Assembly (NCBI RefSeq): GCF_035917575.1
Contig: NZ_CP109090.1
Location: forward strand, 7,192,001-7,256,000
DNA: 64,000 nt
DNA from: Streptomyces sp. NBC_01788
GTDB taxonomy: Bacteria; Actinomycetota; Actinomycetes; Streptomycetales; Streptomycetaceae
Direction: 5' to 3'
The notes under the pieces were generated by a model. The model had not been told where the DNA came from. It made no database searches and saw only the letters and a list, made by a program, of their open reading frames with translations. The position numbers were made by a program, and so were the translations under genes. Below, piece by piece: positions 1-64,000 of the stretch (position 1 is its first letter; every line of letters begins with the position of its first letter).

Positions 1-1828
1 GGTGCTGCGGATCGACGGGGATCGCCGGGCGGGTGTGCGGGTAGGTGTCCACCATGTCGGCGGTGTCCGGGTGGTCCAGGACCACACGTTCAACGGGCGA
101 TGCGCCGGTGAGCCTCTCGGCCGTGCCGGTGTGGGTGATCAGCAGCGCGGGCCGGGCGTCGTCGAGCGTGGCGGCGATACGGGCCGCCGGGTACTCGGGG
201 TCGAGCGGCAGGCAGGCGGCACCGGACTTGAGTACGGCGAGGATCGCCACCACCAGCTCCGCGGAGCGCGGCAGGGCCAGCGCCACCAGCCGCTCGGGTG
301 CCGCGCCGCGGGCGATCAGCAGATGCGCGAGCCGGTTGGCCCGGGCGTCCAGTTCGGCGTAGGTCAAGGTGGAGTCGGCGGCCACCACGGCCACCGCGTC
401 CGGCGCGTCCTTCACCTGCTCCTCGAAGAGCTCGGCCGGACCGGTGCGCGGTACTTCGGCATGCGTGCCGTCGCGGTCGGCCAGGACCTCGCGACGTTCC
501 CGGCGCGACAGCAGGTCGATCCCGCCGACGCTCTGCTCGGGGTCACCCTGCGCGATCCGCTCCAGCAGCCTGCCCAGGCGCTCCCCGTGGCGGGCGAACT
601 CGGTCTCGTCGTGGGCGTCGGCGGCGGCGTGGAGCTTGATCCGTGGTCCCGAGCCGTCCCGTCGGTCCACACCCCAGAGCGCCAGGTCGCTGGTGGTCCC
701 CTCGGCGACGTTGTGGGCCGTGACGCGGTGTCCGGCGAACGTGATGTCGTAGGGGAAGGACATGATGTTGACGACCGGGGAGAAGGCCGTGCTGATACTG
801 CCGGGCAGGGCGAGTTCGCGGTGCACGTCCTCGGCACGGTAGCGCTGGTGCTCCCGTGTGGCGCTGACCTCCTGCGCGGTCTGGTTCACCAGTTCCGACC
901 AGCGCATTCCCGGGCGCACCGTGAGGCGCAGCGGTACGAGATTGGAGGCCGCTCCCGGTGTCGCCGCAAGCGTGGGATCGGCGGGCGGGCGGCCGGTGAC
1001 GGCGAGCCCGAGGACGATGTCCCGCGCGCCGGTGAGCCGGTGCGTGTAGAGGGCGGCCGCGGCGATGAGCACGCGGGACCATCGGGTGCCGGCTTTGCCG
1101 GCCGCACTACGGAGTGCCTCCCCGACCGGTCCGGTGTCCAGTTCGGTCCTGCGTACGGCCGCGGAACAGCCGCCTGCGGCGCGCGTCGACAACCGCACGG
1201 CCTCCGGGCGGTCCGCGAGCCGCTCCAGCCAGTACGCGCGGTCCGCGGCGAACTTCTCGGACAGGCGGTAGGCGGTGTCGCTCGCCACCAGGTCGTCCAG
1301 CGAGGCGAACGCGGTGGGTGTCGCGCTCCGGCCGTCGACGAGGAGTGTGTACGTCTCGGCGAGGCGCCGCGCGACGAGCGAGTAGCCGTACCCGTCCATC
1401 ACGAGGTGGTGGTAGCCCTGGTACCAGAGGAAGCGGTCGGGCGCGAGCCTGAACAGGGCGTAGCTGAACAGGGGATCACGAGTGAGGTCCAGCGGGCGGG
1501 CGCGGTCGGCCGCGATCCAGGCGAGCGCCGCCGCGCGGGGGGAGGCCTCATGGCTGAGGTCGACGTGGGGCAGCCGCCAGTCCGTCGTCGCGCGCAGGAC
1601 CTGCGTCGGGCTGCCCGCGTTGTCGGCGAACCGTACGTGCAGGGCGTCGACCTCGTCGACGACCTGGCGCAGGGCGGCCTCGAAGAGAGTGCCGTCGACC
1701 GGCCCGTGGATCTCCAGGTACTCGCCGATCCGGTAGGCGGGGATCACCCCGATCGATGCCTGTTCGGCGAGCCAGAGCTCGCGCTGCGCCGCTGTGAGCG
1801 GGAGGGCGGCACCGTCGCGACGGGACAT
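1..1828 (-). CDS. Non-ribosomal peptide synthetase, N-terminal part (condensation + start of adenylation domain)
   Basis: This is the first 609 codons of an NRPS that continues past the left edge. Residues ~8-430 form a condensation domain, which joins aminoacyl groups; core C1 (LTAAQRELW) lies at residues ~11-19 and the catalytic motif HHLVMDG near residue 140. An adenylation domain starts near residue 480 with A1 (LTYAELDARANRLA) and A2 (LKSGAACLPLDPEYP); the substrate-coding part is outside the window. The ATG at 1828 is preceded by GGAGG with a 7-nt gap, so the start is well supported. An NRPS opening directly with a C domain and LTAAQ resembles EntF-type siderophore synthetases; that product class is inference. 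The ABC exporter lies 122 nt upstream on the same strand. Confidence 0.9.
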   Translation of the reverse strand, partial: MSRRDGAALPLTAAQRELWLAEQASIGVIPAYRIGEYLEIHGPVDGTLFEAALRQVVDEVDALHVRFADNAGSPTQVLRATTDWRLPHVDLSHEASPRAAALAWIAADRARPLDLTRDPLFSYALFRLAPDRFLWYQGYHHLVMDGYGYSLVARRLAETYTLLVDGRSATPTAFASLDDLVASDTAYRLSEKFAADRAYWLERLADRPEAVRLSTRAAGGCSAAVRRTELDTGPVGEALRSAAGKAGTRWSRVLIAAAALYTHRLTGARDIVLGLAVTGRPPADPTLAATPGAASNLVPLRLTVRPGMRWSELVNQTAQEVSATREHQRYRAEDVHRELALPGSISTAFSPVVNIMSFPYDITFAGHRVTAHNVAEGTTSDLALWGVDRRDGSGPRIKLHAAADAHDETEFARHGERLGRLLERIAQGDPEQSVGGIDLLSRRERREVLADRDGTHAEVPRTGPAELFEEQVKDAPDAVAVVAADSTLTYAELDARANRLAHLLIARGAAPERLVALALPRSAELVVAILAVLKSGAACLPLDPEYPAARIAATLDDARPALLITHTGTAERLTGASPVERVVLDHPDTADMVDTYPHTRPAIPVDPQH

Positions 1829-1950
1829 GGGGGTACCTCCAGAGGTGTTTCGGAGATGGCTGATGCCGCCGGCGTCACTGCCGGCCGACCAAGCGGTCAG
1901 GGGGCGCCCACGGACGGGCGCCCGGTGACCTCGGCTGATCGGCGGGAGTG

Positions 1951-4251
1951 TTATGCGACCTTCTCGCCGGCCTGAAGGTTCCACAGGGAGGCGTAGAGCC
2001 CGTCACACGCGAGCAGGTCGTCGTGGGTGCCCTGCTCCGCGATGACTCCGCCCTTGTCCATGACATAGATCCGGTCGGCGTGCCGGATGGTGGAGAGGCG
2101 GTGCGCGATGATCACCAGGGTCCGGTCCTTCGCGAAACCCCGCAGGGTTCGCTGGATGGCCGCTTCGGTCTCGTTGTCGACGGCCGAGGTGGCCTCGTCG
2201 AGGATGACGACGGGTGCGTCCTTCAGCATCACCCGTGCCAGTGCGATGCGCTGTTTCTGGCCGCCGGAGAGGGCGGCGCCGCGTTCTCCGATCAGCGTGT
2301 CGTATCCGTCCGGCAGTGCCTCGATGAAACCGTGCGCTTCCGCCATGCGGGCCGCGCGCACCACGCCGGCGTCGTCGGCCTCGAAGCTGCCGTACCGGAT
2401 GTTCTCGGCGATGGTTCCGTCGAACAGGAAGGGGTCCTGCGCCACGAACCCGACCTGCTTGCGCAGGTCGTGCCGTGGCAGCCGGCGGATGTCCTGCCCG
2501 TCGAGCAGGACGTGGCCGAACTCCGCGTCCTGGAAACGCATGAGCAGCTTGGCGATCGTCGTCTTCCCCGCGCCGGTGGCCCCCACGATGCCGGTGACCC
2601 GGCCGGGGGCGATGGACAGGGACAGGTTGTCCAGGGCCGGTGGCCGGCCGGGATAGGAGAAGCTGACGTTCTCCAGGGCGATCGCGCCCTTGACGTTCCG
2701 GTCGTCGAGCGTCAGGTCGTGGCCATCGGGTTCGACGGGGAGGCTCCGCAGGCGCTGGACCCGGTCGTGGGCCGCCAGGGTGCGCTGGTACTGGTCGACG
2801 ATGCCACTGAGCCTGGTCAGGCGCAGCAGAACCTGCTGGGGCAGGCCGATGAGCGGGCTGAACACCTCGAAGGGGAGGGAGCCGTTGAGCACCGAGCGGC
2901 CGCCGAGCAGCATCGTGCCCGCCATGGAGGCGGTGGTGCAGACGCGGATGGTCTCGGAGTGCCGGGCCGTGCTCCGGTCGGTGCGGTGGTCGCTCTCCCG
3001 GCACCGGTCGCCGAGCCGGTCGATGCGCTCGGCCTCGTACTCCTCGGCGCAGAAGCTCTTGACGGTGGCGCCGGCCTCCAGGGTGTTGACCAACTGGCTG
3101 TGCAGCCGGGCCTTGTCCTCGCTGGAGGCGGCGTAGTCGGCGGCGACCCGGTCCTGGTAGTGGAACGACAGCCAGGCCACCAACGGCATCGGCAGGAACG
3201 CGACCCAGGCGATCTGCGGCGCCAGGAGAAGGAAGGCGGGCACCAGGACGAGGAAGCTGGTGGCGAGCTGCACCACGTCGTTGGCCGAGGTGGCGAAGAA
3301 GTTGCCCATCTGGCTGATGTCCTCGGTGAGCACCCCGGCGATCCGGCTGGTCCGCTCGCCTTCCAGATGCCGCAGTTCCAGCTTCTGCACATGTGCGTAC
3401 GTCTCGTTGCGCCAGTCGTGCTGAACGGCCTGACCGAGCTTGCGCCACTCCAGGGTGGCGGCGTACGACAGGCCCGCCGCGGCCGCGCAGGCCACGGCGG
3501 CCCCGCAGGCCAGGAACCACAACTGTGCGGAAGCGCCGGTCACTCCGAGACTGACGAGCGGGGCGCACTCTCCCTTGATGAGCACCAGGGCGATCCAGCC
3601 CAGGAAGGCGCCGAGCGCCATCTCGGTGCCCTGGCAGAGCGCGGACAGGGACGAGGCCACGCACAGCTTCCCTTTGTGCGGCCCGACGATGCGCAGCACG
3701 GTGTGCTCCGACGGCTCGTCCGGCGGGGACTCACCCTGGTCGGCCAGACCCTTCTGCCAGGCGCGCCGTACGACGACCGCCGTGGCCGCCGTCACGGCGC
3801 CGAGCGCCAGTACGGCCTTGCGCAGCCTCCCGCGGCCGAGCGTGAGGACGCCGGCGGCACCGCCGGCGACGATGAGGGCGGGACGCAGCACACCGGCCCG
3901 GCCTCCCGTCGCCGAGGGCGCCTCGCCGGGCGCTGCCACGTCCGAGGAGCGCGGGACGGCACCGGCGACGCCTTTCGACAAGGCATCGACGGCTTTTCTC
4001 AGCAGGCCTCCGATATCCGTGACGGTGAGGGTGGAGTCATGAAGAACGAGCACCCCGCCGGTCACAGGATTGGCGCGCGCCTCCCTGACTCCCGGCGTAC
4101 GCCGGAGCACGCCCTCCAGAATTTCCGCGACCTTGGGCCGCCTGAGCACCGCAGGGACATCCCAACGCTGCCGACCCGGAACGACAGACCTTGCGTGTAC
4201 GTTCGAGAAGTTGGGCCGACGTGCGGCTGCTGCGCCCACCAAAGATGTCAT
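1951..4251 (-). CDS. ABC exporter (fused membrane and ATPase domains) with N-terminal HMA-like domain
   Basis: The protein has 766 residues. Residues ~28-90 resemble a heavy-metal-associated fold without the CxxC metal site, and two hydrophobic segments follow (~120-160). A type-I exporter membrane domain spans ~175-500 and an ATPase domain ~515-766. The ATPase has Walker A GATGAGKTT (~557), a Q-loop in VAQDPFLFDG, signature LSGGQKQR (~660), Walker B VVILDEATSA and H-loop IIAHRLS, so it should be active. Such half-transporters work as dimers and export small molecules or lipids. It lies between the NRPS and DUF5132 genes on one strand, so export of the NRPS product is a reasonable inference. 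The HMA-like head is unusual for an exporter. AGGTGAT lies about 10 nt before the ATG. Confidence 0.88.
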   Translation of the reverse strand: MTSLVGAAAARRPNFSNVHARSVVPGRQRWDVPAVLRRPKVAEILEGVLRRTPGVREARANPVTGGVLVLHDSTLTVTDIGGLLRKAVDALSKGVAGAVPRSSDVAAPGEAPSATGGRAGVLRPALIVAGGAAGVLTLGRGRLRKAVLALGAVTAATAVVVRRAWQKGLADQGESPPDEPSEHTVLRIVGPHKGKLCVASSLSALCQGTEMALGAFLGWIALVLIKGECAPLVSLGVTGASAQLWFLACGAAVACAAAAGLSYAATLEWRKLGQAVQHDWRNETYAHVQKLELRHLEGERTSRIAGVLTEDISQMGNFFATSANDVVQLATSFLVLVPAFLLLAPQIAWVAFLPMPLVAWLSFHYQDRVAADYAASSEDKARLHSQLVNTLEAGATVKSFCAEEYEAERIDRLGDRCRESDHRTDRSTARHSETIRVCTTASMAGTMLLGGRSVLNGSLPFEVFSPLIGLPQQVLLRLTRLSGIVDQYQRTLAAHDRVQRLRSLPVEPDGHDLTLDDRNVKGAIALENVSFSYPGRPPALDNLSLSIAPGRVTGIVGATGAGKTTIAKLLMRFQDAEFGHVLLDGQDIRRLPRHDLRKQVGFVAQDPFLFDGTIAENIRYGSFEADDAGVVRAARMAEAHGFIEALPDGYDTLIGERGAALSGGQKQRIALARVMLKDAPVVILDEATSAVDNETEAAIQRTLRGFAKDRTLVIIAHRLSTIRHADRIYVMDKGGVIAEQGTHDDLLACDGLYASLWNLQAGEKVA

Positions 4252-4356
4252 GTAGAACGATCACCTGTTCTCGGAGGGCGCGTCCCGGAACGGGCGGGCG
4301 TAGCCCTTACGGGGAAATTGGACGACTCGACGACTCGACGACCGCGATGTGCGGTC

Positions 4357-4719
4357 TCAGTTCACCTTGGCGGCGGCCGGGCCGTTGCCGCGGGATTTGC
4401 CGCCGGCCTTGCTTTCCGCGCTGCCGGACTCTGCTGCCGGCGCGATGGCCGGCCCGGGCCGGCTCACGGTGTCGCCCTGCGGGGCGCTGGTGTGCGTGTT
4501 GTGCTCGGTTCCGTGCGCCATCTGGGCGGCGAGCATTTCGGCGGTCGCCTCGGCCGCGAGATCCTGGATTCCCTCGCTGGCTTCATGGACGGCCCTCTTG
4601 ACCTCCACGCCCAGTCCCACCGAGGTTTTGACGACCCCTCGCATGAGTGGCTTGCCCAGCCTTTTGACGAGGGCGGCGGTGATCAGGCCGATAAGGAAAG
4701 GAGGCACTACAGGCGGCAT
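4357..4719 (-). CDS. DUF5132-type small membrane-associated protein
   Basis: A 120-residue protein starting MPPVVPPFLIGLITAALV: one N-terminal hydrophobic segment, then an amphipathic stretch (KTSVGLGVEVKRAVHEASEGIQDLAAE) and a low-complexity Ala/Ser/Gly tail. This matches the general layout of DUF5132 proteins, whose function is unknown. I chose the ATG at 4719 because AGAAGGA precedes it; the frame stays open further upstream, but that extension is poor in protein-like sequence and runs through the palindromes. It lies 105 nt upstream of the exporter on the same strand. As I recall, DUF5132 genes occur beside genes with HMA-like domains, which fits the exporter's N-terminus. Confidence 0.65.
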   Translation of the reverse strand: MPPVVPPFLIGLITAALVKRLGKPLMRGVVKTSVGLGVEVKRAVHEASEGIQDLAAEATAEMLAAQMAHGTEHNTHTSAPQGDTVSRPGPAIAPAAESGSAESKAGGKSRGNGPAAAKVN

Positions 4720-4822
4720 GGGAAGACGTCCTTCTCTTCTGCTGGGAGAACGAAGATTGAGGAAGCGGCGGGAGGTGAACAGGAAATGTGATGAAACCAC
4801 CATCCGACCCTGTGGGATCTTC

Positions 4823-4881
4823 GGTACCTGTGCCGTACCCGGAATCCATACACCTTGCGTATGTGTTCCATATCGCGGAAC
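4823..4881. promoter_or_regulatory. Three successive 5-7-5 inverted repeats upstream of the DUF5132 gene
   Basis: Three 17-bp palindromes share one geometry (5-bp arms, 7-bp spacer): GGTAC/GTACC at 4823-4839, CATAC/GTATG at 4847-4863 and GTTCC/GGAAC at 4865-4881. They lie about 100-160 nt upstream of the DUF5132 start, in the ~300-bp gap (4720-5018) that should hold its promoter. They look like an operator array for a dimeric regulator; the function is inference. I see nothing else coding in this gap. Confidence 0.4.
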
Positions 4882-5018
4882 CGACATCCCATCACGCAGA
4901 GCGTATCCGAGGCCGAGCGGGTAGATCCAAATTCCACTGGCGCTCTTCACCCAATCGAGCGGAACCCCTTTTCAGAACGGCCTGTTCAAGCCATGCGGCG
5001 GCCGGAATGAACCGGACG

Positions 5019-6728
5019 TCAGCCCAGTTCTCGCACCACCCGCCGGCGCAGGACGGGAAACGGCAGCGCACCGCCGCCCAGCACGGCCTCGTGGAAGGCG
5101 CGCACGTCGAACTCCGCGCCCGCGCGGCGCTCACACGCCGTCCGCAGATCCCTGAACTCCGCGTAGCCCGCCCGGTACGACAGTGCCTGTCCCGGGAGGT
5201 CGGTCGCGTAGCGCAGCAACTCCGTCGCGATCTGCCCGTCGGACTCGGCGGCCGCGTGGGCACGCATGAAGGTGCGCGCCTGCTCCATCGTCATCGTTCC
5301 GAGGTTGAGCCCGGTGTCGACGACGAGGCGCTGCGCGGTGAACCGTTCATGAGCCAGGCGCCCGTACGCGTCCCACGGGTCGTCGTACAGGCCCATCTCC
5401 CAGCCGAGCCCTGCCGCGTACTCCGCCCAGCCCTCCTCGAACCCGTTGAAGGCGTCCAGTTCGCGTCGCAGGTCGGGCAGGGCGGCGTTCTCGGACTGGC
5501 GGGCGAGGTGGAAGTGGTGACCCGGCGCCAGCTCGTGGTAGATCAGCGCGGCCGCGCCGAGCAGCGACCGGTGCGCCAGGTCCGAGGCGTTGTAGCGGTA
5601 GCACCCCACCGGTCGCGCGGCGGTGGGCGGGTCGTAGTAGCCGAAGGTCATGGACGCCTCCAGCGCCGGGTCGAGGCGTGCCACGCCGTAGGGGGCGCGC
5701 GGCAGGGTCGCGAACCAGCGCGGCAGCAACGGTGTGAGGCGGTCGAGGTGTCCGCGGTAGCGGGCCTCGACCTCCTTCGGGGTCGCCGCGTACAGGCGGG
5801 GCTCGGTCGCGAGCCGCTCGTTGAATTCCGCCTCCGTTCCCGTGAAGCCGAGTGCGCTTCGCGCGTCCCGCATCCGTTCCGTGAGTTCGTGGCAGTGCTC
5901 CCGGCCGAGTTCATGGAGGCGTTCGGGTGGTGTCCCGCCGGATGTGTACGTGCCGACGAAGGCGCGGTACGCCTCTTCGCCGCCCGTGTACTGGGCCCAC
6001 CCGACGGACTGCGGCGCGCGCCGCAGATAGTCCGGATCGCTCATGACGGCGAGGAGGCGGTCGAACGCCGGTTGGAGCTCGTTGGCCACGACCCGTTCCA
6101 CCCCGTCGCGCAGACGGCCCCGGCTCACCGCGTCGAGCCGGGTGAGCCGCTCGGCGTCCGCCTCGGCATACCGTGCAGCCGATGCCCGCAGACGGGTGAC
6201 GGTCGTGCGGACCCCGGGCAGGGCCGGGGCCGGGACGAAGAAGCCGCGTGCCGCTTGCCCGGCGGCCTTGTCGCCGACCGTCGAGACATGGCGGGCGAGG
6301 TCCCGTACGAGGGACACATAGCGGTCCGCGTCGGCCCGGGACTCGAAGAGGAACGGGCGGAAGACCGTGTCACCGTACTGCTGCAGGCGGAAGAGCTGGT
6401 ACGGCGTCGCCGTGGGGGTGAGCCAGTGGAACCGCCCTGCCCGCGCTTCCTGTTCGGCCAGGGCCTCCAGGAAGCCCGCGCTGTCGGCGGCGGGGCCGGC
6501 CGACTCCGTGTGCTTCGACGTGCGCAGCCGGTCCAGCACCCCTGCCGCGAATGCGGCGCGCTCATCGGCCTCCGCTGCCGACACCCCCGGCAGCGACTCG
6601 ACGGGCAGCCCGCGTCGCGTCCGCAGCGACGGCTCGCGTGAGAGCAGGAAGTCCCAGTAGGAGGCCGCGAGACGGTCGACCTCCTTGGCCGTCGAGCCGT
6701 CCGCGGAGTCCGGAATGTGAGTCGTCAT
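5019..6728 (-). CDS. DUF885 family protein (putative zinc metallopeptidase fold)
   Basis: The 569-residue protein has the hallmark motifs of DUF885: HELAPGHH near residue 398, which contains an HExxxH-like metal site, and EGWAEYA near residue 434, supplying a downstream acidic ligand. The family is usually treated as peptidase-like, but substrates are mostly unknown. There is no signal peptide, so a cytoplasmic location is likely. The length is typical of the family. The start ATG at 6728 faces the divergent peptide-transport operon, whose first gene starts at 6879, so the 150-bp gap should hold both promoters. Full length with intact motifs. Confidence 0.88.
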   Translation of the reverse strand: MTTHIPDSADGSTAKEVDRLAASYWDFLLSREPSLRTRRGLPVESLPGVSAAEADERAAFAAGVLDRLRTSKHTESAGPAADSAGFLEALAEQEARAGRFHWLTPTATPYQLFRLQQYGDTVFRPFLFESRADADRYVSLVRDLARHVSTVGDKAAGQAARGFFVPAPALPGVRTTVTRLRASAARYAEADAERLTRLDAVSRGRLRDGVERVVANELQPAFDRLLAVMSDPDYLRRAPQSVGWAQYTGGEEAYRAFVGTYTSGGTPPERLHELGREHCHELTERMRDARSALGFTGTEAEFNERLATEPRLYAATPKEVEARYRGHLDRLTPLLPRWFATLPRAPYGVARLDPALEASMTFGYYDPPTAARPVGCYRYNASDLAHRSLLGAAALIYHELAPGHHFHLARQSENAALPDLRRELDAFNGFEEGWAEYAAGLGWEMGLYDDPWDAYGRLAHERFTAQRLVVDTGLNLGTMTMEQARTFMRAHAAAESDGQIATELLRYATDLPGQALSYRAGYAEFRDLRTACERRAGAEFDVRAFHEAVLGGGALPFPVLRRRVVRELG

Positions 6729-6878
6729 GGCGCCAGTGTGCGCCGAGCTGACGCTCCGTCACTGGCATCGGTGGGCGCGCCGCGTGGCGGGCAGCCTCAC
6801 TCGGACGGGGGAAATGGTCCCCCGTATGTGCAGGCAGCCCGGGAACGCCGGTCCGGGGCCGTCGATCGCGATGGCACG

Positions 6879-8486
6879 ATGAACACCATGCACCGCCGAA
6901 CCGTCTCGTATCCCGGGGCCCGGTCGGCAGTGGCGTCGGCTGCCGTCGCGTCAGCCGTGCTGGCGGGTTGCGTCGGCAACGGCGACATGTCATCGACGCG
7001 CACTCCTGTCGTTGAACGAGGCACGGTGACGATCGCCACCGCCTCCGAGACCCCGAGCTTCGACCCGTACTCGCAGTTCGGTACCGCCCTGGCTCCGTAT
7101 GCCTACGACTCACTGGTCAACGTGGCACCGGACGGCCGGGTGGTGTCCGGTCTGGCCGAGAAGTGGCAGGCCGGTGCCACCTCGGCGAGCTTCGTCCTGC
7201 GCAAGGGCGTGACCTGCTCCGACGGCACGGCCCTCACGGCTTCCGGTGTGGCGCGCTCGCTGAGATATGCGAGCGATCCACAGAACCGGCTGATCGGCGC
7301 CCGGGCAGCGCTGCCCGGTGTGCCCTTCACCGTGTCGGCGGACGACGCCGCCGGGAGCGTGTCGGTGCGGATGACGTCGCCGTACAGCTTCATCGTGCGG
7401 ACGATCGGCCTGCTGCCCGTCGTCTGCCCCGCCGGGCTGGCGGGTCCCGGCGTACTCGACAGGAGGACGGAGGGCACCGGGCCGTACGTGTTGAGCGGGT
7501 ACACCTCGGGCGGCCCGTACGTCTTCACGCTGCGCAAGGGGTACGCATGGGGGCCGGGCGGTACGGCCAACGCGACTCCCGGCCAGCCCGCGAGGATCGT
7601 GGTGACGGTGGTTCCCCAGGAGTCCACCGCGGCCAACCTGCTGCTCACGGGCGGCGTGAACATCGCCACGGTGACCGGACCGGACCGCGCGCGGCTGGCC
7701 GGTCACGGCCTGGCCACCGCCGAGGTGCCGACCGTGGTGGGACTGAGCTTCTTCAACGAACGCTCCGGCCGCCCCTTGAGCGATCCGGTGCTGCGCCGGG
7801 CGCTTGTCGGCGCCCTGGACCGCAAGGGCCTCGCCAACGTGGCGATCGGCGGCGACGGAAAGCCCGCGAGCCACCTGACCGCCGCGGACTCCGTCTGCCA
7901 CGCCGACGTGGCCGCCACGAACCTGCCCTCGGGCAGCGCCGTAGGCGCCCTACGGGCCGCGGGCTGGACGAAGGGGGCACGGGGCGGGCTGGTCAAGCAC
8001 GGCAGGCCGCTGCGTCTGCGAGTGCTCAGCAGTGGTGACTTCGGTTCCACACTTCCGTCGGTCGCGGAACTGATGGCCGTGACCTGGCGGGAGTTCGGCG
8101 CGGATGTCGAGCTCGTCACCGAGAGCCGCAACGCGGTGGTGCAGGCCATGTACCAGAACGGAGACTTCGACGTCGTGGTCGGCAGCTCGCCGGGGCCGCA
8201 GCTGCCCGTGCAGCTCGTCCCGTACTTCTCCGGCCCGCCGCCGTCGCGAGGGCTGAATTTCGCGCACGTCGCCAACCCGGAGTACGACGACTTCGCCGCC
8301 CGCGCGATGCGCGCGCCGGGCGCGGCCAGTTGCGCGGACTGGAACCGGGCCGCCGCGGCACTGTTCCGCTCGGCCGACGCGCTGCCCGTCGCGGACGGCA
8401 CGAGCACGGTCTACGGACACCGGACGACGTTCGCCGTCGCTCCCGGCGGCCGGATCGTCCCGACCAGCATCCGCCTGCACACATAG
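6879..8486 (+). CDS. ABC transporter substrate-binding lipoprotein, family 5 (peptide/nickel type)
   Basis: A 535-residue solute-binding protein. Its N-terminus is a lipoprotein signal: basic start (MHRR), hydrophobic stretch, lipobox LAGC around residues 29-32, so it should be anchored outside the membrane. The mature part has the family-5 layout (an early TIATASETPSFDPYSQ segment, then ALVGALDRKGLANVAIGG). ATG 6879 and 6888 are both possible; I see no strong ribosome binding site. It is the first gene of an operon with two permease domains, two ATPases and an FAD oxidase. Such importers carry oligopeptides, opines, glycosides or nickel chelates; the oxidase suggests an amine or amino-acid-like ligand (inference). 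Confidence 0.87.
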   Translation: MNTMHRRTVSYPGARSAVASAAVASAVLAGCVGNGDMSSTRTPVVERGTVTIATASETPSFDPYSQFGTALAPYAYDSLVNVAPDGRVVSGLAEKWQAGATSASFVLRKGVTCSDGTALTASGVARSLRYASDPQNRLIGARAALPGVPFTVSADDAAGSVSVRMTSPYSFIVRTIGLLPVVCPAGLAGPGVLDRRTEGTGPYVLSGYTSGGPYVFTLRKGYAWGPGGTANATPGQPARIVVTVVPQESTAANLLLTGGVNIATVTGPDRARLAGHGLATAEVPTVVGLSFFNERSGRPLSDPVLRRALVGALDRKGLANVAIGGDGKPASHLTAADSVCHADVAATNLPSGSAVGALRAAGWTKGARGGLVKHGRPLRLRVLSSGDFGSTLPSVAELMAVTWREFGADVELVTESRNAVVQAMYQNGDFDVVVGSSPGPQLPVQLVPYFSGPPPSRGLNFAHVANPEYDDFAARAMRAPGAASCADWNRAAAALFRSADALPVADGTSTVYGHRTTFAVAPGGRIVPTSIRLHT

Positions 8487-8540
8487 CCGCGGCGAACGCC
8501 CGGCGTGGCCGCACCGCCACCGAGTCGAGGAGGTTCCCCC

Positions 8541-9527
8541 ATGGTGACCAAGTCCGTACGGCTCGGTGCCCTGGCCCGGCACCACCCGTGGGTGGTGTTC
8601 TGCTGCCGACGTTCGGCCCGGCTGATCGTCTCCCTCTTCCTGGTCGTCACCGGTTCCTTCGCGATGATCCGGCTGATCCCGGGAGACCCCGTCCGGGCCG
8701 CACTGGGTGTGGACGCCGCACCGGACCTCGTGGCGGCGAAGAGGCACGAACTCGGCCTGGACCATGACGTGTTGACGCAGTACCGGCAATACCTGCGCCA
8801 CCTGGTGCACGGGGACCTCGGGGTGTCGCTGGTGACCGGCGAGCCGGTGGCCGACCTGGTCGGGGCCCGTCTTCCCGCGACGCTGCTGCTCGCCGTCCTG
8901 GCGTTCGCCTGCGTACTCGTCGTCGCTCTCCCCGGCGGTCTGATCGCCGCCGTGTTGACCCGCGGCGGGCGGCGGCCCCGGACGGAACTGACGTTCACCA
9001 CCGCTACATCCATTGCGGCCGGCATGCCGGACTTCGTCCTCGCGGCGGGCCTGACCGCGGGGCTGGCAGTCGCCCTGCGGCTCTTTCCGGTCGCCGGCGA
9101 CCTCGGCCCCCAGTCCTATGTGCTGCCCGTGCTCGCGCTGGCGCTCGCTCCGAACGCGGTCCTCCTGCGGATCGTGCGCGTGGAGACGCTCAAGGTCCTC
9201 GACGAGGACTATCTGCGCGCCGCCCGCGCGAAGCGGCTGCCCGCCGTCGCGCTCCATCTGCGCCACGTGGCGCCGAACACGCTGACCGCCTCGCTGACGG
9301 TCGCCGGGAACCTGCTGCCCGCCCTGATCGCCGGTACCGTGCTGGTCGAGAAGGTCTTCGCCTGGCCGGGCATCGGGTCGGCGATGGCGCAGTCCGTGGC
9401 CGCGCAGGACTACGCGGTCGTGGAGGCGACGGTTCTCGTGCTGGGCGCGGCCGTGCTCGCGGTGAACTTCCTGGTCGATCTGGCCCTCGCGCTGCTCGAC
9501 CCCCGATCGGTCATCCGGAAGACGTGA
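8541..9527 (+). CDS. ABC transporter permease, DppB type
   Basis: A 328-residue integral membrane protein. After residue ~25 it has the DppB/OppB hallmarks: a first membrane helix followed by MIRLIPGDPVRAALG, a periplasmic stretch with QYLRHLVHGDLGVSL, then five more helices. The EAA-type loop that contacts the ATPase includes YLRAARAKRLPAVALHLRHVAPN. The ATG at 8541 follows GAGGAGG with a good gap. It sits 54 nt after the binding-protein gene and 4 nt before the fused permease-ATPase, so it is part of the same transcript. Confidence 0.9.
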   Translation: MVTKSVRLGALARHHPWVVFCCRRSARLIVSLFLVVTGSFAMIRLIPGDPVRAALGVDAAPDLVAAKRHELGLDHDVLTQYRQYLRHLVHGDLGVSLVTGEPVADLVGARLPATLLLAVLAFACVLVVALPGGLIAAVLTRGGRRPRTELTFTTATSIAAGMPDFVLAAGLTAGLAVALRLFPVAGDLGPQSYVLPVLALALAPNAVLLRIVRVETLKVLDEDYLRAARAKRLPAVALHLRHVAPNTLTASLTVAGNLLPALIAGTVLVEKVFAWPGIGSAMAQSVAAQDYAVVEATVLVLGAAVLAVNFLVDLALALLDPRSVIRKT

Positions 9528-9531
9528 TCCC

Positions 9532-11475
9532 ATGGTGTCCTCACCTTCCCTGCCCGCGCCGCGCGCCACCGCGGGGCGCCGGTCCCGTCCGGCCCGGTCG
9601 GGCTGGGCTTCACCCATGGGCGTGATCACCCTGGCGATGCTCGGATCGCTTGCCGTTCTGGCCCTGGTGGGACCCGCGCTCTGGGGGCAGGCGGCCGACC
9701 GCCCCAACCCGTCGGCGGTACTTCAGGGGCCCACCGCGGACCACCTTCTCGGCACGGACCATCTCGGACGTGACCTGCTCGCCCGGCTGCTCGTGGCGAC
9801 GGGGCTCTCCCTGCTGCTCGCACTCGCGTCGACGCTGCTCGGGGCGACGGCCGGGATCACACTCGGCGCGCTCACCGCCGTCGTGGGTGCGCGCGCCCGC
9901 CGGATGCTGGGAGCCCTGATCAACCTCCTGCTGGCCTTCCCCGGACTCCTCGTCGCGATGTTCTTCGCGGTCCTCTTCGGCGCGGGTGCGGGCGGTGCGG
10001 TGTTCGCACTCGCGGTCGCCTACGCGCCGGGCTTCGCCCGGATCGCCCAGACCCTCGCCGCCAAAGTCGCCGACACCGACTTCATGGCGGCGGCGCGCGT
10101 GCTGGGACTGCGCCGCCACCGGCTCCTCCTGCGCCACGTCCTGCCCCACATCGCTGAGCCGCTGATGCTCAACACCACAGTCGCGGCGGGCTCGACACTC
10201 GTGGCCCTGTCGGGCCTGAGCTTCCTCGGACTGGGCGTCCAACCGCCCTCCTACGACTGGGGGCTCCTGCTCAGCCAGGGGCTGGACCGCATCTACTCCG
10301 AACCCCTGCCCGCCGTGGCACCCGGCATCGCCATCGTCTACGCCGGTGTCGCCTTCCAACTGCTCGGCGAGATGCTGGCCAAAGCCGCCGCACGACGCAC
10401 AGGCCCACGGCGGACAGCGGAGCCCGCGGCGCGCCCGGCCCCCGTCGACCGCCCGGCATCCGTCGACCATGTGCTGGAGGTGGAGGACCTGCGAGTCGCC
10501 ATTCCCACCGCGGCCGGGGTGGTCCGGCCCGTCCGCGGTGTCACCCTCGACCTGCGGCGCGGCGAGATCGTCGGGCTGGTCGGCGAGTCCGGCTCCGGCA
10601 AGTCGCTCACGGCGCTCGCCGTCGCCGACCTGTTGCCGGACGACGCCGAGTCCACCTGGCGGACCCACCGCTTCCTCGGCGCGGACGTCACGTCGCTGAC
10701 GCGCAAGGAGCGGCGCGGACAGCTCGCGACGGGAATGGCGGTGATCTTCCAGAACCCGGCGTCGGCCTTCAACCCGTCGCTCCGCATCGGAACGCAGATG
10801 ACGGAGGCCGTGCGCGCACACCGCGACACGCCTCGCGACCAGGCCGTCGAGCAGGCCCTGACCCAGCTTCAGCGGGTCGCACTCCCTGCCGGGCGCCGCT
10901 TGCTGCGGTCTCGGCCCTTCCAGCTCTCCGGCGGCCAGCGCCAGCGGGTGGCGATCGCGACCGCTTCGATGATGCGGCCCGACCTCATCATCGCGGATGA
11001 GCCGACAACAGCCCTCGACGTCACCGTGCAGCGGCAGATCGTGGACCTGCTCCGCCGTGTCCGGCACGACAACGGCACCACGATCCTCTTCATCAGCCAC
11101 GACATCGCCCTGGTGGCCCACACCTGCGACCGGGTCCTGGTCATGTACGCGGGAACCATCGTCGAGAGCCTCCCGGCCCACGCACTGGCGACCGGAACAC
11201 GGCACCCCTACACGCGGGCGCTCGTCGAATCCGTCCCGGACATGACCACGGACCGTGGCCGCCCCCTGCGCACGATCGAGGGAAGCCCACCCGATCCGTA
11301 CGGCGACACCCCGGGTTGCCCGTTCTACGATCGCTGCGCACACCGGCAGGACCGGTGCGCCGAGGAGAGTCCCGTGCTGTCCCCTCTCGGCCCCGGCCAC
11401 GAGGTCGCCTGCTGGCACCCGCTGCCCCGGCCACTGTCCTGCGGGCAGCGGGAGACCGAGGAGGCGGAGAAGTGA
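9532..11475 (+). CDS. Fused ABC permease (DppC type) and ATP-binding protein (DppD type)
   Basis: A 647-residue fusion of two subunits usually made from separate genes. Residues ~25-285 are a DppC-like permease (DHLLGTDHLGRDLLARLL after the first helix; EAA-type loop FMAAARVLGLRRHRLLLRHVLP). A Pro/Ala/Arg-rich linker (~288-315) leads to a complete ATPase: Walker A GESGSGKS (~349), signature LSGGQRQR (~465), Walker B LIIADEPT, H-loop FISHD. The C-terminus has the Cys-rich oligopeptide-ATPase tail (GCPFYDRCAHRQDRC), common in family-5 transporters. There is no stop or frame change between the halves. The stop overlaps the next GTG start by 4 nt. Confidence 0.9.
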   Translation: MVSSPSLPAPRATAGRRSRPARSGWASPMGVITLAMLGSLAVLALVGPALWGQAADRPNPSAVLQGPTADHLLGTDHLGRDLLARLLVATGLSLLLALASTLLGATAGITLGALTAVVGARARRMLGALINLLLAFPGLLVAMFFAVLFGAGAGGAVFALAVAYAPGFARIAQTLAAKVADTDFMAAARVLGLRRHRLLLRHVLPHIAEPLMLNTTVAAGSTLVALSGLSFLGLGVQPPSYDWGLLLSQGLDRIYSEPLPAVAPGIAIVYAGVAFQLLGEMLAKAAARRTGPRRTAEPAARPAPVDRPASVDHVLEVEDLRVAIPTAAGVVRPVRGVTLDLRRGEIVGLVGESGSGKSLTALAVADLLPDDAESTWRTHRFLGADVTSLTRKERRGQLATGMAVIFQNPASAFNPSLRIGTQMTEAVRAHRDTPRDQAVEQALTQLQRVALPAGRRLLRSRPFQLSGGQRQRVAIATASMMRPDLIIADEPTTALDVTVQRQIVDLLRRVRHDNGTTILFISHDIALVAHTCDRVLVMYAGTIVESLPAHALATGTRHPYTRALVESVPDMTTDRGRPLRTIEGSPPDPYGDTPGCPFYDRCAHRQDRCAEESPVLSPLGPGHEVACWHPLPRPLSCGQRETEEAEK

Positions 11476-12527
11476 GTGCGGGACTGGCGTTGCACGACGT
11501 CACCGTTCGTCACCAAGGGACTCTCGGTGCCGTCACCGCGGTGGACGGCGTGTCACTGGAGGTTCCCGATGGCACGACAGTCGGTCTGGTCGGCGAGTCC
11601 GGCTCGGGGAAATCGAGTCTGGCCCGTGCCGTAGTCGGGCTGGCCGACTCCTTCTCCGGGCAGATCACCGTCGGCGGGAGGCAGTTCGGCGGGCGCGGCG
11701 CAGCCGCTCGGCGCCGGCTGGGGCAACGGGTGCAACTGGTGTTCCAGGACCCGGACACCGCACTCGATCCACGCATGACGGTCCGCCAGACGCTGTCCGA
11801 AGCGACCGGTGCCTTCGTCCGTCTCGGCCGCCGCGATCGCGAACAGCGCATCGGAGCACTGCTCGAACTGGTCGGTCTCGACGCCCCGTGCGCCGACCGT
11901 CTGCCGGCGCAGCTCTCAGGCGGGCAGCGCCAACGCGTGGCCGTCGCTCGCGCGCTCGCCGTCGATCCGGCCGTCCTGATCGCCGACGAGGTCACCTCCG
12001 CCCTCGACGTGTCCGTCCGCGCGGCGATCCTCACCATGCTCCGCGATCTGCAGCGGCGCATGGGCTTCGCGATGCTGTTCATCAGCCATGACCTCGCCGC
12101 TGTCCGCTCCGTGTCGGACGTCATCGCGGTGATGTACCTCGGCCGAGTCGTCGAGGTCGCCCCGACCGAGGACCTGCTGCGCGGCCCCCGGCACCCCTAC
12201 ACCCGGACGTTGCTGGCCTCCGTGCCGGACCTGCGGGCCGTGGGCCGGCCGGCCGAGGAACCGCTCCTCGCCGGCGAGGTACCCGACCCCGCGGCGCCGC
12301 CTTCCGGGTGCCGCTTCCATCCGCGCTGTCCCGTCGGGCCGAACCGGCGTCCCGAACGCGGCATCTGCGTGACGCTGGATCCCCAGCCGGATGCGGCCGG
12401 CCGACCCCACCGCGCGGCGTGCCACTTCCCGCCGACCGCCGAGGACCGCCCGCCGCCCGCCAGGAACGCGCACCCCGACGGGAGCGGTGACCGGGCACCC
12501 TGGACCGCCGGGGAGCTGCCGTCATGA
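11472..12527 (+). CDS. ABC transporter ATP-binding protein, DppF type
   Basis: A 351-residue ATPase, the second nucleotide-binding subunit of the importer. It has Walker A GESGSGKS (~residue 40), a Q-loop in LVFQDPDTALDP, signature LSGGQRQR (~148), Walker B VLIADEVTSALD, H-loop FISHD, and the Cys-containing oligopeptide-ATPase tail (GCRFHPRCPVG). The start is the GTG at 11472, which overlaps the upstream stop as GTGA, indicating translational coupling. Its own stop overlaps the oxidase start as ATGA. The last ~30 residues are a loose polar extension. Confidence 0.9.
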   Translation: MSAGLALHDVTVRHQGTLGAVTAVDGVSLEVPDGTTVGLVGESGSGKSSLARAVVGLADSFSGQITVGGRQFGGRGAAARRRLGQRVQLVFQDPDTALDPRMTVRQTLSEATGAFVRLGRRDREQRIGALLELVGLDAPCADRLPAQLSGGQRQRVAVARALAVDPAVLIADEVTSALDVSVRAAILTMLRDLQRRMGFAMLFISHDLAAVRSVSDVIAVMYLGRVVEVAPTEDLLRGPRHPYTRTLLASVPDLRAVGRPAEEPLLAGEVPDPAAPPSGCRFHPRCPVGPNRRPERGICVTLDPQPDAAGRPHRAACHFPPTAEDRPPPARNAHPDGSGDRAPWTAGELPS

Positions 12528-13885
12528 CGATCAGGGAGCCGGACAGGGTTCCGTCCGGCGCGGACGCGATCGTCGTCGGGGCCGGCGTGATCGGTGCCGC
12601 GGTGGCTCTGGAACTGGCGCGCGCCGACCGACGGGTCGTGGTCGTCGACAAGTCCGGCGGCGCCGGCCACGGATCCACCAGCGCCTCGAGCGCGATCATC
12701 CGTTTCAACTTCTCGACCTGGGAGGGCGTCGCCGTCGCATGGGAGGCGCACTACTGCTGGGCACGGTGGGCGGACCACCTCGGCACCTCCCGCAGCGCCG
12801 CCCTGGCGGGCTTCCGGCGGACCGGCGCGATCCTGCTCGACGCGCCGGACTCCGGAACGTCCGAGGCCGTCGCGTTGTTCGATCGCGTCGGCGTGCCCTA
12901 CGAACGCTGGGATGCCGCCACGTTGCGCAGCCGGATCCCCGGCATCGACACGGGACGCCACTGGCCCCCCAAGCCCGTCCACGACGACGCCTTCTTCTCC
13001 GGGCCCAAGGGAGAGCTCGGCGCGCTGTTCACACCCGACGCGGGCTTCGTCGACGATCCGCGGCTCGCGGCGCAGAACCTCGCGGACGCGGCGATCGGCA
13101 GGGGAGCGCGCTTCCTCTACCGCCGTACGGTCACCGGTGTCCTGCGCGGCGCGGACCGGGTGAGGGGCATTCGGCTCTCCGACGGCACCGCGATCACGGC
13201 ACCGGTCGTGGTCAACGCCGCCGGCCCCTGGTCGGGTGCGTTGAACCGGCTGGCCGGGGTCGGGGCCGAGTTCACCGTCGGGGTCCGCCCGCTGCGCCAG
13301 GAGGTCCACCAGGTGGCCGCACCGGTGGGCCGGGGCGATGTGATCGCGTCGGGCCGGGGCGGCGCCGAGGACGTGCCCGGACCGGTCGTGGCCGACACCG
13401 ACCTCGGGACGTACGTCCGTCCCGCGCCCGGCGGACACCTGCTGATCGGCAGCACCGTGCCCGCCTGCGACCCCATGGAGTGGCTCGACGATCCCGACAC
13501 GTGCGACCCCCGTCCGACTCCCTCGCGGTTCGAGACCCAGGTGACGCGGGTGGCACGACGGTTTCCGCTCCTCGGCGTCCCGAACCGGCCGACCGGAATC
13601 GCCGGCGTCTACGACGTGACGGACGACTGGTCCCCGATCTACGACCGCACCGACCTGAACGGTTTCTATGTCGCCATCGGCACGAGCGGCAACCAGTTCA
13701 AGAACGCCCCCCTGGTTGGACGGTTCCTCGCCACCCTGGTGGACCGCGTCGAGGCGGGCCACGACCATGACCGCGATCCGCTGCGGTACGTAGGTGAGCA
13801 CACCGGAAACGTCATCGATCTGGCAGCGTTCTCCCGTAAGCGTCATGTGGCCGAGGGTGTCGCCTCCCGAACCGTCATGGGCTGA
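12524..13885 (+). CDS. FAD-dependent oxidoreductase (DAO family)
   Basis: The 453-residue protein opens with a dinucleotide-binding fold (AIVVGAGVIGAAVALELA, residues ~18-35, then VVVVDK). It continues in the style of D-amino-acid/sarcosine/glycine oxidases: GSTSASSAIIRFNFS near the flavin, VVNAAGPWSGAL, and a C-terminal GFYVAIGTSGNQFKNAP. These enzymes oxidise secondary amines, D-amino acids or similar compounds, giving an imine and, with oxygen, hydrogen peroxide. Translational coupling (ATGA) to the importer ATPase implies it oxidises the imported compound or its breakdown product. The substrate cannot be read from sequence. Confidence 0.85.
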   Translation: MTIREPDRVPSGADAIVVGAGVIGAAVALELARADRRVVVVDKSGGAGHGSTSASSAIIRFNFSTWEGVAVAWEAHYCWARWADHLGTSRSAALAGFRRTGAILLDAPDSGTSEAVALFDRVGVPYERWDAATLRSRIPGIDTGRHWPPKPVHDDAFFSGPKGELGALFTPDAGFVDDPRLAAQNLADAAIGRGARFLYRRTVTGVLRGADRVRGIRLSDGTAITAPVVVNAAGPWSGALNRLAGVGAEFTVGVRPLRQEVHQVAAPVGRGDVIASGRGGAEDVPGPVVADTDLGTYVRPAPGGHLLIGSTVPACDPMEWLDDPDTCDPRPTPSRFETQVTRVARRFPLLGVPNRPTGIAGVYDVTDDWSPIYDRTDLNGFYVAIGTSGNQFKNAPLVGRFLATLVDRVEAGHDHDRDPLRYVGEHTGNVIDLAAFSRKRHVAEGVASRTVMG

Positions 13886-13904
13886 CGTTGCGCAGGCGGC
13901 CCGG

Positions 13905-13950
13905 CGTCAAGCATGATAGTTGAATATAAAACGATTCTTGAGGGAGGCGG
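13905..13950 (+). promoter_or_regulatory. AT-rich promoter-like segment and RBS before the pirin gene
   Basis: The 71-bp gap after the oxidase gene has a short AT-rich island (GTTGAATATAAAACGATTC) that stands out from the GC-rich surroundings, followed by a strong ribosome binding site (GAGGGAGG) before the GTG start at 13957. This suggests the pirin gene has its own promoter rather than relying on the transport operon. No firm -35/-10 pair can be assigned by eye. Confidence 0.35.
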
Positions 13951-13956
13951 TCCACG

Positions 13957-14937
13957 GTGAGCAACGCCGAGACGAAACCGGTGGAAATGCGGTGCGGCGG
14001 GCCGGCGGACGACGAGCCGGCGACCGAGGCGGTCCGCGTCGACGTCCTGACCTCGCGAGACGTGCCCCTGGGCGGCCCCCGGGCGATGACCGTGCGGCGG
14101 ACCCTGCCGCAGCGTGCCCGGACCCTGATCGGCGCCTGGTGCTTCGCCGATCACTACGGTCCCGACGACGTCTCGGTGACCGGCGGCATGGACGTCGCCC
14201 CGCATCCGCACACCGGGCTCCAGACGGTGAGCTGGCTGTTCAGCGGGGAGATCGAGCACCGCGACAGCCTGGGCAGTCACGCCTACGTGCGGCCCGGCGA
14301 GCTGAACCTCATGACCGGCGGGTACGGCATCAGCCACTCGGAGGTCTCCACCCCGCGGACCACCGTCCTGCACGGCGTCCAGCTATGGGTGGCGCTGCCG
14401 GAGGAGCACCGCGACGCCGACCGCGACTTCCAGCACCACGCACCCGAGCCCGTGCGGACCGACGGCGCCGAGATCAGGGTCTTCCTGGGCTCCCTCGCCG
14501 GCCGCACCTCGCCGGTACGGACCTTCACGCCCCTGCTCGGTGCCGAGATCGTCCTCCAGCCGCGCGCGGTCCTCACCCTCGCCGTGGACCCCGGCTTCGA
14601 GCACGGCCTCCTGGTCGACCAGGGAGAGGTACGCCTGTCCGGCACCCTCCTGGGCCCCGCGGAGCTGGGCTACGCCCACCCGGGCACCGACGCGCTGACG
14701 CTGACGAACGAGTCCGACGACATCGCGCGGACGGTCCTGCTCGGGGGAGCCCCGTTCGAGGAGGAGATCGTCATGTGGTGGAACTTCATCGGGCGGTCAG
14801 CGGATGACATCGTACAGGCGCGCCGGGACTGGATGGAAGGCCGCCGATTCGGCGAGGTGCAGGGATACGACGGCGCTCCCTTGCCCGCTCCGGAGCTGCC
14901 GACGGTGCCGCTGAAACCCCGGGGAAAGCGGCGCTGA
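13957..14937 (+). CDS. Pirin family protein (bicupin)
   Basis: A 326-residue bicupin. The N-terminal cupin keeps the metal-binding pattern of pirins: HPHTGLQT (two His ligands) and later LMTGGYGISHSEVS (third His and Glu). The C-terminal cupin is degenerate, as is usual. Bacterial pirins bind iron and act as quercetinase-like enzymes or redox-sensing partners; the role here is unknown. Start GTG at 13957 with GAGGGAGG upstream. The final ~50 residues (from MWWNFIGRS) closely match a separate small remnant at 49912-50085, so the genome once had, or still has, another pirin copy. Confidence 0.88.
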   Translation: MSNAETKPVEMRCGGPADDEPATEAVRVDVLTSRDVPLGGPRAMTVRRTLPQRARTLIGAWCFADHYGPDDVSVTGGMDVAPHPHTGLQTVSWLFSGEIEHRDSLGSHAYVRPGELNLMTGGYGISHSEVSTPRTTVLHGVQLWVALPEEHRDADRDFQHHAPEPVRTDGAEIRVFLGSLAGRTSPVRTFTPLLGAEIVLQPRAVLTLAVDPGFEHGLLVDQGEVRLSGTLLGPAELGYAHPGTDALTLTNESDDIARTVLLGGAPFEEEIVMWWNFIGRSADDIVQARRDWMEGRRFGEVQGYDGAPLPAPELPTVPLKPRGKRR

Positions 14938-15912
14938 CCTGCGAAGATGCCTGCCTGTTCGGTCGCCGGATGGGCGGGCTGCTCGTAAGGTCTTGCCCTT
15001 GTTCTGAGCGTGCTCGACAAAGCGGCGGCTGATTGGTCGGACGGGCTGACTGAGGTGACCGCCGATCCAAAGTATCGCCGTCTGTGGGTAGCTGCAGGAG
15101 TCCCTATGCTGACCCGATGCTGACTTTCCTGACGTCGAGTCAGGTTGCACCAAGGCGTGCCCTCCCCAGTTCTACCGCCCGCAGCGGGGTCTCGCTGGAT
15201 CGGCGCCGACCAGACTGTTGCTGACCCTGGAGGCGGCGGGCTGCGGGACTACATGTCGAAGTGGGGCGCCTGCCTAGACGTTGTGGGGAGTCAACAAGAT
15301 TCGAGTGCATCGACGCTTCTTGCTGCTGGCCGCGCCTGGCGTGGATATGGCCGGGGCGGCGCTACACGTGGGTGTTGACGTTGACAGGGATCGGCGCCCG
15401 CCCAGCAGTGATGGCGAGCGGTGAACGTGCCCCAGCTCGTCTCCGTGGTCCGCGCCGTAGCACGCTTCGAACGCGGCTACACAGAGCGGCGGGTTGACGG
15501 ACCCTGGGAGGGCAGCGCGGGAGCGTTTACGGCTGCAGGCCGTCGCCTCGGCCACCGCAGCCCCGCTGACTACGAAGCCGCCCCGGCGGCCTGACCACCA
15601 CACCGATGGTGTCCGTCGAAGCGGAACAAGCTCAGTACTTCCTCCAGCAGCGTGGACACCTGCCGACTGTTGAAAACAGTATCCGCGTACGGCAGCGGGT
15701 GCCCCTGCATCGGGAACGACCCCTGGTCGAGACCGGCCAAGTTCGGACCCCAAACCACACCATGTCCAGCGCGAGCCTGGATCGTGCCATCCTCACCACG
15801 GACCTGGAGATTGATCGCGGTCGGCTGAGGTACTGGGGCCGCGCCCTCGTGGCCCGGCCTCAGCAGGTCACCTCATCCCGGCACGGGGACCGGCTTCGGC
15901 GCCAGGTGCCCG
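14938..15912. other. 975-bp segment with no convincing gene
   Basis: No frame here shows a recognisable domain, and codon use is mixed. Notable bits: a perfect 6-bp inverted repeat CCTGAC/GTCAGG with a 5-bp spacer at 15129-15145, and repeated GCTGAC words just before it, which look operator-like. On the minus strand at 15570-15758 there is a short frame of protein-like composition (VWGPNLAGLDQ, VFNSRQVSTLLEEVLSLFRF) that may be a gene fragment. The segment probably represents decayed DNA at the left border of the accessory zone. Confidence 0.4.
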
Positions 15913-16680
15913 GTGCGGTGCAGTTGCCCTTACACCGCCTACCGCCGACCGCTGTTCGAACTCGGCGCGCTGCTGGAGGCCAAGGCCGTGCACGGCGCCC
16001 GTAGCGCCTACCACCATCTGCTCTGCCTCGCGCTGAGCAACGGCATCGGCAGGACCCGGGTCGGGCAGGTGCTGGAGCAGGACGGCTTGAGCAGTGTCGC
16101 GGGCAAGCGGGCCGGCGGCTTCTCCCCAGGCATGAGCCAGCGCCTGGGCATTGCCGCCGCGCTGCTCGGCGACCCGCCAGTGCTCATGCTGGACGAGCCG
16201 GTCAACGGCCTCGACCCCGAAGGTGTGCTGTGGATCCGCACCCTGCTCAAGGCCCTGGCCGCCGAAGGCCGCACGGTGCTCCTCTCCAGTCACCTGATGA
16301 GCGAGATGGCGCTGACCGCCGACCGCCTGGTCATCATCGGCCGCGGCCGTCTGATCGCCCAGATGTCCGTCGAGGACTTCCTCGCCAGTGGCGACGGGCG
16401 CTTCGTCCGGGTCCGCACACCGCAGTGCGCCGCACTGGACGGGCTGGTGCGCGACCGGGGCGCGACCGTGGACGAAGCGGGCCCGGACACGCTGCGGATC
16501 ACCGGGATCACCAGCGAGACCGTGGGCGAGATCGCCCGCGCCGCCGACATCGCCCTACAGGAACTCGCCGTCCAGCAGGCCTCCTTGGAGGAGCGCTACA
16601 TGGAACTCACCGGCGAAGCCGTCGACTACCGCACCGCCGCGAACCCGAAGCTCGTCACCGCGGCCCCCAACGCCAGCTGA
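15913..16680 (+). pseudogene. 5'-truncated ABC transporter ATP-binding gene
   Basis: The frame encodes the C-terminal two-thirds of a drug-export-type ATPase: signature FSPGMSQRLG, Walker B VLMLDEPVNGLD, H-loop LLSSHLMSEM, then the C-terminal domain typical of this class. The first ~80 residues, including Walker A and most of the Q-loop region, are missing; homology starts near PLFELGALLEAKAVH and the sequence before it is unrelated. Without Walker A it cannot bind ATP, so I call it a pseudogene. The downstream permease is intact and begins 11 nt after its stop, as in a normal two-gene operon, so the deletion took the promoter end. Confidence 0.8.
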
Positions 16681-16691
16681 GGACGATCCCC

Positions 16692-17522
16692 ATGACCACC
16701 CCCGCCTTCATCTCACCCCTGCCCCGCCCCGCCTCCCGGGGCGCGCTGGCGGGCTTCAACGACCAACTCCGCTCCGAGCTGTGCAAGCTCCGCTCGGTCC
16801 GCTCCACGCTGTGGACCCTGCTCGGCGCCGTCACCTCCAACGTCGCAATCGGCGCGCTGGTGAGCGTCTTCCTCGTCAGCCGCCTCAGCGCCGCGCAGCA
16901 GCAGGGTGCAGACCCGGTCCGGCTCAGCCTGATCGGCCTGCACCTGTCGCAGATCGCACTCGGCACGCTGGGCGTCCTCACCGTCACCAGCGAGTACGGC
17001 ACCGGTCTGATCCGCGCCACCCTCGCCGCCACGCCCCGGCGCCGCACGGTCCTGGCCGCCAAGGCGGTCGTCCTCGCGGGCGTCGGCCTGGCCGTCGGGG
17101 TCTTGTCCTGCGTGGCCGCGTACCTGGTCTTCCACGCTGCCCTGCCTGCCGACACCAGCAGCACCCTGAGCCGGTCGCTGACCAGCCCAGGGATTCTGCG
17201 CGCCGCCGTCGGCGGCGGCGTCTACCTCACCCTCCTCGGGCTGCTCGGTCTGGGCCTGGGCGCGGCCCTGCGCTCCAGCGCCGGCGCCATCGCAACCCTG
17301 CTCGGCCTGCTGTTCGTGCCCGTCATCCTGGTGGGCACGCTGCCGGACGCCTGGCAGACCACCCTCGGCCCCTACCTGCCGATGAACGCCGCAGATGCCC
17401 TCTATCGGCTGCACCCCGAACCCCACGGCCTGAGCGCCGCGGCGGGGCTCGGCGTCTTCTCCCTTTACACCGCCCTCGCCCTCGCAGCCGGATTTACCGT
17501 GATGCACCATCGCGACTCCTGA
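16692..17522 (+). CDS. ABC-2 type permease
   Basis: A 276-residue membrane protein with about six hydrophobic segments (e.g. LWTLLGAVTSNVAIGALVSVFLV, TVLAAKAVVLAGVGLAVGVL). The cytoplasmic start FNDQLRSELCKLRSVRSTLW and the conserved EYGTGLIRATLAATPRR loop are typical of ABC-2 permeases paired with drug-export ATPases. The ATG at 16692 follows a GAGGA motif overlapping the stop of the truncated ATPase gene. The permease itself looks complete, but its cognate ATPase is broken, so the transporter is probably non-functional unless another ATPase serves it. Confidence 0.82.
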   Translation: MTTPAFISPLPRPASRGALAGFNDQLRSELCKLRSVRSTLWTLLGAVTSNVAIGALVSVFLVSRLSAAQQQGADPVRLSLIGLHLSQIALGTLGVLTVTSEYGTGLIRATLAATPRRRTVLAAKAVVLAGVGLAVGVLSCVAAYLVFHAALPADTSSTLSRSLTSPGILRAAVGGGVYLTLLGLLGLGLGAALRSSAGAIATLLGLLFVPVILVGTLPDAWQTTLGPYLPMNAADALYRLHPEPHGLSAAAGLGVFSLYTALALAAGFTVMHHRDS

Positions 17523-18009
17523 CCGACGCTGGAGGACTGGAGCAGCCATGACGTACCCACTGACCTGCAGGCACTTAGCCTCAGGGACGGGCATCAGGTG
17601 GGCCTGGCGGCGGTAGAGAGGCCGGGACCTTCGTCGGTCGAGCCGCCGGAATCCGAGAACCCCTTGGGCGTCGGCGCGTAGTGCCATGCAGGGAGCTGGT
17701 CAACGACGTACATGTGGCGGAGCCGGGGCCGGCCGTGGTGCGGCGGGCCGACCTCGAGGCCCTCGACATGCGCTGGTAGAAGAACGCCCCAGTACGGCGT
17801 GACATCCCCTAGCCGGGTATCCGCGCAACCAACCCTGCGCGCTGATGATCGGCGGGTACCGCACACGCGGTACCTTCGCGGCTCCCGCAGCGCCCGCGGT
17901 AGCCGGATGCGGCATCAGCGGCAGCGCGAATTGCCTACGCCCGCCGGACGACCAGCTGTGGGTCTGGCAGACATGATCGGACGACGTCCAGTCGTAGGAG
18001 GAGCCCCCC
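17523..18009. other. 487-bp gap without a recognisable gene
   Basis: No domain was recognised on either strand. A minus-strand frame at 17594-17866 (with GVLLPAHVEGLEVGPPHHG and YVVDQLPAWHYAPTP) has protein-like composition but no good start or family, and may be a fragment. The last ~30 bp hold the AGGAGGAG ribosome binding site of the next gene. Confidence 0.35.
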
Positions 18010-18384
18010 ATGTCAGTCCGATTTGTGCTTGCTGCGCCGACGCCCGCGCATGACTCGGTCCAGTCGGCCGCCGTTTACAGCCTGACCACCGGGCGACTCG
18101 TGGGCGGCACGGCCGCACTGGTGGCGCTGGCTGGCGTGGTCATCGGGCTGGCTCTGGCCCGCTCCGCCGGTCGTATCGGCACCGGGAACAGGCGAAACAG
18201 GGCCATCGTGGCCATGGTGGCGGGGGTGTTCGGCGTGGTCGTCGGCGCGCTGAATCTGGTTGTCGCTGACGGTGGTCCTGGAACCGGCAACGGAGTCGTC
18301 GGTGGCGCCTTGGCCCTGGTGCTGGGGTTGATCGCCACGGTCCTCGCCTGGCTGGCTCTACCCCGGTCCCGCCGCACCGGTTGA
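18010..18384 (+). CDS. DUF6223 family small membrane protein
   Basis: A 124-residue protein with three hydrophobic segments (LVGGTAALVALAGVVIGLAL, AIVAMVAGVFGVVVGALNLVVA, VGGALALVLGLIATVLAWLAL) separated by a basic loop and a Gly-rich loop. The start MSVRFVLAAPTPAHDS, the SAAVYSLTTGRL segment and the helix pattern agree with DUF6223, a family seen mostly in Streptomyces with unknown function. AGGAGGAG precedes the ATG. No clear operon partner lies nearby. Confidence 0.65.
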   Translation: MSVRFVLAAPTPAHDSVQSAAVYSLTTGRLVGGTAALVALAGVVIGLALARSAGRIGTGNRRNRAIVAMVAGVFGVVVGALNLVVADGGPGTGNGVVGGALALVLGLIATVLAWLALPRSRRTG

Positions 18385-18466
18385 ACGGTGACCGGCTGAC
18401 CGGCTGGCAACAGTGAATGCGAGCATCGGGTCTGGCTGTCAGGCATCGGCTACCCCGACTGCCGCC

Positions 18467-19173
18467 CTACTGGCGGGGCTGCGGCCGCCCGGAGAAAGCT
18501 CCTTCTGCCCCCCTCGCGCCACCCGAACGGGACCATATGGCGGCACCGAACCGGTAGGCGGTTTCCAAGAACCGGCAGCCGGCTGAATCGGGTTCGGGCC
18601 GCCCCCGGCTGCTGTACAGGCCGGCACTGAGGCGTCGGCGGGTGTCCCACTGCCGCATACGGTGCCGGTCCAGCAAGCGGTGGGTGGCCCAGGTCCCGCC
18701 CAGCGCGACCGAGGACGTAGCGACCGCGGCCGCGGTGCCCGCCCCGCCCGCATCGAGCGCCACCTGGCTCGGGGGCAGGGGATTGGACGTGGGGCGGCCG
18801 TGCGCGTCGGTCCACACCGTTGTCCGGCTGCCGGCGGCGACGCCGACGCCGACGTCGGTCTGGCTGGTATGGGGCGGGCCGTTGGTCCCCCTCCACTGCA
18901 CCGTGGCCTGCATGGGAAGACGCCCGGAGGAGACGGCGGCAGGGTCCGCAGTCTCCTTTACAACGACCGCCTGCACCGGATGCTGTCCGGCCTGCTGCTC
19001 ATCGAGATGGTCAGCGGTCGTGACCCCCCCGTGACCACGCCGATCAGGAGGCTGCCAGCTGTAGCGCACAGCCCTGCAGCGAGGAACAGCCATTGCTCAA
19101 CGACGTCGATGCGCAGCCTGAGCGGATTGGGCTGCCACCGCCACAGCATGGTCGGGGTTGCCATCACCATCAC
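18467..19173 (-). pseudogene. Rv1733c-family membrane protein gene, frameshifted
   Basis: The N-terminal part (start 19173) reads MLWRWQPNPLRLRIDVVEQW, then a membrane helix (LFLAAGLCATAGSLLIGVVTGG), the standard opening of Rv1733c-like proteins. The continuation (DHLDEQQAGQHPVQAVVVKE, then TVWTDAHGRPTSNPLPPSQV and a second helix before HRLLDRHRMRQWD) is in a different frame. The switch falls at a run of seven C (19024-19030); one extra base would restore a continuous protein. The tail after QWDTRR also departs from the family. It may be a true pseudogene or a homopolymer sequencing error. The function of the family is unknown. Confidence 0.7.
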
Positions 19174-19425
19174 CCCATGAGCGAGAGCCCGCTCCTTTCC
19201 CCTCTATTTCCCGTCCCCCACGCTCCACCGCAGGTTGCTCAGTGGGCCCGACGGCAACCTCGTACCCGCCCAGCCGACTGTCCTGGTGCTGTGGATCGGC
19301 ACCGCCGAGCGCGTGTCGGCCATGCGCTCGACGTCCACCACACGGCTCGGGCGTGGCTCGGCGCAGCCGCGTACCTCGCTGGTTGGCTAGTAGGAAGTGA
19401 GGTCTTCGGCCGCAGAGAGGCGGAC

Positions 19426-19848
19426 ATGACTGACGTAAATGAGGTAAATCGGCGGGTCATTGCCCAGTTCCGGGCGCAGGGCGGCACTGTGGGAGGCTTC
19501 TTCGAGGGCAAGCATCTGCTGCTCCTGCATACGGTCGGCCGCCGTACCGGCCAGGAACGGGTGAACCCCCTGGTGTACGCGGCCGACGGTAACTGTTTCC
19601 TCGTCTGCGGCACCGCGCGCGGCGCGGAACAAGATCCAGCATGGGTGGGCAACGTCGCCGCCATGCCCAAGGCGACCATCGAGGTGGGGGAGCAGATCCT
19701 CAAGGCGACCCCTACCTTGGTCACGCATGCGTCGCCGGATTGGGAACGTCTCTACGGGCTCTGGTCGGCGTATTGGCCTGACAGCGCGCAGTACGAGACC
19801 AGGACATCGCGCAAGTTCCCCATCGTGAGACTGGAGCCCGACGCATGA
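19426..19848 (+). CDS. Nitroreductase/deazaflavin (F420)-dependent oxidoreductase, DDN family
   Basis: A 140-residue protein of the split-barrel type that uses deazaflavin F420, related to the mycobacterial nitroreductase Ddn. It shows the family's signature order: GKHLLLLHTVGRRTGQERVNPL, a short strand with GNCFLVCGTARG, then DPAWVGNVAAMPKATIEVG. ATG at 19426 follows AGAGAGG. F420 enzymes are common in actinomycetes and reduce diverse quinones or nitro compounds; the substrate here is unknown. It lies directly upstream of the transposon-split gene, 18 nt from its first open codon, but no functional link is evident. Confidence 0.83.
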   Translation: MTDVNEVNRRVIAQFRAQGGTVGGFFEGKHLLLLHTVGRRTGQERVNPLVYAADGNCFLVCGTARGAEQDPAWVGNVAAMPKATIEVGEQILKATPTLVTHASPDWERLYGLWSAYWPDSAQYETRTSRKFPIVRLEPDA

Positions 19849-19866
19849 GACGACGTCCTGCTTTGA

Positions 19867-20493
19867 CCCTACTCCCGCGCCAAACGGCGGCTCGACGTCC
19901 ACGACATCACGTACCCGGCACTGTGCGAGCCGCCCGTATCGCTGGTGGGCACGTACGGGCAAGAGGTCCGCGAGATCGTGGGGAAGGCCGTGCGCGGATG
20001 GGACGCCGGCCCCGAAGTCACCGCCTGGCTCGGCCTGGCCGCCGAACACCGCAGTCACCTCTACGAGAGTCACCACGTCCACCAGGTCACACCGCGCGTG
20101 CTCGGCCTGCTCGACCGGCTCGGTGCCACCGCGCTCGACGTGATTCTGCTTGACACCTACGCGCGATGGGCGACCCCTCGGAGGGTGGGCGAACAGTCGA
20201 GCGAACACGCCCGGCGTCGTGCCGCCGCCGACCTTGTGCTCGGCGCGTGGGCTGCCAAGCAAGGGCTGGTGCGCATGGGCGCGGGGGAGGCGCAGCAGCC
20301 CGCCAGGTCCGTCTTCGAAGGAGTGGCCCGGCAGATCCTCGGCGTGCTCAGTCTCTGTGGCGAGCACGATATCGCCCAGAGGCTGGTCGCCTCCGTGTGG
20401 CCCGACCTCGACCGGCCGTCCGCGGAGACGGGAGCCGATCCCGTCACTCTGGCGCATACGGCTTTCCACAAGGAAGGACTGACCTACGAGGCC
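19867..20493 (+). pseudogene. 5' part of a split gene: RNase III-like domain and start of a dsRNA-binding domain
   Basis: Open from 19867; no good start codon is visible (GTG 19945 is possible), so the 5' end is probably lost. The reading resembles an RNase III domain: LAAEHRSHLYES (compare the usual ALTHRSYLNE), LLDRLGATALDVILLDTYARW (compare LGDAVLDL), then ARSVFEGVARQILGVLSL. Key acidic residues are replaced (LGATAL; RQ instead of EA), so it may be inactive by design or by decay. A dsRNA-binding domain begins at DPVTLAHTAFHKEGLTYEA and is cut by the transposon. Joining 20493 to 25758 (one copy of the GGCC repeat) continues the same frame into YDYDEEGPDHRKVF. In the present sequence the frame ends at a TAG inside the transposon end (20503-20505). 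Confidence 0.72.
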
Positions 20494-20496
20494 CCG

Positions 20497-20524
20497 GAGT
20501 CCTAGCTCAGACACCAGCCGCAAA
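20497..20524 (+). repeat. Left terminal inverted repeat of the Tn3-family element
   Basis: 28 bp beginning GAGTCCTAGCTCAGACACC and ending GCCGCAAA, the exact reverse complement of 25723-25750. It supplies the TAG that terminates the interrupted host frame. Confidence 0.9.
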
Positions 20525-20613
20525 GTAGGTCGCGGGTAGCCGGACGAGCCCCGTTTCCCCGTCCTGTGCGTCGTCGTCGATCTGATCGAGTGATCGAGGC
20601 CAAAGGGGCGGGT

Positions 20614-23605
20614 GTGCGGCAAGAGTGGTCGCCAGAGGAGCTGTTGGCGAACTGGACGCTGGTAGACGGCGACTGGGACCTGGTGGCGAACAAGAGCGGG
20701 ACGACCCGGCTCGGCTTCAGCCTCTTGCTGAAGTTTTTCGAGCTGGAAGGCCGGTTCCCCGATGTGCTGGAGGAGGTGCCGCCGGCCGCGGTGGAGTACG
20801 TCGCCGATCTGGTGAAGGTCCCGGCCACGGACTTCGCGAAGTACACGCTGGTTGGCCGGACTGCCGAGTACCACCGCAAGCAGATCCGGGAGGCCCTGGG
20901 GTTCCGGCCGTCGACGGTCGCGGACGAGAAGGCGCTGGCCGAGTGGCTGGCCGTGGAGGTCTGTCCGGTCGAGCTGGTGGAGGACCGGCAGCGCGAGGCC
21001 CTGCTGGTCGAGTGCCGGGCCCGGAAGATCGAGCCGCCGGGCCGGACCCGGGTCGAGAAGGTCCTTGTTGCGGCACGGGGCAAGTGGGAGAAGACGTTTT
21101 GCGCCCGCACGGTCGGCCGCCTGGGCGAGGCGGGCACGGCCCGGCTGCTGTCCTTGGTGGCCGAGGACAACGAGGCGGGTACCGCCCTGCTGGCCGCGCT
21201 CAAGCGCGACCCGGGCGCGGTCGGCCTGGACTCCCTGCTCACGGAGATCACCAAGCTCAACGACGTGCGCAAGCTCGGGCTGCCCGACGGGCTGTTCACG
21301 GACTGCTCGGAGAAGCTGGTGGCCGCCTGGCGGGCACGGGCGATCAAGATGTACCCCTCGGACTTCCGTGACACGGCGGAGGACGTACGGATCACCCTGC
21401 TCGCGGCGCTGTGCTCGTCCCGGCAGGCGGAGATCACCGACGCCCTGGTCGCCCTGCTGGTCGCCCTGGTTCACAAGATCAACGCACGCGCCGAGCGGCG
21501 GGTGGAGAAGCAGCTCACCGCCGAGTTGAAGAAGGTCCGCGGCAAGGAGGGGATCCTCTTCAAGCTGGCGACGGCCGCCGTCGACAAGCCCGACGAGGTC
21601 GTACGCCGGGCCCTGTTCCCGGTGGTCGGGGAGAAGACGCTGCGCGAGCTGGTGGCCGAGGCGAAGGCGAACGAGAAGGTCTTCAAGGCCAAGGTCCGCA
21701 CCACGCTCCGGTCGTCGTACAGCTCGTACTACCGGCAGATGCTGCCGCCGCTGCTGAACACGCTGGGTTTCAGGGGCAACAACACCGCGTACCGGCCGGT
21801 GATGGACGCGATGAAGCTGCTGAAGAAATACGCCGACGTCGACGGCAAAACCCGCTTCTACGACGCCGGCGACGACGTGCCCATGGACGGCGTGGTGCGC
21901 AAGGACTGGCGCGAGGCGGTCGTCGACGACAAGGGAAAAGTCGAGCGCATCCCCTACGAGCTGTGCGTCCTGGTCGCGCTGCGGGACGCCGTACGGCGCC
22001 GCGAGATCTACGTCGAGGGCGCCGCGCGCTGGCGCAACCCGGAGGACGACCTGCCCGGCGACTTTGAGGCCACCCGCGCCGTGCACTACGCCGCGATCCG
22101 CCAGCCGCTCAATCCGAGGGCGTTCATCGCGGACCTGAAGAAACGCATGACCGCGGGTCTGGACCAGCTGTCCGGCGCGCTCGCGGACGGCAGCGCGGGC
22201 GGGGTTGAAGGTCACCACCCGCAAGGGCGAGCCGTGGATCACCGTGCCCAAGCTGGAGCCGCTGGCCGAGCCCACCGGCCTGGCGGCCCTCAAGGAGGAG
22301 GTCGCGCGCCGCTGGGGCGTCCTGGACCTCCTGGACGTGCTGAAGAACGCCGACTTCCTCACCGGTTTCACCGAGGAGTTCTCCTCGGTGGCCGCCTACG
22401 AGCGCATCGAGCGTGACGTCCTCCAGCGCCGCCTGCTGCTGGCACTCTTCGCGCTGGGCACGAACATGGGCATCCGCGCGATCGTGGCGACCGGCGAGCA
22501 CGGCGAGAGTGAGGCAGCGCTGCGGCACGTGCGCCGGCACTTCATCACCGTCGACAACCTCCGGGCCGCGGTCACCAGACTGGTGAACGCCACCTTCGCC
22601 GCCCGAGACACCGCATGGTGGGGCCGCGGCACCGCGTGCGCGTCAGACTCGAAGAAGTTCGGGTCTTGGTCCTCGAACTTCATGACCGAGTACCACGCCC
22701 GTTACGGCGGCGACGGCGTGATGATCTACTGGCACGTCGAGCGGAAGAACGTCTGCATTTACTCCCAGCTCAAGAGCTGTTCGTCGTCCGAGGTCGCGGC
22801 GATGATCGAGGGCCTGCTGCGGCACTGCACGGACGCCGAGATCGAGTCGAACTACGTCGACACCCACGGCGCGAGCGTGGTCGGGTTCGCGTTCACCGAA
22901 CTGCTCAACTTCCGCCTCCTGCCGCGGCTGAAGAACATCGGCAGCATCCGCCTGTACCGCCCGGACGACACCCTGCCCGGCTGGCCGACGCTCGGCGCCT
23001 CGCTGACGCGGCCGATCCGCTGGGAGCTGATCGAGCAGCAGTACGACCAGATGGTCAAGTACGCCACCGCGCTCCGGCTCGGCACCGCCGAGGCGGAGCA
23101 GGTCCTGCGGCGCTTCACTCGCGGCGGCCCCAAGCACCCCACCTACCAAGCCCTCGAGGAACTCGGCCGCGCAGTTCGTACGGTCTTCGCCTGCGACTAC
23201 CTCGCAAGCCCTGGCCTGTGGCGGGAGATCCACGGCGGGCTTCAGGTCGTGGAGAACTGGAACAGCGCGAACACCGTCCTCCACTACGGTAAGGACGGCG
23301 CCCTCACCGGGCCGGACAAGGAGCACGCCGAGACGTCGATGCTCGTCCTGCACCTGCTCCAGTCCGCGCTCGTGCACGTCAATACCCTGCTGGTGCAGCA
23401 GGTCCTGGCCGAACCGGCCTGGGCGAAGAAGCTGAGCGACGAGGACCGGCGCGGCCTGACCGCGCTGTTCTGGTCCAACGTCAACCCGTACGGCACCTTC
23501 CGCCTGGACATGAACAAGCGCCTCGACCTGGGGCTGGCCGCCGCCGTGCCCGGCCCCCGCACCCCGGCGGATGCCGCCGACCGATCGAGCACGGAGACAC
23601 GATGA
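20614..23605 (+). pseudogene. tnpA: Tn3-family transposase, interrupted by a frameshift
   Basis: About 1000 residues in two frames. The first (GTG 20614; VRQEWSPEELLANWTLVDGD) covers the N-terminal DUF4158-like DNA-binding region and linker up to [13 protein letters not shown]. The second resumes at [15 protein letters not shown] and holds the catalytic region with the three expected acidic residues: [19 protein letters not shown] and VVENWNSAN. The break lies at 22201-22206 (GGGGTT): removing one base joins the frames exactly. It ends at 23605. The element is probably not autonomous now, unless the site supports ribosomal frameshifting or is a sequencing error. An alternative start is GTG 20590. 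Confidence 0.85.
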
Positions 23606-23749
23606 AGGACTTCGCCGACCTCACCGCCCCCCGGATGAGCTGAGTGCCGGGCTGATTACTACGGGACGCCCCGCTGGTTCCCGGGGGGCGCCGCGCTGAT
23701 CCCGGGGGCGCCCGGTGTCGTCTCAGCGTGAGGCAGAGGCGCCTGCGGT

Positions 23750-24124
23750 TCACGTCCGTCGGCGGGTCCGGGCCGCCACGACGACTGCCGCTCCCGTCGT
23801 CCCGGCAGCCGTCCAGAACAGCAACTGGGCGGCGGGCCCGTTGACCGACCTCAGCTCACCGTCGCTGTGGAGGCAGAACGAGTCGGGCGGGAAGTACTGC
23901 GAGACAGCCGCCCCCGTCCCGTGGCACGGTGACTCTTCAGGGAACAGAAAGGGCTGCGCACGCTGCGAAAGTATCCACCCCATGATGACGGTCAGCCAGC
24001 CGGCTGACAGGAACAGCGCACGTGTCCAGGCGGGAACGCCTGCTCGGCGCCCCAGCAGCCAGACTAGGAGCGTCGGCATGACGAAGACGACGAACGGCGC
24101 ACCCAGCACGATCAGGCTCTTCAT
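23750..24124 (-). CDS. Small membrane protein, transposon passenger (unknown function)
   Basis: A 124-residue protein with three hydrophobic helices (VLGAPFVVFVMPTLLVWLLG, FLSAGWLTVIMGWIL, LLFWTAAGTTGAAVVVAA). Between the second and third helices lies an external-looking loop with two Cys (PCHGTG, FCLHSDGE). I recognise no family. The ATG at 24124 overlaps the stop of the upstream small gene as ATGA, suggesting co-translation. It lies inside the transposon on the strand opposite to transposase and resolvase. Confidence 0.6.
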   Translation of the reverse strand: MKSLIVLGAPFVVFVMPTLLVWLLGRRAGVPAWTRALFLSAGWLTVIMGWILSQRAQPFLFPEESPCHGTGAAVSQYFPPDSFCLHSDGELRSVNGPAAQLLFWTAAGTTGAAVVVAARTRRRT

Positions 24125-24351
24125 GGTGCCGGGATCTTACAGACCGGCGCCCCGCCCGACGCCGCGCGCAGATCGAGGCCTGGATCGAGCGGGCCGGTCT
24201 CAGCGTGAGGCTCGGCCAAAGTCCGCCGCGGCGCGTCCTGAAGGAGGCCGGGGCCATCGCTCTGCAGCCGCACCGCGACGCGGAGTTCGGCCGACTCGAC
24301 CGCGGGCGCCAGGTGAACCGTCCTGTCCTCCTGGACGGGTGGGTGTCCCAT
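24121..24351 (-). CDS. Hypothetical 76-aa protein, transposon passenger
   Basis: An open frame MGHPPVQEDRTVHLAP ending GGAPVCKIPAP, with balanced composition, coupled by a 4-nt ATGA overlap to the membrane protein gene that follows it. No family recognised and no strong ribosome binding site. The overlap with a convincing gene and its place 39 nt after another passenger gene are the main support. Confidence 0.4.
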   Translation of the reverse strand: MGHPPVQEDRTVHLAPAVESAELRVAVRLQSDGPGLLQDAPRRTLAEPHAETGPLDPGLDLRAASGGAPVCKIPAP

Positions 24352-24390
24352 GGCTGTGACGGTGTTCCAGCCACCGACGGGGGCGATCTT

Positions 24391-24614
24391 CTAGCGCCTG
24401 TCGGTGTCCGGCGCGGTGTTTGCGTAGTCGAGCGTGGCGGCCTTCACGTCCGCCTCGGCGTTCTCCTCGTGTGTCGGGACTCCGGGCAGAGCAGGCCGAC
24501 CAGGATGCCCTTGTCGAACTTGGTTTTCCAGCGGGCGGCGTCATCGGCTCCCTTCCAGCAGGCGCGGGTGCAGCGGGAGCAGTGCCCCAGGGGCTGGATC
24601 TTGCTACGTGCCAT
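24391..24614 (-). pseudogene. Small Cys-rich protein gene, transposon passenger, apparently frameshifted
   Basis: It begins MARSKIQPLGHCSRCTRACW after AAAGGATGG, a good ribosome binding site. Cysteines in a CxxCxxxC pattern plus a later LLCPE suggest a small zinc ribbon. The frame stops at 24444 after Arg/Thr-rich residues that look out of frame. In the neighbouring frame the text continues sensibly (HEENAEADVKAATLDYAN) to a TAG at 24391, so a one-base loss near 24475 is likely. Intact length would be about 74 residues. Function unknown; position suggests a transposon accessory gene. Confidence 0.5.
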
Positions 24615-24717
24615 GCCGACCATCCTTTCGGCCAGGTGCAGGGCCCCGGATCTCTTCCGAGGAACTGCGGGGTGTTCTTCGGGGCAGGTTGTTGACGTGC
24701 GCACCGCGCTGCCGACC

Positions 24718-24831
24718 GTTTCACAGGTGGTCGCTCGTGAAACACCCGGCCGCACGGTCGTCCACCTGCGGCGATCATGTTTCATGAGTTGTTGCAAATG
24801 ACTGGACGTCTGAAACACCCTCATGAAACAG
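24718..24831. promoter_or_regulatory. Putative res (resolution) site with GTTTCA/TGAAAC repeats
   Basis: Paired half-sites recur just before the resolvase gene: GTTTCA...TGAAAC over 26 bp (24718-24743), GTTTCA...TGAAAC over 38 bp (24779-24816), and a further TGAAAC copy at 24826-24831. Unequal-length paired half-sites next to the resolvase start are the usual layout of a Tn3-type res site, which serves both cointegrate resolution and resolvase autoregulation. Assignment of subsites is inference. Confidence 0.6.
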
Positions 24832-25710
24832 TCCGGGCTTGTGAGCGACGACTTCAAGCGCGTGGAATCGCACGACTGCCCGATGTCCACCTGCGCCGCC
24901 CCCGCGGGGTCCCCGTGCCGGACCGGCAAGGGCAAGGTGGCGATCCAGTACCACACCGCCCGCTTCCGCCTCTTGCCCCAACTCGCCAAGTTGTTCAGCG
25001 TGCCGACGCCCGCCGTACGCAAGCCGGGCTCGGCGTGGACCGAGCTGCCCCGGCCCGTGTGCGCCAGCGCCGAACCGGTCGGACACGTCCGCCTCGGCTA
25101 CGCCCGCGCCTCGACCGCCCGGCAGTCCTTCGACGCACAACTCGACTCGCTCGGCGAGGCCGGGGTCACCCGGGTCTTCTCGGAGAAGATCTCCACCCGC
25201 GCCCGCACGCGCCCCGAGCTGGAGGCCGCCGTGAAGCTCGCCGGGGAGATCCGCTCCTCCGGCGTCGCCGTCACCCTCGTCGTGCACGAGCACAAGCGGC
25301 TCGGCCGCGGCATCGAACTCGCCATGCTCGCCGAGGAGCTGAAGGCGAGCGACGTCGGCCTGGAGTTCCTCACCGGCGAGCTGAAGGGCTCACACGACCC
25401 CTCCGGCGTCGTGTTCACCGTGCTCGCGGCCATGTCCGGTATGGAGCGCGAGTACATCCGCGACCGCACCCTCGAAGGACACGAGTCCGCCCGCAAGCGC
25501 GGTAAGACCATCGGCGGCACCGGGGTCACCGACGACGGCATGCTGTCCATGGCCCTCCACCTACGCGACCAGGAGATGAGCCTGCGCGACATCGCCAAGC
25601 GCCTCGTCATCACCACCGGCGCGAAGAGGGGCCAGCACCCCTCGCCCGCCACCGTCATGCGGATGCTGCGGGAGCACGACGAACAGGCCGCCAGGGCGGC
25701 GGACGCGTGA
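24823..25710 (+). CDS. tnpR: Serine recombinase (transposon resolvase) with N-terminal Cys-containing extension
   Basis: A 295-residue protein. Residues ~1-80 are a Cys-containing extension (DCPMSTCAAPAGSPCRTGKG) that looks like a small zinc-binding head. The catalytic serine-recombinase domain follows: GYARASTARQSFDAQLDSL carries the nucleophilic Ser, and HEHKRLGRGIEL and MSGMEREYIRDRTLEGHE the conserved Arg/Glu segments. A helix-turn-helix lies near the C-terminus (MSLRDIAKRLVITTG). It resolves transposition cointegrates at res. The ATG at 24823 lies within the res-like repeats; GTG 24841 is the alternative. The gene appears intact. Confidence 0.87.
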   Translation: MKQSGLVSDDFKRVESHDCPMSTCAAPAGSPCRTGKGKVAIQYHTARFRLLPQLAKLFSVPTPAVRKPGSAWTELPRPVCASAEPVGHVRLGYARASTARQSFDAQLDSLGEAGVTRVFSEKISTRARTRPELEAAVKLAGEIRSSGVAVTLVVHEHKRLGRGIELAMLAEELKASDVGLEFLTGELKGSHDPSGVVFTVLAAMSGMEREYIRDRTLEGHESARKRGKTIGGTGVTDDGMLSMALHLRDQEMSLRDIAKRLVITTGAKRGQHPSPATVMRMLREHDEQAARAADA

Positions 25711-25722
25711 TCATCCGGCTAG

Positions 25723-25750
25723 TTTGCGGCTGGTGTCTGAGCTAGGACTC
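25723..25750 (-). repeat. Right terminal inverted repeat of the Tn3-family element
   Basis: 28 bp, TTTGCGGC...GGACTC, perfect reverse complement of 20497-20524. Confidence 0.9.
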
Positions 25751-25753
25751 TAG

Positions 25754-26708
25754 GGCCTACGACTACGACGAGGAGGGCCCGGACCACCGCAAGGTCTTCC
25801 GCGCCGCCGTCCGCACCGGAACGGGCCGCACGGCGGAAGGCACCGGACAGTCCAAGAAGGCGGCGCGGGCGGCTGCGGCGCGAGCGCTGCTCGACGCATA
25901 CCCGAGGGTGGCTGCGGCGGCGGGCGCCGAGCGGAAGGCGACACCCGCGAACCTGCCTACCGCGTCGCCGCTGCCCTACGCGCAGCCGGGCAACCGGCAG
26001 CGGGACGCCGTGAGCGACCTGGCGGCGATGTTCGAGCTTGGGCATCGCGCGGATGGGCTCCTCGCCCAAGCCCTCACCCATGCCTCCTGGGTCCACGAGA
26101 ACCAGGCGGCGGCGACCGCCGCCCGCCAGCGCGACAACCACCTCCTCGCCCACCACGGCTCGCACGTGGTGAACCACCTCGCCGCCCACGTCCGCGTCCC
26201 CGACGTCGCGAGAGTGGTTCGGTGAAACGGGGCTGAGGCCGTACGGCGAGCGCTGAGCAGCGGGCCGCAGGCCGCCTCCGTTCGCGACGTCGTGCAGGAC
26301 TGGTGGCGCGATCAGGCCCCGGCCACCGGCGTCACGGTCCGCGACGACATGCGTCAGGAGATCTTCCGCCCGCTCCCCATCCACCTCGGCGCGCTGGACG
26401 AGACCCTGAAGTGGGGCGGCGAAGCCGCCGAGGCGGCCGATACCCGCATCGACGTCGAGCTGACGGTTCAGGACGGCACGCTGCACGTCTGGCTCGGCCT
26501 CGACAGGGTGGACGTCCGGGCGGCGTGCGACGATTTCGCACGCCTGTTGTCGCACACCCTTCCGTACACCGACTGCCTGGTCGGTGACGACCATGTACTG
26601 CTGCGCCTGCACGGCGATCTCGAGACAGATCCCCTTCATCCCTTGGCCGCCGCAGGCATGGATGCCTACGCCTCCGGGCCGAAGGACCGGCGACGACTCA
26701 TTGAGTAA
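25754..26708 (+). pseudogene. 3' part of the split gene: dsRNA-binding domain, second RNase III-like domain, C-terminal region
   Basis: The frame resumes with YDYDEEGPDHRKVFRAAV and GTGQSKKAARAAAARALL, a clear dsRNA-binding domain. A second RNase III-like segment follows (LLAQALTHASWVHEN, then LLAHHGSHVVNHLAAHV, where the usual LGDAV acidic residue is missing). The frame is then stopped by TGA at 26223-26225, in a place where TGG (Trp) would fit. Past the TGA the same frame stays open to 26708 (VQDWWRDQ, ETLKWGGEAAEAADTRIDVEL, HVWLGLDRVDVRAACDDFA), so it is very likely one former protein. GTG 26292 could restart the tail as an independent 138-aa product. Confidence 0.7.
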
Positions 26709-26948
26709 CTCGCCGACGGGCCTGCGGAAGCACAGGACAAGCAGCCGTATTCGTGAGCCCGTAACGCGAGTCGGGCCACGTTCTTCGCACCGCTTCAGCG
26801 TGGCAAGGGCGTGACAGGAATGGCGCTGCAGCGCCCCCGCCGGCTTAAGGAAACGGCTGCCCCTGGGCGCTCACCGAAGGCCCGGCCGACGCCGGGACGG
26901 CGAAAAACTTGGTATGCGGAGCCGGCGGGACCAGGTAACGTCTTGTTC

Positions 26949-27026
26949 ATGTTCTTCCAGACGCCGATTTACGAGTGAGAGCGTGACGGGCCCCTGCTGA
27001 CGTCCTTCGACGTCGCCGTGCCCGTC
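26949..27026 (+). promoter_or_regulatory. Possible leader peptide (9 codons) followed by a nested hairpin
   Basis: ATG at 26949 opens a complete 9-codon frame MFFQTPIYE ending in TGA (26978). Seven bases later lies a two-part hairpin: GACGGGC/GCCCGTC (26985-26991 with 27020-27026) enclosing GACGTC-CTTC-GACGTC (26999-27014). It sits about 50 bp before the DUF6243 start. A short frame plus structured RNA resembles an attenuator, but the ribosome binding site is weak and no amino-acid run betrays a sensed compound. The 240 bp before it (26709-26948) show nothing recognisable. Confidence 0.3.
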
Positions 27027-27074
27027 CCCCACCGATGAATCCGTAGATCACTTCACAACATTCCGGGAGAACCC

Positions 27075-27284
27075 GTGAGCAAGAACATCAACAACCCCGT
27101 GGGCATGGGCGGCGGCCAGCGCAAGAAGCTGTCCCGCGCCGAACGGCAGAACAACGGTCCGCACCGCAACCTCGACCGCCAGGGTGCTGCCGACCAGAAG
27201 GCGGAGCTGGTGCGCAAGATGCGCGAGAAGGCAGGCACAGCCGAGGGCGCCGGGCAGACGGGCGACAACACCGCACAGAGCTGA
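27075..27284 (+). CDS. DUF6243 family small basic protein
   Basis: A 69-residue hydrophilic protein from GTG 27075 (after GGGAG): SKNINNPVGMGGGQRKKLSR, then NGPHRNLDRQGAADQKAELV and a polar tail. The order matches DUF6243, an actinobacterial family of unknown function. It is rich in Lys/Arg/Gln and probably largely disordered. It is monocistronic: a strong hairpin follows 32 nt after the stop. Confidence 0.7.
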   Translation: MSKNINNPVGMGGGQRKKLSRAERQNNGPHRNLDRQGAADQKAELVRKMREKAGTAEGAGQTGDNTAQS

Positions 27285-27316
27285 CGCACCGCCACCGCAG
27301 GGCGGCACCGCACGGG

Positions 27317-27353
27317 GCAGGGCCCGGACCGCGATACGTGGTCCGGGCCCTGC
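27317..27353 (+). terminator. Hairpin terminator after the DUF6243 gene
   Basis: Perfect 14-bp stem GCAGGGCCCGGACC / GGTCCGGGCCCTGC with a 9-nt loop (27331-27339). No T-run follows, as is usual in Streptomyces. Confidence 0.8.
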
Positions 27354-27762
27354 TGCCGTACCGGGCGCGGCCTGCTTCGCTCAGCTCTCGGCCGAGCACC
27401 CGCGTCTCAGCCGACCAATCGGGGCAGCCACAGATTCAGCAGGACCGGCCGGGCGATCATGTGAGGACGGGGCGGGGCCGAACGGCTTCGTTCCGTCCCT
27501 GTCGACGAATGTCCCTCCCTGTGGTGCGGGCGTCGGCCCCCCGTCGAGCCTGCCGCCTGCCGTGTCGTCGACCAGGGAGGATGCCGACGAGCGGGGAGAA
27601 GGGACCGGTCCGGGCGACCCGGTGCCTCACTCGCATCAGCGCCATCGAACCGTGACCCGTGTCACAGATCTGCCGGGGAACTGGGACGCCGATGCGTCCG
27701 ACCGGTGAAGTGGTGCAGCTTGACAGCACTGTTGCCGTATGACGCGACCTGGAGACTCGGTG
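27354..27762. other. 409-bp gap upstream of the copper genes, with one Crp-like palindrome
   Basis: No gene recognised. A palindrome GTGACCCGTGTCAC at 27652-27665 fits the Streptomyces Crp-type pattern GTGN6GNCAC. It lies about 100 bp before the first copper-region gene and could be a regulator site. The last 12 bp contain the GGAGA ribosome binding site of that gene. Confidence 0.35.
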
Positions 27763-28020
27763 ATGGACCAGACCCCGCAACCCGCTGACGGCCCCGCGGC
27801 CGAGGCGTCACTCAGGATGCTGCCGCCGCCCGCCCTGTGCGGGTTCCTCCTGCTGCTGGTCCTGATGTTCACCGTCTCCTACGCGGTGGGAGCGTCTGTC
27901 GGGCCCGTGGCCCCCGGCATGCACGGAACCCCCACGACCCAGGACGGCACGGGCGGCAACGGCGGCGGGGGCATGGACATGGGCGGCATGGACATGCACC
28001 ACTATGGGGGCGGGGGCTGA
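27763..28020 (+). CDS. Small Met/His-rich membrane protein, probable copper-associated
   Basis: An 85-residue protein with one central membrane helix (ALCGFLLLLVLMFTVSYAVGA) and a Gly/Met/His-rich C-terminal tail (GGGMDMGGMDMHHYGGGG). That tail is a plausible soft-metal binding segment facing outside. ATG 27763 follows GGAGA; an in-frame ATG at 27739 is possible but lacks a binding site. Its stop overlaps the start of the P-type ATPase gene as TGATG, so the two are co-translated and the tail may hand copper to or from the pump (inference). Confidence 0.7.
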   Translation: MDQTPQPADGPAAEASLRMLPPPALCGFLLLLVLMFTVSYAVGASVGPVAPGMHGTPTTQDGTGGNGGGGMDMGGMDMHHYGGGG

Positions 28021-30302
28021 TGATCGCCGAAGCTGCGTCCGAACAGGCCGTCACCGATCTCACCGTCGGCGGAATGACCTGCGCGGCCTGTGTGAAGCGG
28101 GTCGAGAAGAAGCTCGGTAGGCTGGACGGCGTCACCGCCACCGTCAACCTGACCACCGGTCGTGCCCGGGTCAGTCATCCGCAGCAGGTCGGCCCGGAGC
28201 AGCTGATCGCCGCCGTCGAACAGGCCGGCTACACGGCCGCGCTGCCCGAGCCGCCCCGGGCGCGCCGTGAGGACCGGTCCGAGGACGAGCCCGCGGAACT
28301 GCGGCAGGAACGCGACCGGTTGATCGTCACGGCACTGCTCGCGGTTCCCGTGCTCGTCCTGTCGATGGCCCCCGGTCTGCAATTCCGCAACTGGCAGTGG
28401 CTGTGCTTCGTGCTCTCCGCACCCGTTGCCGTCTGGGGGGCCCGGCCCTTCCATCTGCGCGCGGTGCGGGGGCTGCGTCACGCGGCGGCGACCATGGACA
28501 CGCTGGTCTCCCTGGGCGTGGCGGCGTCGTTCTCCTGGTCGGCGTACGCGCTCTTCCTCGGTGGCGCGGGCGCCCCGGGCATGCGGATGCCGTTCAGTCT
28601 CGTACCCTCCGCCTCCCACGGTGTCGCGCACCTCTATCTGGAAGCGGCCGTCGGGGTGCCGCTGTTCGTGCTCGCGGGCCGCTTCCTCGAAGCGCGGGCC
28701 CGCCGGGGAACGGGAGCGGCACTGCGCTCGCTGGCCCGGATCGCGGCCAAGGAGGTGTCGGTACGCGATGGCGAGGTAGAAAGGCGCGTTCCCATAGACG
28801 AACTGCGGGTCGGACAGGTCTTCGTGGTCCGGCCCGGGGAACGCGTCGCCACCGACGGCGCGGTGGTGGAGGGCAGCTCCGCCGTCGATCTCGCGCTGGT
28901 CACCGGAGAGAGCGAGCCGGTCGAGGCCGGTCCGGGCGACACGGTGGTCGGCGGAGCCGTCAACGCAGGCGGGCTGCTGCTCGTGCGGGCCACCGCGGTC
29001 GGCTCCGACACCCAGCTGGCCCGCATCACCCGGCTGGTGACCGAGGCCCAGGCCGGGAAGGCGCGGGCCCAGCGCCTCGCCGACACGGTCGCCGGAGTGT
29101 TCGTCCCGGTGGTGCTGGCGCTGGCCGCCACCACGTTGGGATTCTGGCTGGGTGCCGGAGTGGAGCCGCAGACCGCGATCACCGCTTGCGTGGCCGTGCT
29201 CGTCGTCGCCTGCCCGTGCGCGCTCGGCCTGGCCACCCCGACCGCGCTGATGGCCGCGACCGGCCGGGGTGCCGAGCTGGGTGTCCTCGTCAAGGGCGCC
29301 GAGGCTCTGGAGGGACTGCAGCACATCGACGCCGTGGTGCTGGACAAGACCGGCACGCTCACGTCGGGCCACATGAGCGTCGCCAAAGTCACCGCCGTGG
29401 CCGACGGACTCGGTACGGAGGCGGTGCTGCGCCTGGCGGGCGCCGTCGAACAGGGCTCGGAGCATCCGCTCGGCAGGGCCGTCACGGCATACGCAGGGCG
29501 GATCCTGAGTGAGCAGCGCCTGCCCGGTGTGCGTGACTTCGCCGCCGTTCCGGGGCGTGGCGTACGCGGCCGGGTCGAGGAGCACCAGGTCGAAGTCCTC
29601 GTTCCGGGAAACGAGTTGCCCCCGCTACTCGCCGATGCCCTGTCGGCCGCAGAGGCCGCCGCGCACACGGCGGTCATGGTCCGGGTGGACGGGAGGGCCG
29701 AAGCCCTGATCGAGATCGGGGACGTCCTGCGACCGGGAAGCTACCGGGCCGTGGACCGGCTGCGACGGCTGGGCGTGCGCCCCGTCCTCGCCACCGGCGA
29801 CCGCGATGTGTCCGCCCGGACCGTCGCAGCCGATCTGGACATCGACGACGTACACGCCCGCTGCAAGCCCGAGGACAAGGCCACCCTCGTCCGCGAGTTG
29901 CAGGCCCAGGGCCACCGGGTCGCCGTCGTCGGCGACGGCGTCAACGACGCCGCCGCCCTGGCCGGCGCCGATCTGGGCATCGCCATGGGAAGCGGCACGG
30001 ACGTGGCGATCGGCGCCGCGGACGTGAGGCTGGTCCGCGGCGACATCGAGGCCTTGGCGGACGCGGTACGACTCGCCCGCACCACGCTCGGCACCATCCG
30101 AACCAACCTCGCATGGGCGTTCGGCTACAACGTCGTCACCGTACCGCTCGCCATGGTCGGTCTCCTCAACCCGATGCTCGCGGCTGCGGCGATGTCCGTC
30201 AGCTCCCTGCTCGTGGTCGGCAACAGCCTGCGGCTGCGCGCCTGGCAGCCGTCCCCCGCGCCCGGGCGCAAGCGACGGCCGGCCCCTCGGCGCACACCGT
30301 GA
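28020..30302 (+). CDS. copA: Copper-translocating P-type ATPase
   Basis: A 760-residue heavy-metal P1B ATPase. Residues ~10-75 are an HMA domain with GMTCAAC. Further motifs are the actuator TGES (~294), the membrane CPC ion site (~397, within VACPCALG), the phosphorylation site DKTGT (~441) and GDGVNDAAAL (~637). The CPC site together with the HMA Cys pair indicates a Cu(I) exporter. The start ATG overlaps the stop of the Met/His-rich membrane protein gene (TGATG). All catalytic motifs are present, so it should be functional. Confidence 0.92.
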   Translation: MIAEAASEQAVTDLTVGGMTCAACVKRVEKKLGRLDGVTATVNLTTGRARVSHPQQVGPEQLIAAVEQAGYTAALPEPPRARREDRSEDEPAELRQERDRLIVTALLAVPVLVLSMAPGLQFRNWQWLCFVLSAPVAVWGARPFHLRAVRGLRHAAATMDTLVSLGVAASFSWSAYALFLGGAGAPGMRMPFSLVPSASHGVAHLYLEAAVGVPLFVLAGRFLEARARRGTGAALRSLARIAAKEVSVRDGEVERRVPIDELRVGQVFVVRPGERVATDGAVVEGSSAVDLALVTGESEPVEAGPGDTVVGGAVNAGGLLLVRATAVGSDTQLARITRLVTEAQAGKARAQRLADTVAGVFVPVVLALAATTLGFWLGAGVEPQTAITACVAVLVVACPCALGLATPTALMAATGRGAELGVLVKGAEALEGLQHIDAVVLDKTGTLTSGHMSVAKVTAVADGLGTEAVLRLAGAVEQGSEHPLGRAVTAYAGRILSEQRLPGVRDFAAVPGRGVRGRVEEHQVEVLVPGNELPPLLADALSAAEAAAHTAVMVRVDGRAEALIEIGDVLRPGSYRAVDRLRRLGVRPVLATGDRDVSARTVAADLDIDDVHARCKPEDKATLVRELQAQGHRVAVVGDGVNDAAALAGADLGIAMGSGTDVAIGAADVRLVRGDIEALADAVRLARTTLGTIRTNLAWAFGYNVVTVPLAMVGLLNPMLAAAAMSVSSLLVVGNSLRLRAWQPSPAPGRKRRPAPRRTP

Positions 30303-30372
30303 TGTCCTCTTCCTCCGCCGGGGGCGGTTCCATACGTCCCCGCCGCTCGACGACGACCGGGAGTCCCCGCCC

Positions 30373-30891
30373 ATGACGGTCCACCCCTGGGCCCCCACTC
30401 GCCGTCGCCTCACCGACGCCTTGCTCGCGGCGATCGCTCCGGTGTGCGCCTGCGTCCTCGCCCTGGGCGGGCTTTCGGTGTGGGCCGCGACCGGAAACGC
30501 GGGCAGTCCACCGCGCATCGGCGTCACCCACGCACGACTCCATTTGCCGTTCGGGAACGTGTCCGAGACCGCCGCGTTCTTCAAGGTCGCCAACACGGGC
30601 GACGCACCGGACCGGCTCGTGAAGGTGACGTCGCCCGCCGTCACAGGAGAGATCTCCCTCAGTCGCCACCGGATGACCAAGGGGGCGTCGGCCTACCGTG
30701 AGACGACGGACAGTCTGCTGGTTCCGGCTCGCGGCACGCTGGACATGTCACCGGACACCGGCGACGTGACCGTACCAGTCACCCGCCGGTGGCAGGCCGG
30801 CGATCTGGTGCCGTTCACCCTGCACTTCGAGCACGCGGGGCGCGTCGAGGCCCTCGCGGTGGTGGTCCGGCCCGGCCAGGACGGGGCGTGA
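30373..30891 (+). CDS. PCuAC-type (DUF461) copper chaperone, membrane-anchored
   Basis: A 172-residue protein. An N-terminal hydrophobic segment (LLAAIAPVCACVLALGGLSVWAA) exports or anchors it. The rest has the cupredoxin-like PCuAC layout: THARLHLPFGNVSETAAFFKVANTGDAPDRL, then SRHRMTKGASAY with nearby His and Met, a DMSPDTG turn and a C-terminal FTLHFEHAGRV strand. The Met/His set differs from the textbook H(M)x10Mx21HxM pattern. Such chaperones bring copper to extracytoplasmic cuproproteins. It begins 71 nt after copA, so likely the same transcript. Confidence 0.75.
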   Translation: MTVHPWAPTRRRLTDALLAAIAPVCACVLALGGLSVWAATGNAGSPPRIGVTHARLHLPFGNVSETAAFFKVANTGDAPDRLVKVTSPAVTGEISLSRHRMTKGASAYRETTDSLLVPARGTLDMSPDTGDVTVPVTRRWQAGDLVPFTLHFEHAGRVEALAVVVRPGQDGA

Positions 30892-31170
30892 TTTTGAGCG
30901 GGGTCGCCCAGGCGTGCGGGCCCGGCGGAGAGCGTGCCCCTGCGACGAGGCGAACCCCCTTTGGCGGTGCAGATCAATTGAATGGAGCCCATCGTCCAAG
31001 TCCGCCCCCACGCAAGTCGTTGCGCGCCCCCGCTGCCAGCCTTGTCGATCGGGACGGTACAGCGTGAATGGAGCAGCGCCCTGCCCTCGTGCCCCTATTG
31101 CCCGGCAGAGCCCCGGGGAACTCACCGGCCTCTCCATCCGACTGCTGTGGTGATGAAGCATGGAGGTGGC

Positions 31171-31806
31171 ATGGAGGGGTTGGACGTCCGGATGTCCGAC
31201 GTCGTGTGCCGGCACGGCCGGGTCGAGGCGGTACGCGACGTGTGCCTCGACATCGCGGCGGGGCAGCGGGTGGCACTGACCGGTACCAACGGGTCTGGCA
31301 AGACGACGCTGCTGCGCGCCGTTCTGGGCCTGCACCGGCAGTTCGCCGGCCGGATCTTGGTCGGGGGGCGGCACACCGGGAACGCGGCCGAGTGGGCGTG
31401 GCGGCGCCGGGCGTGCGCGTGGATCCCGCAGAAACCGGCGACCGGCCGGTTTCCGCTGCTGGGCCGGGAGTTGCTGGCGAGCAGCACCTCTGCCGCCGAG
31501 GCGGCCGGGGCGGCGGACAAACTCGGTGTCGGGCATCTCGCCGACCGGCCGCTGCACACGCTGTCCGGAGGCCAGCTCCAGCGCATGTACCTGGCACGGG
31601 CGGTCGGCTGCGTCGCCGCGGGCGCAGGAGTGCTGCTCGCCGACGAACCCACTGCCGCGCTCGACTTCTCCGGCCAGGAGGAAGCGTCCGACGTGCTGCT
31701 GTCCCTGCCGGCGACCGTCGTGGTCGTCACACACGACCGAGCCCTCGCCGACCGCTGCGACCGGGTGCTGGAGATGGCCGCAGGCCGGCTGCGGGAGGTC
31801 CGATGA
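31171..31806 (+). CDS. aztA: Zinc ABC transporter ATP-binding protein, AztA-like
   Basis: A 211-residue ATPase with Walker A GTNGSGKTT, a Q-loop in AWIPQKPATGRFP, signature LSGGQLQRMYLARAV, Walker B VLLADEPTAALD and H-loop VVVTHDRA. Its partners, a ZnuB-type permease overlapping by 4 nt and a cluster A-I binding lipoprotein, define a zinc/manganese importer of the AztABC kind. I start at ATG 31171 (GGAGGT just upstream); ATG 31153 and 31192 are alternatives. The preceding 279 bp hold no gene; I looked for a Zur-type palindrome by eye and saw none that was convincing. Confidence 0.8.
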   Translation: MEGLDVRMSDVVCRHGRVEAVRDVCLDIAAGQRVALTGTNGSGKTTLLRAVLGLHRQFAGRILVGGRHTGNAAEWAWRRRACAWIPQKPATGRFPLLGRELLASSTSAAEAAGAADKLGVGHLADRPLHTLSGGQLQRMYLARAVGCVAAGAGVLLADEPTAALDFSGQEEASDVLLSLPATVVVVTHDRALADRCDRVLEMAAGRLREVR

Positions 31807-32672
31807 GCCTCCTGGCCGCGGCCGACGTCGGTCAGCTGCTGCAACTCGTGCCCGTCCAGCGCGCGGGCGTCGCCCTGTTGGTGGCGGCCGTCGGGCTGCC
31901 CGTGATCGGGGTCGTCATCGTGGGCCTCGACATCATGCCGGTGCGGTTCGCGATGATGCACGTGGCGCTGCTGGGCATCGCGGTGGCTCTGCTGACCGGA
32001 CTCGACCCGATGCTGTGCGCGCTGGTGGCGTGCGCGCTCGCCGGAGCCGGGGTCGCACCGCTGGCCCGCACCCCGGACGGACTGTCCGGCGCGATGGGCC
32101 TGCTGATGAGCCTGGCGATCGCGGCCGCGCTGCTCGTGCTCGCCGTCTCGGGCGTCAACGCGGCGGGAGCCTTCGCACTGCTGTGGGGGTCCATCCTCTC
32201 GGTCGGCACCGCGGACCTGTGGCTGCTGTCCTGCCTGGCCATCGCAGTGCCGGGCCTGCTCTGGTGGCGCAGGAGGGACATCGCACTCCTCCTGTATGAC
32301 CGTGAGCTCGCCCTGTCCTCGGGTGTGCGCGTCGAGCGGCTCACTCTCCTGCTGCTGATTTTGGTCGCGGTGTCGGTCGCCGGAGCCATCAAGCTCACCG
32401 GTGCCCTGCTCGTCGACGCGCTCACTCTTCTGCCTGCCCTCGCCGCCCGGAGGTTGGGCCGTTCCCTGTCGTCCATCACCGTCTGGGCGGTCGGCATCGG
32501 TGTCGTCGTGAACCTGACCGGGTTCCTCGTCGCGCTCCGCTTCGACTGGCCTCCCGGTCCCGTCCTCGTCCTGACCGCCGGCGTGGTCGTCCTCGCCGTG
32601 CATCTCGTACCCGAACGGAGAATCAGCTCATGGCGCGCACTCGCGTCCGTATCACTTCCGTCCTCGCACTGA
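31803..32672 (+). CDS. aztB: Zinc ABC transporter permease, AztB-like
   Basis: A 289-residue permease of the ZnuB/MntB family with about eight hydrophobic helices (e.g. VALLVAAVGLPVIGVVIVGL, LWLLSCLAIAVPGLLWW, LTLLLLILVAVSVAGAI). The conserved stretch VRFAMMHVALLGIAVAL and the C-terminal GALLVDALTLLPALAARRL fit the family. ATG 31803 overlaps the aztA stop. The 3' end overlaps the start of the binding-protein gene by 43 nt, so all three are translated as a unit. Confidence 0.83.
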   Translation: MSLLAAADVGQLLQLVPVQRAGVALLVAAVGLPVIGVVIVGLDIMPVRFAMMHVALLGIAVALLTGLDPMLCALVACALAGAGVAPLARTPDGLSGAMGLLMSLAIAAALLVLAVSGVNAAGAFALLWGSILSVGTADLWLLSCLAIAVPGLLWWRRRDIALLLYDRELALSSGVRVERLTLLLLILVAVSVAGAIKLTGALLVDALTLLPALAARRLGRSLSSITVWAVGIGVVVNLTGFLVALRFDWPPGPVLVLTAGVVVLAVHLVPERRISSWRALASVSLPSSH

Positions 32673-33448
32673 CTCTCGGCACCGCGCTCACAGTCACCGG
32701 CTGCGGCGGCCAGAACACCTCGCCGTCCTCCTCGTCCGAGGCGAAGCCCGGGGGCAAGAATGAGGGCGCCCCGCTCGTCGTCGCCACCACGAGCTGGGAG
32801 GGTTCCTTCGCCAAGGCCGCAGGAGCGAAGGACGTCAAGGTCATCGTGCCGGAGTCGGTGCAGCACGCGCCCGACTACGACCCGAAGCCGTCCGACCTGG
32901 CGGCCGTGGCAGACGCCGACTTCGTGCTGTACGCGCCCTTCGAGCCCTACGCAGCGAAGTTCAAGGAGGCGGCCGGGTCGAACGCCGAGCTGGTCGAGGT
33001 CAACCTCGACAACGACGCCGACAAGGCGAAGGCCGAGGTGACCCGTCTGGGCAAGATGTTCGGCACCGAAGAGGCTGCCGCCCAGTGGATCAAGTCCTTC
33101 GACACTGAGTACGCCACCTTGCAGCAGGACTTGAAGGCCGCCTGGCCGGACGGCAAGGCGCCGACCACCGTCGCCCAGGTGTTCTCGACATGGTCGGCGA
33201 AGATGGCGGGTGCGAACCTGATAGGTACGTACGGCCCTGACGCGGTGACGGCCAAGCAGCTGTCCGACCTCTCGAAGAAGAAGCCGCAACTGGTCCTGGA
33301 CAATGTTCATATGACGACAGGCAAGGTGCTCCCCGACTCAGGTGCGCACCAGGTGGAGATCGTCAACTACCCGGACAGGGACCTGGATCTGCTGGCCGTG
33401 TACAAGAACGCGGCGACGGTGGTGGAGAAGGCGATGGCCGCCTCCTGA
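32630..33448 (+). CDS. aztC: Zinc ABC transporter substrate-binding lipoprotein, AztC-like
   Basis: A 272-residue lipoprotein: basic start MARTRVR, hydrophobic stretch, lipobox VTGC (Cys near residue 24), then a Ser-rich linker and a cluster A-I domain beginning VVATTSWEGSFAKAAG. Likely metal ligands include the His in VQHAPDYDPKP, and acidic or His residues later (LDNVHMTTG). It lacks the long His-rich loop of ZnuA. The start lies inside the end of aztB. Specificity for zinc rather than manganese is inferred from the gene set. Confidence 0.82.
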   Translation: MARTRVRITSVLALTLGTALTVTGCGGQNTSPSSSSEAKPGGKNEGAPLVVATTSWEGSFAKAAGAKDVKVIVPESVQHAPDYDPKPSDLAAVADADFVLYAPFEPYAAKFKEAAGSNAELVEVNLDNDADKAKAEVTRLGKMFGTEEAAAQWIKSFDTEYATLQQDLKAAWPDGKAPTTVAQVFSTWSAKMAGANLIGTYGPDAVTAKQLSDLSKKKPQLVLDNVHMTTGKVLPDSGAHQVEIVNYPDRDLDLLAVYKNAATVVEKAMAAS

Positions 33449-33474
33449 GCCGCAGGAGTTGGCGGACACCAGGA

Positions 33475-33512
33475 GGGAGGGCCGCCCGAGGTGTCAACCG
33501 GGCAGCCCTCCC
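33475..33512. terminator. Bidirectional terminator between convergent genes
   Basis: Stem GGGAGGGC-C-GCCCG paired with CGGGC-A-GCCCTCCC (8 + 5 bp with one mismatch), 10-nt loop, placed between the convergent ends of aztC and the acyl-CoA synthetase gene. Confidence 0.75.
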
Positions 33513-33525
33513 GCTCACCAGTGGG

Positions 33526-35199
33526 TCAGCCGGCCGACGCCAGAGGCAGCTGCTCCTCCGCCCGAGCACTGCACTGTTCCCGAAGCGCCGCCCGGTCCGG
33601 CTTGCCCGCTGGCGTCAGAGGCAACTCGCTGAGCACCAGTAGTCGTTCGGGGTGCTTGCGCCGCTCCAGACCACGGGTGCCGAGGTGGACGCACAGCCCT
33701 TCCAGCGTGGGCGCCGCGCCGTCCCTGGGCACGACGCACGCCGCGAGCCGCTCACCCATCAACGGGTCGCGGACCCCCACGCACACCACGTCCCGCACAC
33801 CGGGATGCGTGGCGAGCTCGATCTCCACCTCCGCGGGGCTGATGTTGGCCCCGCCGCGGATCACCACGTCCTTCAGCCGCCCAACGACCCTCAGCGTCCC
33901 ATCCTGGTCGATGAGTCCCAGGTCCCCGGTACGCACCCAGCCGTCCGCCGTGCGGTAGCGGGTGTCGAGGTCGGGCGCGGCGACATAGCACAGCGGGGTC
34001 ATCGGGCCGCGGGCGACGATCTCGCCGACCGTGCCCCGGGAGACCTCCTCCAGCTCGTGGGTGCCGGGGAGAGTGATCCGTATGTCGGCGACTCGGGGAT
34101 CGGGGTGTCCCGCGGCGATGCCGGGCCGCCCGTCACTATCGGAGGACTCATCCACCAGTCCGGTATGGCAGTTGACGCCGTCCGCCGAGCCGTAGAGGTT
34201 CACGACCGGGCAGCCGAAGGCCTCGCGTGCCTCCGCCGCCGTGGCCCGGTCCAGCGGGGAGCCTCCGACAATCACCGCCGTGGGCGGGGTGAAGTCCGGC
34301 CGGCTGTTTTCGGCCATGCGGTCCAGCACCATCCGGATCATGGTCGGCACGCCCAGGACATGGGTGGGCTCGTGCTCGGCGAGTGCCTCCAGCGCGGCCT
34401 CCGGAGTGAAGGCGTCGAGCAGGACGAGGGTTCCGCCGTGCCGGGCGAGGGTGACGGCGGTGCCGTTGCTGCCGAAGGCGGAGGCCAGGGGGATGAGGAA
34501 CAGGCACCGCGGCGGTCGCCCGTCCGGGATGAGGGAGCCGAGGAAGTTGCCGCGTCCGCCGGCCAGCGCGTTGTGCGAGTAGGCCACCATCTTCGGCTCG
34601 GCCTCGGAGCCGGACGACACCAGGATGCGGGCGGCTGAATCGGGGTCGGGGCGGGCCGGGACCAGGGTCTTCGGGTCGGTGCGCAGCAACTTCGAGAGCG
34701 AGACGGCTCCTTCGGGCGCGGCTCCCGAGGCGATCACCGTCCGCAGTGCGGGCAACTCATCGGCGACTGCCAGCAGGTCGGCCGCGTGGTGGTTGCCTCG
34801 GTGTTCGGCCGCCGCGATCACCGCGACCGCCTCCGATCTGCGCAGCAGTGAGGCCGCCTCGCGCCCGCCGCGCCCGACGGGGAAGGGCAGAGCGACCGAG
34901 CCCAGGGCCGCCAGCGCCAGATCGACGACGACCGCGTCGCGTCCGTTGGGCAGTTGGACACCCACGACGTCACCGGTACCTATGCCGAGTCCGGCGAGCC
35001 CGGCGGCGAGACATCGGGCCTTGCGGTCCAGCGCGGTGTAACAGAGTGTGCCCTTGGCGTCGAGGACGGCTGTGCGGTGCGGATCGGCGATGCGGCGGGC
35101 GCGGTAGAGGCTGTAGAGGTCGAGGTCGGGGCAGGTGCCGTCCACGGCCCAGGTACGGCGCAGTTCGGCGGGCAGCAGGTCGTGCAAGGCGACGGTCAT
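33526..35199 (-). CDS. Acyl-CoA synthetase / AMP-dependent ligase
   Basis: A 557-residue member of the ANL superfamily. It has the AMP-binding P-loop region as a variant (ILVSSGSEAEPKMVAYSHN), the motif VNLYGSADG, TGDLG in WVRTGDLGLIDQDG, the hinge GRLKDVVIRGGANISPAEVE, and a C-terminal catalytic Lys in PLTPAGKPDRAAL. It activates a carboxylic acid as acyl-AMP and then acyl-CoA. ATG 35199 follows GGAGGT; the frame is open further upstream, but that part is antisense to the CoA-transferase frame. Start and upstream stop overlap as ATGA. The substrate is unknown. Confidence 0.88.
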   Translation of the reverse strand: MTVALHDLLPAELRRTWAVDGTCPDLDLYSLYRARRIADPHRTAVLDAKGTLCYTALDRKARCLAAGLAGLGIGTGDVVGVQLPNGRDAVVVDLALAALGSVALPFPVGRGGREAASLLRRSEAVAVIAAAEHRGNHHAADLLAVADELPALRTVIASGAAPEGAVSLSKLLRTDPKTLVPARPDPDSAARILVSSGSEAEPKMVAYSHNALAGGRGNFLGSLIPDGRPPRCLFLIPLASAFGSNGTAVTLARHGGTLVLLDAFTPEAALEALAEHEPTHVLGVPTMIRMVLDRMAENSRPDFTPPTAVIVGGSPLDRATAAEAREAFGCPVVNLYGSADGVNCHTGLVDESSDSDGRPGIAAGHPDPRVADIRITLPGTHELEEVSRGTVGEIVARGPMTPLCYVAAPDLDTRYRTADGWVRTGDLGLIDQDGTLRVVGRLKDVVIRGGANISPAEVEIELATHPGVRDVVCVGVRDPLMGERLAACVVPRDGAAPTLEGLCVHLGTRGLERRKHPERLLVLSELPLTPAGKPDRAALREQCSARAEEQLPLASAG

Positions 35200-36938
35200 G
35201 CGAACCTCCAGGGGTCGGGCACGGCGGGGGCGCCGTGTGCGTCGTGGCTGATCGAGCCGGAGGAGAGCAGGTCGGCGAGGTCGGTGACGACCGGGACGGC
35301 GGACACACCGTGCCCGCGCAGCCGCTCCAGCGCCTGCGCTGTGGACAGGCCGCGGACGTCGTACGGGATCGCGGAGCGGTCCGGGAGTGCGATCCAGCCG
35401 TCGGTGGTGGGCAGCGGCCGGCGGAACCCCGCCGGCCGGCGCGGATCGAGGCCCTGCGCGGCACGCGCCCGAGCACCCGCGGTGAGTACATCGGCGGCCC
35501 CCAGCAGAGACGAGTCCACCCGCACACCGGCCCCCGTGCGCTGCCGCAGCAGCAGCCCCGCGAGGACGGCCTCGGCACCTATGAGCCCGCCGAGCACGTC
35601 GAGCAGGGTCATCAGGGACGGTGCGGGCGGTTCGTCGGCGGGGCGTGCGGCCTCGCCGACCCCGGTACGGGCCTGCACCATGAAGTCGGTGCCCATCGGG
35701 GCGTCGTGCAGCCGTCCGGCCCAGCCGCTGGTGTAGGCGTAGACGAGCGCGGGATTGGCGGCGCCCAGGTGCTCGTGGTCCAGGCCGAGTTCGGCGGCCT
35801 TGCCGGGTGCCCAGTTGTGCAGGAAGACATCGGCCTGAGCCGCCATCGCGCGCAGCCGCTCGCGGTCGGCCGGGGACTTGATGTCCACCTCGACAGCCTT
35901 CTTGCCACGGTTGAGCGCGAGCCAGCGGGCCGATACGCCCGAGCAGGCGGGCGGCATGCCGCGCAGCGGATCCCCGCCGGGCGGCTCGATCCGCACTACC
36001 TCGGCGCCGAGCAGGCCCAGCAGATGCGCGGTGAGCGGCGCCTGGATGCGGCGGCCGGCCTCCAGGACGGTCAGGCCGGCGAGAGGGGCGTAGGCATATC
36101 CTGTCGCGACGCCGGAATAGGAAGCGTGACGCGGACTCAGTTCCCACGGCGGGGCCCCGTCGTACTCGGCGGCCCGCTCGGCGAGCGAGCGCAGCCGGCA
36201 CACCTCGGCACCGGAGGAACGGGCCGCATCCCGGATCAGCTCCCAGACAGCGGTCCGAGCGGAGTCGTGCAGCGACTGCGGAAAGGGCGCGCAGGCCGTG
36301 GCGTACCGGAACTGGAAGGGCCGCCAGCCGCGCCGTATCGCGTCCCCCGGAGCGCCCAGCGCACGCCAGAAGGCGGCCCACGCGCCCGGGTCAAGTGTCT
36401 CCAGCTCGAAGGCGACCCCATCGGCGGAGGTGAACGGCGGTCCGCCCGGGGCGACTTCGGCGGCCTCATCCTCCTCCGCCCCCGCCGCGGCCAGGTACTG
36501 CGAGACGGCGAGCAGCCCGGCCCGTTCGGCGCTGACCTCCGCCTCCGTGAGCCGTCCGCCGCGCGCTTGGGCGAGGAGCCCGGTCAGGAGGGCCTGCACG
36601 GCCAGGACGCCGGTGGCGGTGGCGGTGTAGTCGACGGCCACGCCGCGTGGGGTGCCGTCGCGGCGACCGTGCACGGCCATGACGCCGGTGGCCGCCTGCA
36701 CGGTCGCCTCGTCGACGGCTTCGTCGCCCCACCTTGTGCGGGCGGTGATCCCGCTGAACTCCGCTCCGGAAAGCCTGATATGGCCGCCGGTGTGTCCGGC
36801 GCTCTCCGCGCCGAGCAGCCGCAGGTGCTCCGTGACAAGTTCGTCCGCCGGCCCCTGCGGGCCCGAGGTGTCCAGGCGCAGCCCGTCGAGCGGCCGGGCC
36901 GTCGTCTGTGCGATGGCCGGTGTGGCTGGTGAGGTCAT
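35196..36938 (-). CDS. CaiB/BaiF-type CoA transferase, long form
   Basis: A 580-residue protein, about 150-180 longer than most CaiB proteins. The C-terminal ~290 residues carry the family hallmarks: GLTVLEAGRRIQAPLTAHLLGLLGAEVVRIEPPGGDPLR, ALNRGKKAVEVDIKSP, DVFLHNWAPG and FMVQARTGVGE. The position of the catalytic Asp normally found in the last motif is hard to fix by eye. The N-terminal ~270 residues (DGLRLDTSGPQGPADELVTEHL) look like a second, degenerate copy of the same fold, so this may be an internal fusion. ATG 36938 has AAGGAGG three bases upstream. It should move CoA between acids, next to the synthetase. Confidence 0.83.
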   Translation of the reverse strand: MTSPATPAIAQTTARPLDGLRLDTSGPQGPADELVTEHLRLLGAESAGHTGGHIRLSGAEFSGITARTRWGDEAVDEATVQAATGVMAVHGRRDGTPRGVAVDYTATATGVLAVQALLTGLLAQARGGRLTEAEVSAERAGLLAVSQYLAAAGAEEDEAAEVAPGGPPFTSADGVAFELETLDPGAWAAFWRALGAPGDAIRRGWRPFQFRYATACAPFPQSLHDSARTAVWELIRDAARSSGAEVCRLRSLAERAAEYDGAPPWELSPRHASYSGVATGYAYAPLAGLTVLEAGRRIQAPLTAHLLGLLGAEVVRIEPPGGDPLRGMPPACSGVSARWLALNRGKKAVEVDIKSPADRERLRAMAAQADVFLHNWAPGKAAELGLDHEHLGAANPALVYAYTSGWAGRLHDAPMGTDFMVQARTGVGEAARPADEPPAPSLMTLLDVLGGLIGAEAVLAGLLLRQRTGAGVRVDSSLLGAADVLTAGARARAAQGLDPRRPAGFRRPLPTTDGWIALPDRSAIPYDVRGLSTAQALERLRGHGVSAVPVVTDLADLLSSGSISHDAHGAPAVPDPWRFA

Positions 36939-37057
36939 GGCCCTCCTTTCCTGACGCGCGGGAACCCAGGAGCGGTCGCCCCCGACCAGTTCCACGAACA
37001 GATAGTCGGACCGGCAGGAGCCGGAGTTCCCGAAGGGGTGAGGGACAGGTGTGGGAC

Positions 37058-38230
37058 ATGACGCTCGGTGGTCCGCAATGCCCGTCGGAGATAAAGGGGT
37101 TGAGGGACCAGGTGGCGGACTTTGTCCGTGCCCGGGTAGTGCCCTGCGAGGCGGTCCTGGACGGCGGCGGCCCGGACGCGGCGGCGGCGTTGCGACGGCT
37201 GCGCAAGGAGGCTGAGGCCGAGGGTCTGTGGGCGCTGCCCCTCCCGGAGGAACTGGGCGGCCAGGGGCTGCCGTTGCCGTTGTATGCCCATGTCGCGGAA
37301 GCCGAGGGCGCAAGTGACCATGGCCCGGCGGCACTCGGCTCGGCCTCGCTGCTGGACGCGCTCATGCTGTGGCGGCACGGCGGCCGACGCGTCCGTGAGC
37401 GCTATCTCGCACCGCTGGTCGCCGGGGACCTGCGGGCCTGCTACGCGATGACCGAGCCGGACGTCCCTGGCACCGACCCCTTCCTCACCACCACCCGCGC
37501 CGATGAAAGTGAGGGCGGGAACTGGCACGTGACCGGGCGCAAATGGTTCGTCAGCGGGGGCGCCGAAGCAGACCTCATCACGGTACTCGCGCGCACGGAC
37601 GGCCGAGCCCCCGACCGGGACGGCCTGTCCCTGCTGCTGGTTCGGGCCACCTCACCCGGCTTCCGGGTTGTGCGCGAACTGCCTGTCCTCGGCGCGACCG
37701 GACAGGCGGAGATCGAACTCGACGGCGTCGCAGTGGACCGCGACCACCTGATCGGCCAACGCGGCAAGGCCCTCGCCGTCGCCGCCGAAAGGCTCCAACT
37801 CGGCCGCACCCTGCGCAGCCTGCGCTGGCTCGGCCAGGCCGGCCGTGCCTTCGAACTCATGCGGAAAAGGGCCGTCACCCGCACCCGTTCCCGTGGTCCG
37901 CTCGGCGACCTGCAACTCGTCCAGCGCCTCGTCTTCGAGTCCTTGCTCGCCCTGCGCACGACACGGCCTCTGGTCCACGAGGCCGTGGCCCGGCTCTACG
38001 CGGGCGCCGACGCTCATGTGGAGGTTGGCCTTGCGAAGGTCGCCGCCGCGCGCACGCTCGACCTGGTGGCCGACGCGGCGATCCAGGTCCACGGCGCGGC
38101 TGGCCTCGGCCCGGACACCGCGCTCCCCGCCCTCTTCCGCGCCGGCCGCGCCGCCCGCGTCCTCGACGGCCCGGACGAACTGCACATCACCTCGGTGGCA
38201 CGGCGGTTGCTGCGGACGGATCCGGCCTAG
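37058..38230 (+). CDS. Acyl-CoA dehydrogenase
   Basis: A 390-residue flavoprotein of the acyl-CoA dehydrogenase family: N-terminal helical part (EGLWALPLPEELGGQGL), FAD-binding middle (CYAMTEPDVPGTDP, then WHVTGRKWFVSGG), and C-terminal helices with IQVHGAAGLGPDTALP near the flavin. It introduces a double bond in an acyl-CoA. It is divergent from the CoA transferase/ligase pair across a 119-bp gap, which suggests one acid-activating and oxidising pathway. Start ATG 37058; GTG 37049 in the same frame is possible. The stop is shared with the convergent gene at CTAG. Confidence 0.87.
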   Translation: MTLGGPQCPSEIKGLRDQVADFVRARVVPCEAVLDGGGPDAAAALRRLRKEAEAEGLWALPLPEELGGQGLPLPLYAHVAEAEGASDHGPAALGSASLLDALMLWRHGGRRVRERYLAPLVAGDLRACYAMTEPDVPGTDPFLTTTRADESEGGNWHVTGRKWFVSGGAEADLITVLARTDGRAPDRDGLSLLLVRATSPGFRVVRELPVLGATGQAEIELDGVAVDRDHLIGQRGKALAVAAERLQLGRTLRSLRWLGQAGRAFELMRKRAVTRTRSRGPLGDLQLVQRLVFESLLALRTTRPLVHEAVARLYAGADAHVEVGLAKVAAARTLDLVADAAIQVHGAAGLGPDTALPALFRAGRAARVLDGPDELHITSVARRLLRTDPA

Positions 38231-39264
38231 GGGGATAGAGCCGTGAGGCCGGTGAGCGCGGCGAGGGCGTAAGCCAGGAAGAAGTCACCCCAGATCAGCT
38301 CCTGCCGGATGGCTGTTCCGGTCGCCAGGTCGTAACAGCCGTCCAGAAGGCGGCCATCGACGGTCAGACGGGTGCCGACCAGAGTCCCCAGAACGGCGAC
38401 GGCACGGTCCCGGTGGCCGAGGCCGAGCAGCGCCAGCGCGGTGATGGCGGCGGCGGAGGTGTCGCGAGGGCCCTCGGGGTGAGCGGCGTCGGCGGGCGGT
38501 ACGAGCTGCCGTGTCAGCAAGGCGGCATGACCGGAGAATTCGTCGCCGCCCGGCAGGTGCGCCGCCTCGGCGAGCGCGAGCAGCAGCCAGGCCGGGCCTC
38601 GGCTCCAGCCCGGCGGCGGATCGGCGCACGCGATCCAGCCCGCACCGGGGTCATGCCGCCACGACCAGCGAAGCGGTCGTGCACCGAGGCACAGATCGAC
38701 GTGCCGCCGCAGATGGGAGTGAGCCGCCTCCAGGTCCGCCGCCGCCAGCAACGGCACCATGCCGGGCACGCCGTCCACGCGGGCCGTCAGCCGCGGCCCG
38801 CCGAACGCCGAACCCCACGGCACGAGACCGAGTTCCGGGATGAAGTCGTTCAGGCAGGCCCGGGCGGCCCGCTCCCGCAGGCCCAGGTCCTCGTCAGCGA
38901 AGACAGTGCCGTACCAGAAGATCAGTCCGCGGGCGGCGGTGTCCGCCTCGGCCCAGTCGGCCAGGCGGGCCGTGCAGGCCCGCGCGGCCGCACGGTCGGC
39001 GCCGTCGCTGGTGTACCGGGCGCGCAGCCACAGCAGCCCCGCCCAGAATCCACCGGTCCAGGAGCCGCGCGCGGTCGTCTTCCACGTGCCGGTGTCAGGG
39101 TCGGCGTACAGCGGGAACCGGTCGCCGACCTCGGTGCGGGTGACGGCGACCCGGGCCAGGACGGAGGCGAGGGCCGGGGCGGCCCATGCGGGTGCGGTTC
39201 GCGGGCCGGGTGACGCCTGCCGGTCCTTCGACGGGGGTGTGCTCTCATCCATGCGTGCCCTCAT
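38227..39264 (-). CDS. Glycoside hydrolase family 88-like protein
   Basis: A 345-residue protein with an (alpha/alpha)6-barrel look. RGSWTGGFWAGLLWLRAR is the characteristic segment of unsaturated glucuronyl hydrolases, with GWSRGPAWLLLALAEA and GPRDTSAAAITALALLGL further on (the GH88/GH105 pattern). There is no signal peptide, so it is likely cytoplasmic. It begins at ATG 39264, which overlaps the MFS stop as ATGA, so import and hydrolysis may be linked. Enzymes of this type remove unsaturated uronic acids from polysaccharide-lyase products; the substrate is inference. Confidence 0.75.
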   Translation of the reverse strand: MRARMDESTPPSKDRQASPGPRTAPAWAAPALASVLARVAVTRTEVGDRFPLYADPDTGTWKTTARGSWTGGFWAGLLWLRARYTSDGADRAAARACTARLADWAEADTAARGLIFWYGTVFADEDLGLRERAARACLNDFIPELGLVPWGSAFGGPRLTARVDGVPGMVPLLAAADLEAAHSHLRRHVDLCLGARPLRWSWRHDPGAGWIACADPPPGWSRGPAWLLLALAEAAHLPGGDEFSGHAALLTRQLVPPADAAHPEGPRDTSAAAITALALLGLGHRDRAVAVLGTLVGTRLTVDGRLLDGCYDLATGTAIRQELIWGDFFLAYALAALTGLTALSP

Positions 39265-40469
39265 GACTCTACGCCCGCCCGACGCTCCCGTACGGCCCAC
39301 AGCAGCGCCACCGTCCCGGCTGCCGCGAACTCGGCCGCCACGAGCAGCCACCCGCCCCCGTACCGCCCGGACTCCGCCAGGACCCCGAACAGCGGCGGCC
39401 CGAGCGTGAATCCGGCGAAGAAGCCCGCCGAGACCAGCGCCGAGTCCTGGCCCGCGCGGCCGGGCGCGGCTCGCTGCATCACCAGGACCATGGACACCGC
39501 GTTCGCCGCCACGGCGAAGACGCCCACCACCACGGCCGCCGCCCACACCAGCGGACGGAACGACGACGAACCGGCCAGCAGCAGGGCCGCCGCCACCGCG
39601 CCCGCGGCCAGGAAGCCCGGCAGCCAGGGCGCCTGGCCGGGTCGCCCTGCGACCTTCGACCAGCCCACCCGGCCCGCGATCCCCGCCACACCGAGCACGG
39701 CGACCAGCGCACCCGCCGCGGTGGGACCGAGACCGAGCCGCTCGGTGCCGTACAACGCCAAGTAGGTGTTCACCGAGGCGATGCCGCAACCGAGCAGCAG
39801 CGAGAACACCGACAGCCACGCGATCATGCCTCGCGGCACCCAGACCGCCGGCGTGGACTTCGCCGGCGGATCAGGGGGCAACGCTTGCGCCGCCCACACC
39901 GCCGCGATCACCGCGGTGCCCGCCGCCGTCCACACAGCACCCCGCCACCCGGTGAATCCGGCCAGCGCCGCGAGTGGCAGCCCGGCCGCGAACGCACCGA
40001 GTTGTACCCCCGACTGCTTCATCCCAGTCACCGAACCGCGCCGGGCGGGCGGTACGGCGGCGAGGATCGCTTTGTTCGTGGCAGGGTTGGCCAGCGCCTG
40101 GGGCAGCCCGCCGAGCGCGACGGCCGCCAGCAGGAATCCGGCACCGGGAGCCGACCCGATCAGCGCGAGCGCCACCGCCGTCACCGCCAGCAAGGTCACC
40201 AGGCAACGCCGTGGTCCCACCCGGTCCACCACCCGCCCTCCGACTGGGGAGAGCACGGCCGCCGTACTGAACCCCACGGTGGTCGTCAGCCCCAGTGCGG
40301 TCGGTGAGACGTCCAACTCGGCCACGAGCCGGGGGCCGAGTGCCCCCAGCAGGAACAACTGCATCATCGAAAAAGCCATGGCACATGTCAGCAGCGCGGT
40401 CAGGGTACCTAACCTCCGTGCCCCTGATCCGGCCGCCTGTCCGGCCCGTCCCGCCTGTTCCGTCGTCAC
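39261..40469 (-). CDS. MFS transporter
   Basis: A 402-residue major facilitator with about twelve helices. The GGRVVDRVGPRRC loop between helices 2 and 3 is the classic MFS motif A. I prefer GTG 40469 as start because GGAGGT lies 5 nt upstream; a longer reading begins at 40502. It is translationally coupled to the GH88-like gene. The helices are rich in Ala/Gly/Val and no substrate motif is recognisable; uptake of a sugar acid would fit the neighbour (inference). Confidence 0.85.
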   Translation of the reverse strand: MTTEQAGRAGQAAGSGARRLGTLTALLTCAMAFSMMQLFLLGALGPRLVAELDVSPTALGLTTTVGFSTAAVLSPVGGRVVDRVGPRRCLVTLLAVTAVALALIGSAPGAGFLLAAVALGGLPQALANPATNKAILAAVPPARRGSVTGMKQSGVQLGAFAAGLPLAALAGFTGWRGAVWTAAGTAVIAAVWAAQALPPDPPAKSTPAVWVPRGMIAWLSVFSLLLGCGIASVNTYLALYGTERLGLGPTAAGALVAVLGVAGIAGRVGWSKVAGRPGQAPWLPGFLAAGAVAAALLLAGSSSFRPLVWAAAVVVGVFAVAANAVSMVLVMQRAAPGRAGQDSALVSAGFFAGFTLGPPLFGVLAESGRYGGGWLLVAAEFAAAGTVALLWAVRERRAGVES

Positions 40470-40624
40470 AGACGCACCTCCCGGGACAGCAGTCGGACTC
40501 AACTCTCCTCGAGTTCCCGCCCTTTACTGTGACGTGTATTACGGGGACAGTGTTGAGCGTGGGGCCGGGGGAGTTCTCGTATCCCCTCGTGACGGGCAGA
40601 GCCAGGATGCGAGGATGAGCCGCC

Positions 40625-41359
40625 ATGACTGTCGGGTGGTGTTCGCGCACGATACGGGCCGCGGTGTTCGCGGCCGTCTGTGTGCTGCTCGCCACCTTGG
40701 GGCACGTCCTGATGTCGGACACCGCAGTTCCCTGGTGGGCTCTTGTCGTGGCGACTGTGGTGAGCGGTGGTACGGCGTTATGCCTGGCCGGCCGGGAGCG
40801 CGGACTCCTCCTCGTCCTCTCCGTCGCGGTGGCCGTCCAGGCGGCACTGCACGTGTGGTTCTCGTACGCGCAGGAACTGTCGACACCGTCCACGGCTCAG
40901 ATGCCGTCGATGCCCATGGAATCCATGGCTATGGACGGCATGGGTGACGGCTCTCCCTTCATGGATTACGTGGGCTCGATGGCTCATATGGGCCACGCGA
41001 TGGACCACATGACCCAGGCGGGCTCCTCCTTGGAGTCGCTGAGCGCCCCGCATTCCATGACGGGAACAGGTCACGTCATGGGCGGGATGTCCACCACCGG
41101 AATGCTCGCCGCCCACCTGCTGGCCGCATTGATGTGCGGCCTGTGGCTCGCCTACGGAGAACGCGCCGCCTTCCGGATTCTTCGCGCCGTGGCCGGATGG
41201 CTGGCCGCACCCCTGCGGCTGCCCATCACGCTGCCCGCACCACCACACCGACCAAACAACCACGTTCGCCGCAGCTGCTGTGCCCGTACGCCGCGCAGGC
41301 TGCTCGTTGCTCACGCGATCACTTCTCGGGGTCCGCCCGTGGGGACCGCTGTCGTCTGA
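40625..41359 (+). CDS. Met/His-rich membrane protein, possible copper-linked
   Basis: A 244-residue protein. Three N-terminal helices (AAVFAAVCVLLATLGHVLM, WWALVVATVVSGGTALCLAG, LLLVLSVAVAVQAALHVWF) are followed by an external loop of ~75 residues loaded with Met and His (MPSMPMESMAMDGMGDG, MAHMGHAMDHMTQ, GHVMGGMS). A fourth helix (LAAHLLAALMCGLWLAYG) and a basic, Pro-rich tail with two Cys follow. The loop resembles methionine-rich copper-binding segments. I know no named family. It precedes an ECF sigma gene, with a hairpin between. Confidence 0.7.
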   Translation: MTVGWCSRTIRAAVFAAVCVLLATLGHVLMSDTAVPWWALVVATVVSGGTALCLAGRERGLLLVLSVAVAVQAALHVWFSYAQELSTPSTAQMPSMPMESMAMDGMGDGSPFMDYVGSMAHMGHAMDHMTQAGSSLESLSAPHSMTGTGHVMGGMSTTGMLAAHLLAALMCGLWLAYGERAAFRILRAVAGWLAAPLRLPITLPAPPHRPNNHVRRSCCARTPRRLLVAHAITSRGPPVGTAVV

Positions 41360-41371
41360 GACAGCCGGTTC

Positions 41372-41410
41372 CCCGGGCCGTCCGTGTGCGCCACGCCCGG
41401 ACGGCCCGGG
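41372..41410 (+). terminator. Hairpin after the Met/His-rich membrane protein gene
   Basis: Perfect 13-bp stem CCCGGGCCGTCCG / CGGACGGCCCGGG with a 13-nt loop, starting 12 nt after the stop codon. It could terminate transcription or attenuate read-through into the sigma gene. Confidence 0.75.
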
Positions 41411-41534
41411 CAACGGGTTTACGCAGCCATGCGCGCGTATGCCCGCCACACTCCCACGCCAACACCGGATCCGCCGTGCCCAGTGCCGGCCCGATCCGGA
41501 TGCCGGGTTTCCGGATTCCCGAGAAGGACATCCA

Positions 41535-42203
41535 GTGATCAGTCCTGCCCTGCCCGCCGTATGCGACAAGACACCGTCCAGGACGGGGGCGCATGACCAG
41601 AAGACGGCTGCCGACGAGTCGATAACGGCCTGGGCGCTCGCCGCTCGCGGCGGTGACCCCGAGGCCGTCGAGAACTTCGTCCGCGCCCTGCACAGAGACG
41701 TCCGCCACTACGTCACCTTCCTGAGTGCCGACCCCCAGGCCGCCGATGACCTGGCCCAGGACACCTTTCTGCGGGCTCTGGGCAGCCTGCACCGCTTCGA
41801 GGGCCGTTCCTCCGCCCGTACCTGGCTGCTGTCCATCGCCCGCCGCGCGGTGATCGACAGTTACCGGTACAACTCGGCGCGGCCCCGCTTGTCCGACACC
41901 GACGATTGGCAGACTGCCGCCGAGTGGGCCCAGCCGCGTGGCCTGCCAAGCTTCGACGACGGCATCGCTCTTTCCGAACTGCTGGACACGTTGCCCGACG
42001 AGCGCCGGGAGGCGTTCGTCCTCACACAACTCCTCGGCCTGCCCTACGCCGAAGCGGCCGAGCTCAGCGACTGCCCGATCGGTACGGTCCGGTCACGCGT
42101 GGCCCGGGCCCGCTCCTCGCTGATGCGGTCCCTGCGCGATGCTGAGAGAGCCGAACCGGTGGGCGTGGCGTCCCGGCGGGCGCCGGCGTCGCTGCCGGAC
42201 TGA
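41535..42203 (+). CDS. ECF-type RNA polymerase sigma factor
   Basis: A 222-residue sigma factor with only regions 2 and 4. Region 2: FVRALHRDVRHYVTFLSADPQAADDLAQDTFLRAL and RTWLLSIARRAVIDSYR. Region 4: LDTLPDERREAFVLTQLLGLPYAEAAELSDCPIGTVRSRVARAR, a clear helix-turn-helix. Start GTG 41535 with AAGGA upstream. No intact anti-sigma gene follows; instead there is a decayed frame (42150-42428). With the Met/His-rich protein upstream, a response to copper or envelope stress is a guess. Confidence 0.9.
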   Translation: MISPALPAVCDKTPSRTGAHDQKTAADESITAWALAARGGDPEAVENFVRALHRDVRHYVTFLSADPQAADDLAQDTFLRALGSLHRFEGRSSARTWLLSIARRAVIDSYRYNSARPRLSDTDDWQTAAEWAQPRGLPSFDDGIALSELLDTLPDERREAFVLTQLLGLPYAEAAELSDCPIGTVRSRVARARSSLMRSLRDAERAEPVGVASRRAPASLPD

Positions 42204-42428
42204 TCACCTCGCTCGGCTTCGCCGCCCTCGCCGCCACACCTCCGAAGGAGCAGACGGGCCAGACCATGGGTTCGGCCGAACTCGGCCGCGAACTCGGCGA
42301 CGCCGGAGACTCGTTGCCGGTCGCCTCCATTGCTTCCGCCGCCGCCCTCAACTGGGGGGAATGCCGTACTCGCCGGGGTAACCGTGCTCCTGCTGTTTGA
42401 CCTGGCCGCCCGCCGTACGGCCCACTGA
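42150..42428 (+). pseudogene. Decayed small membrane protein gene after the sigma factor
   Basis: One frame reads AGVAAGLITSLGFAALAATPP, a membrane-helix-like segment, then KEQTGQTMGSAELGRELGDAGDSL and IASAAALNWG. At a run of six G (42354-42359) it shifts, and the next frame continues plausibly as NAVLAGVTVLLLFDLAARRTAH to TGA 42428. Losing one G would join the two parts. No start codon with a ribosome binding site is visible, and the 5' end overlaps the sigma gene. Function unknown; possibly the remains of a partner of the sigma factor. Confidence 0.4.
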
Positions 42429-42489
42429 CCGCCCTGAGTAGACACCAGGACCGATCGGCCTGCCTGTCCGTATGCCCCGGGCGTCAACT

Positions 42490-42815
42490 TACGACGGGAA
42501 GTACGCGCTTAAACCGGCGAGTTGGGGAGGTGCCGACAGCTTCACCTTCCTCGCCGTCCTCCTCGGCGCCGATGGCGCCGTTCTCGACTCGCGAGCCGCC
42601 GATCCGATGGTCGGCCTGGGGATCGGCGCCGCCATCCTGCTGGTCCTCAAGAACGCAGCCCGCGAGGTCTACCGGCGTCTGATGGACTCCGCCGACCTCG
42701 CCCTGGTTGACACCCGGAGAACGTCCTGCGCGACATTGACAGGGTGCGCGGCGTCGGACAGGTACGCACGCGCTGGATCGGCTACGCCGTGCGCGCCGAA
42801 GCCGACATAATGACA
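42490..42815 (+). pseudogene. Cation diffusion facilitator (CDF) transporter fragment
   Basis: SFTFLAVLLGADGAVLDSRAADPMVGLGIGAAILLVLKNAAREVYRRLMDSADLALVD matches the last two membrane helices and linker of a CDF metal-efflux protein. Near 42713 the frame changes and continues as PENVLRDIDRVRGVGQVRTRWIGY, the start of the CDF cytoplasmic domain. The N-terminal four helices are missing and the end is cut. It is a doubly broken remnant, consistent with past loss of a metal-efflux gene in this metal-rich neighbourhood. Confidence 0.65.
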
Positions 42816-42889
42816 GCGGGGGCGGAATCGGTAGCAGCGGCCTGCTCATCGGGGCTGCGTGGCAGAGAGACCTACGATGAATCTGCGGC

Positions 42890-43543
42890 TCAGGAGCCCA
42901 GGCCGCGAGAGTAGCGCTTCAAGAGGGTGGCGAACCTCGATCCCGGCGTCGCGGCCGCCACCTCGGCCGCGTCGGGCGCCGTGTCCACGTCGCGCAGGAG
43001 TGGCAGGTCGCGCACCCGAAGGCCCGCCCCGGTGAGGCGGTCGCGTTGGGCGGCGCCGGTGTATGCGGTGGACATCGGGATGCCTCGCAGCAGCGCCGGG
43101 TAGGGCGCGGCCAGGCCGAGTGCCCAGAACCCGCCGTCCTCCGCGGGGCCGAACCACGCGTCGTACTCCCGCCACGCGCCGGGATCCAGTACGGGGGCGA
43201 GGAGATTCGGGGTGAGCTGTGGGGTGTCCATGCCGACCAGTAGGGCGGGGCCGTCTGCCACGGCGGCGAAGGCCGCGGCCAGCCGCTCGTCCAGGCCACC
43301 GGACGCCTGCGGGACCACCTCGATGCCAGTCGGCAGCCAGCGTCCGGGCGCGCCGTCCAGGAAGAGCATCCGGCGGCGAGCCGGGCAGCGCAGCACGGTC
43401 TCGAGGGTGTCGGCGAGCGCCGCCTCCGCGAGGGCAGCGGCCTGGGCTGGGGTGAACGGCGGGGTGAGCCGGGTCTTGACGTGCCCGGGCCGCGGTTCTT
43501 TGGCCATCACCAGCAGCGCGGTCACCCCGACCGGACCGCTCAC
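42890..43543 (-). CDS. DUF2064 / TIGR04282-type glycosyltransferase-like protein
   Basis: A 217-residue protein with a nucleotide-sugar-transferase-like fold: ALLVMAKEPRPGHVKTRLTP at the N-terminus, ALLVGMDTPQLTP (metal-binding Asp), WFGPAEDGGFWALGL, and LPLLRDVDTAPDAAEVA near the C-terminus. These motifs define the family named rSAM/selenodomain-associated transferase 1. The GTG start at 43543 overlaps the stop of the GT2 gene as GTGA. In actinomycetes the pair usually sits with SDR, methyltransferase and molybdopterin oxidoreductase genes, as here; the product is not known. Confidence 0.82.
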   Translation of the reverse strand: MSGPVGVTALLVMAKEPRPGHVKTRLTPPFTPAQAAALAEAALADTLETVLRCPARRRMLFLDGAPGRWLPTGIEVVPQASGGLDERLAAAFAAVADGPALLVGMDTPQLTPNLLAPVLDPGAWREYDAWFGPAEDGGFWALGLAAPYPALLRGIPMSTAYTGAAQRDRLTGAGLRVRDLPLLRDVDTAPDAAEVAAATPGSRFATLLKRYSRGLGS

Positions 43544-44238
43544 CGGAGTGCTCCCGCCGGACGCCGCGGCGGCTCGCTGAGCACCGCGCGCATGTCGCGC
43601 ACCGTGTACCAGGTCCCACGCCAGGTACCCGTGACCTTGGAACGGCCGGCGCGCGGGTAGTACGGCACGTCGACCTCGCGCACCCGCCATCCGGCATCGG
43701 CGGCGCGGACGACCATCTGCAACGGGTAGCCCGACCTGCGGTCGGTCAGGTCCAGGTCGAGCAGGGCCTTCCGGCGGGCCACCCGCATCGGACCGAGGTC
43801 GTGCAGACGCAGGCCGGTGCGGCGGCGGATCAGCCGGGCCAGCTCGCGATTGGCGAGCCGGGCGTGCGTCGGCCAGGCGCCGCGCCTCGTCGGCCTGCGC
43901 CGCCCGAGCACCAGGTCCGCCTCACCGTCCAGGATGGGCTGGGCGAGGGACGGCAGCAGCCCCGGGTCGAGGGAGGCATCGCAGTCGCAGAAGCAGACCA
44001 CGGGCGCGGTGGCGGCGCGCAGCCCGGCCGCGCAGGCGGCGCCGAAGCCGCGTACCGGTTCGCCGACGACGTGCGCGTCCAGCGACGCGGCGAGTTCGGC
44101 GGAGCTGTCGGTCGAGCCGTTGTCGACGACAATGGCTCGCCAGCCGGGCGGGATCCGCTCCAGCACCCAGGGGAGGGCGGCTGCTTCGTTGAGGCACGGG
44201 AGTACGACGTCCGCCAGGGGCCGATGCCTGTCGGTCAC
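43540..44238 (-). CDS. Family 2 glycosyltransferase
   Basis: A 232-residue GT-A enzyme: ADVVLPCLNEAAALPWVL, IVVDNGSTDSSAELAA, then the metal-binding DCDASLDPGLL (DxD-like). It has no membrane helices, so it is a soluble dolichyl-phosphate-mannose-synthase-like transferase. I prefer the GTG start 44238 (VTDRHRPLADVVLP); a longer reading from 44304 adds residues that lack family similarity. Its stop overlaps the DUF2064 start. Donor and acceptor unknown. Confidence 0.85.
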   Translation of the reverse strand: MTDRHRPLADVVLPCLNEAAALPWVLERIPPGWRAIVVDNGSTDSSAELAASLDAHVVGEPVRGFGAACAAGLRAATAPVVCFCDCDASLDPGLLPSLAQPILDGEADLVLGRRRPTRRGAWPTHARLANRELARLIRRRTGLRLHDLGPMRVARRKALLDLDLTDRRSGYPLQMVVRAADAGWRVREVDVPYYPRAGRSKVTGTWRGTWYTVRDMRAVLSEPPRRPAGALR

Positions 44239-44410
44239 GTCTTTCAGCGTACGGAGAGAAATGGGATGGCGCGTCCGGATCTCACCTGATTCGCGCCACC
44301 GCACCGTATTCGATGTTGGTCGGCGCGGTTCGGATGCCGGGCGCTTCCGTCCGATGAGGGCCGCGACGTATCCGGCGGCCGCGGGTTCGAGGCCATCTCC
44401 CGCACGCGCC

Positions 44411-45469
44411 TCACCGAGGCGTCGATGTCTGGCCGCGCAGGGGTGCCTTCGCGAACTCCCGCATGCCGTCGGTGAACGGTACCCGGGGCAGCCAGCCGAG
44501 TTCCTCGCGCAGCCGCGCCGAGGAGGCGGTGATGTGGCGGACGTCGCCCAGCCGGTATTCGCCGGTCACCACCGCCTCGGGCCCGTCGCAGGCGCCCGCG
44601 AGCGCGGTGGCCATCTCGCCCACGGTGTGCGGGCTGCCGCTGCCGACGTTGTAGGCGCGCAGCGTTCCTGCCGGGATCGCGGCGCCGACCGCGTCGAGTG
44701 CCGCCAGGTTGGCGGCGGCCACGTCGGCCACGTGGACGAAGTCGCGGAGCTGGCAGCCGTCCTCGAAGATCCGGGGCGGCTCACCGCGCGCGAGCGCGGA
44801 GCCGAAGAGCGAGGCCACGCCGGCGTAGGGGGTGTCGCGCGGCATGCCCGGCCCGTAGACATTGTGGTAGCGCAGGGCGAACGCCCGGCCCCCGGTGGCC
44901 CGCGCCCAGGCAGCGGCCAGGTGCTCCTGGGCCACTTTCGTCGCCGCGTAGACGTTGCGCGGGTCGGGTGGCGTGTCCTCCGGCACCAGGCCGGGGGTGA
45001 GCGGACCGCCGCAGCGCGGGCAGACGGGCTCGAACCGCCCGGCGTCCAGGTCGGCGACCCGGCGCGGGCCGGGCCGGACGGTCCCGTGGCGGGCGCATTC
45101 GTAGCGGCCCTCGCCGTAGTACACCATCGAGCCGGCCAGGACGAGCTCGCGAACCCGCAGCCGGGCCATGGCCGTGAGCAGGACGGCGGTGCCCAGGTCG
45201 TTGCACCCCACGTAGGCGGGCGCGTCGTCGAAGTCCCGGCCCAGGCCGACCATCGCCGCTTGATGACAGACCGCGTCCACCCCGCGCAGCGCCTCCCCGA
45301 CCACCGATCGGTCCCGCACGTCGCCGCGCACAAACGCGACGCCGGGCGGGAACTGCGGCGGCTCGGGGGACCGCACGTCCAACACGCGCACCCCGTGCCT
45401 GGCCTCGACGAGAGCCCGGACGACATGGGAGCCGATGAACCCGGCCCCTCCTGTGACAAGGACGAGCAT
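44411..45469 (-). CDS. NAD-dependent epimerase/dehydratase (extended SDR) with inserted Cys cluster
   Basis: A 352-residue nucleotide-sugar SDR: GGAGFIGS cofactor loop at residues ~7-14, VLAGSMVYYG for the catalytic Ser region, and NVYAATK with the YxxxK pair. Between them lies an insert with YECARHGTVRPGPRRVADLD and PVCPRCGGPL: one Cys-x2-His plus Cys-x2-Cys, i.e. a likely zinc ribbon, which ordinary GalE-like enzymes do not have. ATG 45469 starts directly at MLVLVTGG. Probable role: making a sugar nucleotide for the neighbouring transferases. Confidence 0.85.
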   Translation of the reverse strand: MLVLVTGGAGFIGSHVVRALVEARHGVRVLDVRSPEPPQFPPGVAFVRGDVRDRSVVGEALRGVDAVCHQAAMVGLGRDFDDAPAYVGCNDLGTAVLLTAMARLRVRELVLAGSMVYYGEGRYECARHGTVRPGPRRVADLDAGRFEPVCPRCGGPLTPGLVPEDTPPDPRNVYAATKVAQEHLAAAWARATGGRAFALRYHNVYGPGMPRDTPYAGVASLFGSALARGEPPRIFEDGCQLRDFVHVADVAAANLAALDAVGAAIPAGTLRAYNVGSGSPHTVGEMATALAGACDGPEAVVTGEYRLGDVRHITASSARLREELGWLPRVPFTDGMREFAKAPLRGQTSTPR

Positions 45470-45540
45470 GCCTTCGAGGCTACGGCTGGATCGGGACACG
45501 CGGCGCCGAGAGGCGTGCCTGCGCGTTCGAGGCTGACACT

Positions 45541-46926
45541 GTGGCGGGTGTGGGAGTACGCACGCTCTGCACCACGGCACTGCTCGCCGCCCTCGTTGCC
45601 GTCGTCGCCGCGACGGTCCGCTTGGGCGGTGATCTCGGCCATCCGGCTGCGCTGCTGTACTGGTACGCCGCCGCGTGGGTGCTGTTCGCCGGAGCGGCGT
45701 GGATGGTGCGCCGCGTGCCGGTGCGCACCGCCGTGGTGCTGATCCTGGCCGGGGGGATCGCCCTGTGCGTGGCGGCACTGTCGACTCCGCCGCGCACCAG
45801 CGACGACATGTACCGCTACGCGTGGGACGGTCGCGTCCAGGCTGCGGGGATCTCCCCGTACGCCTACCCGCCGGACGCGTCACAGCTTGCCCGGTTGCGT
45901 GATCCGTGGCTCTTTCCCGCCGGGACCGCGTGCCATGGGTGGGACCTCCATTCAGTGGCGGGTGCGTGCACGCACATCAACAGGCCGTCCGAACACACGA
46001 TCTATCCACCCGTGGCCGAGGGGTGGTTCCTGCTGGTGCACGCGGTCTCCCCGGCAGGCGGGCGGCATAAGCCACTGCAGCTCGCCGGTGCGGCGCTCGC
46101 CGTCGTCACGACGGTGGCGCTGCTGCTGGTGCAGCGGCGTACGTGTGGTGACACGCGGCGGGTGGCACTGTGGGCATGGTGTCCGGCGGTGCCGTTCGCC
46201 GCGGTCAACGATGCGCATGTGGACACGCTCGGAGTGCTGCTCACAGTGGCCGCGCTCGGCACGGCCGTGGCAGCACGTCGTGGAGCGCTGCTCGGGGCGG
46301 CGATCGCCGTCAAGCTGCTACCCGTGCTCACCCTCCCCGGTGCGCTGTCGGGAGTACTGGCTCCCGGGTATGACCCGCGGGCCCGGCTGCGGCGGACGAC
46401 GTGCGTGCTGCTCACGGCCGTTGGCGTTGTGGCACTCGCCTATCTCCCGTACCTGCCGGCGTCCGGTTCCGCGGTCCTGGGTTATCTCCCCGGCTATCTG
46501 CGAGAAGAGGGGTACGAGCCGGGCAACGTCAGCCGGTTCGCGCTGCTGCGGCTGGTGCTGCCGGACGCGTGGGCCGGTCCGGCCGCCGTCGCACTAGTGG
46601 GGCTCAGTGCCTGGTACGTCCTGCGGCGCGGCGATCCAGAGCGGCCGTGGCACGGATCGCTGCTGGTCACGGGCACTGCGCTGCTGCTCACCTCGCCTGT
46701 GTACTACTGGTATGCGCTGCTCGTCGTGGCCCTCGTGGCGATGGGTGGCCGATGGGAGTGGCTCGCCGTTGCTGCCGCGGGCACCGTGCTGTATGTCGCG
46801 GGCGGACTGCAGCAGCAGGCTGTTCAGGCCTCTGCGTACGGGCTGGCCGCCGTGACGGTGCTCGCCGGCGTACTCGTCCGGGCGCGGGCGCGTGGCGGCG
46901 GAGACAGGGGGCTGGACGGTGCGTGA
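45541..46926 (+). CDS. Polytopic mannosyltransferase-like membrane protein (GT87 type)
   Basis: A 461-residue membrane protein with about ten helices. The first large external loop contains TSDDMYRYAWDGRVQAAGISPYAYPPD, with the paired acidic residues and the RYxWDGRvqaxGxxPY signature of polyprenyl-phosphate-sugar-dependent transferases. NRPSEHTIYPPVAEGWF lies in the next loop. It should use a lipid-linked sugar on the outer membrane face. Start GTG 45541, divergent from the SDR gene across 71 bp. Acceptor unknown. Confidence 0.8.
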   Translation: MAGVGVRTLCTTALLAALVAVVAATVRLGGDLGHPAALLYWYAAAWVLFAGAAWMVRRVPVRTAVVLILAGGIALCVAALSTPPRTSDDMYRYAWDGRVQAAGISPYAYPPDASQLARLRDPWLFPAGTACHGWDLHSVAGACTHINRPSEHTIYPPVAEGWFLLVHAVSPAGGRHKPLQLAGAALAVVTTVALLLVQRRTCGDTRRVALWAWCPAVPFAAVNDAHVDTLGVLLTVAALGTAVAARRGALLGAAIAVKLLPVLTLPGALSGVLAPGYDPRARLRRTTCVLLTAVGVVALAYLPYLPASGSAVLGYLPGYLREEGYEPGNVSRFALLRLVLPDAWAGPAAVALVGLSAWYVLRRGDPERPWHGSLLVTGTALLLTSPVYYWYALLVVALVAMGGRWEWLAVAAAGTVLYVAGGLQQQAVQASAYGLAAVTVLAGVLVRARARGGGDRGLDGA

Positions 46927-46961
46927 GGGCAGGCGTGTCGGCCACACGGGGCGCGGGGGAG

Positions 46962-47405
46962 TCATCGGTGGCGGCGTCTGAAGACCACCATCCGCAGGAC
47001 GGTGAAGCGCACCACGGTCGCCAGGGCGAAGCTCGGTGCGAGCACCAGGGTCTCCGCTGCTGGTGAGGCGGTGGGCTGGTAGTGGCCGAAGAGCAGGAGG
47101 GCGCCTGAGGTGACCAGGTACGCCAGGACGAACAGGCCACCCGCGGCCAGATGCGCCTGGAGGACCCGGACCGTGGACCCGCGAAAGGTCAGTCGGCGGT
47201 TGGCCTCCGTGTTGAGGACGGTGACGGCAAGAAGGGCGGCGAAGTTGGCCAGGATGGGCGGCGACCAGTGGCGCAGAACCCAGTACAGCAAGGCCTGGGC
47301 CACGGTGGAGGCGACGCCGATCACGACGAACCAGAAGACTTCCCTGGTCAGCGCGGTGCGGCCGGGCCGGGCGGAGGTGCTGTGCCGTGCGCTGAGGCGT
47401 CGCAC
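46962..47405 (-). CDS. GtrA family membrane protein
   Basis: A 147-residue protein with four helices (FWFVVIGVASTVAQALLYWVL, ILANFAALLAVTVLNTEANRRLTF, LAAGGLFVLAYLVTSGALLLFG, SFALATVVRFTVLRMVVF). NxxxNRRLTF after the second helix is the GtrA signature. GtrA proteins help move or use polyprenyl-phosphate sugars, which fits the GT87-like and GT2 neighbours. Start GTG 47405; no ATG lies in frame upstream. Confidence 0.83.
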   Translation of the reverse strand: MRRLSARHSTSARPGRTALTREVFWFVVIGVASTVAQALLYWVLRHWSPPILANFAALLAVTVLNTEANRRLTFRGSTVRVLQAHLAAGGLFVLAYLVTSGALLLFGHYQPTASPAAETLVLAPSFALATVVRFTVLRMVVFRRRHR

Positions 47406-47617
47406 CTCACCATCATGAGGTCACCGTGCGCCCCGTCGAGCCGTGCGGAGCGCCGGTTTCGACCGTTCGGCGGGCGACGGACACCCGTATGCACGCCAGA
47501 CACGGAAAGCCGAACCGATCTGTGCCAGTTTGTAGCTGACGACTTGACAAGCACCAACGGCGCGCTGGGGTTCGATGGCACCCCTTCGAGGGTTGGCCGG
47601 GACAGAGGAGGCGGCCG

Positions 47618-49051
47618 ATGGGCAGTGGCGGACGGCCGCCGGCCCCGGGCTCCGGCGGGCCGCAGCGGCCGGGATCGGACGAGGGGCACGTACAGGGGCG
47701 CCTCGAGCGCGTGCGCGCTGCCGTGGCGGCGCGGGCCGCCAAGGGGGCCGCTCGTACCCGGGCCCTCGTGCGGCGGGTCGAGCGGACTCCTCCGCCTCCG
47801 GGGCCGTTCCGTCCCGGCTTCTGGCGCAGTCCCCTCCGCGGGCCCTGGCTGACGTCCGTGTTCGGCCTGGTGCTGCTGATCGGCATCCCGCTGATCTTCG
47901 TCACCGGGATGCTCTCCTACGCCTCCTACAACCCGGGACTCGGCCGCATCAACGACCAGACCCCGGACAAAGACCTGCTGGGCTTCTACCTCTTCGACTG
48001 GCCCACACATCCTTACTGGCTGTACCGGCTGACCCAGGGCGTGCACGTGACCCTCGGCGTGGTCCTCGTGCCGGTGCTGCTGGCCAAGTTGTGGTCAGTG
48101 ATCCCGAAGCTGTTCGAATGGCTGCCGGTCCGCTCCGTCGCCCATGCACTGGAGCGGTTGTCCCTGCTCATGCTGGTCGGCGGGGTGATCTTCGAATTCG
48201 TCACCGGCATCATCAACATCCAGCTCTTCTACGTCTTCCCCGGCTCCTTCTACACCCTGCACTTCTACGGCGCCTGGGTCTTCATCGCCGCCTTCGTCGT
48301 CCATGTGAGCCTCAGACTCGGACGGATGACCCGCGCCCTGCGCTCCCGCAGCCTGGCAGCCGAACTGCGCACCGACCTCGCCCACACACGGCCAGAACCC
48401 CCCGACCCCGACGGCCTGGTCCCAACCGCTCCCGCACCGCCGACGATGACCCGGCGCGGCGCGCTCGCCATGGTGGGGGGCGGATCGCTCCTCCTCCTCG
48501 TGGTCACCGCAGGACAGAGCATCGGCGGCTGGCTGCGCAGCACCGCCCTCCTCGCGCCGCACAACCGTACTCCGGGCAGCGGCCCGAACGCCTTCCAGAT
48601 CAACAAGACCGCAGCCTCCGTCGGCGTCACCCCCGCGCACGTCGGCCCCGCCTGGCGCCTGGAGATCCACGGCCCCGGTCCGACACTCGTCCTCACCCGC
48701 GCACAACTCCTCGCGATGCCCCAGCATGCCGCCGCACTGCCGATCGCCTGCGTGGAAGGGTGGTCCACCCCCAACCAGCAGTGGAGCGGCCTCCGACTGG
48801 CCGACCTCGCCGCCCTGGCGGGCCTCCCCGACGCCCGAAGCGTCCTCGTGCAATCCGTCCAACCACCCGGCCCCTACAGCTCGGTGGTACTGCGGGACAA
48901 CCAGATCCACGACCCTCGATCGCTGCTCGCCCTGCGCGTCAACGGCGCGGACCTCTCACTCGACCACGGCTACCCGGCCCGCGTCATCGTCCCGGCCAAC
49001 CCCGGCGTGAACAACACCAAGTGGGTACACCGGCTCACCTTCAGGACCTGA
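47618..49051 (+). CDS. Membrane-anchored molybdopterin-dependent oxidoreductase (cytochrome b561-like + sulfite-oxidase-type domain)
   Basis: A 477-residue fusion. After a basic, low-complexity N-terminus (~75 residues), four helices with conserved His (RLTQGVHVTLGVVLVPVLLAKLW; FYTLHFYGAWVFIAAFVVHVSL) resemble a b-type cytochrome anchor. From ~residue 270 comes a Tat-like TMTRRGALAMVGGGSLLLL segment, then an Oxidored_molyb domain with the molybdenum-binding Cys in LPIACVEGWSTPNQQWSGLRL. Electrons could pass to the quinone pool through the heme helices. ATG 47618 follows GAGGAGG. Substrate unknown. Confidence 0.82.
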   Translation: MGSGGRPPAPGSGGPQRPGSDEGHVQGRLERVRAAVAARAAKGAARTRALVRRVERTPPPPGPFRPGFWRSPLRGPWLTSVFGLVLLIGIPLIFVTGMLSYASYNPGLGRINDQTPDKDLLGFYLFDWPTHPYWLYRLTQGVHVTLGVVLVPVLLAKLWSVIPKLFEWLPVRSVAHALERLSLLMLVGGVIFEFVTGIINIQLFYVFPGSFYTLHFYGAWVFIAAFVVHVSLRLGRMTRALRSRSLAAELRTDLAHTRPEPPDPDGLVPTAPAPPTMTRRGALAMVGGGSLLLLVVTAGQSIGGWLRSTALLAPHNRTPGSGPNAFQINKTAASVGVTPAHVGPAWRLEIHGPGPTLVLTRAQLLAMPQHAAALPIACVEGWSTPNQQWSGLRLADLAALAGLPDARSVLVQSVQPPGPYSSVVLRDNQIHDPRSLLALRVNGADLSLDHGYPARVIVPANPGVNNTKWVHRLTFRT

Positions 49052-49053
49052 CC

Positions 49054-49557
49054 ATGGCGCGCTTCGTCCGCTGGTACGGCTCCGGCCCCCTCCACCTTCT
49101 CGTCCTGATCGCCTCGTTCGCCATCACCGGCTACGCCCTGGTGCGCCTGTTCGCTGTCCGCCCGCTCGAGGTTGCGATCTGGTTCGTCGGCGCGGCGGTC
49201 CTCCACGACCTGATCCTGCTGCCCCTGTACTCGCTCGCCGACCTGTCGGCACAGGCTGTCCTGCGGCATCGCGCCACCCGCATGCCACAACCACCGTGGA
49301 TCAACTACCTGCGCGTGCCCACCTTTCTCTCCGGTGTGCTCCTGCTCGTCTGGTTCCCCCTCATCTTCGCCCTGTCGACCCCCTACCCGGGTGCCACCGG
49401 TTTGTCCATGGACGTCTACCTCGGCCGGTGGCTGGCCATCACCGCCGTGCTCTTCGCCGCCTCGGCAGTAGCCTTCGCCCTCAAACTGCGCCGCGTCCGT
49501 CGAGCCGCCCCTGCCGCCGAGGAACGACCCGCACCAGGTCACGACGCTGCACCGTGA
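49054..49557 (+). CDS. Four-helix membrane protein next to the molybdoenzyme
   Basis: A 167-residue protein with four hydrophobic segments (HLLVLIASFAITGYALVRLF, VAIWFVGAAVLHDLILLPLY, VPTFLSGVLLLVWFPLIFAL, LAITAVLFAASAVAFALKL). The start is 2 nt after the stop of the oxidoreductase gene, so it is co-translated. His and Asp at helix ends (VLHDLIL) are the only polar features in the membrane. No family recognised; a subunit or assembly partner of the oxidoreductase is likely. Confidence 0.75.
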   Translation: MARFVRWYGSGPLHLLVLIASFAITGYALVRLFAVRPLEVAIWFVGAAVLHDLILLPLYSLADLSAQAVLRHRATRMPQPPWINYLRVPTFLSGVLLLVWFPLIFALSTPYPGATGLSMDVYLGRWLAITAVLFAASAVAFALKLRRVRRAAPAAEERPAPGHDAAP

Positions 49558-49581
49558 TGACCGACGAGGACGGCTCGCCCT

Positions 49582-49740
49582 TGCGTCGGGGGAGACCCCA
49601 ATGCGCTCGCCCTGCGGGCCGGCCACGGGCCGGTGTACCTGCGGCTGGCGGACGGGTGCCGGATCCGGATGCCGGTGCATCGCTGGTACGCGCATCCCAC
49701 CGTGGCCGACGAATCCGTGCTCAATCGTGCAGCAGACCCC
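49582..49740 (+). pseudogene. N-terminal remnant of a class I SAM methyltransferase
   Basis: The frame reads DPNALALRAGHGPVYLRLAD, CRIRMPVHRWYAHPTVADESVLNRAADP. I recognise the N-terminal module of methyltransferases that normally continue with VLDVGCGPGR. Here the text breaks just before that AdoMet-binding loop and turns into unrelated sequence. Such a methyltransferase is a usual neighbour of the molybdoenzyme/GT2/DUF2064 group in streptomycetes, as I recall, so this is a deletion scar. The bases from 49741 to 49911 hold nothing recognisable. Confidence 0.5.
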
Positions 49741-49911
49741 TTCGACCACCTCGACCGCGGATGCCCGCACTCCTTGAAAAACGACCCCATCCCACGAACC
49801 AACGCCTCACGACCCATGGCCGACGAACCCCTCACGACTGATGCTGACGTTTTGCTGACAGCCAGGGCGCCGCAACATCGCTGAGCTGCGGAAACGCCGG
49901 TACAGTTCGCT

Positions 49912-50085
49912 ATGTGGTGGAACTTCATCGGGCGCGGCCACGAGGACATCGCCAAGGCCCGGGACGAGTGGCAGAACGCCTCCGACCGCTTCGGCGCCGT
50001 CGAGGGGTACCCGGGAGACCGGCTTCCTGCCCCCGCGCTGCCGAACGCCGTCATCAGGCCGCGCAGGAATCCACCGCGTCACTGA
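49912..50085 (+). pseudogene. C-terminal remnant of a pirin gene
   Basis: 57 codons, MWWNFIGRGHEDIAKARDEW... to RPRRNPPRH, aligning with the last ~50 residues of the complete pirin at 13957-14937 (MWWNFIGRSADDIVQARRDW, then PLPAPELP against RLPAPALP). The cupin domains are absent. It lies 42 nt before the GNAT gene; pirin-GNAT pairs are common, so the deletion removed most of the pirin gene and left its tail. Translation from ATG 49912 remains possible. Confidence 0.7.
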
Positions 50086-50127
50086 TTCGTCCGACGTGTC
50101 ACCGACCCCACCCCGAGAGGAAACCCG

Positions 50128-50466
50128 ATGAGCCGGTCCTCCAGCTCCGTGACCGTCCGGCGGACGGACGCCAAGCACCGCTACGAGATCCTGGTCGACG
50201 GCGAGCGCGCCGGGCTGGCCGCGTACCGCGACCACGGTGACCAGCGCGTCTTCTACCACACCGTGGTGGACGACGCCTTCGCCGGACAGGGCCTGGCCTC
50301 CCGGCTGGTCCAGGAGGCGCTCACCGACGTGCGCGAGTCCGGGAAGCGGATCGTGCCCGTCTGCCCGTACGTGGCCGGGTTCCTGAAGAGGCACGAGGAG
50401 TTCGCCGACATCACCGACCCCGTGACCACCGAGATCCAGCACTGGCTGGATGCCCAACCGGGCTGA
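50128..50466 (+). CDS. GNAT-fold N-acetyltransferase, YjdJ/COG2388 type
   Basis: A 112-residue minimal acetyltransferase: HRYEILVDGERAGLAAYRD, then VFYHTVVDDAFAGQGLASRLVQEAL, where QGLASRLV is the acetyl-CoA pyrophosphate loop, and RIVPVCPYVAGFLKRHEEF near the end. The length is typical of the short YjdJ group. GAGAGGAA precedes the ATG. Target unknown. It is followed by a strong bidirectional hairpin. Confidence 0.85.
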   Translation: MSRSSSSVTVRRTDAKHRYEILVDGERAGLAAYRDHGDQRVFYHTVVDDAFAGQGLASRLVQEALTDVRESGKRIVPVCPYVAGFLKRHEEFADITDPVTTEIQHWLDAQPG

Positions 50467-50504
50467 CCGCCCGCACGAGCAGGGGGAAAGCGGCGGGAAG
50501 ACGA

Positions 50505-50540
50505 GAGCCGGGCCCGGGGCTGCCGCCCCGGGCCCGGCTC
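50505..50540. terminator. Bidirectional hairpin terminator
   Basis: Perfect 15-bp stem GAGCCGGGCCCGGGG / CCCCGGGCCCGGCTC with a 6-nt loop, between the convergent GNAT and ThuA-protein genes. Confidence 0.85.
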
Positions 50541-50554
50541 CTTCTGCTGTCCGG

Positions 50555-53500
50555 CTACAGACCGCGTACCCGGATGTTGCGGAACTCGATCAGATCGGTG
50601 TCGCTGTGGTTCTGCAGCCCCACGTACCCGCTGAGGAACTGGCGCAGGTCGGTGGGCGGGTCACCCGCACGGGACGACGACTTGCCGGGCGTGTTGTCGA
50701 ACTCGTTGATCACCACGCCGTTCCGGATGATCGTGTAGTGCTGTCCGACCGCACGCACCTCGTAGTCGTTCCACTGGCCCTTCGGGGTCACCCCCGCCTT
50801 GTCCAGGCCGAGCGACTTGAAGTTGTAGACGGAACCGGTCTTCTGGACCTCGCCCGCGGCGCCGTCGTAGATCTGGATCTCCTGGCCGCAGTAGATCGCG
50901 ACCCACTCGGGGGCGGTGCGGGCCGAGCCGACCGTGCCGCAACTGCCGTCCGGGCGGTCCGCCAGCGGTGTCCTCGGGTCCGGGAACCGGATGAAGACCC
51001 CGCTGTTGGCGTTGGCGCTGCCCGGCGCCACGTCACGGAACTGGAGCCTGACCGAGAAGTCCTTCAGCTCCTGTTTGGCGTACCACAGCATGCCCATGCC
51101 GCCGGAGCTGCGCATGGTGCCGTCCGGCTGGAGCGAGAACTTGCCCGCTCCGGCCTGACGCCAGTCGGCCAGACTCGCCGCGGTCCCGTCGAAGACGGTC
51201 TTGTACCCGGCGACCTTGCCGATCTCGCTCTGCGCCGCCGCCTTGCTGATCGCCGACGACTCGCGGTTGTCGAGGACGCCCTGCTTGCGGAGGTCGTTGA
51301 CCACGGCGTTGACGTGGCTGACGAACTCCCCGTGGTTCGGCCAGGACGACTCGTCGTCGATCAGGTCGTTGACGGTGCAGCCGCCGCCGGCCCGGTGGTT
51401 GGTCACGCCCGTGTCGGTGTCCAGCAGGTGGACGGTCGGCCGGGCGTCGGGAGCCGGGCAGCCGGCCTTGGCGTCGAACGTCGCTGTGGCCTTCTCGCCG
51501 TCGGCGTAGGTGACCGTCAGCTTCGCGTGGTACGTGCCGTAGTCGGCGTACGTGTGGGCCGGGTTGGCCTCGTGCGAGGGCTTGCTGCCGTCGCCGAAGT
51601 CCCACTCCCAGGCCACGCCGCCGGTTCTGGCGCCGGCGAACGCCACCGTCTTCGGCTTGCTCTGGGTGACCACCCGCGCCCCCGCGTCCTGCGGCTTCGG
51701 GGTGGCCGGACCGCCCTGGTAGGTGATGCGGACGAGCTTCTGGTTGTTGTCCAGGCTGAAGAAGCCGCCCGCGTAGTCGAGCATGTACAGGGCGCCGTCG
51801 GGACCGAACTTGGCATCCATCCAGCTCTGCATCTGGGTGGCGCCGCCGCCCGGCGCGATGATGCTGCGCAGGTCCTCACCGAAGGCCGGCGCGCCCTGGT
51901 CCTTGACGCGGTCGGGGTCGAGGGTCACCGCGACCCGGTTGTTGGCGTTGGACTCGTCACCGATGAACCACTTGTCCTCCCAGTAGGCCGGCCAGGCGAC
52001 ACCGCTCTTGGTGGCCACCTGGGAACGGTGGTAGGTGGGACCGGACATGACGGCCTGGCCGCCGCCCTTCAGGTACGGCTGGGTGTAGGTGGCCTCGCTG
52101 TCGACGTAGCTGGGAACGCCGCTGCCGTCGGAGCGCTCCGGGAACACCGGTCCGCCGCCCTGGGGCGAGTACCAGATCATGTTGTCGCGGGCCGGCGGGA
52201 TGTCCACCAGGCCGGTGTTGCGCGGCGACTCGTTCTTGAGGTGGTCGCAGTCGTACCAGCCGGTGAGGACCTTGGCGTCGGTGCTGCTGCGGTCACGGTA
52301 GGGCTGCCGGTTGCCCATGCAGTACGGCCAGCCTTGGTTGCCCGCGGAGGTGATGACCGTGGCCGTCTCGTACTTGGCCGGGCCCAGGTCCGGGCTGGAG
52401 GCTCCCGCGTCCGGGCCGACCCAGCCGGCGTTCAGCCAGTTGTGCACCGGGTCGACGGAGAGCCGCGCGATGTTGCGGACACCCATCACGTAGATCTCCG
52501 GGCGGGTCTTGTCGGTGCCCGGCGCGAAGAGGTTGCCCTTGGGGACGGTGTAGGTGCCGTCGGCCTCGGGGTGGATACGGATGATCTTGCCGTTGAGGTC
52601 GTTGGTGTTGCCGGAGGTGCGGCGTGCGTCCTGGAACGAGACGCCCTTGTAGTCCTGCGTCCAGTTGTTCCCGGAGTAACCGTCGGACCCACCGGAGGAG
52701 TTGTTGTCGCCGGAGCCGATGTACAGGTTGCCGTCCTTGTCGAAGGACATGCCGCCGCCGGCGTGGCAGCAGCTGTGGATCTGGGTGTCCCAGTGCAGCA
52801 GGTCCTTGCGGGTGCCCTGGTCGATGGACTCGGACGCGAAGTCGTACGTCAGCCGGGAGACCGTCCGCTGACCGATCCGCTTGTCGCGGTCGATCGACTC
52901 GTGCGGCATCCAGTAGATGTAGATCCACCCGTTCTGCTCGAACTTCGGGTCGAGGGTGATGCCGACCAGGCCCTCCTCGTTCTTGACCAGTTCGTCGCCG
53001 CTGCCCCGGTTGCCCATCACGTCGAGCGTGGTGAGCAGCTTGACCTTCTTGGTCTTGGGGTCCCACTGGTGGATGGTGCCGCAGCCCAGGCCGACCTTGG
53101 GGTTGTTCCAGTCGACGATCGGGCCGGACGGGCAGGCGGCCTTGCCGATGTAGAAGGCCTTGCCGTCGGGGGCCATGGTGAGACCGTGCGGCTCACCGAT
53201 CTGGTCGAGCTGCCCCGCCTGGTTCTGGGCGGTCAGCCGCTCGGTCTTGTAGTTGGACGCGATGGTCGCCTGGCAGTCGCCGCGCACCATGCCGGTGGTC
53301 CACTGGATGGCGCCGAGGAGATGGCTCTGGAACTTGGTGTCGGTGGTGTAGCTCTCCTCGGTGCGGCCCATGCCGGTGTAGAAGGAGCGGCCGCCGTCGT
53401 AGTCACGGCACCAAGAGATCGGGTGGAACGGGCCGTTGGCGCCGGTGCCCGGCTTGTACTTCCACTCCTCGACCTGGGCGATGGTGTGGACCTTGCCGAC

Positions 53501-54589
53501 CGGGTTGGGGTCCCAGTTGATCCACTGGTCGGAACGGGTCCAGTTCAGCGGCAGGCCCTTGTTGGCCGGGTGCTGACGGTCCGTCACGTCGACCACGGCC
53601 TGCTGGACCTCGGAGGCCTGCGGAGGCGTCGGGTTGGCGTTGAACAGCCGCAGCTCGGCCAGTTGCGTCAGCGGCTCACCGCTGTTCGCGGTGATCTCCA
53701 GCCGGTAGTGCTGGTAGGCCTGGCTGTTGGAGAACTGGAACTGCCTGGTCTGGAACCGCGACGGGAACGTCTCGCCGCTCCGGGTGTCCAGGGTCGTCCA
53801 GCTCTCGCCGTCCTGCGAACCCTGGAGCTTCCAGTCCCTCGGGTCCCGTCCCTGGTAGTCGTTGGCCGACGTCAGTGCGTAGTTGACCACCGTGACCGGC
53901 TTGTCCAGCTTCATGGTGACCCAGGCGGTCGGCGTACGGGCCAGCCACTTGGTGTCGTCCTTGCCGTCGAACAGCTTGTCCTTGGTCTCGCTCGGCGGGT
54001 TCTCCGAGTTGACCGCGCTCTCGACCACCTTCTCGGCGTCCGGCAGGCCCAGCGCGGGGCGGGTGCCGATCAGCCCGGTGAACCAGGAGGAGTCGGACTG
54101 CGCCCGGGCGGCGTCGTGGACGCCGACGAAGCCGCCGCCGTTGTTGATGTACGACTGGAACGCGGCTTCCTGCTCGGCGTTGAGGGTCACGCCGTCGGCC
54201 GACAGGAACACCACCCCTCGGTACTTGGCGAGGCCGGCGGTGGTGAACACGCCCGTGTCCTCGGACTCGACGACCTTGAACCCGTTCTTCTCGCCGAGGT
54301 TCCCGATCGCCGCCGCGGCCTTCTTGACCGGGTCGTCCTGCTTGGCGGCCGGTCCGTGGAAGACCAGGACGTTCACCTGGCTCCCGGCCGCCGCGCCCTC
54401 GGTGTTCTCCGTGGGCGGCTGCGCGTTCGCCTGCACGGCCGGCAGCGTGGACAGCCCCAGGGTCAGCGCGGCGCTGGACAGCAGGACGACGGCGCGGCGC
54501 CAGGACCACGCGTGGCGAGCGGTCCGCACCGGACGCGACGGCGGTGCTCCGCTTCGTCGTGAGAGGGCGAACCGGTCTCTCTTGCCCAT
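50555..54589 (-). CDS. Secreted multidomain protein: ThuA - discoidin insert - sugar dehydrogenase propeller - PKD - shared module - DUF1080
   Basis: A 1344-residue protein with a long twin-Arg-like signal (SWRRAVVLLSSAALTLGLSTLPAVQANA, ~28-56). Domains in order: ThuA-like (~71-185 and ~320-440), interrupted by an F5/8-type carbohydrate-binding insert (~205-316); glucose/sorbosone-dehydrogenase beta-propeller (~455-958, with HSCCHAGGGMSFDKDGNLYIGSGDN and MGVRNIARLSVDP); PKD (~970-1042, WEWDFGDG); an unnamed ~76-residue module (~1050-1125, GGGCTVNDLIDD); and a DUF1080/3-keto-disaccharide-hydrolase-like lectin fold (~1128-1344). Together they suggest extracellular binding and oxidation or hydrolysis of a sugar polymer. 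AAGGAGC precedes ATG 54589. Confidence 0.85.
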   Translation of the reverse strand: MGKRDRFALSRRSGAPPSRPVRTARHAWSWRRAVVLLSSAALTLGLSTLPAVQANAQPPTENTEGAAAGSQVNVLVFHGPAAKQDDPVKKAAAAIGNLGEKNGFKVVESEDTGVFTTAGLAKYRGVVFLSADGVTLNAEQEAAFQSYINNGGGFVGVHDAARAQSDSSWFTGLIGTRPALGLPDAEKVVESAVNSENPPSETKDKLFDGKDDTKWLARTPTAWVTMKLDKPVTVVNYALTSANDYQGRDPRDWKLQGSQDGESWTTLDTRSGETFPSRFQTRQFQFSNSQAYQHYRLEITANSGEPLTQLAELRLFNANPTPPQASEVQQAVVDVTDRQHPANKGLPLNWTRSDQWINWDPNPVGKVHTIAQVEEWKYKPGTGANGPFHPISWCRDYDGGRSFYTGMGRTEESYTTDTKFQSHLLGAIQWTTGMVRGDCQATIASNYKTERLTAQNQAGQLDQIGEPHGLTMAPDGKAFYIGKAACPSGPIVDWNNPKVGLGCGTIHQWDPKTKKVKLLTTLDVMGNRGSGDELVKNEEGLVGITLDPKFEQNGWIYIYWMPHESIDRDKRIGQRTVSRLTYDFASESIDQGTRKDLLHWDTQIHSCCHAGGGMSFDKDGNLYIGSGDNNSSGGSDGYSGNNWTQDYKGVSFQDARRTSGNTNDLNGKIIRIHPEADGTYTVPKGNLFAPGTDKTRPEIYVMGVRNIARLSVDPVHNWLNAGWVGPDAGASSPDLGPAKYETATVITSAGNQGWPYCMGNRQPYRDRSSTDAKVLTGWYDCDHLKNESPRNTGLVDIPPARDNMIWYSPQGGGPVFPERSDGSGVPSYVDSEATYTQPYLKGGGQAVMSGPTYHRSQVATKSGVAWPAYWEDKWFIGDESNANNRVAVTLDPDRVKDQGAPAFGEDLRSIIAPGGGATQMQSWMDAKFGPDGALYMLDYAGGFFSLDNNQKLVRITYQGGPATPKPQDAGARVVTQSKPKTVAFAGARTGGVAWEWDFGDGSKPSHEANPAHTYADYGTYHAKLTVTYADGEKATATFDAKAGCPAPDARPTVHLLDTDTGVTNHRAGGGCTVNDLIDDESSWPNHGEFVSHVNAVVNDLRKQGVLDNRESSAISKAAAQSEIGKVAGYKTVFDGTAASLADWRQAGAGKFSLQPDGTMRSSGGMGMLWYAKQELKDFSVRLQFRDVAPGSANANSGVFIRFPDPRTPLADRPDGSCGTVGSARTAPEWVAIYCGQEIQIYDGAAGEVQKTGSVYNFKSLGLDKAGVTPKGQWNDYEVRAVGQHYTIIRNGVVINEFDNTPGKSSSRAGDPPTDLRQFLSGYVGLQNHSDTDLIEFRNIRVRGL

Positions 54590-54790
54590 GGTTGCTCCTT
54601 GACTCGATCCGACAACGGAAGAGTGATCAGGGGATGGAGCGAGGGCTGCCGCGGACGCCCCGCCCGGCGTGGGCCGGGTGCGGCGGATTTCGGCGGGCGG
54701 TCACGAGGCCCGGGAAGGACGCGTGCCGGAAGGGCGAGGTCGGGTTCGCCCCGGGTCCTTGCGGGTGAGGACCGGCCGGCGGCAGTCGTA

Positions 54791-54827
54791 CACGCCCGTC
54801 GGACCGTCAGGTGGTTCGACGGGCGTG
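54791..54827 (-). terminator. Hairpin downstream of the laccase gene
   Basis: 11-bp perfect stem CACGCCCGTCG / CGACGGGCGTG with a 15-nt loop, about 50 bp past the laccase stop on the minus strand. The rest of the 290-bp gap (54590-54879) holds no gene; its other half should carry the promoter of the ThuA gene. Confidence 0.6.
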
Positions 54828-54879
54828 GCTTTGGGGGGCTTGGGGGCGGAGCCCGGATCGGGGGCCCCGTCGCTGCCCT

Positions 54880-55902
54880 CTAGTGGTCGTGCATGCCGCC
54901 GGGGGCCGTGCCGTCGGTCTCGGCCATGTGGTGGGGCATGCCGCCGGGGACCGAGCCGTCGGCTTCGGTCACGAGGAAGACGCCGGCCATGCCCATGTCC
55001 GAGTGGCTCTGGACGTGGCAGTGGTACATCCAGGCGCCCGCGCCGACCCGGTCACCCGCGACCACCTGGAATCCGAAGGAATCCGCCGGGCCGACCGTCT
55101 TGGTGTCGATGACCCGGCTCACGTCCTGCGGACCCTGGAGGATGCCGGTGCGGTTGTCCACCCAGCGGTGGCCGTGGATGTGCCAGGTGTGGAAGAAGTC
55201 CCCGTGTGTGATCACGATGAACTCCACTCGCTCACCGCGGACGGCCTTGAAGGTGGGCGCGTCGTGGGCGCCCCGGTTGTTGATCGTCATGTCGTTGAAC
55301 ACGACCGTGAACTGCTTGTCGGGCAGCACGTCGCCCTTGCGGCGCACGATCACGGGGCCGTAGAGGCCCTTTTTGATGCCGCCCGTGCCGTGCTCGGTCC
55401 CCACGTTGTGATCGTGGTAGTGCCAGTAGCCGGCGCTGCCGGCCTCCCATGTCCCGCCCTGGTTCGACGGGGCGTGGGTGCGCCAGACGTAGGTCCGCCG
55501 GCCGCCCGGCTCGACGACGCTGTCGTTCATCTTGGTGCCGTCGCTGGCGACGTCGTAGTCCAGGCCGTGCACGTGCAGACTCGCGGCGACGTCCAGGTTG
55601 TTGACGACCTCGATGTTCATCGTGTCGCCCTCGGTCAGCTCGATGAGCGGGCCGGGGATCGTCGCCTCGCCCGGTTTCAGGCCGTAGCCCATTTCCCCGT
55701 TCGGCAGCTTCTCCATGTACAGGGTCAGGTTGCGGACGGTGCCCTTGTTGTTTCCCTGGCCGTTCCCCTCCACCGGCTTGTCCTTCGGGGCGGCGGCGGT
55801 CGCGGTGATGCCGAGCACCGTGGGTACGACCGCGGCGGCGGCTGCCCCGGTGGCGAAGGCCCGCCGGGAGAAGCGTCTCGTACCTGCGCCTGAGTCGGTC
55901 AT
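54880..55902 (-). CDS. Two-domain multicopper oxidase (small laccase)
   Basis: A 340-residue protein with a twin-arginine signal ([16 protein letters not shown]), so it is exported folded with its copper. All four copper-binding motifs are present: [24 protein letters not shown] and [12 protein letters not shown], which supply the type 1, 2 and 3 ligands. The length is that of streptomycete SLAC-type laccases, which act as trimers and oxidise phenols with O2. The C-terminal tail is Met/His-rich ([16 protein letters not shown]). It is divergent from the plastocyanin-like gene across a 514-bp gap and downstream of the ThuA-protein gene. Confidence 0.93.
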
Positions 55903-56416
55903 CGTTCTCCAATCCTCTGAACGCGTGCGAACCCGAAGGCGTCGCGTGGTCGTGATGTGATCCGTCGCCGACGGCAGCCGTCCCGTCAGGGCGGTGTGCG
56001 GTGATGCGCCGTGCCTTCGGGCTCGCGGGGGAGGCGGGACGGTCGCCGGATCGGCCTGCCGGTGAGGCCGTCCTGCTCGGCTCGATGTGCCGGATACGGC
56101 GGGGGATCGGGTCGGCTGGGCGAACGGGGTTCGCCTCGGGACCGCATCACCGTAGCGGGCACCCCTCCAGTTTTTCCAGACTCAGGTCAAAGTTGGTTGG
56201 ATTGTGGCCATAGACCTTGGCGGGCCGTCAAAAGCCCGGTAGCTTCCCAGCGTTGCCGCACTTTGCGAGAGGTGGGGCCGCGGGACCCTGCGAGAGGCCG
56301 GGTCCGCGGGACTGGCCCCCTCGACGCGCTCCATCCAGGCGGCTGGTCGTCCACTAGACGGGACCGCGAGTGTCCCTGCGCGGTGCCGCACAAGCGAATT
56401 CGCGAAAGGTGCAGCG
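55903..56416. other. 514-bp divergent promoter region between laccase and plastocyanin-like genes
   Basis: No coding frame is convincing. The AT-richer part near 56185-56220 (CAAAGTTGGTTGGATTGTGG, then CCATAGACCTTGG) is the likeliest promoter or operator area for the plus-strand gene; CCATAGACC loosely recalls dre-type half-sites, but the match is poor. AAAGG lies about 9 nt before the GTG start at 56417. Confidence 0.4.
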
Positions 56417-58618
56417 GTGTTCAGAAGACTGCTCCATGCCCAGACGGATCCGCCCCCCTCAGGATCGGCGCCACGCAAACTGTTCCGCGCACACCCGGTG
56501 CTGGCGGCCCTGGTGGCGGTCGTCTTCACGGCCTTCTCGCTGGCCGTGCCGGCCGCGTACGCGGCGGCGGGCCGCGGGACCGAGAAGGCGGCGGCCCAGG
56601 TGCTCACCTGGACGGCCGGCGACGACTACACGAAGTACACGTCGGTGCCCACCACCGCGGTGGCGGGACCGGCGACGATCGTGTTCGAGAACAGCGCGGC
56701 CACCGGCAACACCACGGGAATGCCGCACACGTTGACGTTCGACGTCTCGAACCCCGACTACAACAACGACCTCAGCCTCAACATCCAGGCGAGCCCCTTC
56801 GACTCCAACGGCGGCAAGTACACGGCCGAGGTCGTTCTCAAGCCCGGCGTCTACCGCTACTTCTGCGCGATGCCGGGCCACCAGTCGATGACCGGCCAGC
56901 TCGTCGTCACCGCCGCACCCGGCGACGACGACACCACGGCACCGGAGACGTCGGCGACGGTCTCCGGCACGAAGGACGCGTCCGGAAACTACGTGGGCAG
57001 CGCCACGGTGACGGTGTCGGCTTCGGATTCCGGGTCGGGTGTGGCGAGTGTGGAGTACTCGCTTGATGGTGGTGCGTTCTCCGCGTATGCGAAGCCGGTT
57101 GTGGTGAGTGAGGTCGGTGCGCATTCGTTGTCGTATCGGGCGTCGGACAAGGCGGGGAATGCGTCGGCGGTGAAGTCGGTGGAGTTCTCCGTGGTGGCGG
57201 CTGAGCCGGAGGACAGGACGCCGCCGGAGACGTCGGCGTCGGTGTCGGGGACGAAGGACGGGTCCGGCAACTATGTGGGCAGTGCGACGGTGACGGTGTC
57301 GGCTTCGGACTCCGAGTCGGGTGTGGCGAAGATCGAGTATTCGCTGGATGGTGCGGCGTATGTCGCGTACTCGGCGCCGGTGCAGGTGAGTGGTGTGGGT
57401 GCGCATTCGTTGTCGTATCGGGCGTCGGACAAGGCGGGGAATGCGTCGGCGGTGAAGTCGGTGGAGTTCTCCGTGGTGGCGGCTGAGCCGGAGGACAGGA
57501 CGCCGCCGGAGACGTCGGCGTCGGTGTCGGGGACGAAGGACGGGTCCGGCAACTATGTGGGCAGTGCGACGGTGACGGTGTCGGCTTCGGACTCCGAGTC
57601 GGGTGTGGCGAAGATCGAGTATTCGCTGGATGGTGCGGCGTATGTCGCGTACTCGGCGCCGGTGCAGGTGAGTGGTGTGGGTGCGCATTCGTTGTCGTAT
57701 CGGGCGTCGGACAAGGCGGGGAATGCGTCGGCGGTGAAGTCGGTGGAGTTCTCCGTGGTGGCGGCTGAGCCGGAGGACAGGACGCCGCCGGAGACGTCGG
57801 CGTCGGTGTCGGGGACGAAGGACGGGTCCGGCAACTATGTGGGCAGTGCGACGGTGACGGTGTCGGCTTCGGACTCCGAGTCGGGTGTGGCGAAGATCGA
57901 GTATTCGCTGGATGGTGCGGCGTATGTCGCGTACTCGGCGCCGGTGCAGGTGAGTGGTGTGGGTGCGCATTCGTTGTCGTATCGGGCGTCGGACAAGGCG
58001 GGGAATGCGTCGGCGGTGAAGTCGGTGGAGTTCTCCGTGGTGGCGGCTGAGCCGGAGGACAGGACGCCGCCGGAGACGTCGGCGTCGGTGTCGGGGACGA
58101 AGGACGCGTCCGGCAACTACGTCGGCAGCGCGACCGTGACGGTGTCCGCCTCGGACTCCGGTTCCGGTGTGGCCGGCATTGAGTACTACCTCGACGGCGG
58201 CCCCTATCTCCAGTACGCGGAGCCGGTGGTGATCGACAGGGCCGGGAGCCACACGCTCCTCTACCGGGCCACCGACAAGGCCGGCAACACGTCCACGCCC
58301 AAGTCGCTGTCCCTGAAGGTCGTCGCCGGCGAGCCGCCGACCGACTGTCCGGAAAGGGACGACCGGGCCACCGTGTTCGTCGGCTCGATCAACACCGGTG
58401 TCCCCAACCGCGTGACGGCCGGCGGCTGCACGATCAACGAGCTGATCGAGGACCAGCGGGCCTGGGAGAACCACGGCGCGTTCGTCTCGCACGTCGGAAA
58501 GGTCGTCCAGACGCTGCGGGACGAGGGTGTCATCGACCAGCGGGAGGCCGCCGAGATCAAGAAGGCGGCCGGCCAGTCCGACGTGGGCAAGCCCAACCGC
58601 GCGCCCTCCGGCGCGTGA
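56417..58618 (+). CDS. Secreted plastocyanin-like copper protein with five OmpL47-type repeats and the shared C-terminal module
   Basis: A 733-residue protein: signal peptide (HPVLAALVAVVFTAFSLAVPAAYA); cupredoxin domain (~60-170) with type 1 copper ligands His in GMPHTLTF and Cys/His/Met in RYFCAMPGHQSM; then five ~94-residue repeats (ETSASVSGTKDGSGNYVGSA, ASDSESGVAKIEYSLDG, YRASDKAGNASAVKSVEF) of the OmpL47/Ig-like kind, three of them almost identical. The last ~90 residues carry the same module as the ThuA protein (GGCTINELIED, NHGAFVSHV). Probably an extracellular electron carrier held on a stalk; a link to the divergent laccase is inference. GTG start with AAAGG upstream. Confidence 0.85.
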   Translation: MFRRLLHAQTDPPPSGSAPRKLFRAHPVLAALVAVVFTAFSLAVPAAYAAAGRGTEKAAAQVLTWTAGDDYTKYTSVPTTAVAGPATIVFENSAATGNTTGMPHTLTFDVSNPDYNNDLSLNIQASPFDSNGGKYTAEVVLKPGVYRYFCAMPGHQSMTGQLVVTAAPGDDDTTAPETSATVSGTKDASGNYVGSATVTVSASDSGSGVASVEYSLDGGAFSAYAKPVVVSEVGAHSLSYRASDKAGNASAVKSVEFSVVAAEPEDRTPPETSASVSGTKDGSGNYVGSATVTVSASDSESGVAKIEYSLDGAAYVAYSAPVQVSGVGAHSLSYRASDKAGNASAVKSVEFSVVAAEPEDRTPPETSASVSGTKDGSGNYVGSATVTVSASDSESGVAKIEYSLDGAAYVAYSAPVQVSGVGAHSLSYRASDKAGNASAVKSVEFSVVAAEPEDRTPPETSASVSGTKDGSGNYVGSATVTVSASDSESGVAKIEYSLDGAAYVAYSAPVQVSGVGAHSLSYRASDKAGNASAVKSVEFSVVAAEPEDRTPPETSASVSGTKDASGNYVGSATVTVSASDSGSGVAGIEYYLDGGPYLQYAEPVVIDRAGSHTLLYRATDKAGNTSTPKSLSLKVVAGEPPTDCPERDDRATVFVGSINTGVPNRVTAGGCTINELIEDQRAWENHGAFVSHVGKVVQTLRDEGVIDQREAAEIKKAAGQSDVGKPNRAPSGA
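57199..58044 (+). repeat. Three near-identical 282-bp tandem repeats within the plastocyanin-like gene
   Basis: Units 57199-57480, 57481-57762 and 57763-58044 are identical wherever I compared them; units before (56917-57198) and after (58045-58326) are diverged copies that share the neighbouring half. 282 bp is 94 codons, so the frame is kept. Synonymous sites are also identical, pointing to recent duplication or gene conversion. Confidence 0.9.
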
Positions 58619-58742
58619 GGCACGGCCCGGGCGGTGACCCCGCCTGAACAGGGAGCCCTGGCGGGCCGCGCCACAAGCCCGCCAGGGCGCCTCCGGCACC
58701 GGGCCCCGGACGCTGCCGCGCACGGCTTTGTCCATCCGGAGG

Positions 58743-58778
58743 TGAAAGTTCCCCACATCAGTGCACAAGTTTCTTTCA
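58743..58778. promoter_or_regulatory. Inverted repeat upstream of the ROK regulator
   Basis: TGAAAG at 58743-58748 and CTTTCA at 58773-58778, in a short AT-richer segment (GTGAAAGTTCCCC, AAGTTTCTTTCATC) about 100 bp before the ROK start. A likely promoter/operator, perhaps for autoregulation. The surrounding gap (58619-58876) holds no gene. Confidence 0.4.
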
Positions 58779-58876
58779 TCGGCGGCGGCTCGGTGCTACG
58801 GTCCTTCTCAAAGTCGTGCCCCCCATGTGCCGGGCATGCGAACGGTTCTTGCCACGACGGGGGCGGCGTGAGGTCT

Positions 58877-60058
58877 ATGACGGCTCGACCGGCCAATCTC
58901 CACCAGGCCCGGCTGCTCCGCCTCCTGCGCGACCTCGGCCCGCAGTCCCGGGTCGCCCTCGGGGAGCAGGTCGAGCTGTCGCGCTCCAAGCTCGCCTTCG
59001 AGATCGACCGGCTCCTGGAGACCGGGCTGGTCGTGCAGGACGGCCTCGCCGCCTCCCGCGGCGGCCGCCGCTCGCACAACGTCCGGATCGCCCCGTCACT
59101 GCGGTTCCTCGGCGTGGACATCGGCGCCACCTCCGTGGACGTCGCGGTCACCAACGCCGAGCTGGACGTCCTCGGCCACGTGGCCGAGACGCTGGACGTG
59201 CGCGAAGGCCCGGTCGCCGTCTTCGAGCGGGTGCTCGCCCTGGCCGGCAAACTGCGCGAGGCGGGGCTGGCGGACCGCTTCGACGGCGCCGGGATCGGCG
59301 TGCCGGGACCCGTCAGGTTCCCCGAGGGCGTCCCCGTCGCGCCACCGATCATGCCCGGCTGGGACGGCTTCCCCGTCCGCGAGGCGATGAGCCAGGAACT
59401 GGGCTGCCCCGTCCTCGTCGACAACGACGTGAACCTGATGGCCCTGGGCGAGCAGCAGGCCGGCGTGGCCCGGTCCGTACGCGACTTCCTGTGCGTGAAG
59501 CTCGGCACGGGCATCGGCTGCGGAATCGTCGTCGGCGGCGAGGTGCACCGCGGTGTCACCGGCAGCGCCGGCGACATCGGCCACATCCAGGCGGATCCGG
59601 AAGGGCCGCGGTGCGCCTGCGGCAACATCGGTTGTCTCGAGGCGTACTTCGGAGGCAGCTCCCTCGTCCGCGACGCGACCGCGCTCGCCCAGTCCGGCCG
59701 CTCGACGGAGCTGGCCGGACGGCTGGAGGCGGCCGGGAGGCTGACCCCCGAGGACGTCTCGGCCGCCGCCGGTGCCGGGGACGCGGCCTCCCTGGAACTG
59801 ATCCGCATGGGCGGACGGCGTACCGGTCAGGTCATCGCCGGCCTGGTCAGCTTCTTCAACCCCGGCCTCGTGGTCATCGGGGGAGGGCTCACCGGACTGG
59901 GGCACAACCTGCTGGCGAGCATCCGCACCCAGGTCTACCGCCAGTCCCTGCCGCTGGCGACCGGCAACCTGCCGATCGTCCTCGGCGAGCTCGGCCATGC
60001 CGCGGGCGTCGTCGGCGCCACCCGGCTGATCAGCGACCACATCTTCTCACCGGCCTGA
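58877..60058 (+). CDS. ROK family transcriptional regulator
   Basis: A 393-residue repressor/kinase-like protein. N-terminal winged helix-turn-helix (HQARLLRLLRDLGPQSRVALGEQVELSRSKLAFEIDRLLETGLV), then a ROK domain: phosphate loop GVDIGATSVDVAV, VDNDVNLMALGEQ, and the zinc-binding CACGNIGCLEAYFG. The presence of the HTH marks it as a regulator rather than a sugar kinase. ROK regulators sense sugars or their phosphates, so control of the neighbouring secreted sugar-active proteins is plausible. Start ATG 58877 (GTGAGG upstream); GTG 58868 is the alternative. Confidence 0.9.
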   Translation: MTARPANLHQARLLRLLRDLGPQSRVALGEQVELSRSKLAFEIDRLLETGLVVQDGLAASRGGRRSHNVRIAPSLRFLGVDIGATSVDVAVTNAELDVLGHVAETLDVREGPVAVFERVLALAGKLREAGLADRFDGAGIGVPGPVRFPEGVPVAPPIMPGWDGFPVREAMSQELGCPVLVDNDVNLMALGEQQAGVARSVRDFLCVKLGTGIGCGIVVGGEVHRGVTGSAGDIGHIQADPEGPRCACGNIGCLEAYFGGSSLVRDATALAQSGRSTELAGRLEAAGRLTPEDVSAAAGAGDAASLELIRMGGRRTGQVIAGLVSFFNPGLVVIGGGLTGLGHNLLASIRTQVYRQSLPLATGNLPIVLGELGHAAGVVGATRLISDHIFSPA

Positions 60059-60192
60059 CCCGTCCGGCCCGGCCCGCCTGACCTGGCCGGATGGGCGGAA
60101 CCGGCCACCTCGAACGCGCCGAACCGCGCCGGTCGCGTACTGGCGCGAGTGGACGGTGACACGTCAAGATCTCCTCCTCAGGGCGGCTCCGA

Positions 60193-60234
60193 CCGGTCGT
60201 GCGCCGGTACCGGTTCGGTCCGGCGCACGACCGG
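60193..60234 (+). terminator. Strong hairpin between the ROK gene and the next regulator
   Basis: Perfect 15-bp arms CCGGTCGTGCGCCGG / CCGGCGCACGACCGG, with ACCG/CGGT also able to pair inside. It ends 17 nt before the ATG at 60252, next to the AGGAGG ribosome binding site, so besides ending the ROK transcript it could act in the leader of the next gene or as an operator. Confidence 0.6.
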
Positions 60235-60251
60235 AGGAGGAGAGGAGCGAC

Positions 60252-61256
60252 ATGTTCGAGACCACGAGTTTCGACTCCGTGGAAGTACGTGCGTACCGCA
60301 GCCTGGTCGGAATGCCGGAGGCCACACCGTCCCAACTCGCCCGTCGTCTCGGTCTGTCCGGACGCGAGGCGGCCAGGCTCCTCGACACGCTGGAGGCCAA
60401 GGGGCTGGTGTGCCGCGCCGAGGGCGCGGCACACCGCTTCCGCGCGTCACCGCCCGATCTGGCGCTCGGCCCGCTGCTGCTGAGCCGGCAGCAGGAGTTG
60501 CAGGCCGCGCGGTCGGTGATGGCGAAGCTCACCGAGGAGTACCGCCACCAGACCCGGCGCCGGGGCTCGGCCGAGGCGGTCGAGACGGTGACCGGGGCGC
60601 GGGCGATGGCCCGGACGTTCGACCAGCTTCAGCGCGGCGCACAGGCCGAGATCCTGGCGCTGTGCAAGCCGCCGAACGTGGCGGTGCCGTCACGCGGCAA
60701 CGACACCCAACTGGAGATCCTGGCCGCGGGGGTGACGTACCGCGCGGTCTACGAGAGGTCGGCGCTGGAGGTGCCGCCCGAGGTGTACCGGATCCGCGAG
60801 TTCGTCGAGGGCGGTGAACAGGCCCGGGTGGCCGCGGAGGTTCCGGTGAAGATGGTGGTCGCCGACCGGCAACTGGCCATGCTGGTGACCCCGTTCGTAC
60901 GCGCCTCGGACGCGGGCGGCCCGGCCGGCGACCCGCCGTCCGCCGTTCTGGTCCGCCCCGGCGCGCTGCTCGACGCTCTCATCGCGTTCTTCGAGAGCCT
61001 GTGGGCGGGCGCCTCGCCGCTGGTGCTCACCGAGGACGGGCTGGTCGGCGAGAGGGAGTCCGACCGGACCCCTTCGCCGGAGGACCTGCTCCTGCTGTCG
61101 CTGCTGCTCACCGGTCTGACGGACACCGCCATCGCCGGACAGATCGGCACGAGTCTGCGCACCGTCCAGCGCCGTATCCGCGACCTGATCGAGTTCGCCG
61201 GGGTCCGGACCCGGATGCAGCTCGCCTGGGAGGCCTCCCGCCGCGGCTGGCTGTGA
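60252..61256 (+). CDS. Transcriptional regulator with TrmB-like N-terminal and LuxR/GerE-like C-terminal helix-turn-helix
   Basis: A 334-residue protein. The N-terminal ~70 residues are a winged helix of TrmB type (EATPSQLARRLGLSGREAARLLDTLEAKGLV). The middle (~90-270) is a sensor-like region with ILALCKPPNVA, PVKMVVADRQLAMLV and SAVLVRPGALLDALIAFFESLW. The end is a LuxR-type HTH (LLLLSLLLTGLTDTAIAGQIGTSLRTVQRRIRDLIEFAGV). Streptomycetes often place such proteins beside secreted enzyme genes; the M36 peptidase gene is convergent with it. Start ATG 60252 after GAGGAGGAGAGGAG. Confidence 0.82.
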   Translation: MFETTSFDSVEVRAYRSLVGMPEATPSQLARRLGLSGREAARLLDTLEAKGLVCRAEGAAHRFRASPPDLALGPLLLSRQQELQAARSVMAKLTEEYRHQTRRRGSAEAVETVTGARAMARTFDQLQRGAQAEILALCKPPNVAVPSRGNDTQLEILAAGVTYRAVYERSALEVPPEVYRIREFVEGGEQARVAAEVPVKMVVADRQLAMLVTPFVRASDAGGPAGDPPSAVLVRPGALLDALIAFFESLWAGASPLVLTEDGLVGERESDRTPSPEDLLLLSLLLTGLTDTAIAGQIGTSLRTVQRRIRDLIEFAGVRTRMQLAWEASRRGWL

Positions 61257-61268
61257 GGACCGAGCCGT

Positions 61269-61309
61269 ACCACGGGATGCCCGGGCCGGACCACGGGATG
61301 CCCGGGCCG
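61269..61309 (+). repeat. Tandem 21-bp direct repeat in the gap after the regulator gene
   Basis: Two exact 20-bp copies (ACCACGGGATGCCCGGGCCG) at 61269-61288 and 61290-61309. Confidence 0.85.
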
Positions 61310-61318
61310 TGCCGCCGT

Positions 61319-61348
61319 GCGGCTCCGGTGCTCGCGCACCGGAGCCGC
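61319..61348. terminator. Bidirectional hairpin terminator between regulator and M36 peptidase genes
   Basis: 13-bp stem GCGGCTCCGGTGC / GCACCGGAGCCGC with a TCGC tetraloop, between the convergent genes. Confidence 0.85.
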
Positions 61349-61355
61349 CGGGGGA

Positions 61356-64000
61356 TCACTTCTCGAAGACCTGGAACTCAGCGGCCCGGACGTTGAACGC
61401 CGCCGGGGAACCGGTGGCGCAGTCCGTCACGTTGTTCGGGTCGTTGTCCTGCTTGCCCGCGTAGGCCGGGTTGCCCACGCACTGGTTGGTGATCGTCTCG
61501 ATACGCAGGTCGGTGGCCGAGGTCGCCGGGATGTCGAAGCTGCGCATGACGAGGTCGGGAGCCGCCGGGCGCGGCTTCGGGGCGTCGAAGGCGTCCTTCG
61601 CGCTGAGGTAGACGACGTGGAACTGCTTGGGCTGGGAGCAGTCGACGGTCGCGGTGCGGGTGCAGGCCGAGACCTCGAACTGACGCAGCGCCGAGAAGCG
61701 GCTCTGGCTGCCGGTGTCGCCGCCGGGGTCCCTGCTGTCCGTCGGCCGGTTGATGGCGCTGACCTGGATGCGGCGCACCTTGGTCGGTCCGTCGACGGCC
61801 AGGTGGACGTTGACGCCCTTGCCGGTCACCGAGGTGCCCGTCTTGTCACCGACGTACGCCCAGTTGGTGCCCTCGTCGTCGTCGATGAGCCTGGCCGCGT
61901 TGTACCCGTCGCCGGTCGCGGTGGCGCCGGCCGCCGCCGAGGCGAGGTTGGGCTGCATCTTCACCTTGACGGTCTGCTTGGAGGCGTCGTCGACCTGGAA
62001 GTCGAAGCGCGTCAGACCGTAGCCCGGGGCGACCGCGATGGCGTCGTAGTGCCCCTTGGTGAACAGCGCCTTCTTGTCGAGGTCGGACGTGGTGCCGGCG
62101 ATCGGCGTGGTCCGGGCGCTGAACTTGCCGATGTAGACCCGGGCGTTGGGGATCTCGTCGCCGCCGTTGACCACCTTGAAGGTGAGGTTGCCGTTGACGC
62201 CGGTCGGGGTGGCGAAGTCCGCGTGCGGCCGGGTGTCGCTGGTCGAGGTGGCGGTGGCGTCGATGCCCATGCCGCGCTTGGCGAACGCGCCCCACATGAC
62301 GTCGAGGTCGGCGCCGTGGTGGCGGATCTTGTCCGCGGCGAGCATCGCGTCACGGGCGTCGATCATGGTGATCTTGCCCGTGCCCATCAGCAGGTACGAG
62401 TCGAACATCAGCTGGACCCAGCGCCGGCCGCCGCCGCAGTCGTCGACCGACGTCTTGCCGGCCGCGCACGAGGCGAGCACCTTCTTGGCCGGCTCGCCGT
62501 ACTTGCCGACGAGCGCCTGACGCACCTCGTACTGCACGGCGTTCCAGATCTCGCCGTCGGAGTGCACCTCCGGACCGCCCATGTCGTAGCCGAAGTTGGA
62601 GTAGTTGAGCGGGCTCCTGTCGATGGCGAAGTTGCGGATGCCGCGCTCGTTGTTGTCGGTCACGTACGGGCCGACCACCCACGGGTCCACGCCGTCCGGG
62701 ACCGCGCCGGTCTCGATCAGCCGCTCGGTGGCGACCAGGTCGCTCCAGGACTCGCCCATCGAGCCGGCGTGCGTGCCGGAGAGGCCGGAGGTGCCCCCGC
62801 CGACCATGCGGTTGGTGATGGCGTGGGTGTACTCGTGGCCGATGACGGAGGCGTCGAAGTCGCCGTCGGCGCAGCGCCCGTAGAAGGCCCCGGCCTGCGG
62901 CTGCCACAGGTACATGTTGGTCAGCGCCACACCGCCGTCGACGCCGGTGCTCTGGTTGGCGTTGTTGCGGGTGGCGGGGTTGCTGCCGCCGGAGCGGGCC
63001 ACGCCCATCTCCGGATCGCCGCCCTTGCCGCCCAGGTCGTAGTTGTCGTGCTGCATGTTCCACGTCTTCTCGGTGAACCCGAGGTGGTACGAGAAGTCGT
63101 GCATCACGTTGTGCTGGGCGAACAGGTTGCCGATCGCCGCGTCGCGGTCCGGCTTCGCGGGGTCGGTCAGCACCTTCGGGTCGCAGCCGGTGGCGTGCCA
63201 GGCGTCGGTGTAGGAGTAGTCGTAGGCCCGGTCGGCCCGTACGTCCGGGGTGATGCCGAGCCAGTTGCGCCCGTTGGCCGTCAGACCGTCGCTGGCGAAG
63301 GCGTTGGCCCCCAGCGTGGTGCCCAGTTTGTAGGAGCCGCCGTAGGTGCCGCCGCCCTCACCGGAGGCGATGTCCCAGGCATGGTGCGGAGTGCCGGGGG
63401 CGGAGTCGCTCATGACGCGGTCGCAGCCCGGAGCGGCGGTCCAGCACCAGGTCTCGCGGGTGTCGGCGGAGGAGTCGTTCAGCGGGGGAGAGAAGGGGAA
63501 GACCTTCCATTGCGGGTTGCCGTCGTGGCCGTCGGCGACCCCGTCCTCGACCAGGGACCGACGGGCCAGCACCTCGCCGGTACGGGCGTCGACGACGCTG
63601 TCGTAAAGCTCCGGCTCCTCGCCGGCCGCACCGGCCTGCACCTGGTAGGCCGAGCGGACGGTGCCGTCGGGGTCGGCGATCACGACGGGGCGTACGAGCT
63701 GCGGTCCGGACAGTCCCGAAGCCTCGAACTTGCGCCACTTGTCGGTACTGTCCGTCGCGGACAGCTTGCCGGGCGCCAGGGCCACGTCGGCCAGTGCGGC
63801 CTTGATGGCGTCCTGCTCCGACAGGGTCGCCGGCTTCGGTGCGCCGGTGACCGGGGCCAGTGCGCCGGAGACGCTGACCACGGTGCCGTCGACGACACCG
63901 ACGGAGATCTGGCCGTCCCGGGCGAACGGTTTGCCGTCCACCTCCTGGGCGAGCAGCACCGCGGCACCCTTGCCGATCGGGGTGCTCGACACCAGCCTGA
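61356..64000 (-). CDS. M36 (fungalysin) family secreted metallopeptidase, 5' end outside the window
   Basis: About 881 codons are visible; the frame is open to the right edge, so the signal peptide and part of the propeptide are missing. The propeptide-like first part has GEEPELYDSVVDARTGEVLARRSLV. The catalytic domain has the zinc motif HEYTH (in VIGHEYTHAITNRMVGGG) and the downstream Glu in GSMGESWSDLVA, plus NLFAQHNVMHDFSYHLGF typical of M36. A C-terminal jelly-roll, discoidin-like domain follows (AARLIDDDEGTNWAYVGD to the end). It is a secreted zinc protease that matures by removing its propeptide. Several Cys pairs suit an extracellular protein. Confidence 0.9.
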   Translation of the reverse strand, partial: RLVSSTPIGKGAAVLLAQEVDGKPFARDGQISVGVVDGTVVSVSGALAPVTGAPKPATLSEQDAIKAALADVALAPGKLSATDSTDKWRKFEASGLSGPQLVRPVVIADPDGTVRSAYQVQAGAAGEEPELYDSVVDARTGEVLARRSLVEDGVADGHDGNPQWKVFPFSPPLNDSSADTRETWCWTAAPGCDRVMSDSAPGTPHHAWDIASGEGGGTYGGSYKLGTTLGANAFASDGLTANGRNWLGITPDVRADRAYDYSYTDAWHATGCDPKVLTDPAKPDRDAAIGNLFAQHNVMHDFSYHLGFTEKTWNMQHDNYDLGGKGGDPEMGVARSGGSNPATRNNANQSTGVDGGVALTNMYLWQPQAGAFYGRCADGDFDASVIGHEYTHAITNRMVGGGTSGLSGTHAGSMGESWSDLVATERLIETGAVPDGVDPWVVGPYVTDNNERGIRNFAIDRSPLNYSNFGYDMGGPEVHSDGEIWNAVQYEVRQALVGKYGEPAKKVLASCAAGKTSVDDCGGGRRWVQLMFDSYLLMGTGKITMIDARDAMLAADKIRHHGADLDVMWGAFAKRGMGIDATATSTSDTRPHADFATPTGVNGNLTFKVVNGGDEIPNARVYIGKFSARTTPIAGTTSDLDKKALFTKGHYDAIAVAPGYGLTRFDFQVDDASKQTVKVKMQPNLASAAAGATATGDGYNAARLIDDDEGTNWAYVGDKTGTSVTGKGVNVHLAVDGPTKVRRIQVSAINRPTDSRDPGGDTGSQSRFSALRQFEVSACTRTATVDCSQPKQFHVVYLSAKDAFDAPKPRPAAPDLVMRSFDIPATSATDLRIETITNQCVGNPAYAGKQDNDPNNVTDCATGSPAAFNVRAAEFQVFEK

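Follow-up and report, generated by a model that had tools for sequence, protein, structure and literature searches.

Recognition of double-stranded RNA (dsRNA) is central to animal antiviral immunity and to RNAi, and in the PKR-type and OAS-type receptors it triggers a kinase or an RNase output. We are aware of no bacterial receptor that is dedicated to dsRNA and coupled to a kinase relay, and open PMC text, which leaves subscription papers largely outside, holds none among the matches listed. The family described here is a concrete and testable candidate for such a receptor: little studied, it resembles a Dicer core that has lost its two cleavage sites, it is often found among antiviral genes, and some of its relatives may turn dsRNA binding into a signal.

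According to the predicted models, the family shares with Dicer and Drosha a single chain that carries a pair of RNase III domains. It differs from them in being bacterial, in having lost both active sites, of which a Dicer-type enzyme has at least one, and in its layout, with one dsRNA-binding domain (dsRBD) between the RNase III domains, one after them, and a tail resembling the ATPase (CA) domain of histidine kinases; moreover, the helicase and PAZ domains of Dicer have no Pfam match in three family orthologues. Each half of the protein resembles bacterial RNase III (Rnc) with its dsRBD. The orthologue profile matches M. tuberculosis RNase III (2a11, E 1.8e-18) over RNase III-like domain 1 and the dsRBD, and T. 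maritima RNase III (1o0w, E 1.7e-09) over the second RNase III-like domain. Unlike Rnc, the family carries the tandem in a single chain of ~974 aa, lacks the catalytic set and occurs in 10 of 169 Streptomyces genomes. A sister clade (the kinase clade), which has H, N, and G boxes and a receiver protein encoded alongside, is akin to sensor histidine kinase and response regulator pairs, except that its sensor is a dsRNA-binding-type core and the output carries an RNxxxH motif. The proposed analogy with PKR-type and OAS-type receptors would lie in dsRNA recognition leading to a kinase or RNase output, although the kinase and output families differ and the logic would be that of bacterial two-component systems.

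We read the window (the whole stretch of 64,000 nt analysed, whose positions serve as gene coordinates) as carrying a decayed copy of a Dicer-like pseudoenzyme family that would recognise dsRNA and leave it uncut, the kinase clade acting as a relay and the clade of the window copy as a receptor or adaptor; the probability of this reading is put at about 0.55. The sequence relationship, the predicted folds, the loss of catalytic residues, the gene order, and the association of the window clade with islands are established.

The window copy is a pseudogene (Table 1). Its DNA is 95–97% identical to three orthologues and 84–92% to a fourth (blastn), which puts kinship above chance. A chain of an RNase III-like domain, a dsRBD, a second RNase III-like segment and a tail had been reconstructed in an earlier note; its pieces are indeed present, as profile searches with Pfam, NCBIfam (RNaseIII, E 1.1e-08), and the two RNase III structures indicate, with the Pfam dsrm family matching window:25746-26222 (E 9.6e-08), while Pfam has no match to the N-terminal piece on its own. 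The continuous reading frame and the domain order did not stand. The 5' end of the gene is missing, homology to the orthologues at loci L002–L005 (L-numbers denote loci of relatives) beginning at 19865-19867, which corresponds to orthologue residue 165, and the 5' remnant has one match in its own genome. A deletion of ~813 bp with respect to L003 takes out the second half of RNase III-like domain 2, the whole of dsRBD2 and most of the helical region, and since it is in frame, the second RNase III segment followed directly by the tail reflects a deletion joint and not the order of the family. The tail frame stops ~15 residues short of the orthologue's end. The pseudogene status, the deleted second dsRBD, and the fold of the tail go beyond the earlier note. 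No RNA or tRNA gene was found in the window.

Table 1. Features of the disrupted gene and of the inserted transposon (window positions)
Feature	Position	Strand	Basis and remarks
Gene 5' remnant, orthologue residues 165 to ~371; first ~164 orthologue codons absent	19867..20489	+	blastn to L002-L005, 92-97% identity in block
Pseudo-RNase III domain 1, orthologue residues 188-341; LGDAV place = LGATA	19936..20397	+	AF2 model of L003 orthologue mapped base by base; profile match to 2a11
dsRBD1, first part, cut by transposon	20440..20489	+	orthologue residues 356 onwards
Target-site repeat, left copy	20485..20489	+	read directly; same 5 bases at 25758-25762
Tn3-family transposon inserted in dsRBD1	20490..25757	+	inverted repeats 20489-20528 / 25719-25758, 93%
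Transposase N-terminal frame (DUF4158)	20566..22416	+	PF13700 1.1e-24
Transposase DDE frame	22205..23605	+	PF01526 9.9e-118
Transposon resolvase/recombinase	24823..25710	+	PF00239 1.3e-22
dsRBD1, remainder, GPDH and SKKAA motifs	25763..25898	+	PF00035 9.6e-08; base-by-base mapping to L003
Pseudo-RNase III domain 2, first part, ends at deletion joint	25992..26210	+	219/462 bases of orthologue domain map; weak Ribonucleas_3_3 match E 0.029
Deletion joint, in frame, placement ambiguous by ~12 bases	26199..26210	+	~813 bp of L003 absent
In-frame stop, orthologues open there	26223..26225	+	ORF reading; comparison with orthologues
Tail remnant	26226..26708	+	26331-26672 = histidine-kinase CA-like fold, orthologue residues 834-947

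The element splitting the gene belongs to the Tn3 family, as it has a Tn3 transposase, a resolvase, terminal inverted repeats and 5-bp target repeats, and its transposase is itself broken into two frames. A plasmid element matches the transposon between query bases 1 and 5268 (79% covered, 91.3% identity).

In intact members the order predicted from the models is RNase III-like domain 1, dsRBD1, RNase III-like domain 2, dsRBD2, a helical region and the CA-like tail. The AF2 model of the L003 orthologue places RNase III folds on either side of a dsRBD, as the earlier note had expected, and the profile matches agree with both folds. The dsRBDs are recognised by their predicted fold, the GPxH and KKxA motifs, and PF00035 matches above the cut-off in orthologues; residues G377, P378, H380, and K404 of dsRBD1 are invariant. 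The seven genes checked are stop-free; in L004 and L036 the N-terminal part is in a different frame from the remainder, so these two are near-intact only.

The catalytic acids of RNase III, which we take to be E40, D44, D107, and E110 (A. aeolicus numbering), are not retained as a set in either domain of any of the 46 aligned members. The motifs LGATAL (domain 1) and HGSHVV (domain 2) occupy the place of LGDAV without its acids, just as had been read from the window alone. In domain 2 the E110 place is taken by Q and the D44 place by S or A in 46/46 members; in domain 1 the D44 and E110 places lack acids, although the kinase clade retains some, with D at the D44 place in 9/32. A canonical or Dicer-type nuclease is thus rejected on sequence grounds. 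Of the three roles offered earlier (scaffold binding dsRNA, defence-type protein, diverged nuclease), the loss of catalytic residues favours a scaffold or receptor over a nuclease.

The tail of the window clade has a predicted histidine-kinase ATPase-like (GHKL CA) fold, yet three orthologues have no HATPase_c match at E up to 1, and no N, G1, or G2 box for ATP is visible by eye; it looks like a degenerate remnant of a kinase, so that all three enzyme-like folds of this clade look dead. The kinase clade carries the core as a fusion with an intact histidine kinase (PF02518 in P0080, P0082, and P0115), with the phospho-acceptor H in 32/32, the N-box N in 31/31, and the G1 D in 31/31. Adjoining it is a gene for a receiver protein whose output part, a candidate HEPN RNase, has an invariant RNxxxH (7/7); HEPN_RiboL-PSP matches one of three proteins tested weakly (E 0.0068, below the cut-off) and the other two not at all, and none of the three has a Pfam DNA-binding domain.

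An intact member is predicted to have its pair of RNase III folds on a single chain, like Dicer or Drosha, and neither fold is expected to cut. Its two dsRBDs, in turn, should bind dsRNA, so that the module would recognise dsRNA, probably of viral origin, and leave it intact. In the kinase clade, dsRNA binding would drive a phosphorelay to the receiver protein and hence RNA cleavage, so that the infected cell would go dormant or die. The window clade, with its kinase reduced to a CA-like tail, would more likely bind dsRNA as a receptor or adaptor in cooperation with the defence systems of its islands. A wider view, which we hold only tentatively, is that bacteria possess innate dsRNA receptors derived from a Dicer-like core with its RNase III sites switched off, for which dsRNA is a danger signal, one branch acting through a histidine kinase on a HEPN receiver that shuts the cell down, and the window branch, with its dead kinase-like tail, being a mobile receptor or adaptor in defence islands. 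The family shows a bacterial, Dicer-like pair of RNase III folds that has stayed under purifying selection since its catalytic set was lost, a nuclease turned possible receptor.

Neighbourhoods favour the defence role for the window clade that had been suggested. Defence neighbours are present at 8/11 loci, counted as 7/10 independent ones since L005 and L035 have common neighbours; none was assigned at L002, L007, and L036. The count omits L012 (a near-duplicate of L009), the fragments L013 and L014, L027 (judged to be the same place as L003), and the window, around whose copy just one of ten ORFs scanned (14 listed) gave a match, which was partial. The defence tally lists families (25 of 68), not loci, with TmtA, PprPIWI, DrmC, IIG, and PDC hits left out of the assignment, and the control covered every ORF of 200 aa or more in six of 16 random regions (81/190 ORFs). 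Several PADLOC-DB systems lie near the family genes, yet two orthologues, searched against its 5027 models, match none of them at E up to 0.1.

The protein could instead be a regulator or brake of the adjoining systems, binding, for example, guide or structured RNAs of pAgo or CRISPR. pAgo systems near the gene at L003, L005, and L035 (where pAgo spans two ORFs) and CRISPR I-E at L037 speak for this, as does the lack of a recognised catalytic domain in the window clade. However, partners vary by locus, with BREX at L010 (by record annotation; brxC runs past the locus edge), restriction genes at L009 and L006 (by record annotation) and Gabija, which points to no specific partner, and the kinase clade has an output of its own and no defence hit among 46 flanking ORFs at 1e-40, so that its defence role is argued from architecture only. 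We consider such a brake rather unlikely. A fixed partner gene of the window clade was sought in nine loci and rejected, save for a pair of 839 aa and 510–518 aa common to L002 and L006. This absence, along with the three dead-looking folds, would also suit a defence protein that sequesters dsRNA with no signalling; nevertheless, the N-terminal region (dN/dS 0.10–0.33) and the CA-like tail (0.16–0.39) are conserved, suggesting contacts beyond RNA binding and making sequestration unlikely. Speaking against the main reading, dsRBD2 evolves fast in the three more distant pairs (0.51–0.77), though not in the two close ones.

Dead RNase III domains are also known from the mitoribosomal protein mL44 and plant RNase III-like proteins, and a host RNA-metabolism or ribosome-assembly factor, a mere passenger in variable regions, might have arisen likewise. 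A ribosome factor should be nearly universal, and the patchy presence of the family argues against it, as do the defence-gene flanks and signs of mobility: L003 and L002 share a block of ~4.6 kb at 96% identity, beyond which their DNA does not match, and plasmid copies exist. This explanation seems decidedly improbable. A phage origin was rejected, as 50,697 phage records gave no match at 1e-5 and two scans of viral contigs confirmed no relative. A diverged nuclease active through other residues is very improbable, for although D is kept at the D107 place of domain 2 in 37/46 members and D or E at the E40 place of domain 1 in 43/46, the substitutions at D44 and E110 leave no member a full set.

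The family may be undescribed, as had been surmised: open PMC text, with subscription papers largely outside its scope, contains no description among the matches listed. In searches for relatives the best 8000 candidates were scored, and query A2 returned the same close relatives. Their record names are generic (putative dsRNA-binding protein, dsRNA binding motif protein, hypothetical, Ribonuclease 3).

The active-site positions of RNase III, E37, E40, D44, D107, and E110, are numbered here by the A. aeolicus scheme. Profile alignment to 2a11, the M. tuberculosis RNase III, together with motif comparison, located them in 46 aligned family members, of which 43 are database proteins and three come from loci. 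In domain 1, the D44 place is occupied by A, R, or G in 42 of them, that of D107 by G in 29, and that of E110 by R in 37, with D or E at the E40 place in 43. Domain 2 has A at the E40 place in 45, S or A at that of D44 in all 46, D at that of D107 in 37, and Q at that of E110 in 46. A complete catalytic set is found in none of the 46, which bears out the earlier note's claim of altered active sites in both RNase III-like domains. The whole-gene dN/dS values of five pairs are 0.26, 0.26, 0.36, 0.33, and 0.31, and those of single domains range from 0.05 to 0.77, dsRBD2 being the highest in the three more distant pairs (0.51–0.77) and low in the two close ones (0.05 and 0.16). These ratios, taken together with the incomplete catalytic set, argue that the folds are maintained although the set has been lost.

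Judged by its anatomy, the family would bind dsRNA without cutting it, since the dsRBD motifs are conserved and the Dicer-like pair of RNase III folds lacks the catalytic set. According to its title, entry 1yz9 is an E110Q RNase III crystallised with dsRNA; Q likewise occupies the E110 place of domain 2. Among the matches listed, no paper in open PMC text resembles a description of the family, the subscription literature being largely outside this coverage. The available text of PMC12839542, on BREX diversity, has HEPN 14 times and dsRBD, RNase III, and dsRNA not once, and that of PMC7159879 has none of the terms looked for.

The family is present in 10 of 169 Streptomyces genomes (267-aa core query, E ≤ 1e-12), five belonging to the window's clade, the broken copy included, and five to the sister clade fused to a histidine kinase, as assigned by tblastn comparison. 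Nine plasmid records match it, and in two of them 80% or more of the query is covered. L003 (the reference orthologue) and L002, which come from different genera, have in common a block of ca. 4.6 kb at 96% identity, beyond which no DNA match between them was found. The neighbourhoods of orthologues, which the earlier note had proposed to check, were compared at 11 loci, two from Rhodococcus and nine from the window's clade. Defence genes lie within ca. 7 kb at eight of them, or at 7 of 10 when L005 and L035 are counted once; none was assigned at L002, L007, and L036. At these 11 loci the family gene is flanked by 83 ORFs of 200 aa or longer, which gave matches to 68 PADLOC models at E ≤ 1e-40. 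No model was matched by 81 ORFs taken from six randomly chosen regions of Streptomyces, nor by 46 ORFs flanking seven kinase-clade loci. The window's clade and its Rhodococcus relatives are therefore associated with islands, which is not so for the kinase clade. Being mobile and in the company of defence islands, the window's clade, by its anatomy, likely has a defence role, as a receptor, adaptor, or sequestering protein.

Features of the window and of loci carrying family members
Locus	Position	Feature	Remark
Window	19867-20505 and 25746-26225	stop-to-stop frames	parts of one transposon-cut gene
Window	20490-25757	Tn3-family insert	inverted repeats at both ends
Window	20485-20489 and 25758-25762	five-base identical flanks of insert	
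Window	26223-26225	in-frame stop	separate from, and 3' of, the ~813-bp deletion
L003		neighbours: pAgo-I and its REase partner	
L004		neighbours: GajA, GajB	
L005		neighbours: pAgo-II and helical REase	
L035		neighbours: pAgo pair as at L005	
L037		neighbours: Cas7e, Cas5e, Cas1e	
L006		neighbour: type ISP enzyme	annotation
L009		neighbours: methylase and helicase (type III models in PADLOC tally), DUF262	annotation
L010		neighbours: BREX genes	annotation
L008	9587-13833	kinase-fused relative, then receiver protein with RNxxxHGR	
L011	7758-12100	as at L008	
L023	7831-12131	as at L008	
L038-L041		as at L008	

A gene pair coding for proteins of 839 aa and 510–518 aa, one of the two annotated as gamma-glutamyltransferase, is found near the family gene in two different settings (L002 7058-11441 and L006 4400-8761); the 839-aa protein of L002 has no PADLOC match at 1e-8. 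A 507-aa protein encoded directly beside the family gene and adjoining the pAgo systems (L005 12478-14001, L035 11500-13023) reads, by eye, like a nuclease-type core; for its L005 copy PADLOC gave no match at 1e-8. The stretch L003 16768-20606, which follows the pAgo pair on its downstream side, contains a UvrD-like helicase gene (PADLOC match) and, next to it, the gene of a 563-aa protein that has no match at 1e-8.

The search with the database protein P0080 gave 33 proteins (best 8000 candidates scored), 31 of them annotated with HATPase_c (PF02518). In the 32 aligned, P0039 being left out, the H-box H and Q at the E110 place of domain 2 are invariant, as is the N-box N in 31 of 31. At all seven kinase-clade loci compared (plasmids L008 and L011, and L023 and L038-L041), a receiver gene adjoins the kinase gene (tblastn with three receiver proteins), with a four-base overlap, by coordinates, at no fewer than six of them (L008, L011, L023, and L039-L041); the same search at 1e-5 found no such gene at window-clade or Rhodococcus loci. 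D14, D15, D58, K110, and RNxxxHGR are invariant in three aligned receiver proteins, and all seven retain RNxxxHGR as well as the residues at the D15-type and D58-type positions. Each of three receiver proteins tested with Pfam matched Response_reg, and one of them gave a weak match to HEPN, the candidate RNase output. The kinase-fused relatives and their receiver protein thus form a candidate dsRNA-sensing two-component system, whose anatomy suggests a chain from sensor through relay to RNase. A third clade is carried by Rhodococcus plasmids (L009, L010, and L012). The N-terminus of the database protein P0078 is extended, and this extension matches CoiA_N below the cut-off (E 0.0019).

The gene remnant in the window comprises three blocks, and its decay looks recent, as in DNA comparison they are 95–97% identical to L002-L004 and 84–92% to L005. 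It lacks the first ca. 164 codons of its orthologues and ca. 813 bp corresponding to about 11062-11876 of L003, the latter deletion leaving the reading frame unchanged. The N-terminal piece has a single match in the window's own genome. In P0077, a database cluster of three sequences, the same N-terminal remnant reads on into the transposase, and only a few residues differ from those of the window; another strain may therefore carry this insertion too. Among 10 ORFs scanned around the remnant (14 listed), one, at 15913-16677, has a partial PADLOC match: 81 of its residues align with mad3, a model for MADS defence (E 4e-19), perhaps because the two have a regulator domain in common. The insert codes for a resolvase and a Tn3-type transposase (20566-23605), and a plasmid-borne Streptomyces element aligns with it from the first to the last base (query coverage 79%, identity 91.3%). 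The element is probably non-autonomous, because its transposase is divided between two frames, one with the DUF4158 part and the other with the DDE part.
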